A program made the position numbers and the translations under genes. Below are positions 1 through 47,237 of a DNA stretch of 47,237 nucleotides, one piece after another (position 1 is the stretch's first letter; each line of letters opens with the position of its first letter). The DNA is taken from the NCBI GenBank assembly GCA_015488215.1, contig WFOE01000042.1, forward strand, positions 1 to 47,237, read 5' to 3'. The DNA comes from Planctomycetales bacterium (GTDB taxonomy: Bacteria > Planctomycetota > Planctomycetia > Pirellulales > S012-138). A model generated the notes under the pieces. It did no database searches and had not been told where the DNA came from. It worked only from the letters and a program-made list of their open reading frames with translations.

Positions 1-240
1 CGCACCGAAGCAAGAGCAAACGCTGATTCTTGGAAACGGCGAGCCGCCGACTTCAGTCGGCGGAGGACGGACGGCCGTCGGCCACTGGGAGCTTCCGCTC
101 CCGTGCAAGAACAAACGCCGATACTCGCAATCGGCGAGCCGGGAGCTTTAGCTCCCGGAGAAAAACGAGCAAAACAAGCGGCTACGAACTACCTCCCCGG
201 ACTAAAGTCCGGGGCTCGCCTGTGCAAGAACAAATGTAAC
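1..240 (+). repeat. Intergenic hairpin-repeat block R1 (upstream of nuoF)
   Basis: Non-coding block that enters the window from the left, starting inside the right arm of a GGTGC-TTCC-GCACC hairpin. It holds core hairpins at 44-63 (CCGCCGACTTCAGTCGGCGG), 139-158 (CCGGGAGCTTTAGCTCCCGG) and 195-214 (CCCCGGACTAAAGTCCGGGG, reverse orientation), plus a short TTCC hairpin at 87-102 and a decayed GACGG..CCGTC hairpin at 66-79. The first two core copies are preceded by GGCGAGC; the third is followed by its complement, GCTCGCC. The linker from the 139 copy to the 195 copy is 36 nt, the same as in R2-R4. The ORFs at 30-239 and 103-426 are translations of this repeat and are not genes. Confidence 0.85.
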
Positions 241-317
241 AAACGGCAAAACGGCGAGCCTGACGTGCCGCCCCGGCGGCACCGACGCGACACCACCTGT
301 GCAGAGGAAACCCAACC

Positions 318-1673
318 GTGGCCGAGTTTGAACCCGTGCTGCTGGCCAACGTGGGTGTGCCGGAAAGCTGGACCCGGCGCGTGTACGAACAGCGCGGCGG
401 CTATCAGGCCCTGCGCCGCGTGCTGAAGCAGATGAGTCCCGAGGAAGTGGTCGAGCTGGTCAAAGCCAGCGGGCTGCGGGGCCGCGGCGGGGCCGGTTTT
501 CCCACCGGGGTCAAATGGACCTTTCTGCCCAAGGACCACCCGGGCCCTGTTTACTTCTGCGTCAACGCCGACGAGAGCGAGCCGGGCACGTTCAACAACC
601 GCATCCTGATGGAAGAAGACCCCCATCAGGTGATCGAAGGGACAATCATTTCGGCTTACGCCACCGGGGCGTCGGTCGTTTATATCTACCTGCGCTACGA
701 GTACCCGTTGTGTCTGAAGCGGCTCCAGCAGGCCATCGACGAGTGCTACGAGGCCGGCTACCTGGGCCGGGATATCCTGGGCAGCGGGTTTTCGCTGGAT
801 ATGTACATCCACCGCGGGGCGGCCGCCTACATCTGCGGCGAAGAGACCGGGCTGATCGAAAGCATCGAGGGCAAACGGGCCTGGCCGCGGATTAAGCCCC
901 CCTTCCCGGCCGTCGAAGGCGTGTTCCGCAAGCCCACGGTGGTCAACAACGTGGAAACCGTGGCCTGCGTGAAGCACATCGCCCAGCGCGGGGCCGAGTG
1001 GTTCAAGTCCATCGGCGTGCCGGCCGATCCGAACAACCCGCGCGACGCGGGCAGCTACGGGCCCAAGCTCTATTGCCTCTCGGGCCACGTGAACCGTCCC
1101 GGCTGTTACGAAGCCCCGCTGGGTATCACCTGCCGCGAGCTGATTGACCGCTTCGGCCAGGGGGTGTGGAAAGGTCGCAAGGCCAAGGCGGCCGTACCGG
1201 GGGGAATCAGCATGGGCCTGCTCACCGCCGAGGAGCTGGACACGCCGCTGGATTTCGGCTCGCTGCAAAAGGTGGGCTGCCTGGGCCTGGGCACGGCGGC
1301 CGTGGTGGTCATGGACGAGACGACCAGCATGATCGACTACCTGTACAACTGCTGCCGCTTCTTCGCCCACGAAAGCTGCGGCCAGTGCACTCCCTGCCGT
1401 GAAGGGACCGCCTGGGCGCTGCGGATTATGCAGCGCATCCGCTCCGGCCGCGGGCGGCTGGTCGATTTGGACATCCTGCTGGAAATCGGCAACACCATCG
1501 GCATCATTCCCGGCACCACCATCTGCGGGCTGGCCGACGGGGCCGCCTGGCCGCTAAAGAATGCCATCGGCAAGTTCCGCCAGGAGTTCGAAGACTACAT
1601 CCGACGCACCAATCCCCAAGGCTACCAACAGACCGAGCCGGTCCCGGCCGGCGAGCTGCTTTCGCTGCATTAG
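318..1673 (+). CDS. nuoF: NADH-quinone oxidoreductase subunit F
   Basis: NADH-binding, FMN-carrying subunit of the peripheral arm of complex I; it takes hydride from NADH and passes electrons to iron-sulfur cluster N3. The protein is 451 aa, slightly longer than the usual 420-450. Visible signatures are the glycine-rich nucleotide/FMN segment RGRGGAGFPTGVKW (about residues 54-67), AYICGEETGLIESIEGKR, and the [4Fe-4S] ligand motif ESCGQCTPCREG with cysteines near 354, 357 and 360 and the fourth near 403 (TTICGL). The start is GTG, with AGAGGA about 9 nt upstream. It is the first nuo gene in the window; nuoE is expected further left, beyond repeat block R1. Block R2 separates it from nuoG. Confidence 0.97.
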   Translation: MAEFEPVLLANVGVPESWTRRVYEQRGGYQALRRVLKQMSPEEVVELVKASGLRGRGGAGFPTGVKWTFLPKDHPGPVYFCVNADESEPGTFNNRILMEEDPHQVIEGTIISAYATGASVVYIYLRYEYPLCLKRLQQAIDECYEAGYLGRDILGSGFSLDMYIHRGAAAYICGEETGLIESIEGKRAWPRIKPPFPAVEGVFRKPTVVNNVETVACVKHIAQRGAEWFKSIGVPADPNNPRDAGSYGPKLYCLSGHVNRPGCYEAPLGITCRELIDRFGQGVWKGRKAKAAVPGGISMGLLTAEELDTPLDFGSLQKVGCLGLGTAAVVVMDETTSMIDYLYNCCRFFAHESCGQCTPCREGTAWALRIMQRIRSGRGRLVDLDILLEIGNTIGIIPGTTICGLADGAAWPLKNAIGKFRQEFEDYIRRTNPQGYQQTEPVPAGELLSLH

Positions 1674-1756
1674 AGACCCCAAAACACCCAACTGCCTTGG
1701 TTCCCAAGTGAGCAACAAGAATGTTTGACCTGTTACACAACCAACGGTGAGACGGT

Positions 1757-2054
1757 TTGCGGCTTGCGACCTGCGCCGTGCGACTTGCGCCGGGAGCTTC
1801 CGCTCCGGAGCAAGAACCAACGTAGCAACAGACGATAAAACGGCGAGCCGGGAGCTTTAGCTCCCGGAGACAAACGAGCAAAACAAGCGACTACGAATGA
1901 CCTCCCCGGACTAAAGTCCGGGGCTCGCCAGTGCCATATAAACCAGTGTCGGAACAAACGCAGCAATACAAAACTGCCAACTGCGACAAAAGCAAACAGC
2001 AAGAGCCAACACAAGCACGCACAAAACGGCAAGCCGGGAACTGCTGGTTCCCGG
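1757..2054 (+). repeat. Hairpin-repeat block R2 (nuoF-nuoG)
   Basis: The 392-base gap between nuoF and nuoG holds, in order, a CTTGCGN heptad run (1757-1792), a TTCC hairpin (1793-1806), a core hairpin CCGGGAGCTTTAGCTCCCGG (1848-1867), a reversed core hairpin CCCCGGACTAAAGTCCGGGG (1904-1923) after exactly 36 nt, and a diverged hairpin CCGGGAAC-TGCTG-GTTCCCGG (2034-2054) directly before the nuoG ribosome binding site. The stretch 1674-1756 holds nothing recognised. An ATG-less frame from 1931 runs through the block into nuoG and is not taken as coding. Confidence 0.85.
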
Positions 2055-2060
2055 AGGAGA
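2034..2060 (+). promoter_or_regulatory. Hairpin plus Shine-Dalgarno site of nuoG
   Basis: A stem of 8 bp (CCGGGAAC / GTTCCCGG, loop TGCTG) ends at 2054 and overlaps GGAGGAGA at 2053-2060, which lies 5 nt before the nuoG ATG at 2066. The hairpin sits between GGCAAGC and GGAGG, matching the GGCGAGC...GGAG flanks of the core repeat. The ribosome binding site therefore appears to derive from a decayed repeat copy, and the stem could compete with ribosome access. The regulatory role is inference. Confidence 0.55.
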
Positions 2061-2065
2061 ACCCT

Positions 2066-3709
2066 ATGGCTGAGGCAATCATCGACGGCAAACCGATCAC
2101 TCTGCCCGAAGGACAGCAGCTCAACGGCATCCAGGCCGCGCGGCTGGCCGGGGTGGAGATTCCCCACTACTGCTGGCATCCGGGCCTGAGCGTGGTGGCC
2201 AGTTGCCGCATGTGCCTGGTGGAATGCGGCACCCGCGACGCCGAATCGGGCGAAGTGCGCATGCTGCCCAAGCTGGTGCCGGCCTGTCAGACCCCGGTGC
2301 GCGACGGCACCGTGCTGGTGACCGACAGCCCCAAGGTGCGCCACGCCCGGGCCTACGTGGAAGAAGCCCTGCTGATCGACCACCCAATCGACTGCCCCGT
2401 CTGCGACAAGGCCGGCGAGTGCTACTTGCAGGACTACTACTTCAAGCACGGGCAGCCGAAGCGCCGGGCGGACCTGCGCCCGTTTCACAGCCGCAAGCGC
2501 GACCTGGGCCCCACGGTGCGGCTGTTCGTGGATCGCTGCGTGATGTGCAGCCGTTGCGTGCGGTTTTGCCGCGAGGTGGCCGGCACGGGTGAGCTGATGG
2601 TCGTCCACCGCGGCAGCCACGAGGAGATTGACGTGTTCCCCGGCCATCCGCTGGCCAACAAGCTCTCCGGCAACGTGGTGGAGCTTTGCCCGGTGGGCGC
2701 CCTGGGCGACAAGGACTTCCTGTACAAACAGCGCGTGTGGTTCCTGAAGTCGCACGCGGGAATCTGCACCGGGTGCTCGGTCGGATGCAACATCTGGATC
2801 GACGAAAACCAGGACCACATCTACCGCCTCCGCGCCCGGGAAAACCCGCACGTGAACCAGTGGTGGATTTGCGACGAAGGCCGCTACGGGTTCCATCACG
2901 TCCATAGCGAAAAACGCCTGCTGGGCTTCCGTCACCGGCCCGAGCAAGGCCCCGAACAGGAACTGGACTGGGAACAAGCCCGGGACCTGCTCCAGCAGTG
3001 GGCGTCCGAGTCGAGCCGGGCCGCTGCTGTGGTTTCCCCCCACCTGACCGTAGAGGAAGCCTACCTGCTGTGCCGCTTTGTGCGGCAGGTGGATGCGGAG
3101 GCCCCGCTGGTGCTGGGCCCGGTGCCGCGATCGGGCCAGGATGAGCATTTTCCCGGCGGGTTTACGATTCGGGCCGAAAAATGCCCCAACCGGCGCGGCG
3201 TGGTGGAACTGTTGCAGCACTTCGGCGGCCAGGCCGGCCCCTGGCCCGAAGGGCTGCAACGCCTGCTGGAATACGAGCCGGAGCTGGTGTGGGTCTCCGG
3301 TGGATACAAGACCGACTGGATTACTCCTCAGGAGGCCGAACAGCTTGCCCAGGGCCGGCGCCTGGTGGTGCAGGACCTGTTCCCCAGCCCGGCCAGCCAG
3401 GCCGCCCGACTGGTGCTGCCCGGGGCCGCTTTCACCGAAAAGAGCGGAAGCTACGTGAACCACAACGGCCGCTTGCAATGGGCCGATTGGGCCATTCGCC
3501 CACCCGTGGGCACCCGGCCCGAGGGAGCTGTGCTGTGGCAACTGCTGGGCCGCTCAGGTCTGTACCAGCCGGAAGCCGTACTGGAAGAGATCGCCGCCGA
3601 GGTGGTGGCCTTCCAGGCCGTAACGCTGCCGGTGCCCGAGCAAGGAGTGGACCTGCACCTGAGCCTGCTGGCCGAAGAGGTGACCCCCAGCGCCGAGCCG
3701 CCGGCATGA
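2066..3709 (+). CDS. nuoG: NADH-quinone oxidoreductase subunit G
   Basis: Large iron-sulfur subunit of the complex I peripheral arm, which carries electrons from NuoF/NuoE toward NuoI. With the ATG at 2066 the protein is 547 aa, shorter than the roughly 700-900 aa NuoG of many bacteria. The N-terminal ferredoxin-like domain has [2Fe-2S] cysteines near 36, 47 and 50. The next domain has CPVCDKAGECYLQD and CVMCSRCVRFC for the tetranuclear clusters. GICTGCSVGC followed by WWICDEGRYG matches ligands of the extra N7 cluster found in some NuoG. The C-terminal part is a shortened molybdopterin-oxidoreductase-like domain. The start follows GGAGGAGA at ideal distance; the ORF-track start at 1931 only translates repeat DNA. 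Confidence 0.96.
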   Translation: MAEAIIDGKPITLPEGQQLNGIQAARLAGVEIPHYCWHPGLSVVASCRMCLVECGTRDAESGEVRMLPKLVPACQTPVRDGTVLVTDSPKVRHARAYVEEALLIDHPIDCPVCDKAGECYLQDYYFKHGQPKRRADLRPFHSRKRDLGPTVRLFVDRCVMCSRCVRFCREVAGTGELMVVHRGSHEEIDVFPGHPLANKLSGNVVELCPVGALGDKDFLYKQRVWFLKSHAGICTGCSVGCNIWIDENQDHIYRLRARENPHVNQWWICDEGRYGFHHVHSEKRLLGFRHRPEQGPEQELDWEQARDLLQQWASESSRAAAVVSPHLTVEEAYLLCRFVRQVDAEAPLVLGPVPRSGQDEHFPGGFTIRAEKCPNRRGVVELLQHFGGQAGPWPEGLQRLLEYEPELVWVSGGYKTDWITPQEAEQLAQGRRLVVQDLFPSPASQAARLVLPGAAFTEKSGSYVNHNGRLQWADWAIRPPVGTRPEGAVLWQLLGRSGLYQPEAVLEEIAAEVVAFQAVTLPVPEQGVDLHLSLLAEEVTPSAEPPA

Positions 3710-3712
3710 GGT

Positions 3713-4083
3713 CGGCTTGCGACTTGCGGCTTGCGACTTGCGCCGGGAGCTGCCGCTCCAAGAGGCTTGGAGGCGTGGGGGCTTGGAGGCTTGTGGGGAG
3801 GAGCTTCCGCTCCACTGTAAGAACAAACGCAACAATACAAAACGGCGAGCCGCCGACTTCAGTCGGCGGAGGGCGGCGCGGCCGCCAGCGACTAGGTGCT
3901 TCCGCACCAAAGCAAGAACCAACACAACACCACCAAACGGCGAGCCGGGAGCTTTAGCTCCCGGAGAAAAACGAGCAAAACAAGCGGCTACGAACAACCT
4001 CTCCGGACTAAAGTCCGGGGCTCGCCAGTGCCAGAACAAACGCGAGCCACACAAACGGCCAGCCGCGAGCGTTAACTGGCGGA
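3713..4083 (+). repeat. Hairpin-repeat block R3 (nuoG-nuoH)
   Basis: One of the fullest blocks. It holds CTTGCGN heptads (3713-3744), a decayed TTCC-type hairpin (3745-3759), a G-rich octad run of CTTGGAGG-like units (3762-3801), a TTCC hairpin GGAGCTTCCGCTCC (3800-3813), a core hairpin CCGCCGACTTCAGTCGGCGG (3850-3869), GGCGGC-GCG-GCCGCC (3872-3886), a TTCC hairpin GGTGCTTCCGCACC (3895-3908), a core hairpin CCGGGAGCTTTAGCTCCCGG (3945-3964), a reversed core hairpin (4001-4020, one G-T pair) and a decayed core (4063-4082). Spacings from TTCC hairpin to core are 36 nt twice, and core to reversed core is 36 nt. Confidence 0.88.
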
Positions 4084-4133
4084 GCTAAACCGACGCGGAT
4101 TCGCAAAGAGTGTTCCCCAACCCAAGAACCGCC

Positions 4134-5336
4134 ATGACTGCCTTGCTTGTCAAATCGGTTATTTTACTGGGCGGGCTGCTCACCGCGGTGGCCTACCTGG
4201 TGCTGCTGGAACGCAAGGTGGCCGCCTGGATTCAGGACCGCCGCGGGCCGAACCGGGTGGGCATCCCCTTTACCAAAATCCGCCTGTTCGGGCTGGGGCA
4301 GCCGATTGCCGACGGGCTGAAGTTCTTGTTCAAGGAAGAATACACCCCGGGGCACGTGGATCGGGCCATGTACACGCTGGCCCCCCTGGTCATCTTCACC
4401 GCCGCGCTGGCCACCTTCGCGGTAATTCCGTTTGGGCACGTCGTGCCCGTGGGCGGAAAAGCCGAGCCGTTGGTGGTGGCTCCCGGCGTGGATGTGGGCA
4501 TCCTGTACGTGTTCGCCGTCTCCAGCATCGCCGTCTATGGGGTAATCCTGGGCGGCTGGGCCAGCGACAACAAGTACAGCTTCCTGGGAGCGATGCGCAG
4601 CAGCGCCCAGCTGATTGCCTACGAAATCCCCCTGGGCCTGGGCATCCTGGGCGTGGTGCTTCTGACCGGCACGCTGCGGCTGGACGGAATGATCGAGCTT
4701 CAGGCCCAAAGCGGCGTGTGGCTGCTGCTGGTGCAGCCGGTGGGCTTTCTGGTGTTCGCCGTGGCCGCCTGCGCCGAAGCGGCCCGGCTCCCTTTTGACC
4801 TGCTGGAGTGCGAGCAGGAACTGGTCGGCGGCTACCACACCGAATACACCGGCATGAAGATGGCCATGTACGCCCTAGGCGAGTTCCTGCACATGCTCAC
4901 CGCCAGCGTGCTCATCGTGGTGCTGTACCTGGGCGGATGGCACTTCTGGGGCCTGACCGGCACCGGGACGGAAGTGGGCTGGGGAACCGCCCTGCTCCGC
5001 GTGGCCGTCTTTTGGGCCAAGGTGATGCTGGTGGTGCTGGGCTTCATGATTATCCGCTGGAGCTGGCCCCGGTTCCGTTTCGACCAGTTGATGAACCTGG
5101 CCTGGAAAGTGATGGTCCCGCTGGGACTTGTCAACCTAGTGGCCACGGCCGTGCTGATGGAGTTCTGGCCCCGGGCCTTGACGGAACACCCGTGGGCCAC
5201 CGCCGGGGCGATGTGGGCCCTGGCCCTGGGCACCGTGGGGCTTTGGGCCGCGCTGAGCCCGGTCGGTTCCCAGTCCCAGGCCCGTCGGGGACCGGACGAG
5301 TTCTCCATGCGCCGCGTGGAAACGCCCGCCGCCTGA
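4134..5336 (+). CDS. nuoH: NADH-quinone oxidoreductase subunit H
   Basis: Membrane subunit of complex I that forms much of the quinone-binding chamber at the junction with the peripheral arm. It has 400 aa from the ATG at 4134. The family signature near the N-terminus is clear: LLERKVAAWIQDRRGPNRVG, followed by GLGQPIADGLKFLFKEE and a run of hydrophobic membrane segments. The acidic loop ARLPFDLLECEQELVGGYHTEY carries conserved carboxylates of this family. No strong ribosome binding site is visible for the ATG at 4134 or for the alternative GTG at 4110; the ATG is preferred because the family homology begins there. nuoI starts 23 nt downstream without any repeat between. Confidence 0.96.
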   Translation: MTALLVKSVILLGGLLTAVAYLVLLERKVAAWIQDRRGPNRVGIPFTKIRLFGLGQPIADGLKFLFKEEYTPGHVDRAMYTLAPLVIFTAALATFAVIPFGHVVPVGGKAEPLVVAPGVDVGILYVFAVSSIAVYGVILGGWASDNKYSFLGAMRSSAQLIAYEIPLGLGILGVVLLTGTLRLDGMIELQAQSGVWLLLVQPVGFLVFAVAACAEAARLPFDLLECEQELVGGYHTEYTGMKMAMYALGEFLHMLTASVLIVVLYLGGWHFWGLTGTGTEVGWGTALLRVAVFWAKVMLVVLGFMIIRWSWPRFRFDQLMNLAWKVMVPLGLVNLVATAVLMEFWPRALTEHPWATAGAMWALALGTVGLWAALSPVGSQSQARRGPDEFSMRRVETPAA

Positions 5337-5359
5337 AAACTCGCAAAAGGCCAATTGCC

Positions 5360-5908
5360 ATGAAACCAGACGATCCTGCCATCCGTTGGGTCAAGCCGCC
5401 GGAACTGGGACTGACGGGCCGCATGTACCTGCCGCTGGTGTTGCAGGGGGTTACGACCACGGTGCGCCACCTGTTTTCGCCCAAGGTGACCCAGGAATAT
5501 CCCGAGGTGGAGCCCCCGATTGGCAACCCGCTCATCTACCGCGGCGTGCATCGGCTCAACCGGGACGAACAAGGTCGGGTCAAGTGCGTGGCCTGTTTCC
5601 TCTGCGCCACGGCCTGTCCGGCCCACTGTATCGACATCGTGGCGGCCGAAAGCCCCTGGCCGGATCGGGACAAGTACCCGGAAAGCTTCGTCATCGACGA
5701 GCTGCGCTGCATCTACTGCGGCATGTGCGAGGAAGCCTGCCCGGTGGACGCCATCGAGCTGACTAGCCTTTACAACCTGACGGGCCGCAGCCGCGAGGAG
5801 ATGTTTTTCGACAAGGAGAAACTGCTGAGCGTTTACGACCAGACCAAAGACCGGGAACCCTCGGCCATGGAGCGGCAGCAACAAGCCGCCGAGGACCAGC
5901 AAAAATGA
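5360..5908 (+). CDS. nuoI: NADH-quinone oxidoreductase subunit I
   Basis: Peripheral-arm subunit of complex I with two [4Fe-4S] clusters (N6a and N6b) that bring electrons toward N2. It has 182 aa, normal for the family. The two ferredoxin motifs are CVACFLCATACPAHCI (cysteines near 76, 79, 82 and 86) and CIYCGMCEEACPVDAI (cysteines near 117, 120, 123 and 127). The C-terminal tail is rich in Gln and Glu. The gene follows nuoH by 23 nt, so the two are probably cotranslated. A 596-base repeat-filled gap (R4) separates it from nuoJ. Confidence 0.97.
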   Translation: MKPDDPAIRWVKPPELGLTGRMYLPLVLQGVTTTVRHLFSPKVTQEYPEVEPPIGNPLIYRGVHRLNRDEQGRVKCVACFLCATACPAHCIDIVAAESPWPDRDKYPESFVIDELRCIYCGMCEEACPVDAIELTSLYNLTGRSREEMFFDKEKLLSVYDQTKDREPSAMERQQQAAEDQQK

Positions 5909-5910
5909 TG

Positions 5911-6503
5911 CGGCTTGCGACTTGCGCCGTGCGCGAGGAGCTTCCGCAACAAAGGGCGTGGAGGCTTGGGGGCTTGGAGGCTTGGGGAGGAGCTTCCGCT
6001 CCGGAGCAAGAACCAACGTAACCGCAACAATACAAAACGGCGAGCCGGGGACTTCAGTCCCCGGAGGCGGCACGGCCGCCAGCGACTAGGTGCTTCCGCA
6101 CCAGAGCAAGAACAAACACAACACCACCAAACGGCGAGCCGGGAGCTTTGCTCCCGGAGAAAAACGAGCAGAACAAGCGGCGAGGAACAACCTTCCCGGA
6201 CTAAAGTCCGGGGCTCGCCACTGCCAGAACAAACGCAAGTACGCCAACGGTAAGTACACCTACACTAACGGCGACCCGCCGACTTCAGTCGGCGGAGAAA
6301 AACCAAGAGAAGACGCTAACTTGCCGAACCGTTCCGCAAGTTCACGCTTGCGGCTCGCCCAAGAACGAGAGCAGACGTTGACCTTCGCAAAAGCGGAAGG
6401 ACACCGAACGGGAAACCACTGCCACCTTCAGTAACAACGCAAACACAAAAACCGGCGTTTTTCCTGCCCTGCCCAAGACCCAAGACACAAGTCCCAAGAC
6501 CAC
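5911..6503 (+). repeat. Hairpin-repeat block R4 (nuoI-nuoJ)
   Basis: Fills the 596-base nuoI-nuoJ gap. It holds CTTGCGN heptads (5911-5933), a decayed TTCC hairpin (about 5937-5950), a G-rich octad run (5960-5990), a TTCC hairpin (5989-6002), a core hairpin with the distinct stem CCGGGGACTTCAGTCCCCGG (6045-6064), GGCGGC-ACG-GCCGCC (6066-6080), GGTGCTTCCGCACC (6089-6102), a core hairpin with a 3-nt loop (6139-6157), a reversed core (6194-6213) after 36 nt, a core CCGCCGACTTCAGTCGGCGG (6276-6295), CCGCAAGTTCACGCTTGCGG (6334-6353) after 38 nt, and CAAGACN heptads just before nuoJ. The part from about 6266 onward is paralogous to the nuoM leader. Confidence 0.88.
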
Positions 6504-6504
6504 C

Positions 6505-7260
6505 ATGACCACTTGGCTGATTGTCGGAGCTATTGTGCTGGGGGCCGTGGCCCTGTGGCTGCTGCTGCCCCGGGGCCGCAAGGCCGGACGCCGCCTGGGC
6601 GCGGTGCTGGGCGCCATCGCGCTGGGAATGTTGCTGGCCACGGTGCCCCCGTTGGGCGGCTGGTTCACCCAGGGGTTGTTCTGGCTGCTGGCGGGACTGA
6701 CAATCGCTTCGGCCGCCTGTACCGTGTCGTTTCGCAATCCGGTGTATTGTGCCGTGTGGTTCGGGCTCACGCTGTTTGGCACAGCGGGGCTGTTGTTTTT
6801 CCAAGGGGCGCAATTCCTGGGGGCGGCCACCATCATCATTTATGCCGGGGCCATCCTGGTTACGCTGTTGTTCGTGCTGATGCTGGCCAATCCGCGCGGC
6901 CAGGCCGCTTACGACCGCCGGGCGTGGGAAGCCCCCCTGGCGGCCACCGTGGGCGTGGTGCTGTTGGGGCTTTTCTCCACCGGGTTTTTTTCCACACTGA
7001 AGGCCATGCCGCAGCAGACCCCGGCCCAGGTCGCCGCCGAGAAGCGGCAGCCGCCGGGAAAATACGCCGTGTCGGCCCTGGGGGCGGAGCTTTTCTCGCG
7101 GCACCTGGTGGCCGTGGAGGTGGCCGGCACGCTGCTGCTGGCCGCCCTGGCCGGAGCGGTGGCCGTGGTGGCCCAACACGCTCAGCCCGGCCAGGTAATC
7201 CCCCGGCCTGAAGGGACCGTGCCCCCTGCCCGAGAACCCAACGAGGTAACCGTGCGATGA
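6505..7260 (+). CDS. nuoJ: NADH-quinone oxidoreductase subunit J
   Basis: Integral membrane subunit of complex I, part of the link between the quinone site and the proton-pumping antiporter-like subunits. It has 251 aa and about five hydrophobic segments. The conserved region GAATIIIYAGAILVTLLFVLML (near residues 110-131), where the family pi-bulge helix lies, is recognisable. No Shine-Dalgarno motif precedes the ATG; instead the CAAGACN heptad run ends 3 nt before it. The leader and the first seven codons (MTTWLIV) resemble those of nuoM (MSTWLIV). The stop overlaps the nuoK start by 4 nt (ATGA), which indicates translational coupling. Confidence 0.94.
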   Translation: MTTWLIVGAIVLGAVALWLLLPRGRKAGRRLGAVLGAIALGMLLATVPPLGGWFTQGLFWLLAGLTIASAACTVSFRNPVYCAVWFGLTLFGTAGLLFFQGAQFLGAATIIIYAGAILVTLLFVLMLANPRGQAAYDRRAWEAPLAATVGVVLLGLFSTGFFSTLKAMPQQTPAQVAAEKRQPPGKYAVSALGAELFSRHLVAVEVAGTLLLAALAGAVAVVAQHAQPGQVIPRPEGTVPPAREPNEVTVR

Positions 7261-7715
7261 ACGAACAAGCCTTGTGGCTCGGCTACCAACTGGTGGCGGC
7301 CGCCCTGGTGGCCCTGGGCACCGTGGGCTTTCTGGCCCGGCGGAACATGATCGTCATGTTCCTTTGCGTGGAGATGATGCTCCAGGGGGTGGCGCTGTCG
7401 CTTGTGGCCTGGGGCCGGTACCACGGCACGCTGGACGGCCAGGTGCTGGTGCTGTTCGTGCTGGCCGTGGCCGCCTGCGAAGCGGCGCTGGCCATGGCCC
7501 TGGCCCTGATGCTTTTCCAGCGACGCGGCCACCTGGACACGGCCGCTTGTTTCCGGCTGCACGAGCCGGGCCAGGAAGTGCAACTGGTCGAACAAGTTTC
7601 CGCCGAAGGAGAACTGGAAGAACCGGAACCGGAACCCACCTGGCCCCATCTCCCCCCGGCCGGAGTGGAACCCCAACGCGATCCCGAGCAGGAAGCCTAC
7701 CGCAGCCATGTTTAG
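7257..7715 (+). CDS. nuoK: NADH-quinone oxidoreductase subunit K
   Basis: Small membrane subunit of complex I, related to MrpC antiporter subunits. The family is usually about 100 aa with three helices; here it has 152 aa. The first roughly 100 residues look normal, including NMIVMFLCVEMMLQGVALSL with the conserved membrane Glu, and EAALAMALALMLFQRRG. The extra 50 residues are hydrophilic and rich in Glu and Pro (EELEEP-like), so the tail probably lies outside the membrane. The start overlaps nuoJ by 4 nt and the end overlaps nuoL by 8 nt. Confidence 0.94.
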   Translation: MNEQALWLGYQLVAAALVALGTVGFLARRNMIVMFLCVEMMLQGVALSLVAWGRYHGTLDGQVLVLFVLAVAACEAALAMALALMLFQRRGHLDTAACFRLHEPGQEVQLVEQVSAEGELEEPEPEPTWPHLPPAGVEPQRDPEQEAYRSHV

Positions 7716-9837
7716 TCTCGATACGCTGCTGGTGCTGGTGGTGGCCGCTCCGCTGGCCGCCGCCGTGCTCACGGCCGCCCTGGGCCGCTGGTACTTGCGC
7801 CGCCACGCGCACTGGCCCGCGCTAGTGGCCGTGGCCGTTTCGCTGGCCGCCGCCGTGGCTCTTGCCTGGCAGTGGTCTGCCGGGCTGCCTGCGCTTCCGG
7901 CCGAAGAACATCACGCCGGACAGACTGCCACTGAGCACGCCCAGCACGAAGAGCCCACCCAGCCCGAAGAGCACGAAACCGCCGGCGAGCGTTACCTGGG
8001 CCGGGAACACGTGGTGGTGCTCTGGCGTTGGGCCGCCGTGCAGGGGGCCTGGGGCACGCCGCCGTTTGTCATCGACGTGGTCCTCCGTGTCGATACGCTC
8101 ACCTGCCTGATGCTGCTGGTGGTAAACCTGGTGGGGCTGCTGGTGGTGCTCTATTCGGTGGGCTACATGCACGACGACCCGGGCTACTGGCGCTATTTCA
8201 CCTACGTGGCCCTGTTCGTCTTTTCGATGAACATGCTGGTTTCGGTGTCCAACTTTCTGTTGCTTTACGTGTTCTGGGAAGCCGTGGGGCTTTGCAGCTA
8301 CTTGCTCATCGGCTTCTGGTTCCAGCGGCCCGCGGCAGCCGACGCGGGCAAGAAAGCCTTTCTGGTCAACCGCGTGGGCGACTTCGGCTTTGCCCTGGGC
8401 GTGTTCCTGCTGTGGAGCGCCCTGGGCACGCTCAACTTCCACGATACGGTGCTGCCCGACGGCAACCTGGTGCCGGGGGTGCTGGGCCAGCACTGGCTTT
8501 CCATGCCCGTTCCCTACGGCGGAGCCTGGGGCTCGCGTGTGGCCGTGGTGGTCGCCTGCCTGTTGTTGTTCGTCGGGGCTTGCGGCAAAAGCGCCCAGTT
8601 CCCCTTGCACGTGTGGTTGCCCGATGCGATGGAAGGGCCCACGCCGGTCAGCGCGTTGATTCACGCCGCCACGATGGTTACCGCGGGCGTGTATCTGGTG
8701 GTGCGAACTGCGCCGATGTTCCTGGTGTCCCAGTCGGCCCATCTGGTGGTGGCCGCCATCGGCGGGCTGACGGCCCTGATGGCCGCTTTCATCGCCCTGA
8801 CCCAAACCGACCTGAAACGCGTGCTGGCCTACTCGACCATCAGCCAGTTGGGCTACATGTTCCTGGCCCTGGGCACGGCCAGTTTTGCCGGGCTGGCGGC
8901 CGGGATGTTCCACTTGTTCACGCACGCGTTCTTCAAGGCACTCCTGTTCCTGGGGGCCGGAAGCGTGATGCACGCCATGGGCGGGGTGATCGACATGAAC
9001 CGCTTCGGCGGGCTGCGGCGCCGACTGCCGCTGACGTACTGGACGTTTCTGCTGGGCGCGCTGGCCCTGGCCGGGGTGGCTCCGCTGGCCGGGTTCTGGA
9101 GCAAGGACGCCGTGCTGGCCGCCGTGCACACCCGGGCAATGGAAAACCCCCTGGGCGAAGGCTACCTGTACCTGACGCTTTACTACACCGGCATGGTCAC
9201 CGCCTTGATGACGGCGTTTTACACGTTTCGGGCCGTGTTCCTCACCTTCCACGGCGAAGAACGCTTGCCCGAGGAAGCCCACGGCCACGCCCACGAAGGC
9301 CCCTGGTGGATGACCGTGCCGCTGGTGCTGCTGGCCCTGGGAGCCGTCGGCGCGGGACTGTTGGGCGGCCCCATTACCGACTGGCTGCGACACACCCCCT
9401 CGCTTGCCTTTGCCGCCCGACTGACCGGTACCGGCCATCACGGTTTCCACTGGCAGGTGGCCGCGCTGAGCACCGCCATGGCCCTGGGCGGAGTGGCCCT
9501 GGCCGCCTGGTTCTACCTGGCCCAGCGGCAACTGGTCGCTTCGCTGGCCGAAACATTCCGCGCCGCCATGCTCTACCAGCTTTCCTACGGCAAGCTGTTC
9601 CTCGATGAAATCTACACCGTGCTGATTGTGATCCCGCTTCGGGTGCTGGGCTGGGTGCTGTTCATCCTGGACCAGTTCTTGATCGACGGGCTGGTCAACC
9701 TGGTCGGCTACCTGGTGCGCGCCCTGGGCGGGCTGTTCCGGCCGCTCCAGACCGGACTGGTGCAGTTTTACGCCCTGGCCATGCTGCTGGGGTTGCTGGT
9801 GCTGCTGGCCTCGATGCTCCGCTGGCCGCTGGGCTGA
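7708..9837 (+). CDS. nuoL: NADH-quinone oxidoreductase subunit L
   Basis: Largest antiporter-like, proton-pumping membrane subunit of complex I. It has 709 aa, longer than the common 600-650. Family signatures are FWEAVGLCSYLLIGFW, the broken-helix and proton-path region GKSAQFPLHVWLPDAMEGPTPVSALIHAATMVTAG, and DLKRVLAYSTISQLGYM. Part of the extra length is a Glu/His-rich insert after the second helix (EEHHAGQTATEHAQHEEP, about residues 67-95), together with a hydrophobic C-terminal region that fits the lateral helix. The ATG overlaps the end of nuoK by 8 nt. R5 follows the stop immediately. Confidence 0.96.
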   Translation: MFSLDTLLVLVVAAPLAAAVLTAALGRWYLRRHAHWPALVAVAVSLAAAVALAWQWSAGLPALPAEEHHAGQTATEHAQHEEPTQPEEHETAGERYLGREHVVVLWRWAAVQGAWGTPPFVIDVVLRVDTLTCLMLLVVNLVGLLVVLYSVGYMHDDPGYWRYFTYVALFVFSMNMLVSVSNFLLLYVFWEAVGLCSYLLIGFWFQRPAAADAGKKAFLVNRVGDFGFALGVFLLWSALGTLNFHDTVLPDGNLVPGVLGQHWLSMPVPYGGAWGSRVAVVVACLLLFVGACGKSAQFPLHVWLPDAMEGPTPVSALIHAATMVTAGVYLVVRTAPMFLVSQSAHLVVAAIGGLTALMAAFIALTQTDLKRVLAYSTISQLGYMFLALGTASFAGLAAGMFHLFTHAFFKALLFLGAGSVMHAMGGVIDMNRFGGLRRRLPLTYWTFLLGALALAGVAPLAGFWSKDAVLAAVHTRAMENPLGEGYLYLTLYYTGMVTALMTAFYTFRAVFLTFHGEERLPEEAHGHAHEGPWWMTVPLVLLALGAVGAGLLGGPITDWLRHTPSLAFAARLTGTGHHGFHWQVAALSTAMALGGVALAAWFYLAQRQLVASLAETFRAAMLYQLSYGKLFLDEIYTVLIVIPLRVLGWVLFILDQFLIDGLVNLVGYLVRALGGLFRPLQTGLVQFYALAMLLGLLVLLASMLRWPLG

Positions 9838-9838
9838 G

Positions 9839-10143
9839 GGCGGCACGGCCGCCAGCGACTAGGTGCTTCCGCACCAGTGCAAGAACAAACGTGATAACAA
9901 ACGGCACAACAGCGAGCCGCCGACTTCAGTCGGCGGAGAGAAACCAAAAGAAAATGCTGATTTACCGAACCGCTCCGCAAGCTCACGCTTGCGGCTCGCC
10001 CAAGAACGAGAGCAAACGTCGACGTTGGCAAAAACGGCAAAAACACCGAACCGGAAACAACCGCAACCTTCGGTAGCGACGCAAACACGAAAAGTGGTGT
10101 TTTTCCTGCCCTGCCCAAGACCCAAGACACAAGACCCAAGACC
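9839..10143 (+). repeat. Hairpin-repeat block R5 (nuoL-nuoM)
   Basis: Begins one base after the nuoL stop. It holds GGCGGC-ACG-GCCGCC (9839-9853), GGTGCTTCCGCACC (9862-9875), a core hairpin CCGCCGACTTCAGTCGGCGG (9917-9936), CCGCAAGCTCACGCTTGCGG (9975-9994) after 38 nt, and a CAAGACN heptad run that ends directly at the nuoM ATG. From about 9907 to 10143 it is a close relative of 6266-6504 upstream of nuoJ. Confidence 0.87.
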
Positions 10144-11856
10144 ATGTCCACCTGGTTGATTGTTTCGCTGGCGTTGCCGCTGCTGGGGGCCGCCCTGGCC
10201 GCCGGCGTGGCCGCGGCCGGGTACCGCGTCGTGCGCTGCGTGGCCCTGGGCACCACGTTGCTTACGCTGCTGGTGGCCGGGTACCTGGCTTTTCAGTTTC
10301 CGGCCGACTCCCCGGCCCGAATCACCCTGGAAGGTGCCCCCCAGGCGGAACCCTTCGCGTTGTGGGAAGCCCAATGGTTCGGCTCGCCCGAAGGGCCGGT
10401 GGACATCCGTTTTTCGCTGGGCCTGGACGGGCTGGGCGTGTGGCTCTACGCCCTCAGCGCGCTGCTGATGGTGACGGCCGTGCTGATTTCCTGGGAGACG
10501 ATTACCCATCGGCCCGGCACGTATTACGCGCTGCTGTTGCTACTGGAAACCGGGCTGCTGGGCGTGTTCACCGCTCGGGACATTCTGCTGTTCTACGTGT
10601 TTTTCGAGTTCACGTTGCTGCCGCTTTTCTTTCTGATTGGCATCTGGGGGCACGAGGAGCGGCGCTACGCGGCGGTGAAGTTTTTCCTCTACACGCTGGC
10701 CGGCAGCGTGCTTACGTTTTTGGGGCTGCTGGCCATTGCCTGGTGGTGTGCTTCGCAGCATCCGCAGGGGGTGCTCAGCTTCTATCTGCCAACGATTGAA
10801 GAACAACTGCGCCGCACCCCCTTGCCGGCGGAGTTGCAGTGGTGGCTGTTCCTGGCCCTGTTTGCCGGGTTTGCGGTCAAAGTGCCGCTGTGGCCGTTTC
10901 ACACCTGGTTGCCGCTTGCCCACGTAGAAGCTCCCACGGCCGGCAGCGTGTTGCTGGCCGGGGTGTTGTTGAAGGTGGGCTCTTACGGCTTTGTGCGTTT
11001 CTGCCTGCCGCTTTTGCCGGCCGGTTCGGCCGCCTGGATGCCCTGGGTGATGTGGCTGGCCGTGGTGGGCATCCTCTACGCAGCGCTGGTGGCGCTGGTG
11101 CAGTGGGACATCAAGCGGCTGATTGCCTACAGCAGCGTAAGCCACCTGGGCTTTTGCATGCTGGGCGTGTTTGCCATGAACCGGCCCGGCCTGGAAGGCG
11201 GCGTGTTGCAGATGGTCAACCACGGGTTGTCCACCGCCGGGCTGTTCTCCGTGGTGGGCATGATTTACGCCCGCTACCACACGCGGCACATGGCCGAACT
11301 GGGCGGACTGGCCCGACGGCTGCCCCTGCTGAGCACCGTGTTTCTGGTGCTGGTGCTCTCCAGCATCGGGCTGCCCGGGCTCAACGGGTTTGCCGGGGAG
11401 TTTCTCATCCTGGCCGGGGCGTTCAACCGCGGCTGGACCGCTCCGGCGGCTTACGCCGGCCAGTTGTACCTGCTGGCCGCGCTGGCCACGTTGGGCGTGG
11501 TGCTGGGGGCCTGGTACATGCTGGGCATGGTCCGCCAGGTGCTGTTCGGCCCGTTGCAGGAGCCGGTTCGGGAAGAGGGCGAGCCGCACCCGGCGGTGCG
11601 CGACTTGCGCTGGTACGAGCTGGGCGCCGTGGCCCCGCTGCTGGTGTTCGTGCTCTGGATTGGCTTGCAGCCGGGGTTCTTCTTGCAGCGGATGCACTCC
11701 GCACTGCTGCCGCTTGCCGACCGGGCGGCGGTGAGCTATTACCGCAGCTACGCCCAGGCCCATTTGCCGGCAAAGAACAAGGAACAAAAGGGACAACCCC
11801 AAGGCGAGAAACAACCCCGTGCCGAAGAGGCCCCCCCGGCCGACCCGGCGCGGTGA
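10144..11856 (+). CDS. nuoM: NADH-quinone oxidoreductase subunit M
   Basis: Antiporter-like proton-pumping membrane subunit of complex I. It has 570 aa; the family is about 490-530, and the surplus is a charged C-terminal tail (KNKEQKGQPQGEKQPRAEE). Signatures are the helix with conserved Glu (FFEFTLLPLFFLIGIWG), FAVKVPLWPFHTWLPLAHVEAPTAGSV, and DIKRLIAYSSVSHLGFCMLG. No Shine-Dalgarno motif is seen; the ATG is preceded by CAAGACC heptads, as for nuoJ. A repeat hairpin begins 3 nt after the stop codon. Confidence 0.96.
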   Translation: MSTWLIVSLALPLLGAALAAGVAAAGYRVVRCVALGTTLLTLLVAGYLAFQFPADSPARITLEGAPQAEPFALWEAQWFGSPEGPVDIRFSLGLDGLGVWLYALSALLMVTAVLISWETITHRPGTYYALLLLLETGLLGVFTARDILLFYVFFEFTLLPLFFLIGIWGHEERRYAAVKFFLYTLAGSVLTFLGLLAIAWWCASQHPQGVLSFYLPTIEEQLRRTPLPAELQWWLFLALFAGFAVKVPLWPFHTWLPLAHVEAPTAGSVLLAGVLLKVGSYGFVRFCLPLLPAGSAAWMPWVMWLAVVGILYAALVALVQWDIKRLIAYSSVSHLGFCMLGVFAMNRPGLEGGVLQMVNHGLSTAGLFSVVGMIYARYHTRHMAELGGLARRLPLLSTVFLVLVLSSIGLPGLNGFAGEFLILAGAFNRGWTAPAAYAGQLYLLAALATLGVVLGAWYMLGMVRQVLFGPLQEPVREEGEPHPAVRDLRWYELGAVAPLLVFVLWIGLQPGFFLQRMHSALLPLADRAAVSYYRSYAQAHLPAKNKEQKGQPQGEKQPRAEEAPPADPAR

Positions 11857-11859
11857 AGT

Positions 11860-12056
11860 CCCGGACTTCCGTCCGGGGCTCGCCGAACTAGATTCGGCTT
11901 GCGACTTGTGGCGTGCGCCATGCGCGAGGAGCTTCCGCTCCGGAGCAAAACAAACGTAACAAACAACAAAACGGCGAGCCGCCGACTTTAGTCGGCGGAG
12001 AGAAACCAAAAGAAAACGCTGATTTACCGAACCGCTCCGCAAGCTCACGCTTACGG
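11860..12056 (+). repeat. Hairpin-repeat block R6 (nuoM-nuoN)
   Basis: Holds CCCGGAC-TTCC-GTCCGGG (11860-11877) right after the nuoM stop, a heptad run of CTTGCGN type (about 11895-11925), a TTCC hairpin (11928-11941), a core hairpin CCGCCGACTTTAGTCGGCGG (11979-11998) and CCGCAAGC-TCAC-GCTTACGG (12037-12056) after 38 nt. The section 11970-12060 is a third copy of the leader module found before nuoJ and nuoM; the similarity then stops and nuoN gets its own CGGAG ribosome binding site. Confidence 0.86.
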
Positions 12057-12114
12057 CTCGGCGGTGGAAGAGCAAACGCCAACCAAACCAGAACCGTAAA
12101 CGGAGACTTTGCCG

Positions 12115-13719
12115 GTGGACGCTTACGTTTCGCCCCAGTTGGTCGGGCACCTGTTGCCTGAAATCCTACTGCTGGCCGCCGGGACGGTGGTGCTGGTCGG
12201 CGGAGCTTTCCACCGCCGCGGGCACTTGTGGCACCTGGTGGCTCTGGCCGCTCCGGCGCTGGCGCTGTTGGTGTTGTGGTTCCAGCGGCCCGGGCCGGGA
12301 GCGGAATGGACGGCCGAAGCCGCTCCGTTGGCCCTGGACGCCATGGCCCGATTCGCCCGTATTACCGTGGCTCTGCTGGGCGTGTTGTTCGCTCTGCTAG
12401 TGTGGCAGCGGGAACCGGACCGCCCGGCCGAATACACCGGGGCGCTGTTGCTGCTTGAGGCCGGGGCGATGCTCGCCGCTTCGGCGGCCAATCTGGTGAT
12501 GGTCTTTCTGGCCCTGGAACTGGTCAGTATCCCCAGCTACGTGTTGCTCTACCTGGTGCGCCGCGCGCCGGACACCCAGGAAGCGACAATCAAGTACTTC
12601 CTGCTGAGTATCCTTTCTTCGGCGCTGATGCTCTACGGGTTCAGCTTCCTCTACGGCGTGGCCGGAGCCACGCATCTGGCGGCCATTCGCCGCGCGTTGG
12701 CCGCCACCACAGGCCAGGCGTGGTTGGGCCTGGGCGGACTAGGGATGCTGCTGGTGCTAGCCGGGCTGGGGTTCAAGCTGGCCGCCGTGCCGTTTCACTT
12801 CTACGCTCCCGATGTGTATCAAGGCACCACCCACGAGAACACGGCCGTGCTGGCCGCCGTGCCCAAGCTGGCTGCGGCCGTGGTGCTGGTGCGGCTGTTG
12901 TGGTGGGCCACGCCGGGGCTGGAGGACTTGGGCTGGCGGGTAGTGCTGGTCCTTGCCCTGGTGACGATGACCCTGGGCAACACGCTGGCCCTGTGGCAGA
13001 ACCACCTGCGGCGGCTGTTGGCCTACTCCTCGGTGGCCCATGCCGGCTACATGCTGGTGGGCCTGGCTGCTGCGTTTGCGTTGAGCCATTCGGGCCGTGC
13101 GGCCGATGCGGCCGTGACTGCCCTGTTGTTCTACGCGCTGGTGTACGCGGTGGCCACCGCGGGCATCTTTGCCGTGCTGGCGGCCTGGAGCCAGGGAGCC
13201 AAACGGGTGGAAACCGTCGAAGACCTGGCCGGACTTTCCCGGCACCGGCCCGGCCTGGCCGCCGGGCTTGCCGTGCTGCTGTTTTCGCTAGCCGGGATTC
13301 CGCCCCTGGCCGGTTTCTGGGGCAAGTTCGGCTTGTTTTCCGCCGCGCTGCAAGTCGTGCGGCAGTCCCCGGGGGAAGTCTCCACCTGGTTCGTGGTGCT
13401 AGCCGTCGTGGGCGTGCTCAACGCGGCGGCTGCGGCGGCCTATTACCTGCGGATAATCGGAACCATGTATTTCCAGGAACCCGGCCCCGAGGCCGACCAG
13501 GTGGAACCAGGCGGCGGGGCGCCGCTGGCGGCTTGGGGCGCCGTGGCCCTGGTGGTGCTGCTGGGTCTGGTTCCGCGGCTTGGGCTGAGTGGGGCCAGCC
13601 GGGCCGGTGCGGCCCTGCAAGCGGCCGCTGCTGCCCCGGTTTCGACGGTCGCGGCACAGACCGAAACCGCTCCTGCGCGCCAGGCGCGGCTCGTTTCGCC
13701 CGATTCCAGAGAACAATAG
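12115..13719 (+). CDS. nuoN: NADH-quinone oxidoreductase subunit N
   Basis: Third antiporter-like membrane subunit of complex I. It has 534 aa from GTG at 12115. Signatures are ALELVSIPSYVLLYLVRR with the conserved Glu, GLGFKLAAVPFHFYAPDVYQG, and RLLAYSSVAHAGYMLVGL. GTG at 12115 is preferred over the TTG at 12109 because CGGAGA at 12101-12106 is then 8 nt away instead of 2. The C-terminus has an Ala-rich segment and ends with a short charged tail. It closes the nuo series in the classical F-to-N order. Confidence 0.95.
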   Translation: MDAYVSPQLVGHLLPEILLLAAGTVVLVGGAFHRRGHLWHLVALAAPALALLVLWFQRPGPGAEWTAEAAPLALDAMARFARITVALLGVLFALLVWQREPDRPAEYTGALLLLEAGAMLAASAANLVMVFLALELVSIPSYVLLYLVRRAPDTQEATIKYFLLSILSSALMLYGFSFLYGVAGATHLAAIRRALAATTGQAWLGLGGLGMLLVLAGLGFKLAAVPFHFYAPDVYQGTTHENTAVLAAVPKLAAAVVLVRLLWWATPGLEDLGWRVVLVLALVTMTLGNTLALWQNHLRRLLAYSSVAHAGYMLVGLAAAFALSHSGRAADAAVTALLFYALVYAVATAGIFAVLAAWSQGAKRVETVEDLAGLSRHRPGLAAGLAVLLFSLAGIPPLAGFWGKFGLFSAALQVVRQSPGEVSTWFVVLAVVGVLNAAAAAAYYLRIIGTMYFQEPGPEADQVEPGGGAPLAAWGAVALVVLLGLVPRLGLSGASRAGAALQAAAAAPVSTVAAQTETAPARQARLVSPDSREQ

Positions 13720-13870
13720 CCGCAAAGCGACCGCCGGAAAGCTCCTCCGGCAGAGTGCGGCGGCCCTCTTCCCGGTTCGTTTTCCGGTCGGTGCCCGTGC
13801 GAGGAAAAGCCGTGCCGGCAGAAGCGGTTTTTCCCGGTTCGTACCGGCCAAGCAGGAGCCTGAGCCGACG

Positions 13871-14890
13871 ATGCGCGTGTGGATCACCGGAGTGACCGGC
13901 TTTCTGGGCTCGCACCTGGCCGAGCATCTGCTGGCCTGCGGCGACCAGGTGTTGGGCACCAGCCGCTCCGGTCGCTGGCCTCCGTGGCTGAACCACCTGC
14001 GATCCCGCGTACCGCTTTTGAGTTGGGACCTGCGCCGGCCCGTTCCCGCCCCGGTTTGGGACGCCGTGGCTTCGTTTGCTCCCCAGGCGGTGTACCATCT
14101 GGCGGCTTTGAGTCTGCCGGACCGTTGCGGCTCCCGGGAGCCCACGGCCGAGGCGCTGGCCGTCAACGTCGAAGGCACGCGCCACGTGTGCCAGGTGGCC
14201 TGGCAGCTTTCGCCCCGGCCGCGCCTGCTGCTGGCCAGCAGCGGGCACGTGTACCGCTCGCCGCCCCGATTCGGCTACCGGATCGACGAATGCAGCCCGC
14301 TGCAACCCCGCAACGGCTACGGCCGAAGCAAGCTGCTGGCCGAACGGGTCCTGGGGCGCTATGCCGCCGCGGGGCTGCCCGCCGTGGTGGTCCGTTCGTT
14401 CAACCACGCCGGAGCGCGGCAGGATAGGCACCTGATGCTGGCCCAGTGGTGCTGGCAACTGGCCGCGGGCCAGGAGAGGCTAGTAGTACGCAATCGCAAC
14501 ACGTGGCTCGATCTGCTGGATGTGCGCGACGCGGCCCGAGCCTATCGCGCAGTGATGTTGCAGGGCAGCCCCGGGCTGGTTTACAACGTGGGCGCAGGCA
14601 CGGCCGTGTGCAGCGGATGGGTGCTCAAGCTGCTGTTGCAGTGCGCAGGCGCCCGGGTGTCGGTGGAGGAAACTTCCCCGGGACTGCGACGCAATCCGGT
14701 GGCCGACACCTCGCGGCTGGCTCGCCACACTGGCTGGTGCCCTCGGGTGCCGCTGCGGCAAACGGTGGAGGACTGCCTACGGTTTTACCAGCAATGGGCC
14801 GAAGCGTTCCCCGCCGCGGAACAAGTCCGCTGCTCCGACACGCCCCCGCCCCCAAGTGAAACGGCAAGCGAGCCAAGGAGTCCCCAGTGA
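13871..14890 (+). CDS. NAD-dependent epimerase/dehydratase (GDP-mannose dehydratase/reductase-like)
   Basis: Extended short-chain dehydrogenase of the sugar-nucleotide epimerase/dehydratase type, 339 aa. The N-terminal Rossmann motif is GVTGFLG (residues 7-13); the catalytic pair is Y150 and K154 in YGRSK, with the SSG segment near 123-125. [11 protein letters not shown] resembles the substrate-binding segment of GDP-6-deoxy-mannose reductases and GDP-mannose 4,6-dehydratases. The start is ATG with AGGAG 12 nt upstream; the longer ORF reading from 13589 overlaps nuoN and is rejected. The stop overlaps the next gene in GTGA, so this enzyme and UDP-glucose dehydrogenase are probably made together for surface polysaccharide. 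The exact substrate is not certain. Confidence 0.85.
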
Positions 14891-16218
14891 AAATCACCAT
14901 GGTGGGTACCGGCTACGTGGGCCTGGTAACCGGCACCTGCTTTGCCGATACGGGCAACCGCGTCGTCTGCGTCGATGTGGACCGGGAGAAAATCGACAAG
15001 TTGCGGCGCGGGGAGGTGCCCATCTACGAACCCGGCCTGGCCGAGCTAATCCATCAAAACGTCAAGCATCGCCGGTTGAGCTTCACGACCCAACTGGCCG
15101 AAGCGGCCCCGGGCAGCGATTTCGTCTTCATTGCCGTGGGCACTCCGCAAGGCGAAGACGGCTCGGCCGATTTGAGCAACCTGTGGGCGGTGGTGGACCA
15201 ACTGGCCCCCGTGCTGGAACCGCAAACGGTGGTGGTCATCAAAAGCACCGTGCCGGTGGGAACCAACGCCCAGGTGACCCGGCGGCTGGAAGAGCAGTTG
15301 GGTCGCCCGGTCGATGTGGCCAGCAACCCGGAGTTCCTCAAGGAAGGGTCGGCTCTGGAAGATTGCATCAAGCCGGACCGCGTGGTGGTGGGCGTGCGTC
15401 GGGACGAGGTGGCCCGGCGCCTGCGGCGGCTCTACGCCCCGTTTCTGCGCACCGACCGGCCCTTTCTGGTCATGAGTCCCGAAAGCGCCGAAATGACCAA
15501 GTACGCCGCCAATGCCATGCTGGCCACCAAGATTAGCTTCATCAACGAAATGGCCAACCTGTGCCAGGCCCTGGGGGCCGACATCAACGATGTCCGCCGC
15601 GGCATCGGCCACGACGCCCGCATCGGCTTTGCCTTCTTGTTCCCGGGGCTGGGCTACGGCGGCAGTTGCTTTCCCAAGGACGTGCGGGCCCTGCAAGCGA
15701 TGGCCCGGCAGTTGGGCCTGCAACCGCGCATCCTGGAAGCCGTGGACCAGGTGAACCGGCACCAGAAACGCGTGCTGCTGGAAGCGATTCACCAGGAACT
15801 GGGCCAGGACCTTTCGGGACGCACGGTGGCCGTTTGGGGGCTTTCGTTCAAGCCGCGAACCGACGACGTGCGCGAAGCCCCTTCGCTGGTGGTGATCGAG
15901 CACCTGCTCGGCCACGGGGCCGCGGTCCAGGCGCACGATCCGGTGGCCATGAAGAACGTCCAGCGGCACTTTGCCGCTCATCCGCACCGGCAGCGGCTCA
16001 CATTCCACGAAGACCCCTACGACGCCCTGGCCGGGGCCGATCTGCTGGTCATCTGCACCGAGTGGAAAGAGTTCCAGCATCCCGACCTGGCCCTGATGCG
16101 GCAGCGGATGCGGCAACCCATCATCTGCGACGGCCGCAACCTGTACGAACCGGAACTGATGGCCGAAGCCGGGTTCACCTACCACTCCATCGGCCGGGCC
16201 ACCGTGCGACCGATATAG
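14887..16218 (+). CDS. UDP-glucose 6-dehydrogenase
   Basis: Oxidises UDP-glucose twice with NAD to UDP-glucuronate, a precursor of acidic polysaccharides. It has 443 aa, normal for the family. It shows the N-terminal NAD motif [11 protein letters not shown], the segment [10 protein letters not shown], and the catalytic cysteine near 261 in [10 protein letters not shown], followed by the UDP-binding C-terminal domain ([16 protein letters not shown]). The GTG start overlaps the previous stop codon (GTGA) and is preceded by AAGGAG with 6 nt spacing. GDP-mannose dehydrogenase is a relative, but the pattern fits UDP-glucose dehydrogenase better. Confidence 0.93.
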
Positions 16219-16224
16219 GTTTTC

Positions 16225-16480
16225 CCCGAGCTAAAGCGGAAGCTCCTGGCGCACGCCGCAGGTCGCAAGCCACAAGCCGATTCTGCTTCGGCGATGCTAG
16301 TCTGGCGAGCCCCGGACTTCGGTCCGGGGAGGTGCGGAGAAAGCGGAAGAAAACGCTTGCTCGTTCTTTTCCTCCGCCGACTAACGTCGGCGGCTCGCCG
16401 ATTGCGAGAATCGGCGTTTTTTCTTGCATTGGTGCGGAAGCACCGGCGCAAGGCGCAGGTCGCAAGCCGCAAGCCGATTC
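16225..16480 (-). repeat. Hairpin-repeat block R7 (reverse orientation)
   Basis: Lies in the 426-base gap between UDP-glucose dehydrogenase and the large dehydrogenase and is inverted relative to R1-R6. It has a decayed TTCC hairpin near 16229-16246, reversed heptads (16250-16279), a core hairpin CCCCGGACTTCGGTCCGGGG (16310-16329, a TTCG loop), a reversed core CCGCCGACTAACGTCGGCGG (16374-16393), the GCAAGAA-type hairpin in reverse, GGTGCGGAAGCACC (16431-16444) and another reversed heptad run ending near 16478. The remaining 16480-16644 shows nothing recognised except AAAAGGGTG before the next ATG. The N-terminal 117 residues of the ORF-track entry at 16294 are translated repeat. Confidence 0.83.
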
Positions 16481-16644
16481 TTTTTCTCCCCACTGAATCC
16501 GGCATAAGGCAAGGGAAAAAGGCTTGCTTGAGTCCCACCGGGGGTTCAAGTAGCCTTGAAGAAAGCCTGCCGTTGTTCCGCCTGGTGGCGGACCGGGAGA
16601 CCCCGCCTGCCATTGTGCCTTCCCTGCCGCGAAAAGGGTGTTCG

Positions 16645-19600
16645 ATGCCGTCTCTGCTCCGATCACGCCGTTGGGTTCTGATGCTGGGATTGCCGGTTCT
16701 CTTGGGCTGCTGGTGGATTTTTGCCACGGCGGCCGAGCCTTCGCCCTGGCATGTGGTTCAGGTGCCGCAGGCATGGTCGCGGGCTCCCAAGGGTCGTTAT
16801 GCTCGGGCGATTTTCACGCACTGGTTCCGCTGCGCGGTGGAAGTGCCCAAGGCGTGGAAAGGCCGCAAGCTCTCCCTGTTCGTCGAGGGGGTGGACGATG
16901 CCCGCGAAGTGTACTTCAACGGCCGCTTGATTGGCCGCCTGGGTAGCTTCCCACCGCGGTATCGCAGTGGGTTGGGCAAAAGTGGCCGCTTCGAAATCCC
17001 CCCGCAGGCGGTCCGTTTCGGTCAGGTGAATTGGGTGGCTCTGCGCGTGCATCACCGGGAAGGCCGCCTGGGGTTCAACGTGGCCGCGCCGGTGCTGTTC
17101 GCCCCGCCGGAAGCAATCCGGCTCCAAGGCCCCTGGCAGGCCCGCATGGGAGACGACCCAAGCTGGGCCACCGGAGACGAGCCGCCCGAGCAGGTGGTCT
17201 ATCGCAAGGCCATCAGCGCCGAGGTGGCCGAGCGGACGTTGAAGAAACTGGCCGACGAAGACGGACCGCTGCCGGTGGCCGAAACGCTGCGGCGAATGAA
17301 AACCCCCGAAGACCTGGTGGTGGAAGCCTGCCTGAGCGAGCCGCTGGTGGGCCAGCCGCTTTGCGTGAAGTTCGACGCCCGCGGAAGGCTGTGGGTGATG
17401 GAATACCGCCAATACCCCAACCCGGCCGGACTCAAGCCCGTAAGCCGCGACAAGCACCTTCGCACGGTGTATGACCGCGTGCCGCCTCCTCCGCCCCGGC
17501 GCACCCCGGGCCGCGACCGCATCAGCATCCACGAAGACACCGACGGCGACGGCCGCTACGACCGTCATAGCGTTTTCCTGGACAATCTGAACATCGCCAC
17601 CTCGTTCGAGTTCGGGCGCGATGGGCTCTGGGTGCTCAACCCTCCCTACCTGCTCTTTTACCCGGACCGTAATCACGACGACCGGCCCGACGGCCCTCCC
17701 GAAGTCCACCTGGAAGGGTTCGGGCTGGAAGATACCCATTCGGTGGTCAACAGCCTGACCTGGGGCCCCGACGGCTGGCTCTACGCCGCCCAGGGGAGCA
17801 CCGTCAGCGGCGACGTGCGCCGCCCCGGCTCGAAACAAAAGCCGGTCCATTCGATGGGCCAGCTCATCTGGCGCTATCACCCGGAAAAACGCATCTACGA
17901 AATCTTCGCCGAAGGAGGCGGCAACGCCTTCGGGCTGGAAATCGACGCCAAGGGGCGCATTTTCTCGGGCCACAACGGGGGCAACACGCGCGGGTTCCAC
18001 TACATCCAGGGCGGCTATTACCAGAAAGGGTTCGGCAAACACGGTTCGCTTTCCAACCCCTATGCGTTCGGTTACTTCGGCTACATGCCGCACGGGAACG
18101 TGCCGCGATTCACGCACGATTTTGTCATCTACGAATCGGTGGAGCTGCCTGCGCGCTATCATGGGCGGCTTTTTGCCGTGGCTCCGCTGCAAAGCCGCGT
18201 TTACATCAGCCGCCGCATTCCCCAAGGCTCCACGTTCCGCACGGTGGATGAAGGGCTGGCCTTCCAGTGCGGCGATACCTGGGTGCGTCCCGTCGAAGCC
18301 TCGCTGGGGCCCGACGGGGCCGTTTACATCTGCGACTTTTACGAACAGCGCATCGACCACGCCTCGCACTTCCAAGGCCGCGTTACACCGGACAGCGGGC
18401 GTGTGTATCGCATTCGGGCCCGCGGCCCGTGGAAGCAGCCCCCGCGGTTCGACTTGAGCCGCGCTGCCGCCGAGGAACTGCTGCGTTACCTGGAGCATCC
18501 GAACCGCTGGTTCCGCCGCCGGGCCTTGCAGCAGTTGGCCTACCGCCAGCCTCGGGAGTTGCTGGACCGTTTGCGCAAAGCCCTGCCGGGTGCCACGGGA
18601 CAGACGGCCCTGGAGTATCTTTGGGCCGTGCACTTGCTCGGGGGACTGGACGAACCGCTGGTGGCAGCCTGTCTGAAACACGCCGACCCCTACGTGCGTC
18701 TTTGGGCCGTGCGGCTGGCATGCGACGATTCGCAGGTGGGCCAGGCTCTTGCCCGGCAACTGGCCCATCTGGCCGCCGTGGAGAAAAACGTCGAAGTGCG
18801 CAACCAGCTTGCCTGCTCGGCCCGGCGGCTCCCCCCGCGGCAAGCGCTGCCGGTGGCCGAGGCATTGCTCCGCCATGACGAAGACGTGCAGGACCCCTAT
18901 CAGGGGCTTACGCTTTGGTGGCTGGTGGAACGGCAGATAAGCCGCAATCCGGAAGCGGTGCTCGGTTGGCTCGGCGAGCATCCCTCGCTGTGGAAGCGGC
19001 CGCTTGTGCAACGGTTCCTCACCCAGCGGCTGATGCGGCGGTTTGCCCAGCCGGGAACACGCCGCGACCTGCTACGAGCCGCGCGGCTGTTGCGCATGGC
19101 TCCGGATCGGACGACCGCCCGGGCGATGATGCAAGGGTTTGAAGAAGCCTTCCAGGGGCGCTCCTTGGCCGGGTTGCCGGACGAGCTGCTCGAAGCAATC
19201 GCCGCGGCCGGGGGACTTTCGCTCCAGTTGCGCATCCGGCGCCGCGAACCGGAAGCGATTCGGGAAGCGTTGCGGCTGGTGCGGGATCCCAAAACTCCCA
19301 CCAAACGGGCGGTGGCCCTGCTGGAAATCCTGGGCGAAGTCCACCCGCCGCAGGCCAAGGACGCCCTGCTTCAACTTGCCCTGGAGCATCCGGACGTGCC
19401 GCGCCGCGTGGCCGCCCTGGCCGCCCTGCAAGGGTATGCCGACGCCCGAATTGCCTCGGCCCTGGTGGCTCGACTGAAATCCATGCCCGAACAGGTCCGC
19501 TCTGCGGCCTTTTCGCTGCTTGCGGATCGGGCAGCCTGGACCGACCAGGTGCTCCAGGCCGTGAAAGCCGGGCGGTTGGACAAGTCGCTGGTGCCGCAGC

Positions 19601-20157
19601 GTTTCTTGCGCCGCGCGCTTCTGCACCGCAAGGAGAAAATAACCCGCCTGGTCGAGTCGATCTGGGGCAAGCTCCAGGGAGCCACCACCCAGGCCATGTA
19701 TCGCCAGATAGCCCGGCTCAAGCAGGTGATTGAAGCGGCCGACGGGAACCCTTATGCGGGCAAGGAGCTTTTCGCCCAGCACTGCGGCAAGTGCCACCGG
19801 CTCTTTGGCGAAGGGGGCCATATCGGCCCCGACCTGACTGCGTTCCAGCGAACCGACCTGGACCGCATGTTGCTCAACGTGGTCAACCCCAGCGCCGAGA
19901 TCCGCGAAGGGTACGAAAACTACCTCATCATCACCGCCGACGGGCGCACACTCACCGGGTTTATCGAAGACAAGGACGATCAACTGGTCGTGCTCAAGGA
20001 CGCCGAGGGCCGCCGGCATCTGGTGCCCCGGGAAGAAATCGAGGAGATGGCCCAGTTGCCCCAGTCGGTCATGCCCCAGGGATTGCTCGACCCGCTCAGC
20101 GATCAACAAATCCGCGACCTGTTTGCCTACCTGCGCGCTTCGCAGCCGTTGCCCTAG
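16645..20157 (+). CDS. PVC-type membrane-bound dehydrogenase with C-terminal cytochrome c (haem-binding) domain
   Basis: Exported 1170-aa protein. It starts with a signal sequence (RSRRWVLMLGLPVLLGCWW) in which LLGC could also be a lipoprotein site. Residues about 50-150 form a beta-sandwich resembling glycoside-hydrolase family 2 sugar-binding domains (GVDDAREVYFNGRLIG). A beta-propeller of the glucose/sorbosone-dehydrogenase type follows (VKFDARGRLWVMEYRQYP; HEDTDGDGRYD). HEAT-like helical repeats then occupy roughly residues 600-1000. The cytochrome c motif CGKCH lies at 1047-1051, with PSAEIREGYENY and SVMPQG typical of planctomycete PVC haem-binding domains. The substrate is unknown; sugar oxidation with electron transfer to the haem is a reasonable inference. 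The ATG at 16645 is chosen because the signal peptide begins there. Confidence 0.9.
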   Translation: MPSLLRSRRWVLMLGLPVLLGCWWIFATAAEPSPWHVVQVPQAWSRAPKGRYARAIFTHWFRCAVEVPKAWKGRKLSLFVEGVDDAREVYFNGRLIGRLGSFPPRYRSGLGKSGRFEIPPQAVRFGQVNWVALRVHHREGRLGFNVAAPVLFAPPEAIRLQGPWQARMGDDPSWATGDEPPEQVVYRKAISAEVAERTLKKLADEDGPLPVAETLRRMKTPEDLVVEACLSEPLVGQPLCVKFDARGRLWVMEYRQYPNPAGLKPVSRDKHLRTVYDRVPPPPPRRTPGRDRISIHEDTDGDGRYDRHSVFLDNLNIATSFEFGRDGLWVLNPPYLLFYPDRNHDDRPDGPPEVHLEGFGLEDTHSVVNSLTWGPDGWLYAAQGSTVSGDVRRPGSKQKPVHSMGQLIWRYHPEKRIYEIFAEGGGNAFGLEIDAKGRIFSGHNGGNTRGFHYIQGGYYQKGFGKHGSLSNPYAFGYFGYMPHGNVPRFTHDFVIYESVELPARYHGRLFAVAPLQSRVYISRRIPQGSTFRTVDEGLAFQCGDTWVRPVEASLGPDGAVYICDFYEQRIDHASHFQGRVTPDSGRVYRIRARGPWKQPPRFDLSRAAAEELLRYLEHPNRWFRRRALQQLAYRQPRELLDRLRKALPGATGQTALEYLWAVHLLGGLDEPLVAACLKHADPYVRLWAVRLACDDSQVGQALARQLAHLAAVEKNVEVRNQLACSARRLPPRQALPVAEALLRHDEDVQDPYQGLTLWWLVERQISRNPEAVLGWLGEHPSLWKRPLVQRFLTQRLMRRFAQPGTRRDLLRAARLLRMAPDRTTARAMMQGFEEAFQGRSLAGLPDELLEAIAAAGGLSLQLRIRRREPEAIREALRLVRDPKTPTKRAVALLEILGEVHPPQAKDALLQLALEHPDVPRRVAALAALQGYADARIASALVARLKSMPEQVRSAAFSLLADRAAWTDQVLQAVKAGRLDKSLVPQRFLRRALLHRKEKITRLVESIWGKLQGATTQAMYRQIARLKQVIEAADGNPYAGKELFAQHCGKCHRLFGEGGHIGPDLTAFQRTDLDRMLLNVVNPSAEIREGYENYLIITADGRTLTGFIEDKDDQLVVLKDAEGRRHLVPREEIEEMAQLPQSVMPQGLLDPLSDQQIRDLFAYLRASQPLP

Positions 20158-20199
20158 TTGGCAAGTGGGTTGCTATTGATTTGATGCGACGGCTGGAGT

Positions 20200-20590
20200 T
20201 CTCCAGCGAGCCGCCGACTTGGAAAGGCCTTGCGTCTTGGGTCTTGAGCAGGAGCTTCCGCGCCGGGGGGCGTGGAGGCTTGGGGGATGGGGTAGGAGCT
20301 CCCGTTCCAGAGCAAGAATAAGCGCTGATTCTTGCACTCGGCGAGCCGCCAGCTTTAGCTGGGAGAGGACGGCACGGCCGTCGGCAACTGGGAGCTTCCG
20401 CTCCAAGGCAAGAATAACCGCCAAAACATTAGCTCTCCCCGGACTGAAGTCCGGGGCTCGCCGTGAAGTCCGGGGCTCGCCAAACTACACCACAAACTAC
20501 GCTCTACCCCGACCATCTTGCTGCGCCGCGCCGTGGGCAATCGCCGCGAGTTCCTGGCAGCCCAAGACCCAAGACGCAAGCGCCAGAACC
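20200..20590 (+). repeat. Hairpin-repeat block R8 with broken half-elements
   Basis: Part of the 609-base gap after the dehydrogenase. It holds a core element cut after its left half (GCGAGCCGCCGACTT, 20206-20220), a CTTG heptad run (20228-20248), imperfect TTCC hairpins (20251-20264 and about 20295-20308), G-rich octads (about 20266-20295), a GCAAGAAT / ATTCTTGC hairpin (20312-20335, 8 bp), a decayed core CCAGC-TTTA-GCTGG (20349-20362), GACGGC-ACG-GCCGTC (20368-20382), a TTCC hairpin (20391-20404), a reversed core CCCCGGACTGAAGTCCGGGG (20437-20456) and a duplicated right half (20465-20481). A short CAAGACN run lies at 20568-20582. The remainder up to 20766 shows only the AGGGGGG ribosome binding site. 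Confidence 0.8.
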
Positions 20591-20766
20591 TTTTCGTCCG
20601 GGGCGGGCCAGGGCGCACGATGGAATCTACCGACCGATGCGACGCTGGCACTGCTGGCAGCCTCCGGGGGGTTTGAGTCATGCCACCCCCCACGCCAGGC
20701 CGAAACCATTACATGCCGCTGAAACATTGGATCGATTCTACCGGTTGTACCAGCAGGGGGGCTCCT

Positions 20767-21777
20767 ATGGCCGATCGGGTCCGCGGGTGCCAGCTCGGAC
20801 AGAAAATCACGCCGCAGGCTCTATCGCGCCGCGGTTTCCTGCTCCGTACCGCCGCGGCCGGCATGTTGCCCGCCGGCTTGTTCCTGGCCGAAACGCTCCG
20901 GGCCGAATCGCCAGCCGGAGGGAGCAGCGACCGGGCTGCTTTGGACCAGGCGCGGCAAGCTATCCCGCGGGCGAAGCTCTCCCCCGCCGCACGCCGCAAA
21001 GTGGACGCGGTGTTGCACCGCGTCACCGTGTTTCGCCGCACCCCGGTAAAACCGGTCTATTGCACGCCGGAACTGTTCCGCTTCCTGGTGCTTCATCCGG
21101 ACGTGCTGGTAGGGCTTTGGCGTGTGCTGGGCATCAGCCGGGTGCGTCTGCGGCGCACCGGCCGGGAAACCTTTGCCGCCGACGACGGAGCCGGTACCCA
21201 AAGCGAAGTGGAGTTCCTGCATCACGGCCAGGGCTACCACCTGGTCTATTCCGTGGGGCGTTACCACGGCCCGTTGGCCCCCCGGCCCATCCGCGGCGGT
21301 TGCCTGTTGCAACTGCATTACGCGCCGGTCCCGCAAACCACGGTGCCCACGCTCCTGACCCGGATGGAGCTGTTCGTGCGAATCGACAACCTGGCCGTGG
21401 ACCTCATCACCCGGGCGTTTCGCAACACGGTGGGCAAGATGGCCGACCTGAACTACCGGGAAACGGTGGCATTCGTGGGCCAGATGTACCGCGTGGCCCG
21501 GGTCCGTCCCGAGCTTCTTCACCAGATGGCCGCCCACATGACCGGCGTGACCCGCGAGGATCGCCGCCGGTTCGTGCAACTGGTCTATCAGACCGCAGGC
21601 GTGGAGCCGCCGGAGGAGCTGCTGCCGGGCAAGCCGCAGTCGCGGGAATCCCTGGCCGAGCGAACCCGCCCCAGGCAAGAAGGAGGCCCTCGGCCGGACC
21701 GGGAGACGAAGCTGCGTTCCGCATGGCGGCGCCGCTGGTTCGAAGGGGCAAGCCGCAACAGGGCGCTACGGCGGTAA
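20767..21777 (+). CDS. Tat-exported protein of unknown function
   Basis: A 336-aa protein that I do not recognise. A twin-arginine signal is clear (SRRGFLLRTAAAGMLPAGLF, residues 20-39), so the mature part should be folded and exported. The mature part has no visible metal-cofactor motif. It has a predicted mixed alpha/beta region with several aromatic and basic stretches (PELFRFLVLHPDVLVGLWRV; GYHLVYSVGRYHGP), followed by a helical region (DLNYRETVAFVGQMYRVARV) and a disordered Arg-rich tail. The ATG at 20767 has AGGGGGG about 7 nt upstream; an in-frame ATG at 20713 is an alternative. It converges on lpdA with only 13 nt between stops. A conserved planctomycete family is likely but untested. 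Confidence 0.8.
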   Translation: MADRVRGCQLGQKITPQALSRRGFLLRTAAAGMLPAGLFLAETLRAESPAGGSSDRAALDQARQAIPRAKLSPAARRKVDAVLHRVTVFRRTPVKPVYCTPELFRFLVLHPDVLVGLWRVLGISRVRLRRTGRETFAADDGAGTQSEVEFLHHGQGYHLVYSVGRYHGPLAPRPIRGGCLLQLHYAPVPQTTVPTLLTRMELFVRIDNLAVDLITRAFRNTVGKMADLNYRETVAFVGQMYRVARVRPELLHQMAAHMTGVTREDRRRFVQLVYQTAGVEPPEELLPGKPQSRESLAERTRPRQEGGPRPDRETKLRSAWRRRWFEGASRNRALRR

Positions 21778-21790
21778 GGGCCGGGTCGGG

Positions 21791-23272
21791 CTATTTCGCG
21801 GCCCCTTTGCGGCGAGGGCGGTAGATTTCGGTGGCCGTGCCCAGAATCATCTCGGCGGCGAAAGCCACGGTTTCGCTGAGCGTGGGATGGGGGTGGATTG
21901 TTTCGGCCAAATCGCGCACCGTGCAGCCCAACTCGATGGCCAGCGCGGCTTCCGAAATCAGATCGCCGGCATGGGGACCAACGATCCCCACGCCCAACAC
22001 CCGCTGCGTCAGGGCGTCGACTACCAGCTTGGTCATTCCTTCGGTGCGGCCTAGCGATTGGGCCTTGCCGCTGGCGGCCCAGGGATAGCGAGCCACTTCG
22101 ATCTGGCGTCCGGCCTGGGCGGCTTGGGCTTCGGTGTAGCCAACCCAGGCCACTTCCGGATCGGTAAACACCACGGCCGGAATGGCCATCGTGTCCATGG
22201 CCGCCGGCTCGCCCAACAGGGCCTCGACGGCCACTTTGCCTTCGTGAGCGGCCTTGTGGGCCAGCATGGGATTGCCCACGCAATCGCCGATGGCCAGGAT
22301 GTGCGGGTCGGCCGTGCGCATTTGTTGGTTCACCTGGATGAAGCCGCGCGAGTCGAGCTGCACCTGGGTGTTTTCCAGCCCCAGCGAAGCCGTATTCGGC
22401 TTGCGGCCGATGGAAACCAACACCCGGTCGTAGGACTTGGTAAAGATGCCCTCGGGGCCTTCCATCACCACCTCGACCGCTTCGCCGCGGTCCTTCAGTT
22501 CCAGCACCCGGGTTTTCAGGTAAATGGCTTCCAGTTGTTTTCGCAATCGCTTGGCCAGCGGGGCCACCAGGTCGGGGTCCATGCCGGGCAGCAGCCCGTC
22601 GGTCAGTTCCACTACTGAAACCCGCGAGCCCAAGGCCCGATAGACCGTGCCCAGTTCCAGCCCGATGTAGCCGCCGCCGACGACCAGCAGGGAGTCGGGC
22701 ACTTCGGGCAGCTCCAGCGCGTCGGTGGAATCCATTACCCGGGGCGAGTCGATGGCCAGGGCGGGCACTTTCAGCGGCACCGAGCCGGTGGCCACGATGC
22801 AGTAGTCGAAGGAAAGCTGGGTCAGCTCCGGTTCTTTCTCCCCGACGGGGTTGAGCCGCAACGTGGTGGAATTGAGAAACGACGCCCGGGCCTGGATGCG
22901 TCGCACCTTACGTTGCTTGGCCAGTTGGGCCAGCCCACCGGAAAGGGTGCGGATGAGCTTTTCTTTCCGCGCCCGCAGACGGTCCAGTTCCACCTGGGCT
23001 GGGCCGAACTGCACACCCCAGTCGTCCAGTTCACGGGTTTCCTCGATCACCCGAGCCACGTGCAGCAGGGCCTTGGAAGGGATGCACCCCCGCAGCAGAC
23101 AGGTGCCGCCCAGCCGGGAATCGGCGTCCACCAGGGTGACTTCCATTCCCTTGTCGGCGGCCAGGAACGCAGCCGCGTAGCCGCCGGGCCCGCCGCCGAG
23201 GACCACCAGTTGGCTATGACCGGCACCGGCCCGGGGGGCCTGCTGGTCGGCTTGCACGGAAAGCTGGCTCAT
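21791..23272 (-). CDS. lpdA: Dihydrolipoyl dehydrogenase
   Basis: FAD-dependent E3 component of 2-oxoacid dehydrogenase complexes and the glycine cleavage system; it reoxidises dihydrolipoamide with NAD. It has 493 aa from ATG at 23272, against a usual length near 470, with a short N-terminal extension. It shows the FAD motif GGGPGG (26-31), the redox-active disulfide CLLRGC (C58 and C63), the second Rossmann motif VGGGYIGLELG, and the C-terminal catalytic His-Glu in HPHPTLSE. No E1 or E2 gene is adjacent. The start at SQLSVQAD is preferred over the track start 16 codons upstream, since neither has a strong ribosome binding site and homology starts later. Confidence 0.94.
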   Translation of the reverse strand: MSQLSVQADQQAPRAGAGHSQLVVLGGGPGGYAAAFLAADKGMEVTLVDADSRLGGTCLLRGCIPSKALLHVARVIEETRELDDWGVQFGPAQVELDRLRARKEKLIRTLSGGLAQLAKQRKVRRIQARASFLNSTTLRLNPVGEKEPELTQLSFDYCIVATGSVPLKVPALAIDSPRVMDSTDALELPEVPDSLLVVGGGYIGLELGTVYRALGSRVSVVELTDGLLPGMDPDLVAPLAKRLRKQLEAIYLKTRVLELKDRGEAVEVVMEGPEGIFTKSYDRVLVSIGRKPNTASLGLENTQVQLDSRGFIQVNQQMRTADPHILAIGDCVGNPMLAHKAAHEGKVAVEALLGEPAAMDTMAIPAVVFTDPEVAWVGYTEAQAAQAGRQIEVARYPWAASGKAQSLGRTEGMTKLVVDALTQRVLGVGIVGPHAGDLISEAALAIELGCTVRDLAETIHPHPTLSETVAFAAEMILGTATEIYRPRRKGAAK

Positions 23273-23484
23273 CGAAGCACTCTTTGCTGGCAAAAGGCAA
23301 CAGCAGTTCGGCCATCTCACCCCATGACGCTAGCGGTTTTCCGCCTCGCGGACAAGTAGTCCCTATTACAGCCGGTGCAACCCTTCCAAACGATTCGCCA
23401 ACCAGCGGCAAGCCGCCGCGGGGAGCTTGTTCCCAGCGGGCTTTCGCCGGGCGATAGCCTAAGTTTGCCTGGAAGAGTGTTCCC

Positions 23485-24588
23485 TTGGTTCAAGCGACCG
23501 GCTGTTACATGGCTCGCTCTGCGCTTTCATGGATTGTCAATCGCGGCGAGACGCAGCTTTCGGACCCTGCGTGGGAAGAAAACCGCCGCCGCATCGTCCG
23601 CTGCCTGCTGGCCCTGTTTCTGGTGCTGAGCAGCGGAGCGCTGGGTTTCGCCTGGACCGAAGACTGGCCGCTGTGGCGAGGGCTTTACTTCACCCTGATT
23701 ACCGTTACCACCGTCGGCTACAGCGACGAGGGCATCTCGCCCCAGGGAAAACAGTTCGCCGTGGTGCTGTTGCTGGTGGGTATTGCCACCACCACCTACT
23801 GCATGAGTACGGTGGTTCAGATTGTCGTCAGCCGCCAACTGGGATGGAAACGAAGAATGCAACGCCAGATCGATCAGTTGAACCAGCACGTTATCGTATG
23901 CGGCTACGGGCGGGTGGGACGCACCGTGGCCGAACAACTCCACCAGGCCGGAGTGGAGTTCGTCGTCATCGAACGAAACGAACAGCACTTTCAGGAAGCC
24001 GTGGACCGAGGGCTGCTGGCCCTGCACGGGAACGCCACCGACGACGCGGTACTCAAAGCCGCGGGCGTAACCCGAGCGCGGGCGGTGGTCTGCCTGCTCG
24101 ATTCGGACGCCGAAAACGTGTTCATCACCCTCTCGGCCCGCGACTTCAATCCCAAGGCCTTCATCGTCTGCCGGGCCGAGACAGAAAGCGCCGCGGGTAA
24201 GGCCCACCGCGCAGGAGCCCGAATGGTCGTCTCGCCTTACTATGCCGCCGGGGTGGACGTGGCCACGGCGGTCATCCGGCCCAACCTGGCCCAGTTCCTG
24301 GAACACGGACGCAACGGCCAGGGCGGCTTCGACCTGACCGAAATCGCCATCACTCCCCGGAGCCCCCTGGTGGGCAAGACCGTAGCCGAAGTGGGCCGGG
24401 CCTGCGACACGGTGGTGTTCGTGGCACTGAAACAGCCCGACGGGCAGACGATTATTCGTCCCCCCGGCGGGCTGCGTTTCGACGCCGGGGATATCCTCTT
24501 TCTGGCCGGCAGTCGGGAATCCCTGGACGAGTTCTGCCAGATGCTTGCGCCGGACCAGAACGCTGCCCAACCGGCTGCCGCCCTGTAG
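23485..24588 (+). CDS. Two-helix potassium channel with TrkA-N/RCK domain
   Basis: Membrane K+ channel subunit of 367 aa. It has a first membrane helix at about residues 38-58, a pore loop with the K+ selectivity filter TTVGYSD (75-81), a second helix at about 92-117, then an RCK/TrkA-N domain beginning IVCGYGRVGRTVAEQL and a TrkA-C-like end (EIAITPRSPLVGKTVAE). Such channels assemble as tetramers gated by ligand binding to the RCK ring. TTG at 23485 has GGAAGAG 7 nt upstream; ATG at 23509 is a plausible alternative without a ribosome binding site. It is divergent from lpdA across 212 bases in which no operator was recognised. Confidence 0.88.
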   Translation: MVQATGCYMARSALSWIVNRGETQLSDPAWEENRRRIVRCLLALFLVLSSGALGFAWTEDWPLWRGLYFTLITVTTVGYSDEGISPQGKQFAVVLLLVGIATTTYCMSTVVQIVVSRQLGWKRRMQRQIDQLNQHVIVCGYGRVGRTVAEQLHQAGVEFVVIERNEQHFQEAVDRGLLALHGNATDDAVLKAAGVTRARAVVCLLDSDAENVFITLSARDFNPKAFIVCRAETESAAGKAHRAGARMVVSPYYAAGVDVATAVIRPNLAQFLEHGRNGQGGFDLTEIAITPRSPLVGKTVAEVGRACDTVVFVALKQPDGQTIIRPPGGLRFDAGDILFLAGSRESLDEFCQMLAPDQNAAQPAAAL

Positions 24589-24728
24589 CGGCTCGTCGTT
24601 CCGAGGGACGCGTAAGCCGCCGAATTCCCGGCACGGCGATGCAAACCCGCGCCGGAAAGCCACCGGCCCGGATTTGTCTTTCCACCCATGCGGTGGCATA
24701 CTCGGTGGCGAACCTTCCGGGTGTGTTT

Positions 24729-24778
24729 TTCCGGAGACAGACCTCCGACCCCCTTCCGGAGACAGACCTCCAACCCCC
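24729..24778 (+). repeat. 25-bp tandem duplication before the Gfo/Idh gene
   Basis: Two adjacent 25-base copies beginning TTCCGGAGACAGACCTCC, at 24729-24753 and 24754-24778, differ at one base; a partial third copy (ACTCCGACC) follows. The array ends about 15 nt before the ribosome binding site GGGAG of the downstream gene. Function unknown. Confidence 0.8.
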
Positions 24779-24804
24779 GAACTCCGACCACCGGGAGCCC
24801 CGCC

Positions 24805-25914
24805 ATGCAACGCACCTACCGCGTGGGAGTGATCGGTCACACGGGCCGAGGGAACTACGGGCACGGGCTGGAGCGGGTGTGGCTCGACGTGCCCGGCTGC
24901 CAGGTGATGGCCGTGGCCGATCCCGACAAAAACGGCCTGGCCCAAGCGATGCGGCGCACCGGGGCCAGGCGGGCCTACCGCGATTACCGGCAGATGCTCG
25001 ATCGGGAAAAGCTGGACATCGTGGCTGTGGCTCCCCGCTGGATCGACCAGCACTGCCAGATGGTGGTGGCCGCTGCGGAACGGGGATGCCACATCTACCT
25101 GGAAAAGCCGATGTGCCGCACGCTGGAAGAAGCCGACCGAATGGTCGCCGCCTGCGAAAAACATCACGTCAAGCTGGCCATCGCCCACCAGACGCGCTAC
25201 AGTCCCAAGCTGCCCGTAGTGAAGGAGCTGCTGGCCTCGGGCCGGCTGGGACAGGTGTTGGAGTTTCGCGGTCGGGGCAAGGAAGACCATCGCGGCGGTG
25301 GCGAGGACCTCTGGGTGCTGGGCACCCACATCATGGACCTCATCCGCGCCCTGGGCGGACGCCCCCGGTGGTGCATGGCCCGGGTAACGCAACAGGGACA
25401 CGACGTGACGGCCCGGGACGTGGCTCCCGGCAACGAAGGAATCGGCCCCCTGGCCGGCGACAACGTGACTGCCATGTACGCGCTGGAAGGCGGAGCCACG
25501 GCCTATTTCGCTTCGCGGCGTCGGGCCGCGGGCAAGCCCAGCCGGTTCGGGCTTACCATCTACGGCACCGCCGGGGTGCTGGAACTGCACACCGGCTACC
25601 TGCCTCCGATCAAGCTGTTGCCAGATAGTTCCTGGACCCCGGGCCGAACGGGCCGCCGGTGGCTGGACGTTTCTTCCCGCGGAGTGGGCAAGCCCGAAAC
25701 CCTTGAGGACCGGGGACTGCACGGAGGCAACGTGCTGGCAGTCAAGGACTTGATTCGGGCCATCGAAACCGACACCCAGCCGGAGAGCAACGTCTACGAA
25801 GCCCGCGCCGCCACCGAGATGATCGTGGCCGTGTTCGAATCGCACCGGCTGCGGGCTCCGGCCGCGTTCCCCCTGCAAAACCGCAAAAACCCGCTAGAGA
25901 TGCTGCCGCAATAG
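24805..25914 (+). CDS. Gfo/Idh/MocA family oxidoreductase
   Basis: NAD(P)-dependent sugar or polyol oxidoreductase of 369 aa. The N-terminal Rossmann segment is VGVIGHTGRGNYGHG, a looser glycine motif than the usual GxGxxG. The family motif EKP occurs in YLEKPMCRTLEEAD near residue 105, and the catalytic region HIMDLIRALGG fits the C-terminal alpha/beta domain. These proteins are abundant in planctomycetes and often act on unusual sugars; the substrate cannot be told here. The ATG has GGGAG 7 nt upstream and the longer track ORF is not supported. Confidence 0.88.
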   Translation: MQRTYRVGVIGHTGRGNYGHGLERVWLDVPGCQVMAVADPDKNGLAQAMRRTGARRAYRDYRQMLDREKLDIVAVAPRWIDQHCQMVVAAAERGCHIYLEKPMCRTLEEADRMVAACEKHHVKLAIAHQTRYSPKLPVVKELLASGRLGQVLEFRGRGKEDHRGGGEDLWVLGTHIMDLIRALGGRPRWCMARVTQQGHDVTARDVAPGNEGIGPLAGDNVTAMYALEGGATAYFASRRRAAGKPSRFGLTIYGTAGVLELHTGYLPPIKLLPDSSWTPGRTGRRWLDVSSRGVGKPETLEDRGLHGGNVLAVKDLIRAIETDTQPESNVYEARAATEMIVAVFESHRLRAPAAFPLQNRKNPLEMLPQ

Positions 25915-25927
25915 ACCGTCGCCGTTG

Positions 25928-26110
25928 CGCGGAGCCGGCGCTCCGCGGGGCTTGCGGCTTGCGCCGTGCGCCTTGCGCGAAGAGCTTCCGCTCCAACGCA
26001 AGAACGAGCGACAATTCTTGCCAACGGCGAGCCGCCAGCTTTGCTTTAGCTGGCGGAGGAGAAACAACGAGCAAACGCTTCTACTTGCCTCCCCAGACTA
26101 AAGTCCGGGG
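25928..26110 (+). repeat. Hairpin-repeat block R9
   Basis: Lies between the convergent Gfo/Idh and ATP sulfurylase genes. It holds a perfect hairpin CGCGGAGC-CGGC-GCTCCGCG (25928-25947) 13 nt after the stop, heptads (25951-25979), a TTCC hairpin (25982-25993), GCAAGAA-N10-TTCTTGC (25998-26021), a core hairpin CCGCCAGC / GCTGGCGG with an enlarged 9-nt loop (26032-26056), and a reversed core with one mismatch (26091-26110). It contains the cleanest order heptad, TTCC hairpin, CAAGAA hairpin, core. Confidence 0.84.
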
Positions 26111-26153
26111 CTCGCGGGAACCCCGGCCAGCAATGGAGCCGCTGGCCCGCCGG

Positions 26154-27434
26154 TCAGGCCGAAGCGCTTTGCCGGCCGCTCATCGCTTCGGCCAGGATGC
26201 GGGCGGTGCTGGGGCGCATGATCCGCGGGTCCACCTCGCGGCCTTCCATCAGCGCCCGACGCACCTCCTTGCCGGAGATCATCACCGGCTTTTCGTCCGG
26301 GTGGTTTTCCATCAGATCGACCCGGCCAATCGATTCGTAGTAGGCGGCAAAGCCGACCTTGAGCGGCTGGATGAGCAACTGGCCGGGCAACTGGTCGAAG
26401 ATGGCCTGGGCGTCGAAATCGCCCCAGATGGCCGTGCCGTCGTGGTAAGGGGCGTCGGCGTGCTTGCGGCCGATGATGATGTGCGAAAACCCGTAGTTCT
26501 GCCGGTAGATGGCGTGCATGACCGCCTCCTTGGGTCCGGCGTAGAACATCTTCATGTCCAGCGCCACCAGGATCACGCGGTCCGGGACCGACTCGCCCAG
26601 CGGCTCCCACACGGCCGGGTCGCTGTCGCCTTCGCCCAGGGAGCGGCTTTCGATCAGGGCTTCGTAGGTGCGCATGCGCACCTCGGCGCTGACGTCGTCG
26701 GACTTGGTTTCGCCCACCAGCGGGTTCAGGCACGCCCCGGCGTTGTAGCCCTGACGCAGTAGCTCCTCCAGCCCATAGACCAGGGCGTACTCGTGAGCGC
26801 GGTGCAGGGGGTTTCGGGTCTGGAAGGCCACGGCCCGCTCCCAGCCTTTGTCGACCAGAAGCTGCCGCACTTCCCGGGGCGAAAGCAGGTACTTGCCGAA
26901 GGCCGGATGCTTGGGCTGCGGCAGAGCCCACAACCGCCCGCCCAGCAGATGGGTCTTGTCCGCTTCGTTCTTGAGCACCATGTCCCCGCCGGGGTGATCC
27001 GTGCGGGAGGTGCCATAGACGCTCTCCAGGTACCCCTGTTTGTCCCAGGGGTAGATGTCCGTGATTTCCAGCTTGCCGACCACCTCGCCCCGGGAGTTGA
27101 CCAGAGCGACGGTCTGATCGAGCGAAAGCCCCCGGGCCACTTCTTCCGTGACCGGCAGGGCGAGCGGAATGGTCCACGCCCAACGGCCCTGGGTGTTTTC
27201 CAGCACTCCTTCTTCCAGCACCCGCTGCCAGGTGGAGCGGTCCATCGGGCCTTCCAGGGGGCTCAACGCCCCGTCGGCTATCCGGTACACGACCGACAAG
27301 TCCCCGTCGCTTACCGGCACCTGGGGCCAGGTGGCCGCCTGGGCCAGCAGTTCCTGGTGTTGTTCTTCGGGAATGGTACGGCAAACCGGCTCTTGCAAGC
27401 CGCCGTGCGGGGGCAGGGGTACCTGGTGGCTCAT
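26154..27434 (-). CDS. sat: ATP sulfurylase (sulfate adenylyltransferase)
   Basis: Converts ATP and sulfate to adenosine 5'-phosphosulfate and pyrophosphate, the first step of sulfate activation. It has 426 aa, with no fused APS kinase domain. The catalytic motif [10 protein letters not shown] lies at about 205-214, followed by [10 protein letters not shown] and the second nucleotide loop [11 protein letters not shown], and it ends with SGKEVRRAL. The ATG at 27434 has GGAAAG 7 nt upstream, so the track start five codons earlier is not preferred. No cysC, cysH or aps genes are adjacent, so the pathway direction (assimilation is most likely) is inference. Confidence 0.95.
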
Positions 27435-27513
27435 CTTCGTTCTTTCCATTCCAGCAAAAAACGAGGCTTCCGTGGTTCTTCGGTCCGTTTATCCATCCGC
27501 GCCGCCGAGCGAG

Positions 27514-27850
27514 CCGCCGACTTCAGCTAGCGGAGGCGGCTCCAGCCGCAGCCACTGGGTGCTTCCGCACCGAGCGGGAATAGGCTTGCGGCTTGCGCCG
27601 TGCGCCTTGCGGAAGGTGCTTCCGCACCAGCGCAAGAATAATCGCCGACTCTTGCAATTCGGCGAGCCGCCGACTTTAGTCGGCGGAGGACGGCGAGCCG
27701 GGAGCTTTAGCTCCCGGAGGACGGCACGGCCGTGGGCGACTGGGTGCTTCCGCACCGATGCAGGAATAGGCGTTTTTTGCAACCGGCCCTCCCCGGACTG
27801 AAGTCCGGGGCTCGCCGCGAAGTCCGCGTCTTGCCGCGAAATCCGGGCTT
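27514..27850 (+). repeat. Hairpin-repeat block R10 (richest copy)
   Basis: Occupies most of the 508-base gap between sat and ilvC. It holds a diverged core (27514-27533), GCGGC-TCCA-GCCGC (27536-27549), GGTGCTTCCGCACC (27558-27571), CTTGCGN heptads (27581-27612), GGTGCTTCCGCACC (27615-27628), GCAAGA / TCTTGC (27632-27655), a core CCGCCGACTTTAGTCGGCGG (27667-27686), a core CCGGGAGCTTTAGCTCCCGG (27698-27717) only 11 nt later, GACGGC-ACG-GCCGTG (27720-27734), GGTGCTTCCGCACC (27743-27756), a reversed core CCCCGGACTGAAGTCCGGGG (27791-27810), then decaying right halves to about 27850. Both flanking genes are on the opposite strand. Bases 27435-27510 and 27851-27942 show nothing else recognised. Confidence 0.88.
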
Positions 27851-27942
27851 ACCGGACGCGGGCTACCGTTCGCCTGGCGGTGTACTCAATCGCTATACAT
27901 CCGCACTTCGGCGTGGGGGTTTTCCGTTTGGGGTAACGGGTA

Positions 27943-28950
27943 CTACTCCACTTTTTTGTCTTCGATCCAGGGCATCAGCTCCCGCAGCCGCCGGCCCACC
28001 TGTTCGATCAGGTGCTGGCGGTGGCGGCGGCGCATGGCCTTGAAGGCCGGGGCGTTGGCCTTGTTTTCCAGGATCCATTCGCGGGCGAACTGGCCGTTTT
28101 GCACTTCGGCCAGGATGCGTTTCATCTCCTGCCGCACCTGGTCGTTGATGACCCGGGGACCGCGGGTGTAGTCGCCGTACTCGGCCGTGTTCGACACGCT
28201 GTAGCGCATGTAGGAAAGCCCGCCTTCGTAGAACAGGTCCACGATCAGCTTCAGCTCGTGCAGGCATTCGAAGTAGGCCATCTCGGGCTGGTAGCCGGCT
28301 TCGACCAGGGTTTCAAACGCGGCCAGAATCAGGTGGCTCACCCCGCCGCACAGGACCACCTGCTCGCCGAACAGGTCGGTTTCGGTTTCTTCGGCAAACG
28401 TGGTTTGCAGCACTCCGGCCCGGGTGCCGCCGATTCCCTTGGCGTAGGCCAACCCCAGGCGGAACGACTCCTCGCTGGCTCCCTGGCTGGTGGCAATCAG
28501 GCAGGGGACGCCCGCCCCACGCACGTATTCGCTGCGCACCAGGTGGCCGGGTCCTTTCGGGGCGACCAGCACCACGTCCACTCCCTCGGGCGGTTCAATC
28601 TGGCCGAAATGCACGTTGAACCCGTGCGAACACATGAGCAGCTTGCCCGGGGTCAGATGCGGCCTCACCTGCCGTCGGTAGATATCGGCTTGGACCTCGT
28701 CGGGCAGCAGGATGTTGACCAGGTCGCCCTGCTGGACGGCTTCCTCGATGGAGAGCGGCTCGAATCCGTCCCGCTTGGCCGCTTCGTAGTTGGCTCCGCC
28801 GGGGCGTTGGGCCACGATGACCTTCACGCCGCTGTCGCGCAGGTTCAGGGCATGGGCGTGTCCCTGCGAACCGTAGCCCAGAATGGCCACCGTTTTGCCC
28901 TCAAGTAGCGAAAGGTCGGCGTCGTTGTCGTAGTAGATTTTGGCGCTCAT
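27943..28950 (-). CDS. ilvC: Ketol-acid reductoisomerase
   Basis: Second common enzyme of valine, leucine and isoleucine synthesis: NADPH-dependent isomeroreduction of acetolactate or acetohydroxybutyrate. It has 335 aa, the short class I form. It shows the Rossmann motif GYGSQG (25-30) with [11 protein letters not shown], then [11 protein letters not shown] and the Mg-binding helical C-terminal domain ([23 protein letters not shown]). The ATG at 28950 is used because the protein begins MSAKIYYD as in relatives; the 69-residue extension in the track is rejected. It lies downstream of ilvN on the same strand with a 106-base gap. Confidence 0.97.
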
Positions 28951-29056
28951 GGTCTTTTCGTCGCGTTGGAGTAGGAAACAGGCAGGGTTTACGTTCCGCA
29001 GTGGGTCATGTGCCGGGCATCGCCTTCCCGGGTCGGGGGCCAGGCCGCGGGCATGT

Positions 29057-29596
29057 TCAAGCCGCGTGGGTATCCTGGCCGGAATTGTCCTGTCCGGCGT
29101 AGCCGCGGCCACGGACCATGGCAATGCGGCCGCTGCGCACCAGCTCGATGATGCCAAAGGGGCGCATTACGTCGATGAACGCGTCGATCTTGGACTCCTT
29201 GCCGGAGATTTCGATCATCACCTGGTCGCCGCTCACATCGACAATCCGGCCGCGGAAAATCTGCGTCAGCTCGTGCACCTCGCTCCGCTTGCCGCCGGCC
29301 GGGGCCTGCACCTTGATGAGCATCAGGTCGCGTTCCACGTAGTCCCGGGCCGAAATATCGTCCACCCGCACCACGGTGACAATCTTTTCCAACTGTTTGC
29401 GCACTTGTTCCAGCACCCGGTCGTCGCCGATGACGACGAAGGTCATCCGCGACAGCTTGGGGTTTTCCGTCTCGCCCACGGCCAGGCTTTCGATGTTGTA
29501 GCCGCGCGAGGCGAGCATGCCGGAGATTTGGGCCAGCACCCCCGGCACGTTCTGCACCAGGGCCGAAAGCACGTGTCGCATGTTCGTTTGGGCCAT
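29057..29596 (-). CDS. ilvN: Acetolactate synthase small (regulatory) subunit
   Basis: Regulatory subunit of acetohydroxyacid synthase, which confers valine feedback control. It has 179 aa, typical of the longer ilvN/ilvH form. It begins with an ACT domain ([20 protein letters not shown]), with [11 protein letters not shown] as the second conserved piece, followed by the C-terminal domain ([19 protein letters not shown]). The start at MAQTN is preferred over the 34-codon longer reading because homology begins there and GGGGAT lies upstream. The catalytic subunit gene ilvB is not in this window. The likely transcript is apt-ilvN-ilvC. Confidence 0.94.
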
Positions 29597-29740
29597 TGGC
29601 GATCCCCAAGGGAAGGAAACCGGCGGTCGGGCCGCTTCGTTCGGGCGGGGGAAGAAAACTATTGTGGCGATATTAGTCCTGGCTGACCAGGGCGGCAAGG
29701 GCCAGCCGGCGCCCTCGTTCGGTTCGGCCGAAAACCCCGC

Positions 29741-30274
29741 CTAGTCGTACTCGATCAGCGCCCAGGGGCGATAACGCTGGATGCGCTGCCAGCCGGGCAG
29801 ACCTTTGAGCACGATAAGAAACGCGCATCCAGCCACTTCGGCCCCGCAGCGCTCCACCAGCCGGCAGCAGGCTTCCACCGTGCCGCCGGTGGCCAGCAGG
29901 TCGTCGACCACCAGCACCCGCTGGCCCGGCTCGATTCCGTCGATATGCACCTCCAGCGAATCGGTCCCGTATTCCAGCTCGTAGTGGAAGGCATGCGTAT
30001 CAAAAGGGAGCTTGCCCGGCTTGCGGATGGGCACGAACCCGGCGTTCAGTTCCAGGGCCAGGGGGGCGGCGAAGATGAACCCGCGGGCTTCGGCCGCCGC
30101 CACCACGTCGATCCGCTCCTGGCGATAGTGTTCGGTCATGCGGTGGACCGCTTCGCGAAACGCCTCCGGGTGACGCAAAAGCGGCGTAATGTCCCGAAAC
30201 AAAATCCCCGGCTTGGGAAAGTCCGGGATGTCGCGGATGAACTGCTTCAGGTCTAAAGTGTCCGAGGTGCTCAT
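29741..30274 (-). CDS. apt: Adenine phosphoribosyltransferase
   Basis: Salvages adenine with PRPP to AMP in the cytoplasm. It has 177 aa, standard length. It begins [19 protein letters not shown], a hallmark of the family, and carries the PRPP-binding motif [14 protein letters not shown] at about 119-132, with AEARGF near 61-66. GGAAGG stands 8 nt before the ATG. It sits upstream of ilvN on the same strand with a 144-base gap, so cotranscription is possible but not shown. Confidence 0.96.
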
Positions 30275-30375
30275 GACCGGCTTCCTTCCACGTGGTTAGA
30301 ATCCGCCGATACCGGGGGCAAGTATAACCCATCTTCCGGCTCAGCCGGAGAGCATCGCGTCTTTTACTCGCCAGT

Positions 30376-31161
30376 TCAATAACGCCGCGAAAGCATCCAC
30401 CGCACCGGGCCGGGAAGCCAGCGCACCACGCGGTACAGACACCAACTGCTGGCGTCGGGGAACAGTTCCTTCTTGCCCCGCCGCAGGGCGCGCAGCGTGC
30501 GCCGGGCCACCGTCTCGGGGCTGACCGGCCGGGAGCTGCGCCACGGGGTGTCGCGGCTCTTGTCCAGCACCGAGTCGAAAAACTCCGTATCGGTCGTGGC
30601 CGGATGCACCAGCAGCAGGTGGATGCCGCGTTGGCTCAGCTCGGGCCGCAGGGCTTCGCTCAGCCCCCGCAGGGCGAACTTGCTGGCCGTGTACTCGGCC
30701 ATCATCGGCAGCGGCACGTAGGAGAGAATCGACCCGATGTTGACCACCGCCCCGCGGCCCCCTCGCTCCAGATAGGGAACGCCCCGGCGGATCATCTCCG
30801 CGGCGGCGAACAGGTTCAGCTCCATCACCTGCCGCAGACGTTCCGGCGCAGCGTCAAGAAACGGCCCCAAGGCGCCCACGCCCGCGTTGTTAACCAGCAA
30901 ATCCAACGCTCCCCAGTGCCGCTCCACTTGGGCGTAGATAGCTTGCCGCACCTGGGGCTGGGTCAGGTCCCCGGCCACCACTAGGGCTTGCCCTCCGGCT
31001 TGTTCGACCTGCCGGGCCACTTGTTCCAGCTTGTCGCTGCTTCGGGCGGTAAGCAGCACGTGGGCCCCTTGGTCGGCCAATTCCAGGGCCAGGGCGCGGC
31101 CGATGCCTCGGGAAGCTCCCGTAAGCACCACCCGCAACGGTTGTTCCCGGTGTTGGTTCAT
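30376..31161 (-). CDS. Short-chain dehydrogenase/reductase
   Basis: Classical SDR oxidoreductase of 261 aa. It shows the cofactor motif TGASRGIG (14-21), NNAG (91-94), the catalytic S144, Y157 and K161 (YTASK), and a basic C-terminus (VRWLPGPVRWMLSRRY) that may associate with membranes. An Arg near the end of the second beta strand suggests NADP preference, a tentative reading. The track ORF is 694 aa only because the frame stays open through the neighbouring gene; the ATG at 31161 is where the SDR fold begins. The substrate is unknown. Confidence 0.9.
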   Translation of the reverse strand: MNQHREQPLRVVLTGASRGIGRALALELADQGAHVLLTARSSDKLEQVARQVEQAGGQALVVAGDLTQPQVRQAIYAQVERHWGALDLLVNNAGVGALGPFLDAAPERLRQVMELNLFAAAEMIRRGVPYLERGGRGAVVNIGSILSYVPLPMMAEYTASKFALRGLSEALRPELSQRGIHLLLVHPATTDTEFFDSVLDKSRDTPWRSSRPVSPETVARRTLRALRRGKKELFPDASSWCLYRVVRWLPGPVRWMLSRRY

Positions 31162-31316
31162 CGCTGGAAGCCGCTCGCACACTGGGGCGAAGTTATACAG
31201 GATGGATTCCCGGCCCTCCGTCCTACGGTCCGGCAAACGCCGGGCAAAAGCAAGACGTACCAGCTTGGTGCAGTTTCCGCCCTCGGTGTGTCGGCCCGCA
31301 GTGCCTGCTGCGGAAA

Positions 31317-32432
31317 TCAATCGTCCACGACGGAGATGCCCCGGGACTCCAACAGCTCCACGCCTGCATCGGTTACCCAGGTGCCGGTCAAGTCGACCAG
31401 TTGCAGCCGGGGCAGTTTGAGCAGATGGGGCATCCCGTGATCGGTCACTTCGGTGAAGGCAAGGTCCAGTTCCTGAAGCTGCCGCAGCGGGGCCAGCAGA
31501 GCCAGATCGTCGTCGGCAATCGGGTTGCGCGCCAGGCTCAGTTTCCGAAGCTGTTCCAGTTGGGCGATCCCTCGCAGCGACTCGCCCCGAAGCTGGCAAT
31601 CGTAGGCGGCCAGGTGTTCCAGCCGCGGGCAGTTTTTGAGCTGCGCCCACTGCCGGGCCGAAGGGGCCAGCGTTTGCCGCAAAAGGGCAACGGGCAGCTC
31701 TTCGCGCAGTCGCGGATCCATTTCCGGCAAACCGACGAACACCCCCCGCAGGTGCCGCAACCGCGCGAGCCGGTCCAGGTCGCGTCCCGGGTCCAGAGAG
31801 CGTACGGCCACGAACCACACGCGGCGAAAAATCGGGAGCCTGCCTCCCAACAGGTCGTCCAGCCAATCGAGCGTCTGCTCTTCTTCGGTGGTGAGCGAAA
31901 TCGCTTGGGCCACATCGGGGGCACCCAAGTGCTGCTGGAGCCATTGGGCGTCCCGGTCGAGGTCGCGCCTCAGTTGGGAGACAACGCGCTGGTCGTGCTG
32001 CCCGGACGACCACACGGCCACCAGCAAAGCCGCGGCGGCCACCAGGGCAAACAGCCGAGGAAGCGTCAGCCGCCCGGGGCGAGGCTGGGCCAGCCACCGC
32101 CGCACAAGGTGCGTTCCGGCAATCGCCAGAGCAAACCACAACACCAGGTCGGCCGCCAAGGCCCAGGCCGAAGCCTGTTCCAGGGAATCCCAAAACTGCC
32201 ACCGCTTGCCAAGCGGCAGCGGCCCTCGCACCCGACGCACGGCAAACTCCCAGGGCCAGCCGTGACGCAGCAGAGTGCCGTCGGCCTCGTAGCCCAAGGC
32301 GGCCGCCAGACTCACCAGAACCACCAAGCTCCAAAGCGCCCAAACCGCTTTCCACCACAGCGAGCCGGGCTGGGAGACTTCCGGCTCCGGCGAAGCTTGC
32401 TCGGCCGGGGTTTGCGGGCAGGGGGTGCTCAT
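31317..32432 (-). CDS. Membrane protein with C-terminal leucine-rich repeats
   Basis: A 371-aa protein with a Pro/Glu-rich N-terminus, three hydrophobic segments (about 28-47, 90-110 and 124-142), a charged middle region (SLTTEEEQTLDWLDDLLGG) and C-terminal leucine-rich repeats of about 24 residues (LEHLAAYDCQLRG, LRKLSLARNPIADD, LQELDLAFTEVTDHG, LQLVDLTGTWVTDAG). The repeat spacing resembles cysteine-less versions of RNase-inhibitor/AMN1-type repeats common in planctomycetes. The start codon overlaps the stop of the upstream dehydrogenase (ATGA), so translation is coupled. Role unknown; protein binding is the usual guess for LRRs. Confidence 0.82.
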   Translation of the reverse strand: MSTPCPQTPAEQASPEPEVSQPGSLWWKAVWALWSLVVLVSLAAALGYEADGTLLRHGWPWEFAVRRVRGPLPLGKRWQFWDSLEQASAWALAADLVLWFALAIAGTHLVRRWLAQPRPGRLTLPRLFALVAAAALLVAVWSSGQHDQRVVSQLRRDLDRDAQWLQQHLGAPDVAQAISLTTEEEQTLDWLDDLLGGRLPIFRRVWFVAVRSLDPGRDLDRLARLRHLRGVFVGLPEMDPRLREELPVALLRQTLAPSARQWAQLKNCPRLEHLAAYDCQLRGESLRGIAQLEQLRKLSLARNPIADDDLALLAPLRQLQELDLAFTEVTDHGMPHLLKLPRLQLVDLTGTWVTDAGVELLESRGISVVDD

Positions 32433-33496
32433 TCTTCCAACAGCGGCGGCAGAGGCACATGGAGCCGCTGGGCCAGTTGGACCAAGGGGGCCCAGTTGCC
32501 CGGGTCGATTGGGATTCCCTCGCGACGGCGCGTTTGTTCGGTGCGGCGCTCCGGGTCCCCGGGCAGGAGGATTTCTTCCACCCCTTCGGCCCGGGGACAC
32601 CCGCGCAGAAACGCCACCAGTTGCTTCAGCTCCTGTGCAAAGTGGTTCCAACCGCGGCCCAGCCGACTGGGACTGATGACCTGCATATAGACGCAATTGC
32701 CTTTCTGGTTAATGGGCACCTCGCGGCTGGTGACACCGCCGGAGAGGGCCCCGGCGAAGATTTCTACCATCAGCGCCAGGCCGAACCCCTTGTACGTCTG
32801 CCCCGGTCCGCCCATGGGCAGGATGGTGCCCGGCGGCTCGCCGTAGAGGGCGTTCGGATCGGTGGTGGGCCGTCCTTGGGCATCCAGCAGCCAGCCTTCG
32901 GGACACGGCTGGCCGGCCAGTCGCCGCAGCCGCACTTTGCCTTCGGCCGTGGCGCTGGTGCCGAAGTCCAGGATCAGCGGCTCTTCGTCGTAGGGAACGC
33001 CGAAAGCAATCGGGTTGGTGCCCAGGCGAGGGGCGGTTCCACCCGGGGGAGCCACGCGGCGGGTGGCCCCGTGCGTGTTGGCCATGATGATTGCCACCCG
33101 ATTGTGCTCGGCGGCCTGCTGGCAGTATTCACCCAGGCGGCCGATGTGGGCGCAGCGAATCAGCGTGCCCACGCACACGGCCTGGTCTGCCGTGCGGCGG
33201 ATGAGCAGGTCCATCATCCGCCGGGCCTGGACCTGGCCCAGCCCCCAGTGGGCGTCGGCGCTTACGGCCTCGGGCCGGTCGAGGAACACTTCCAGCTCCA
33301 CGCCGCTGCGAACGTTGCCTTGGGCCATCTCGTCCAGGTAATAGGGGATGCGCATCACCCCGTGCGAGTCGTGCCCGCAGAGGTTCGCCTGCACCAGGCT
33401 GCGGGCCACAAGAGGCGCTTCTTCTTCCACCACGCCGCCGCGGCGGAGCAAATCGGTGGCAAACTCGACCAGTGCTTCGTAACTTACCCGGGGCAT
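32429..33496 (-). CDS. Malate/L-lactate (Ldh) family dehydrogenase
   Basis: NAD(P)-dependent 2-hydroxyacid dehydrogenase of the family that includes ureidoglycolate, sulfolactate and type-2 malate dehydrogenases, 355 aa. The family segment CGHDSHGVMRIPYY (about 40-53) holds the catalytic His. The nucleotide-binding part includes GTNPIAFGVP and LDFGTSATAEGKV, and GPGQTYKGFGLALMVEIFAGALSGG is typical. GGGAG precedes the ATG by about 8 nt. The last base of its stop codon overlaps the LRR gene start. The exact substrate cannot be read from the sequence. Confidence 0.9.
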   Translation of the reverse strand: MPRVSYEALVEFATDLLRRGGVVEEEAPLVARSLVQANLCGHDSHGVMRIPYYLDEMAQGNVRSGVELEVFLDRPEAVSADAHWGLGQVQARRMMDLLIRRTADQAVCVGTLIRCAHIGRLGEYCQQAAEHNRVAIIMANTHGATRRVAPPGGTAPRLGTNPIAFGVPYDEEPLILDFGTSATAEGKVRLRRLAGQPCPEGWLLDAQGRPTTDPNALYGEPPGTILPMGGPGQTYKGFGLALMVEIFAGALSGGVTSREVPINQKGNCVYMQVISPSRLGRGWNHFAQELKQLVAFLRGCPRAEGVEEILLPGDPERRTEQTRRREGIPIDPGNWAPLVQLAQRLHVPLPPLLEE

Positions 33497-33633
33497 GCAA
33501 CATCTCCCGAAGTCAGGTGCCGTCGCAGCGGATAGTCTCCCCGATGCCCCGTGGGGTTTTCAAGCCGCATGGGGGTTCGGCCCTTGCGTTTTCTGAGCAC
33601 GCCGCCAAACGAACACTCTCCCGGTGAGGCGAA

Positions 33634-33750
33634 CCCCAGACTTTCAGTCCGGGAAGAGCCAATGTTTTGGCAGTTATTCTTGCCTTGGTGCGGAAACACC
33701 TTGCTCAAGACACAAAACCCACGACACAAGACTTTCTGGTGCGGAAGCTC
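33634..33750 (-). repeat. Hairpin-repeat block R11 (decayed, reverse orientation)
   Basis: Within the 410-base gap between the Ldh-family gene and groEL. It holds a decayed core CCCCAGACTTTCAGTCCGGG (33634-33653), a decayed TTCC-type hairpin GGTGCGGAAACACC (33687-33700), a CAAGACN heptad run (33706-33732) and a GGTGCGGAAGCTC fragment (33738-33750). All modules are recognisable but mismatched, so the copy looks old. The rest of the gap holds the groEL terminator; 33497-33630 shows nothing else recognised. Confidence 0.7.
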
Positions 33751-33804
33751 TCCCCATCCTCTCACGCCCCCACGTCTCCACGCCCTCTGCCTTGGCGGGA
33801 AGCG

Positions 33805-33845
33805 AAAACAAAAAACCGGCTCTCCCCTTTGCGGGGAAAGCCGGC
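33805..33845 (-). terminator. Intrinsic terminator of groES-groEL
   Basis: On the - strand, downstream of groEL, a 12-bp stem with one mismatch (CCGGCTTTCCCC / GGGGAGAGCCGG, bases 33816-33844) is followed by TTTTTTGTTTT. It lies about 60 nt after the groEL stop. A G/C-rich stem with a U tract is the standard rho-independent form, and it is the clearest terminator in the window. Confidence 0.85.
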
Positions 33846-33906
33846 CGGGGTGGGGAAAGAGGGGGCGGACCGTTGTTTCGGTTCGCTGGGTCCCCAGGGG
33901 GGCGGA

Positions 33907-35559
<1,653 letters not shown>

Positions 35560-35599
35560 TCAGGAAAGGGAGTTAAGCACGCGGGTTCCACTGTGGCAA

Positions 35600-35637
35600 G
35601 CACTCACCCGGCGGCAGAAGTTGCCGGCGGTGAGTGC
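35600..35637 (-). promoter_or_regulatory. Intercistronic inverted repeat between groES and groEL
   Basis: A 9-bp inverted repeat GCACTCACC (35600-35608) and GGTGAGTGC (35629-35637), separated by 20 bases, lies just after the groES stop. GCACTC/GAGTGC are also the inner halves of the CIRCE operator, but CIRCE has a 9-base spacer and normally lies before groES. An mRNA-processing or stability hairpin is therefore more likely than an HrcA site. Confidence 0.4.
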
Positions 35638-35644
35638 AGGGCCG

Positions 35645-35971
35645 CTAGTCTTCGATCACGGCCAGGATGTCGTCTTCCCGCATCAACAGGTATTCCTCGT
35701 CGCCCACTTTGAACGTCTCGCCGGCGTAGGAGGAGAACAGCACCCGGTCGCCGGGCTTGACCTGCATTTCGCTCCGGGTGCCGTCATCCAGCAAGCGGCC
35801 GTTGCCCACGCTGATGACCTTGCCCCGAGCGGGCTTTTCTTTGGCCGTGTCGGGGAGCACGATTCCGCCGGGGGTTTTTTCTTCCATCTCCTCGCGTTGG
35901 ACCACTACCCGGTCCCCCAGCGGCTGGAGCTTGATCTTGGCTTGTTTCTTGCTCTTGGTCGCAGTGGCCAT
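35645..35971 (-). CDS. groES: Co-chaperonin GroES (Hsp10)
   Basis: Heptameric lid of the GroEL cage. It has 108 aa, about ten longer than usual because of a basic N-terminal extension (ATATKSKKQAKIK). The family motif begins LQPLGDRVVVQREE; the mobile loop is EKTPGGIVLPD and the end is LLMREDDILAVIED. GGAGGAG precedes the ATG by 6 nt. The track ORF's longer N-terminus lies in the upstream non-coding region and is rejected. The gene forms the standard groES-groEL pair. Confidence 0.97.
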   Translation of the reverse strand: MATATKSKKQAKIKLQPLGDRVVVQREEMEEKTPGGIVLPDTAKEKPARGKVISVGNGRLLDDGTRSEMQVKPGDRVLFSSYAGETFKVGDEEYLLMREDDILAVIED

Positions 35972-36288
35972 CGAAACTCCTCCAACGGTGGGAATGTTCG
36001 TGGAACAAATCCTCCAAACGCCGTCCGCCAGTGTAAGAACACCCCGACCCTGCCACTTTGGCCAGCCAAGTGGGGTGCGGTGGTAAAGGAGTGCAAACCG
36101 CGTGCCGACCGAGGGTGGATGCCCTAACTGATTGCAGAAAATCATGTTATGGCAACGGCCTACTTCCCCGCTCCCCTCGCGTCAGAAGCTGCCAACTTGG
36201 CAGAACCGCATACGGCAAGCGTTTGCCCCGGGCTGTGTGCCCACGGCCGGTTCCGATTTCGCTGGCAGAAGGCCGGTCCGCCGAGTGC
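35972..36288 (-). other. groES leader/promoter region with two palindromes
   Basis: A 317-base gap between the LptC/OstA-like gene and groES. No convincing -35/-10 pair or CIRCE was found. Two inverted repeats stand out: TGCCAACTTGGCA at 36190-36202 (perfect, 13 bp) and CCACTTTGGCCAGCCAAGTGG at 36051-36071 (one-base bulge). Both use TTGGC/GCCAA and could be operators; function is inferred only. No intergenic hairpin-repeat module is present. Confidence 0.3.
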
Positions 36289-39200
36289 CTATCGCCGGTC
36301 CGGTCGCGGGGGTTGGGCCAGGTCCAGCGATTGGGCGTCTTCCACCCGGACCTGGTTCGTCCGCCGCCAGTAGAGAATCTTCCTCGCCGTGGCCGTCGAG
36401 GCTGGCCCGCCCGGGTAAGCCCAACGCTGCAACAAAGCGGGGCTGCGAGCGGTGCCTTCCAGCACCAGGCGTTCCTTCGCCTGACTGTAGGCGGCCCGGT
36501 GAGCCCGGGCGGTGAACAAGGCTCCTTCGATTACCGTGTTCTGGCTGGCTTGGATTTCCAAGGCCCAGCGGCCACCGGCCACCGGGAGTTGGGCCAGGGA
36601 TAGTTTTTCGCAGTGGATGGCAATGCCCCGAGGGCCGAGCCGTTCCGGCTGGTCGGCATCGAGCGTGGCTTCCCAGTGGGCCACCGGCCCGTACACCACT
36701 TCCACCTGGCCGGAAAAGAGCATTTCGCGGCGATGCAAGTTGCCGGTGAGTCCCTTGCGGAACGTGATGCCTAGATACCGCAGCGGCAAGTTCTGCTGCG
36801 GCTTGGAGCCGCCGCGGACCGGCCCGGCCAATTCCTTCACCTGGTCGGCCCGCATCACACGGCGCAGCCACCCGGGCCCTTGGGCCACCACCGCTCCACT
36901 GATTTGGTTGATGGACAAGTCGGCCGCGCTCATCTGTTCCCAGGAAACCAGTCCGCGGCCGTCGTACTGGCGGCTCTGGGCAAACACGCCTTGCGAGCAG
37001 ACAATCCGGGCCAATTGGGGCCGGTTCTGCCTGGCCGCCTGGTGGAACAGCAACGGGTCTTTCAGATGGACTTCCAGGGTTTCGGTTTGCAGGTGGTCGT
37101 CGCCCCGGCGGGCCACCACCGCGCGGTCGAAGACGGCCTTGCGACCGTCGAACTGCATCGAACCCATCCACTGCACCACCAGCGGCTGGCGGCTGCCGTC
37201 GACGGTCCCTCGCCAGGAACGATCCACCTGCACCCACATTTTGCCCGCCGAGTCGATCCACAACCGGTTGGTCTTCTGGTCCAGTTGAATCACCGGGCCT
37301 TGGAGGACCAGGGAGCGGCCTTCCAGATGGGCCGGATGGCCTTCCAGCCGCAGTTGTCCCTGCTGGGTGCTCAGGTTCCGGGCCTGGATGCGGTTTCCTT
37401 GGAGTACGAGCGGCTTTTCGGTGCCGGTCCCGGGGAGCACTTCGCGCAATTGGGCCTGTCCGGTCACAAGCAGATGTTCCGGCTGCGGATTGCCGGGGGA
37501 GTCGATCACCCAGAGTTGCACTTCCTGGCCGCGCAGCTCGTAGCGGCGCGAGGCCAGCGGGGCAGCAGCCACCCGGCCCCGCCCAGGCCGGCTGCGCGGC
37601 GCAGTTCCCCCGGGGGGATTCGCGGCGGCGACCCAGTGCCCCGGTGCGTTCCCCGCCGGTGCAATGGCCCCGGCCGGGACGACGCGCCTCGCCGGCGCAC
37701 CCGGCGGCGGCAAGTGCCCCGAGCCTGCCGGAGAACCCCGGCGGCGATCCGCTACCGGATAGGCCACCACGGGCCAGGAAGCTCGGGCGGACGTTGCTAC
37801 AGGCCAGGATGGTCTTTGAGCAGCCCCCGTCCATCCGCTTACCGGGAACTGGGAGGGCGGTACGCGAAGGCCGGTTCGGGCTCCCGCTGCGGGAGCCGTC
37901 ACGGGCCTGGCAGGCCGCCCTGGGGGAGCGATGCCCGGGGGTGGAAGAAACTCCACGGTCAGCTTTTCGGTTTCCACGTCCAGTTGGGGCGAAGCCACCC
38001 GCACGGCCCCCTGGGCTTCCAGGCGCCGGGGGCGGTAGCTTAACCGCTGCTGCCCTGGCTGTTTGGCCGGCACGGGCCGCTGGACCAGTCCGATGCGGAT
38101 TTGCTGAGCACGCAGTTGTCCCTGGCCCCAGGCGCGCAGCATCGCGTCGCGGACCAGTACCACCTGATAGGTACCGTTGGGGCCGGGAATCCCCTGCATC
38201 TGGGCGGCCCAGGCGGCTTCGAGCACCTGGGGATTCGAGTTCGGTGCCGGACCGGCGTTTTGGGTTCCGCGAGGAGCGTTTTTCTGCTGAAGCAACCAGC
38301 GGATATCGCCCCGGCCGGTGGCCTGGAAACGCCCGGGAGCGTTTCCAGTTCCCGGTTCGTAAACCAGCTTGCGTGCCCGGAGCCGATTGCGCCCCTGCTG
38401 CAACAGTCCTTGGCGCAGGTCTTCCAGCTCCACGCGCCCCGTGGGCACATGGTAAGCCAGACGGTGCCCCCGAGCCAGCAACCCTGAACGCGGTGCCTGA
38501 AGCAAGGCCGGATGACCGGTGGCTTCGAGCAGTTCGATTTTCCACCGCCCGCGGAGCGGATCGGCCGGTTTGTTTCGTCCGCGGCGAACCTGGCCCTCGG
38601 CGGCGTTTTTCTTCCCTCGGGGCTTCGCCTTCCCCTTTTTTCCCGCGGTGGTAGACACCCGGGGTAGCACGGCAAACTTGAGCCGCAGCCGGTCGGCCGT
38701 GAGCCGATCCGGGGCCGAGTCCTTCCAGCGGCGGGTTACTTCCACCTCGCGCTGGAACGTGGCTTCGTGCCGCAGAAAGTCAATCCGCATCGGGCCGGTA
38801 CAGTTGATATCCAGCGGCTGCGGTCCTCGGGCCACCAGGCTAAGCGACGGCGTTCCGGCCGCCGGCGGTTTGCTCGGCTGCCTGGCGCTTCGGCCGGCGG
38901 GCGTTCCGGCGGTGGTGCGTTTCGTCGGGGGGGTGCTTTCGGCCTGGGGGGCTTTTTTCTCCTGGAGTACCAGATGGAGCGAGACGTCGTTTTTCAGCTC
39001 CAGGGATTCCACCAGCAGTTGGGTGCCGCGTCCCCGGCGGCGGTTCTGCACCAACTGCACGAACAGTTCCCTGCCGGAGCCGTAGTTGGCTCCCCAGCGG
39101 AACTGGACCGGATGCGGCGTATAGACCGAATCGCGGCTTAGCTTCACGTCGTAGGTGGAAAGCCACAGGTCGTCCTCGGGACCGGGGGAACGGCCTTGGC

Positions 39201-39747
39201 TGCGGATAGTGATCTTGCCCAGCAGGGTGCCCCCACCCAACTCGCCCACCTGGCCGCGGCGCAGATCGAAGCCGCGATCAAACTGCAAAATGGCCCCCTC
39301 GGGAGCTTGCAGAATGATGGCCTGGCGCTCTCGCAGCTCGGGATCGGCCACCTGCTCGCGCGGCAGCAGCACCAGCGAACAGGGCCAGATTTTCACGCGG
39401 CCCCCTTGCAGCACCTTGTACTTCTGAAACAGCAGAATCCCCTGATCCGTACGCAGCACTTTGGGCGTGCGCAGCTCCCAGGCGTCCGGCTGATCGCCGA
39501 ACCAGCGAAGCATACTCTCGCTGGGCTTGGTGCCGCGGGCGGCTTGCGGCTGGTCCTGCTGAGCTACCGCCTCGGGGGCCTGTTCCGGGGCAAGCCACCA
39601 GCCCACGCTGACCCGATAGAGCAGAAACGCCACCAGCACGCACAACCAGCCCAACAAGGCGCGGAGCACCGCCCCTTGCACCGTGCCGGCGGCGGCCAAG
39701 TCGGCCAGCGTGTTCAGCAGGCTTCCGTGCCGGGTTGCTGAGTTCAT
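36289..39747 (-). CDS. Giant LptC/OstA (LptA)-like lipopolysaccharide-transport protein
   Basis: A 1152-aa protein beginning with one membrane anchor (ALLGWLCVLVAFLLYRV, about 30-46), followed by a large beta-rich periplasmic part. The repeated short strands (ILLFQKYKVLQGG; RIQARNLSTQQGQLRLEGH; RSLVLQGPVIQLDQKTNRL) and the terminal segment RVEDAQSLDLAQ fit the OstA/LptA beta-jellyroll family, which carries LPS across the periplasm. LptA is about 185 aa and LptC about 190 aa, so this is several times larger, and it includes Pro/Arg/Ala-rich low-complexity stretches (about residues 340-420 and 640-740). It starts 53 nt after kdsC. The position after kdsD-kdsC supports the LPS role; domain boundaries are uncertain. 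Confidence 0.78.
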   Translation of the reverse strand: MNSATRHGSLLNTLADLAAAGTVQGAVLRALLGWLCVLVAFLLYRVSVGWWLAPEQAPEAVAQQDQPQAARGTKPSESMLRWFGDQPDAWELRTPKVLRTDQGILLFQKYKVLQGGRVKIWPCSLVLLPREQVADPELRERQAIILQAPEGAILQFDRGFDLRRGQVGELGGGTLLGKITIRSQGRSPGPEDDLWLSTYDVKLSRDSVYTPHPVQFRWGANYGSGRELFVQLVQNRRRGRGTQLLVESLELKNDVSLHLVLQEKKAPQAESTPPTKRTTAGTPAGRSARQPSKPPAAGTPSLSLVARGPQPLDINCTGPMRIDFLRHEATFQREVEVTRRWKDSAPDRLTADRLRLKFAVLPRVSTTAGKKGKAKPRGKKNAAEGQVRRGRNKPADPLRGRWKIELLEATGHPALLQAPRSGLLARGHRLAYHVPTGRVELEDLRQGLLQQGRNRLRARKLVYEPGTGNAPGRFQATGRGDIRWLLQQKNAPRGTQNAGPAPNSNPQVLEAAWAAQMQGIPGPNGTYQVVLVRDAMLRAWGQGQLRAQQIRIGLVQRPVPAKQPGQQRLSYRPRRLEAQGAVRVASPQLDVETEKLTVEFLPPPGIAPPGRPARPVTAPAAGARTGLRVPPSQFPVSGWTGAAQRPSWPVATSARASWPVVAYPVADRRRGSPAGSGHLPPPGAPARRVVPAGAIAPAGNAPGHWVAAANPPGGTAPRSRPGRGRVAAAPLASRRYELRGQEVQLWVIDSPGNPQPEHLLVTGQAQLREVLPGTGTEKPLVLQGNRIQARNLSTQQGQLRLEGHPAHLEGRSLVLQGPVIQLDQKTNRLWIDSAGKMWVQVDRSWRGTVDGSRQPLVVQWMGSMQFDGRKAVFDRAVVARRGDDHLQTETLEVHLKDPLLFHQAARQNRPQLARIVCSQGVFAQSRQYDGRGLVSWEQMSAADLSINQISGAVVAQGPGWLRRVMRADQVKELAGPVRGGSKPQQNLPLRYLGITFRKGLTGNLHRREMLFSGQVEVVYGPVAHWEATLDADQPERLGPRGIAIHCEKLSLAQLPVAGGRWALEIQASQNTVIEGALFTARAHRAAYSQAKERLVLEGTARSPALLQRWAYPGGPASTATARKILYWRRTNQVRVEDAQSLDLAQPPRPDRR

Positions 39748-39799
39748 GACGGTTCGTCGAGGATGGTTTGTCCGGGCAGCGTCCGTGGCCCGGTTCCAC

Positions 39800-40330
39800 T
39801 TACACCGCACCGCTTTCGTAACGGCGGACGATTTGTTCCCAACGCCCTTGGGCCTTGAGAATCACTTCCACGGTTTCCCGCACCGCACCGCGGCCTCCGG
39901 GAGCTTGCGTAACCAGGTGGGCTGCTTGTCGTAGCTCGGGTGCGGCGTCGGCCACGGCCACGCCCAGGCCCACATAACGCAGCACGGGCAGATCGGGCAA
40001 GTCGTCGCCGATGTAGCACACCTTGTCCGGTTCCAGGTTTTGTTGTTCCAGCACTTCCCGCACCACGGCCAGCTTGTCTTCGCTCCCCTGGCGCAACAGC
40101 GTGATGCCCAATTCGGCCGCGCGGAGCTTTACCGCTTGGGAGCTCCGGGCCGTAACCAACCCGAAGCGGTGTCCGGCCCGTTGCCACAGCCGCACGGCCA
40201 GGCCGTCGCGAATCGAAAACCCTTTCAGTTCCACGCCCTGGGCGTCCAGCCACAGGGTGCCGTCGGTCAACACGCCATCGACATCCGATAGGATCAACTC
40301 AATCGCTTCGCAGCGTTGTTGCAGCTTCAT
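39800..40330 (-). CDS. kdsC: 3-deoxy-D-manno-octulosonate 8-phosphate phosphatase
   Basis: HAD-superfamily phosphatase that releases Kdo from Kdo-8-phosphate for the LPS core. It has 176 aa, as expected. The HAD motif DVDGVLTDG starts at D16, motif II lies in GLVTARSS, the conserved Lys is in EDKLAVV and the acidic motif is GDDLPDLPVL. It is 20 nt downstream of kdsD, with GGAAAG 8 nt before its ATG. The pairing argues against a generic HAD function. Confidence 0.93.
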   Translation of the reverse strand: MKLQQRCEAIELILSDVDGVLTDGTLWLDAQGVELKGFSIRDGLAVRLWQRAGHRFGLVTARSSQAVKLRAAELGITLLRQGSEDKLAVVREVLEQQNLEPDKVCYIGDDLPDLPVLRYVGLGVAVADAAPELRQAAHLVTQAPGGRGAVRETVEVILKAQGRWEQIVRRYESGAV

Positions 40331-40350
40331 GGCGCGGTCTTTCCGGAGGG

Positions 40351-41370
40351 TCAGGCGCTTCGGGCCCGCGGCAGGCTCGGGCTCCGTTGCAACAGCTCCG
40401 GAAACAATCCTACCACATCGGTAATGTCGAGCATCCCCACGGGACGGCCCTGGGGATCGACCACCGGCAGTTCGCTGATTTTCCGCCGGGCCAGCAGCTC
40501 GACCGCTTCGACCATTGGGGTATCCACCTGCACGAACACGGGGGAACGGGTCATCACGCCGCGGATTGGCTGATCCAACGCCTGGTCCTGCTTTCGTTCC
40601 AGCAGCCGGGCCAGGTCGCTGTCGGTAAACAGGCCGCTGAGCCGCCCTTGCTCGTCCACCAGGATGATGGCCCCGCTGCGGCGGCCCGGACGGCAGAGTG
40701 AAACATACACCTGCCGCACGGTCCAGTCCTGGGGAGCGACGCGGCACTGGTCGCGCGGCCGCATGTGCTGTTGCACCCGGGAAAGTTTCAGTCCCAGGCT
40801 GCCGGCCGGATGGAGCGTGGCAAAGTCGGCGGCTTGGAATCCCTTGCATCGGGCCACGGTCATGGCCACCGCGTCGCCCACGGCCAGCATGGCCAAGGTG
40901 CTAGTGGTGGGAGCCAACCGCAACGGGCAGGCTTCTTCCAGCGGTCCCAGTTCCAGCACCACTTGGGCTGCTTGAGCCAGTGGGTTGTTGCGCCCTCCGG
41001 TGGTGGCCAGCAACGGCGTTTGCCAGCGGGCGAACACCGGCAGCAGCCGCACCAGCTCTTCGGTCTTGCCGCTGAAGGAAAAGGCCCACACCAGATCGCG
41101 CCGGCCCACGCGGCCCAAGTCCCCGTGAACCGCTTCGGCCGGATGCAAGAAGTGGCTGGGCGTGCCGGTGGAAGCCAACGTGGCGGCGACCTTCTGGGCA
41201 ATCAGTCCCGCTTTGCCCATCCCGGTGGTGATGACCGCCCCGGAACACTCGCAAATCATCTGCACGGCCGCTGGGTAGGCGCCGTCGACTCGGGAGGCAA
41301 GTCCCGCCAGATAGTCCCGATAGGTGGCAAGCACCCGCTTGATGAACTCGATCTGTTCCCAGGGGTTCAT
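40351..41370 (-). CDS. kdsD: Arabinose-5-phosphate isomerase (KpsF/GutQ family)
   Basis: Interconverts ribulose-5-phosphate and arabinose-5-phosphate, the first committed step of Kdo synthesis. It has 339 aa. The N-terminal SIS sugar-isomerase domain carries GMGKAGLIAQKVAATLASTG, SFSGKTEEL and the family signature ATLHPAGSLGLKL, followed by two CBS domains (about 200-330; IILVDEQGRLSGLFTDSDLARLL). The ATG at 41370 begins the SIS domain; the longer ORF is a shadow. It heads kdsD-kdsC-lptC/A-like. Upstream bases 41371-41516 contain nothing clearly regulatory. Confidence 0.94.
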   Translation of the reverse strand: MNPWEQIEFIKRVLATYRDYLAGLASRVDGAYPAAVQMICECSGAVITTGMGKAGLIAQKVAATLASTGTPSHFLHPAEAVHGDLGRVGRRDLVWAFSFSGKTEELVRLLPVFARWQTPLLATTGGRNNPLAQAAQVVLELGPLEEACPLRLAPTTSTLAMLAVGDAVAMTVARCKGFQAADFATLHPAGSLGLKLSRVQQHMRPRDQCRVAPQDWTVRQVYVSLCRPGRRSGAIILVDEQGRLSGLFTDSDLARLLERKQDQALDQPIRGVMTRSPVFVQVDTPMVEAVELLARRKISELPVVDPQGRPVGMLDITDVVGLFPELLQRSPSLPRARSA

Positions 41371-41516
41371 GGTGGCGTGTTTTTCCGGTGTGCGGTTCGG
41401 GTGGGCAAGCTGCGAGCTTGTAAGCTGCGATTGCTCGTTGTGGCAAACCTCCGGCGGTGGCAAACCAAGACACGGATGCAAAAGCACCGGCACAAGTCGT
41501 CCGCTCGACGCCTTCG

Positions 41517-42755
41517 CTATCGCCGGCGCGGAGCTCGCCAGCCCTGACTGGTGCGGGCCGTGCGTTTGTTTGGGACTCGGGCCGAACCGGTCGGTGCCGC
41601 TTGTTGCCCGGGGGCTGCTTCCGCCGAGGCTTGCCGCCCGGGATAAGCCGCCCGGGTGGAAGGCAGAAACCGCATCGGCTGTGGGTCGGCGCCGGCTTTG
41701 GCCTGTTCTGCGGCGCGGCGCGGAGCACGCCAGCGGCCAGCCAAGGCCGTGCCGGAAGAGGTCTTCCCGGACGCGGAAGCCCGTGAAACCGAACTGCCGA
41801 GCTTCCCCCCAGCGGCCGCTACCGGCACCAGCGGTCCGGCGGTTACCACGCGGGCAGGCTCCGAGCCGGCGGGAGTCGCCGGAGGGTCGGCGCTTTGGGC
41901 GCGGTAGATCAGGTTGGGCCGAGGCCGGGGCAGCCTGGTCGTTCCGGCTGCGGGGGCTCGGTTCCCACGAGGTGTTTGGGCCTGGGCCAGCAGCGCCGGC
42001 TGCTCTGCGGGGCCGGAAGGCAGTGCCGGCGAGCCGCGCCGCACCCAATCCAGCCACGCCTGCTGCAACGCACCCAGGCTGGGGTAACCGTAAAACTGCC
42101 GCGTTACCAACGGCCAGTTCTCATTCTGCAAACCGGCTTCCAGGTATTGGATGAACTTCCGCTTGCCGCCCTGCTGGATGAGGAACGTACAGAGCGAGTG
42201 ACCTTGGGCGTAAAGCGGGAGCACGTCGCGAGGGTACTCCTTCATTAAAAACATCCGCGAGAAGGCAATCCCGCGGCCGGTGCGCAGAAACTGGATTAGC
42301 ATCCGCTGTTGCTTGGCCCGTTCCGAAGGGTGCTCGACGGTGGAACAGGCCCCCTCGTCGGCCCAGCGCGGAAGCGGCTGGCGAAAATGGCTGGCAAAGA
42401 TGGTGTGCGTCACCTCGTGCGGCAGCACCGAATCCAGAATCCGCTCTCGCGAACCCTGGATGGTCATCCGCCAGCCAAACACCTCGCCCCGGTCGAAGTA
42501 AAAGCTGGTGGCTCCGCCGGCTCCCAGGTGCGGGCCGACCTTCACGTAGATGGGACAGGGGCGATACCACCGCGGCAACGTATAGCCGAGCCACTCCTGG
42601 GCCAACTGGCGGCGGTACTGTTCGGCGGCTTGGGCCACCTCGCGAGCCAACTGCGGCGTGGGTGCGGTTACCACAAAGTTGGGCGTCCGGTACGTGGCTC
42701 CCAGGGCCAGAAGCGAACCCAACAGAATCCAACCGCGGACGACTCGGGCATCCAT
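41517..42755 (-). CDS. Exported zinc-metallopeptidase-like protein
   Basis: A 412-aa protein with an N-terminal signal or anchor (VVRGWILLGSLLALGA). The catalytic part resembles peptidase MA-like gluzincins: the zinc motif HEVTH lies at 113-117 (LPHEVTHTIFASHF) and the third ligand is probably E134 in WADEGACSTVE. About 190 C-terminal residues are Pro/Ala/Arg-rich and appear disordered (PRRAAEQAKAGADP). AGGAG stands 8 nt upstream of the ATG at 42755. The family is common in planctomycetes with an unknown substrate, and activity is not established. Confidence 0.75.
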   Translation of the reverse strand: MDARVVRGWILLGSLLALGATYRTPNFVVTAPTPQLAREVAQAAEQYRRQLAQEWLGYTLPRWYRPCPIYVKVGPHLGAGGATSFYFDRGEVFGWRMTIQGSRERILDSVLPHEVTHTIFASHFRQPLPRWADEGACSTVEHPSERAKQQRMLIQFLRTGRGIAFSRMFLMKEYPRDVLPLYAQGHSLCTFLIQQGGKRKFIQYLEAGLQNENWPLVTRQFYGYPSLGALQQAWLDWVRRGSPALPSGPAEQPALLAQAQTPRGNRAPAAGTTRLPRPRPNLIYRAQSADPPATPAGSEPARVVTAGPLVPVAAAGGKLGSSVSRASASGKTSSGTALAGRWRAPRRAAEQAKAGADPQPMRFLPSTRAAYPGRQASAEAAPGQQAAPTGSARVPNKRTARTSQGWRAPRRR

Positions 42756-43108
42756 GCCGCAGTCTCCTGAGGGGAGGGAGAGCCGGAGATGCAATTTCCG
42801 CTCCGGCCACACCAGGCCATCCAAGGGCTTGTTCCGACCGGCGTCCGCCGGTGGCAGCCGGGTGTGGCAAAGATACTGGGGCGGCCAATGCCGGACCAGT
42901 CCGGTTTCCTTCGTGCTGCCAGTGCTGCCAGTGGGGGACCTGTGCTGCCAGTGCGGGAGAGACGCGGTATGTCTTACGCACGGAGAGGAAGCAGAAGTGG
43001 CTTGAGCAAAGGGCATCCCTTGTCCCCTCCGGGGGCTTGTCCCATAATCGGCTCACCCCGGTGTTACTTGGGCTTCCGGGGAGCAACTCGCACGCGAAGG
43101 ACGGTTTC
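42756..43108. other. Divergent intergenic region with TGCTGCCAG microrepeats
   Basis: A 353-base gap between the divergent peptidase-like and PfkB genes, which should contain promoters for both. Three GTGCTGCCA units occur near 42912-42950, two in direct tandem, with a related GCCAGCAGTGCCAG near 46094. No hairpin-repeat block is present, no promoter or operator pair was recognised, and long frames here are shadows. Confidence 0.4.
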
Positions 43109-44011
43109 ATGCCGCTTCTGGTGGTCGGCTCGGTGGCGTTTGATACGGTGGAAACCCCCACCGAAACCCGGGAAAACGTCCTGGGCGGCTCGGCTGTGTT
43201 CTTTTCCTATGCGGCCAGCTACTTTTCCTCGGTGCGGCTGGTCGGGCCGGTGGGCGAAGACTGGCCCGAGGAACACACCCGACTGCTGCAACAGCAGGGG
43301 ATCGACACCACCGGGTTGCAGGTCGTTCCCGGTGGCAAGACGTTCCGCTGGCGGGGCAAGTACCTGCCGAACATGAACGACCGGGAAACGCTGGAAGTGC
43401 ATCTGAACGTACTAAGCCACTATCGGCCCGAACTGCCCGAGCCGGCCCGGCGAGCCAAGTACGTGTTCCTGGCCAACGGTTCGCCCGAGACCCAGCTCCA
43501 GGTGCTGGAGCAGGTGCCCGGGGCCCGACTGGTGGTGGCCGACACGATGGACCTGTGGATTCGCGAGACGCACGACGAGTTGCTTGAACTGCTGCGGCGG
43601 ATCGACGGACTGGTGCTCAACGACGCCGAGGCGAAACTGCTGATGGACGACGAAAACCTGGTCCGCGCAGGCCAGGGCGTGCTGGAGCTGGGGCCGCGGT
43701 TCGTCATCATCAAAAAGGGCGAACACGGGGCCATGTTCTTCAGCCGGCACGAAACCTATGTGCTGCCGGCCTATCCCACCCCGCGGGTGGTGGACCCCAC
43801 CGGAGCCGGGGACAGTTTTGCCGGGGGGATGATGGGCTATCTGGCTTCCGAAGACAAGCTGGACCCGGCTACGCTCAAACGGGCGATGGCTTACGGCATC
43901 GTCGTAGCCAGTTTTACTGTGGAGGATTTCAGTCTGGATCGGATGCGGGCCATCGGGCGGCACGACGTCGATGACCGCATGGCCCATTACCAGCAGATGC
44001 TCAGCTTCTAG
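43109..44011 (+). CDS. PfkB-family carbohydrate kinase
   Basis: Ribokinase-fold sugar or nucleoside kinase of 300 aa. It has the N-terminal glycine pair in ENVLGGSAVFFSYAAS, and the C-terminal signature VDPTGAGDSFAGG at 228-240 with catalytic Asp near 235. The substrate is not deducible; such proteins include ribokinase, adenosine kinase and fructokinase. GAAGGA precedes the ATG by about 7 nt. thpR follows after only 15 bases, so the two genes are probably cotranscribed. Confidence 0.9.
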   Translation: MPLLVVGSVAFDTVETPTETRENVLGGSAVFFSYAASYFSSVRLVGPVGEDWPEEHTRLLQQQGIDTTGLQVVPGGKTFRWRGKYLPNMNDRETLEVHLNVLSHYRPELPEPARRAKYVFLANGSPETQLQVLEQVPGARLVVADTMDLWIRETHDELLELLRRIDGLVLNDAEAKLLMDDENLVRAGQGVLELGPRFVIIKKGEHGAMFFSRHETYVLPAYPTPRVVDPTGAGDSFAGGMMGYLASEDKLDPATLKRAMAYGIVVASFTVEDFSLDRMRAIGRHDVDDRMAHYQQMLSF

Positions 44012-44026
44012 AAAACTTTCCCCGCC

Positions 44027-44608
44027 ATGCGCAGCCGTGTTCGCACGTTCGTGGCCGTGGAGTTGGCCCCCCGGCTGAAAAAACAAGTGGAACGGCTCAT
44101 CACCCGGCTTTCTTCCCAGGGAGCGGGCGTGAAGTGGGTGGAGACGGAAAACCTGCACATCACGCTCAAGTTCCTCGGTGAGATCGACAACCCCGAAGTG
44201 CCCCAGGTGTGCCGGGCGGTGGCTCAGGCCGTGGCCCCCTACGACCCGTTCGAGCTGGAGCTGGAAGGCGTGGGAGCGTTTCCGCGGCTCCAGCGCCCCC
44301 GGGTGCTGTGGGTGGGGGTGGGCCGAGGTCGCGAACAGCTTCAGCAACTCCAACGAGACATCGAAGACCGCCTGTACAAGCTGGGCTACCCGCGCGAGGC
44401 GCGCCCTTACGAACCGCACCTGACCATCGGCCGGGTAAAGCGGGCCGGGCCGGAGATGGACCGCCTGGCCCAAGAGCTTGAACGGCACAAGCAGTTCGCC
44501 CCGGGGGCAATGTGGGTCGAAGAAGCCGTGGTGTTTGCCAGCCAGTTGGGCCGAGGCGGGCCTACCTACACCCCGCTAGGCCACCTGGCACTTGGCAAAA
44601 CCGAATGA
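44027..44608 (+). CDS. thpR: RNA 2',3'-cyclic phosphodiesterase
   Basis: 2H-phosphoesterase family (also named 2'-5' RNA ligase), which acts on RNA 2',3'-cyclic ends. It has 193 aa, standard length. The two catalytic motifs are HITLKFLG (H44) and HLTIGRVK (H131), and the start VRTFVAVELAPRLKKQ is typical. It lies 15 nt after the PfkB gene and has no obvious ribosome binding site of its own, which fits coupled translation. Its biological target in bacteria is not settled. It converges on the L,D-transpeptidase gene with 41 bases between stops. Confidence 0.93.
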   Translation: MRSRVRTFVAVELAPRLKKQVERLITRLSSQGAGVKWVETENLHITLKFLGEIDNPEVPQVCRAVAQAVAPYDPFELELEGVGAFPRLQRPRVLWVGVGRGREQLQQLQRDIEDRLYKLGYPREARPYEPHLTIGRVKRAGPEMDRLAQELERHKQFAPGAMWVEEAVVFASQLGRGGPTYTPLGHLALGKTE

Positions 44609-44649
44609 CCGCCGTTTGGGGGCTACTATTGGGCGGGGGGAGAGAACGT

Positions 44650-45843
44650 TCAGCGGCGGATGACCACCTTCGAGCCCACCGAAAGAATATCGAACACGTC
44701 GGCCATGTCCTTGGGCCGCAGGGCGATGCAGCCCACTTTGTCGCTTCGCCCGATGCGCGAAGGGTCGTTCGTGCCGTGGATGGCCAGGTTCTGTTCCAGT
44801 TGAATCAAGCGCTGGCCCAGCGGATTCTGCGGCGAGCCGCCTTCGATGGGCTGCTGAGCCGGGTCGGCCGGCACGTACTGGGGATTGACCACTTTATTCA
44901 CCACGCCGAACTCGCCGGGCACGGGCGGGATTTCCTGGCCCAGTCCGATGGGAAAACGTCCTGCATAACGCCCCCCCGCTACGAACAGCGTCAACTCCAT
45001 CCGCCCCAGGTCCACTTCGGCATGGAAGGGGCCGCGGACCACTTTGAGCGTCTCGCCCGGCTGAAGCGTGTAGGGGGGCAGGATGCCGTTGATTTTGGCC
45101 AGCAGTTGCCAAGGGACCTGGTACTGCTGGGCGATCTGCTGCAATGTTTCGCCGGGTTTGACCACGTGGGCCGGTTCCAGCCAATGCTGCCGCGAATAGA
45201 CGACCGTGCCAGCCAGTTGGTCCAACAGGCCGACCAGTTGCCGGTGCTGTTGTTCGGAAAGCTTGGGGTGCCCATACCACCGCGAGAGTACCAGCAGGGC
45301 TTCGGCTAGTTGATTGCTCTGGAGCAGCTTTTCGGCTTCCCGCATCGCTTGCTCGAAGCCGCTGCCGGAGCCTTCCGAATCCGTTTCGGGAGCCGCGACT
45401 CCCTGCTGCACCTGGGCGGGAATGACGCCGGGGTCGCGATGATGCTGCGACACACCAGCCGGAGCGTCCTGTGGAGTAGTCTGGCCGTCGGCTTCTGCGG
45501 CCTGGTCCGTCTTACCGGCGCTGGCGGCCGCCGGCGGAGTTTGCAGCGGCGGGGCGCTGTTCCCCTGCTGGTCGGACTGTTCCGGAACCGGCAGAGGGGG
45601 CGTACTTGAACTCTCCTGGCCGGGCAGCGGCGGCAACTGACTTTCCGAGCCGGCGCCTGCTCCCGCGGGCGGTTGCAGGCTGCCCAGGTCGATTTGCGGC
45701 GGAGCGACGCTTTCCACCGCGGCTTGCTGCACTTCGGCTTCTTTGGGCTGCGGCTCGGTGCCCGGCTGGTTCAGCCAGGCATAGACCGCATAGACCAGGA
45801 ATCCCAGCAGCCCCAAGACGAGCACGGATCGAACCCACTTCAC
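44650..45843 (-). CDS. LysM and L,D-transpeptidase (YkuD) domain protein
   Basis: Envelope protein of 397 aa. It has an N-terminal membrane anchor (about 6-24), a long Pro/Gln/Glu-rich linker (about 30-150), a helical stretch, a LysM peptidoglycan-binding domain (HVVKPGETLQQIAQQYQVPW) and a C-terminal YkuD domain that would cross-link peptidoglycan through a catalytic cysteine. The active-site segment has His near 356 (HGTND) and Cys near 372 in VGCIAL, where the family usually has GCIRM or GCIRL. The GTG at 45843 is preceded by a perfect AAGGAGG with 6 nt spacing and is chosen over the upstream ATG at 45882. Confidence 0.9.
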   Translation of the reverse strand: MKWVRSVLVLGLLGFLVYAVYAWLNQPGTEPQPKEAEVQQAAVESVAPPQIDLGSLQPPAGAGAGSESQLPPLPGQESSSTPPLPVPEQSDQQGNSAPPLQTPPAAASAGKTDQAAEADGQTTPQDAPAGVSQHHRDPGVIPAQVQQGVAAPETDSEGSGSGFEQAMREAEKLLQSNQLAEALLVLSRWYGHPKLSEQQHRQLVGLLDQLAGTVVYSRQHWLEPAHVVKPGETLQQIAQQYQVPWQLLAKINGILPPYTLQPGETLKVVRGPFHAEVDLGRMELTLFVAGGRYAGRFPIGLGQEIPPVPGEFGVVNKVVNPQYVPADPAQQPIEGGSPQNPLGQRLIQLEQNLAIHGTNDPSRIGRSDKVGCIALRPKDMADVFDILSVGSKVVIRR

Positions 45844-46184
45844 GGCGATCCTCCTTGATTCCACCTGGAGTGGACGAAACACGACGCGCCGGCCGGGTGC
45901 GACCGCCCGGAACGGTCGCCGGCCCCTGCATCAAGCATCGGACGGGTCCGGCCGAAAAAGTCGGAAAAACCGGCCGTGGCCGCTCCTCCGAACCGGCCGG
46001 CAGTGCCGGCCCGGATCGAGCCACAAGCGGCGGGATGGTAGCCAAAGGTTTCCCCCGGGACCAGAGCATTCTGCCGGGTTTTTTGCCGCTTGCCAGCAGT
46101 GCCAGCGGGCGGTATGAAGCAGGCAGACTCGGGTTTGCCCCCCAGGGGCGTTCCGGTTTTTCCCGTGCTTGAAAGCGGTGTTCT
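45844..46184. other. Divergent region between L,D-transpeptidase gene and tadA
   Basis: A 341-base gap with GC-rich palindromic patches such as CCGGCAGTGCCGG (about 45998-46010) and a weak hairpin with six Ts at 46054-46084. No repeat module of the main family, no tRNA and no 4.5S RNA sequence was recognised. It should contain promoters for both genes but none could be called. Confidence 0.3.
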
Positions 46185-46661
46185 ATGACCACCGATTCCC
46201 CCCCGCACCAGCAGCGAATGCAGTTGGCCTTGCAACAGGCCCGGCGGGCGATGGCCGAGCAGGAAGTGCCCGTGGGAGCGGTCATCTTCCGCGGGGATCG
46301 TCTGCTGGCTGCGGCCCATAACCAGCGGGAACAACTGCGCGATCCCACGGCCCATGCCGAAATGATTGCCATTACCCAGGCCGCCCAGGCCCTGGGCGAC
46401 TGGCGGCTGGAAGACTGTACGCTCTACGTCACGCTGGAACCCTGTCCCATGTGCGCCGGGGCCATTCTCCAAGCGCGGATTCCGGTGGTGGTCTATGGAG
46501 CCGCCGATCCCAAAGCCGGAGCCGTGGAAAGCCTCTACCACCTGTTGCAGGATGCGCGGCTGAACCACCGCTGCCAGGTCGTCTCCGGCGTGCTGGCCCA
46601 GGAGTGCGGGCAGTTGCTCACCGAGTTTTTCCGGCAACAGCGCCGCTTGGGCAAAAAGTAA
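46185..46661 (+). CDS. tadA: tRNA-specific adenosine deaminase
   Basis: Converts A34 to inosine at the wobble position of tRNA-Arg(ACG). It has 158 aa, as expected. Zinc and proton-shuttle residues are visible in the HAE motif (H57 and E59) and PCPMC (C87 and C90), and the motif [12 protein letters not shown] fits the family. GAAAGCGGTG lies before the ATG and is a weak ribosome binding site. The gene is followed by repeat block R12 to the end of the window. Confidence 0.95.
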
Positions 46662-46826
46662 CCCCGACAACCGACGGAAACCCTTGGCGACAAACGGCCC
46701 GGTGGTCCGCCCGGTCGCAGCAAGCCGCTTGCCCCAGGAGGCCGGGACGGTAGCCCTTTCAGCAGTACCCAGCCAACAGCCTTTGGGCACACCAGCACAA
46801 ATGATTCGCCTCGGCGCCTCGGCCAG

Positions 46827-47237
46827 CCCCGGATTTCCGCTCGGGGAGGTCATTCGCAATCGCCTGTTTTGCTCGTTTTTCTCCGGGGACTGACGTCCCC
46901 GGCTCGCCGTTTCCAAGAATCAGCGTTTATTCTCGCCCGGAGCGGAAGCTCCCGCGCAAGGCGCACGCCGCACGGCGCAAGCCGACTTGCACCCGGCGAG
47001 CCCCGGACTTCAGTCCGGGGAGAGCCGGAGAAAAACGCTTGTTGTTGTTTCTCCGCCGACTCAAGTCGGCGGCTCGCTGGGTGCAAGAATCGGCGTTTGT
47101 TCTTGCACTGGAGCGGAAGCTCCCAGTGGCAGCGTCCCCGCCGTGCTCCGGGAGCTGACGCTCCCGGCTCGTTGTTGCTCCGCCGACTCAAGTCGGCGGC
47201 TCGCCGTTTCCAAGAATCAGCGCTTATTCTCGCCCCG
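46827..47237 (-). repeat. Hairpin-repeat block R12 (reverse orientation, runs off the window)
   Basis: Mostly inverted relative to R1-R6. It holds a diverged core (46827-46846), CCGGGGACTGACGTCCCCGG (46883-46902), GGAGCGGAAGCTCC (46939-46952), reversed heptads (46955-46990), a forward core CCCCGGACTTCAGTCCGGGG (47001-47020), CCGCCGACTCAAGTCGGCGG (47053-47072), a 9-bp hairpin GTGCAAGAA-N10-TTCTTGCAC (47081-47108), GGAGCGGAAGCTCC (47110-47123), CCGGGAGCTGACGCTCCCGG (47148-47167) and CCGCCGACTCAAGTCGGCGG (47180-47199). The element continues beyond the window. Bases 46662-46826 show nothing recognised. Confidence 0.87.

Follow-up and report, generated by a model that had tools for sequence, protein, structure and literature searches.

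Intergenic hairpin blocks of a planctomycete genome as REP/BIME-type elements probably moved in trans by a class-3-like TnpA(Y1) transposase

The intergenic hairpin blocks of a 47,237-nucleotide stretch of DNA from an uncultured planctomycete (contig C42 of genome G000; this whole stretch is referred to as the window) are, as far as sequence comparison can tell, very probably REP/BIME-type non-autonomous single-stranded DNA elements mobilised in trans by a class-3-like TnpA(Y1) transposase. Elements of the REP/BIME kind are already known; what appears new here is a CGAG foot, a composite unit and inverted pairs that are always unlike, and neither these three features nor the hairpin family as such was found described in the literature searched. 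The window's own assembly (4.29 Mb in 303 contigs, 96.5% complete) was compared with those of two sister species of the same genus, G001 and G002, the latter being JALSGI01 (Planctomycetota bacterium 354-166 bin 033), recognised by pattern matches at identical contigs and positions. Stretches of G000 totalling ~785 kb were used for sample counts and for training the in-house hexamer model that provided the gene calls (81.5% coding).

The block at 27514-27850 lies in a gap (27435-27942) flanked by two minus-strand genes, as called by the hexamer model, and is a genuine hairpin cluster, as the sequence-only reading had proposed, with four REP cores, three TTCC hairpins and one ACG hairpin. Its elements are:
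27510-27535, plus strand: REP core, degenerate, CGAG CCGCCGAC TTCA GCTAGCGG AG
27558-27571, plus strand: TTCC hairpin, GGTGC-TTCC-GCACC
27615-27628, plus strand: TTCC hairpin
27632-27655, plus strand: GCAAGA...TCTTGC spacer hairpin, separating TTCC hairpin from REP
27663-27688, plus strand: REP core, stem CCGCCGAC, loop TTTA
27694-27719, plus strand: REP core, stem CCGGGAGC, loop TTTA
27720-27734, plus strand: ACG hairpin, GACGGC-ACG-GCCGTG
27743-27756, plus strand: TTCC hairpin
27789-27814, minus strand: REP core, inverted, stem CCCCGGAC, loop TTCA
Folded as single-stranded DNA, positions 27505-27830 reached -98.5 kcal/mol (z = -5.7), and 0 of 100 shuffles folded as well. The homologous gap of G002 contains REP-ACG-TTCC-REP, with stems that differ from those of the window.

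Across the window, 29 cores and 16 TTCC hairpins were counted where 1.06 and 0.38, respectively, were expected from first-order Markov sequences of matched dinucleotide content, and all of them are intergenic, occupying 11 gaps between predicted genes. The ACG hairpins, eight with 1.7 expected, are individually weak and two of their matches fall in genes; this type was counted as part of the unit because it is positioned beside cores. The abundance announced by the sequence-only reading was thus confirmed, and its exact numbers (about 36 cores and 19 TTCC hairpins in twelve gaps) were not, degenerate copies and gene calls being the reason for the difference. The other blocks of the window are as follows:
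40-218: contig-start block, REP+, TTCC, REP+, REP-
1793-1927: TTCC, REP+, REP-; G001 gap empty
3800-4024: TTCC, REP+, ACG, TTCC, REP+, REP-; G001 gap empty
5989-6357: TTCC, REP+, ACG, TTCC, REP-, REP-; G001 gap empty
9839-9998: ACG, TTCC, REP+, REP-; other content in G002, short in G001
11928-12060: TTCC, REP+, REP-; G001 gap empty
16233-16444: TTCC-, REP+, REP-, TTCC-
20342-20460: REP+ (degenerate), ACG, TTCC, REP-
26089-26114, minus strand: lone REP with convergent genes either side
46881-47203: contig-end block, REP-, TTCC-, REP+, REP-, TTCC-, REP-, REP-

The core consists of GGCGAG, one arm of an 8-bp stem, a TTCA or TTTA loop (more rarely GTHA), the second arm and a terminal AG. Among 96 perfect 8-bp hairpins that were collected by their [GT]TNA loop and irrespective of their foot, 86 carried the CGAG foot and 90 the AG end. 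Stem pairing was counted directly on ungapped copies, instead of through a covariance model, and copies were picked solely by their loop and 5′ half. The 3′ arm, left free by this choice, formed Watson-Crick pairs in 97% of cells both in G000 (92 copies with 23 stems; 67% with arms shuffled) and in G002 (183 copies with 33 stems; 70% with arms shuffled), and in only 66% in G001 (13 copies). The core stem varies freely while pairing is kept, the foot and loop being near-constant. The G001 copies look decayed, as if the family had died there; poorly paired copies are found in this genome at loci such as L052, L055, L058 and L061.

Module spacings had been described as near constant, and the same values recur genome-wide. 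The distance from TTCC hairpin to core has its mode at 37 nt in G000 (20 of 37 cases in the sample) and is 36-37 nt in G002, that from core to TTCC hairpin has its mode at 25 nt in G000 (14 of 25 sampled cases), and core and reversed core are 36 nt apart in the first blocks of the window. Inverted core pairs with feet pointing outward and 30-46 nt between stems numbered 26 in the G000 sample and 76 in G002; the same stem was present on both sides in 0 of these 102 pairs, whereas ~10 would be expected if stems were paired at random inside each genome. Stretches of near-identical repeats ended, on the foot side, no more than 3 nt from the foot in 42 of 57 cases (G000) and 375 of 461 (G002). Since the repeated stretches stop there, the foot marks the boundary of the unit. 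About half of the 106 GGAGC/GGTGC-TTCC hairpins of the window and of L217-L276 in the G000 sample have no REP on the same strand within 60 nt; TTCC hairpins may form a separate or older element, and transposition leaves them unexplained.

The strict core pattern, restricted to TTYA loops, yielded 345 copies in G000, 697 in G002, 20 in G001 and none in 55 more distant relatives, and a reversed-pattern control matched nowhere in the three genomes of the genus. In the order-wide comparison, which took in 297 genomes and also allowed GTHA loops, 19 genomes had at least 10 copies. A wider pattern scan of contigs was dominated, among the matches listed, by one MAG, the remaining matches being single; the latter are probably due to chance, and none included a core by the stricter rule where checked. 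Cores sampled from G000 fell outside predicted genes in 126 of 133 cases. The proposal of a structured repeat family, spread genome-wide and mostly between genes in a fixed modular order, was therefore sound: the modules are neither confined to the window nor at the level of shuffled sequence, copies occurring throughout the genome and far above that level.

The gaps that hold cores are unevenly distributed with respect to gene orientation (26 of 218 tandem, 20 of 67 convergent and 2 of 96 divergent gaps; Fisher p = 1.2e-4). This strong preference for convergent and tandem over divergent gaps, the conservation of the stems and the roles of BIMEs elsewhere in protein binding and Rho-dependent termination (PMC2817692) would suit host RNA elements, whether terminators or 3′-end mRNA stabilisers, that are kept by selection and whose mobility is incidental or ancient. 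Such an origin is nonetheless improbable. Hairpins are absent from the orthologous gaps of G001, copy number varies 35-fold inside one genus, and hairpins flank Y1 genes (see below). The narrower identity of intrinsic terminators was rejected, a T run (TTTT within 10 nt downstream) following 0 of the 96 perfect copies.

The absence of cores from orthologous gaps in a sister species favours the reading of the blocks as mobile elements. The four window gaps marked as empty in G001, which carry two to three cores each, correspond to G001 gaps with 0 cores, three on one syntenic contig and one on another, and these G001 gaps retain 111-161 nt of unaligned sequence. In G002, several of the same gaps hold blocks with other contents. 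Block turnover is thus clear; gain and loss are not separable with three genomes, and the empty G001 gaps could be losses.

That no transposase is present, as the sequence-only reading had it, is correct for the window's own genome: neither a PF01797 gene nor, in a search with related Y1 proteins, any Y1 gene was found in the assemblies of G000 and G001. What the statement implied does not follow, a Y1 gene being framed by the repeats in sister species G002, which has several PF01797 genes and encodes four related Y1/HUH transposases beside hairpins:
C494:10677-11219: Y1 gene with cores on both sides
C494:12616-13227, minus strand: Y1 gene (203-aa protein) between two exact 120-nt copies of a composite unit
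C92: Y1 gene, then inverted core
C879: Y1 gene within a hairpin array of a second REP type, with GTTA/GTCA loops and mainly CCAG/AGAG feet
The 120-nt unit is composed of REP(CCGCCAGC), ACG hairpin, TTCC hairpin and REP(CCGCCGAC), starts exactly at GGCGAG and is the same composite unit as that at positions 3844-3966 of the window. Given this match, the composite module noticed in the window is, in the sister species, the one that encloses a transposase gene. A second REP type of G002, CCCCGCAC-GTTA-GTGCGGGG with CCAG/AGAG feet, forms an array to either side of a Y1 gene (L081 3940-4990), and its stem is also encountered a few times in G000.

Relatives detected with the Y1 profile are present in 103 of the 297 genomes of the order. 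Around the 30 best-scoring loci of this search, GAG-foot hairpins numbered 44 in 17.7 kb of flank as opposed to 10 in 67.8 kb further out; they were found on at least one side of 17 of these loci and on both sides of 13, and the 13 of the 30 without a recognised hairpin within 300 nt were mostly lower-scoring ones. A Y1 gene was present in 16 of the 19 genomes with at least 10 copies compared to 87 of the 278 others (p = 7e-6), and the co-occurrence of copies and Y1 gene persisted when the window's own genus was removed (p = 7e-7). At L281, L282, L291 and L302, which belong to other genera, the same or nearly the same inverted REP pair flanks the Y1 gene on both sides.

These associations bear on the idea of passive spread, according to which quasi-palindromes were copied by replication slippage, template switching and homologous recombination, and a Y1 gene landed by chance among the repeats. 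G000 lacks a transposase, the blocks have a recombined look, and templated correction could keep the arms perfect, all of which would fit. Passive spread is, however, very unlikely to account for Y1 genes of many genera being associated with hairpins, often on both sides, for the genome-wide co-occurrence of copies and Y1 gene, or for a fixed foot at which units end.

The Y1 proteins share invariant H99, H101, Y161 and Q165 residues, among them the catalytic HxH and tyrosine, and a WWT motif; the tyrosine motif reads Y---Q in the G002 proteins and Y----Q in many relatives from other genera. A predicted structure (mean pLDDT 82.7) was matched by Foldseek to the IS200/IS605 TnpA proteins of ISDra2 and IS608 and to the REP-bound RAYT 4er8, in agreement with a profile search of solved structures, and the NCBIfam model for REP-associated tyrosine transposases matched these proteins with 35-51 bits against a cut-off of 80. 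The nearest description is that of class 3 TnpA(Y1) proteins, which were described on the basis of few sequences as perhaps intermediate between the transposases of IS200 and those of REPs. In the published account (PMC6006769), Planctomycetes are among the main hosts of this class, its proteins display HxH, W-T and Y----Q motifs, its genes are flanked by several 'atypical' hairpins, of which Solibacter usitatus has ~600 copies, and the 5′ foot is CnGA. The present system resembles it in its planctomycete hosts, the HxH and W-T motifs, the several flanking hairpins and the hundreds of copies, and departs from it in the foot (GCGAG for the window, with NGAG as the wider form, instead of CnGA), in a G002 Y---Q motif one residue shorter and in the composite ACG/TTCC unit, which is absent from the text consulted (PMC6006769). 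The literal misfit of GCGAG with CnGA is why we use "class-3-like" rather than class 3.

Likeness to the REP/BIME elements of class 2 RAYTs (E. coli Y/Z, Haemophilus) extends to a hairpin with an adjoining foot, inverted pairs that combine two REP types, intergenic copies in the hundreds and a gene located between two different REPs (PMC2817692). The Haemophilus REP GTAGGGTGGGCTTcAGCCCACC shares its CTTYAG centre with the window core, whereas the class 2 foot is GT[AG]G (PMC2817692) and the foot here is CGAG, in 86 of the 96 foot-agnostic copies mentioned above. REPINs likewise have an inverted REP doublet of ~85 nt as their apparent unit, but with identical inverted ends, unlike any of the 102 pairs scored here (PMC3116915). 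Short palindromes tagged with GTAG or CGTC have been reported to reach Planctomycetes; ours are similarly short and tagged, with a tag that is neither of the two (PMC3733652). The general features of REP/BIME elements that were examined were all found, namely a 20-40 nt palindrome with an asymmetric conserved foot, upwards of 100 intergenic copies in a genome (345 and 697), a position downstream of genes, regular pairs in opposite orientation and, in G002 and order-wide rather than in the window's own assembly, a Y1 gene flanked by like hairpins. Setting the family apart from REP/BIME elements as composite and transposase-less, as had been suggested, is thus not supported, and the composite unit itself frames a Y1 gene in G002. 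That the elements belong to another type, such as MITEs of a DDE transposase, integron attC sites or CRISPR, is scarcely credible: they are short, palindromic, intergenic and in high copy number, as that would require, but they form unlike hairpin pairs with constant feet rather than one long terminal inverted repeat pair, the window has no Rfam family at gathering score, and the associated gene is of the Y1/HUH type.

Under mobilisation by a class-3-like enzyme, the Y1 transposase would bind single-stranded DNA, probably of the lagging strand, at the hairpin and its foot and cut at the foot, such that units bounded by REP feet would be moved in trans. Units would then build up in gaps where genes and promoters are spared, and nested insertion together with REP-REP recombination could generate the modular blocks. 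The G000 family looks, from its sequences, like an orphaned population, its transposase gene either lost or left out of the assembly; the gene may be merely missing, because metagenome assemblies break in these blocks. We tentatively consider a further possibility, which is somewhat doubtful, that this is a distinct REPtron lineage, in which a mobile composite cassette (REP, ACG, TTCC, REP; CGAG feet) has inverted partners that are necessarily unlike in stem, foot and loop are all that a single Y1 enzyme reads, and stems drift freely by compensatory change.

The blocks would provide a large population of likely substrates for a class 3-like Y1 enzyme, from hundreds to more than 1,000 copies in one species, with a decayed remnant in a second and an orphan set in a third. 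They offer a natural test of how foot and loop are recognised by the enzyme although stems vary, and of how REP populations arise and die out in bacteria other than Proteobacteria. That these genomes come as hundreds of contigs may also be due to the repeats: REP blocks probably cause the fragmentation, and those at contig ends could hide a transposase gene. Both ends of the window (40-218 and 46881-47203) fall inside REP blocks.

The CTTG microrepeats at 35924-35957 lie within a predicted minus-strand gene (35645-35971), in contrast to the CTTG islands found between genes. At L083 (5430-5455), long spurious ORFs cross REPs and yield the peptide SEPEASASG; where planctomycete annotations contain similar peptides, these may stem from the translation of REPs.
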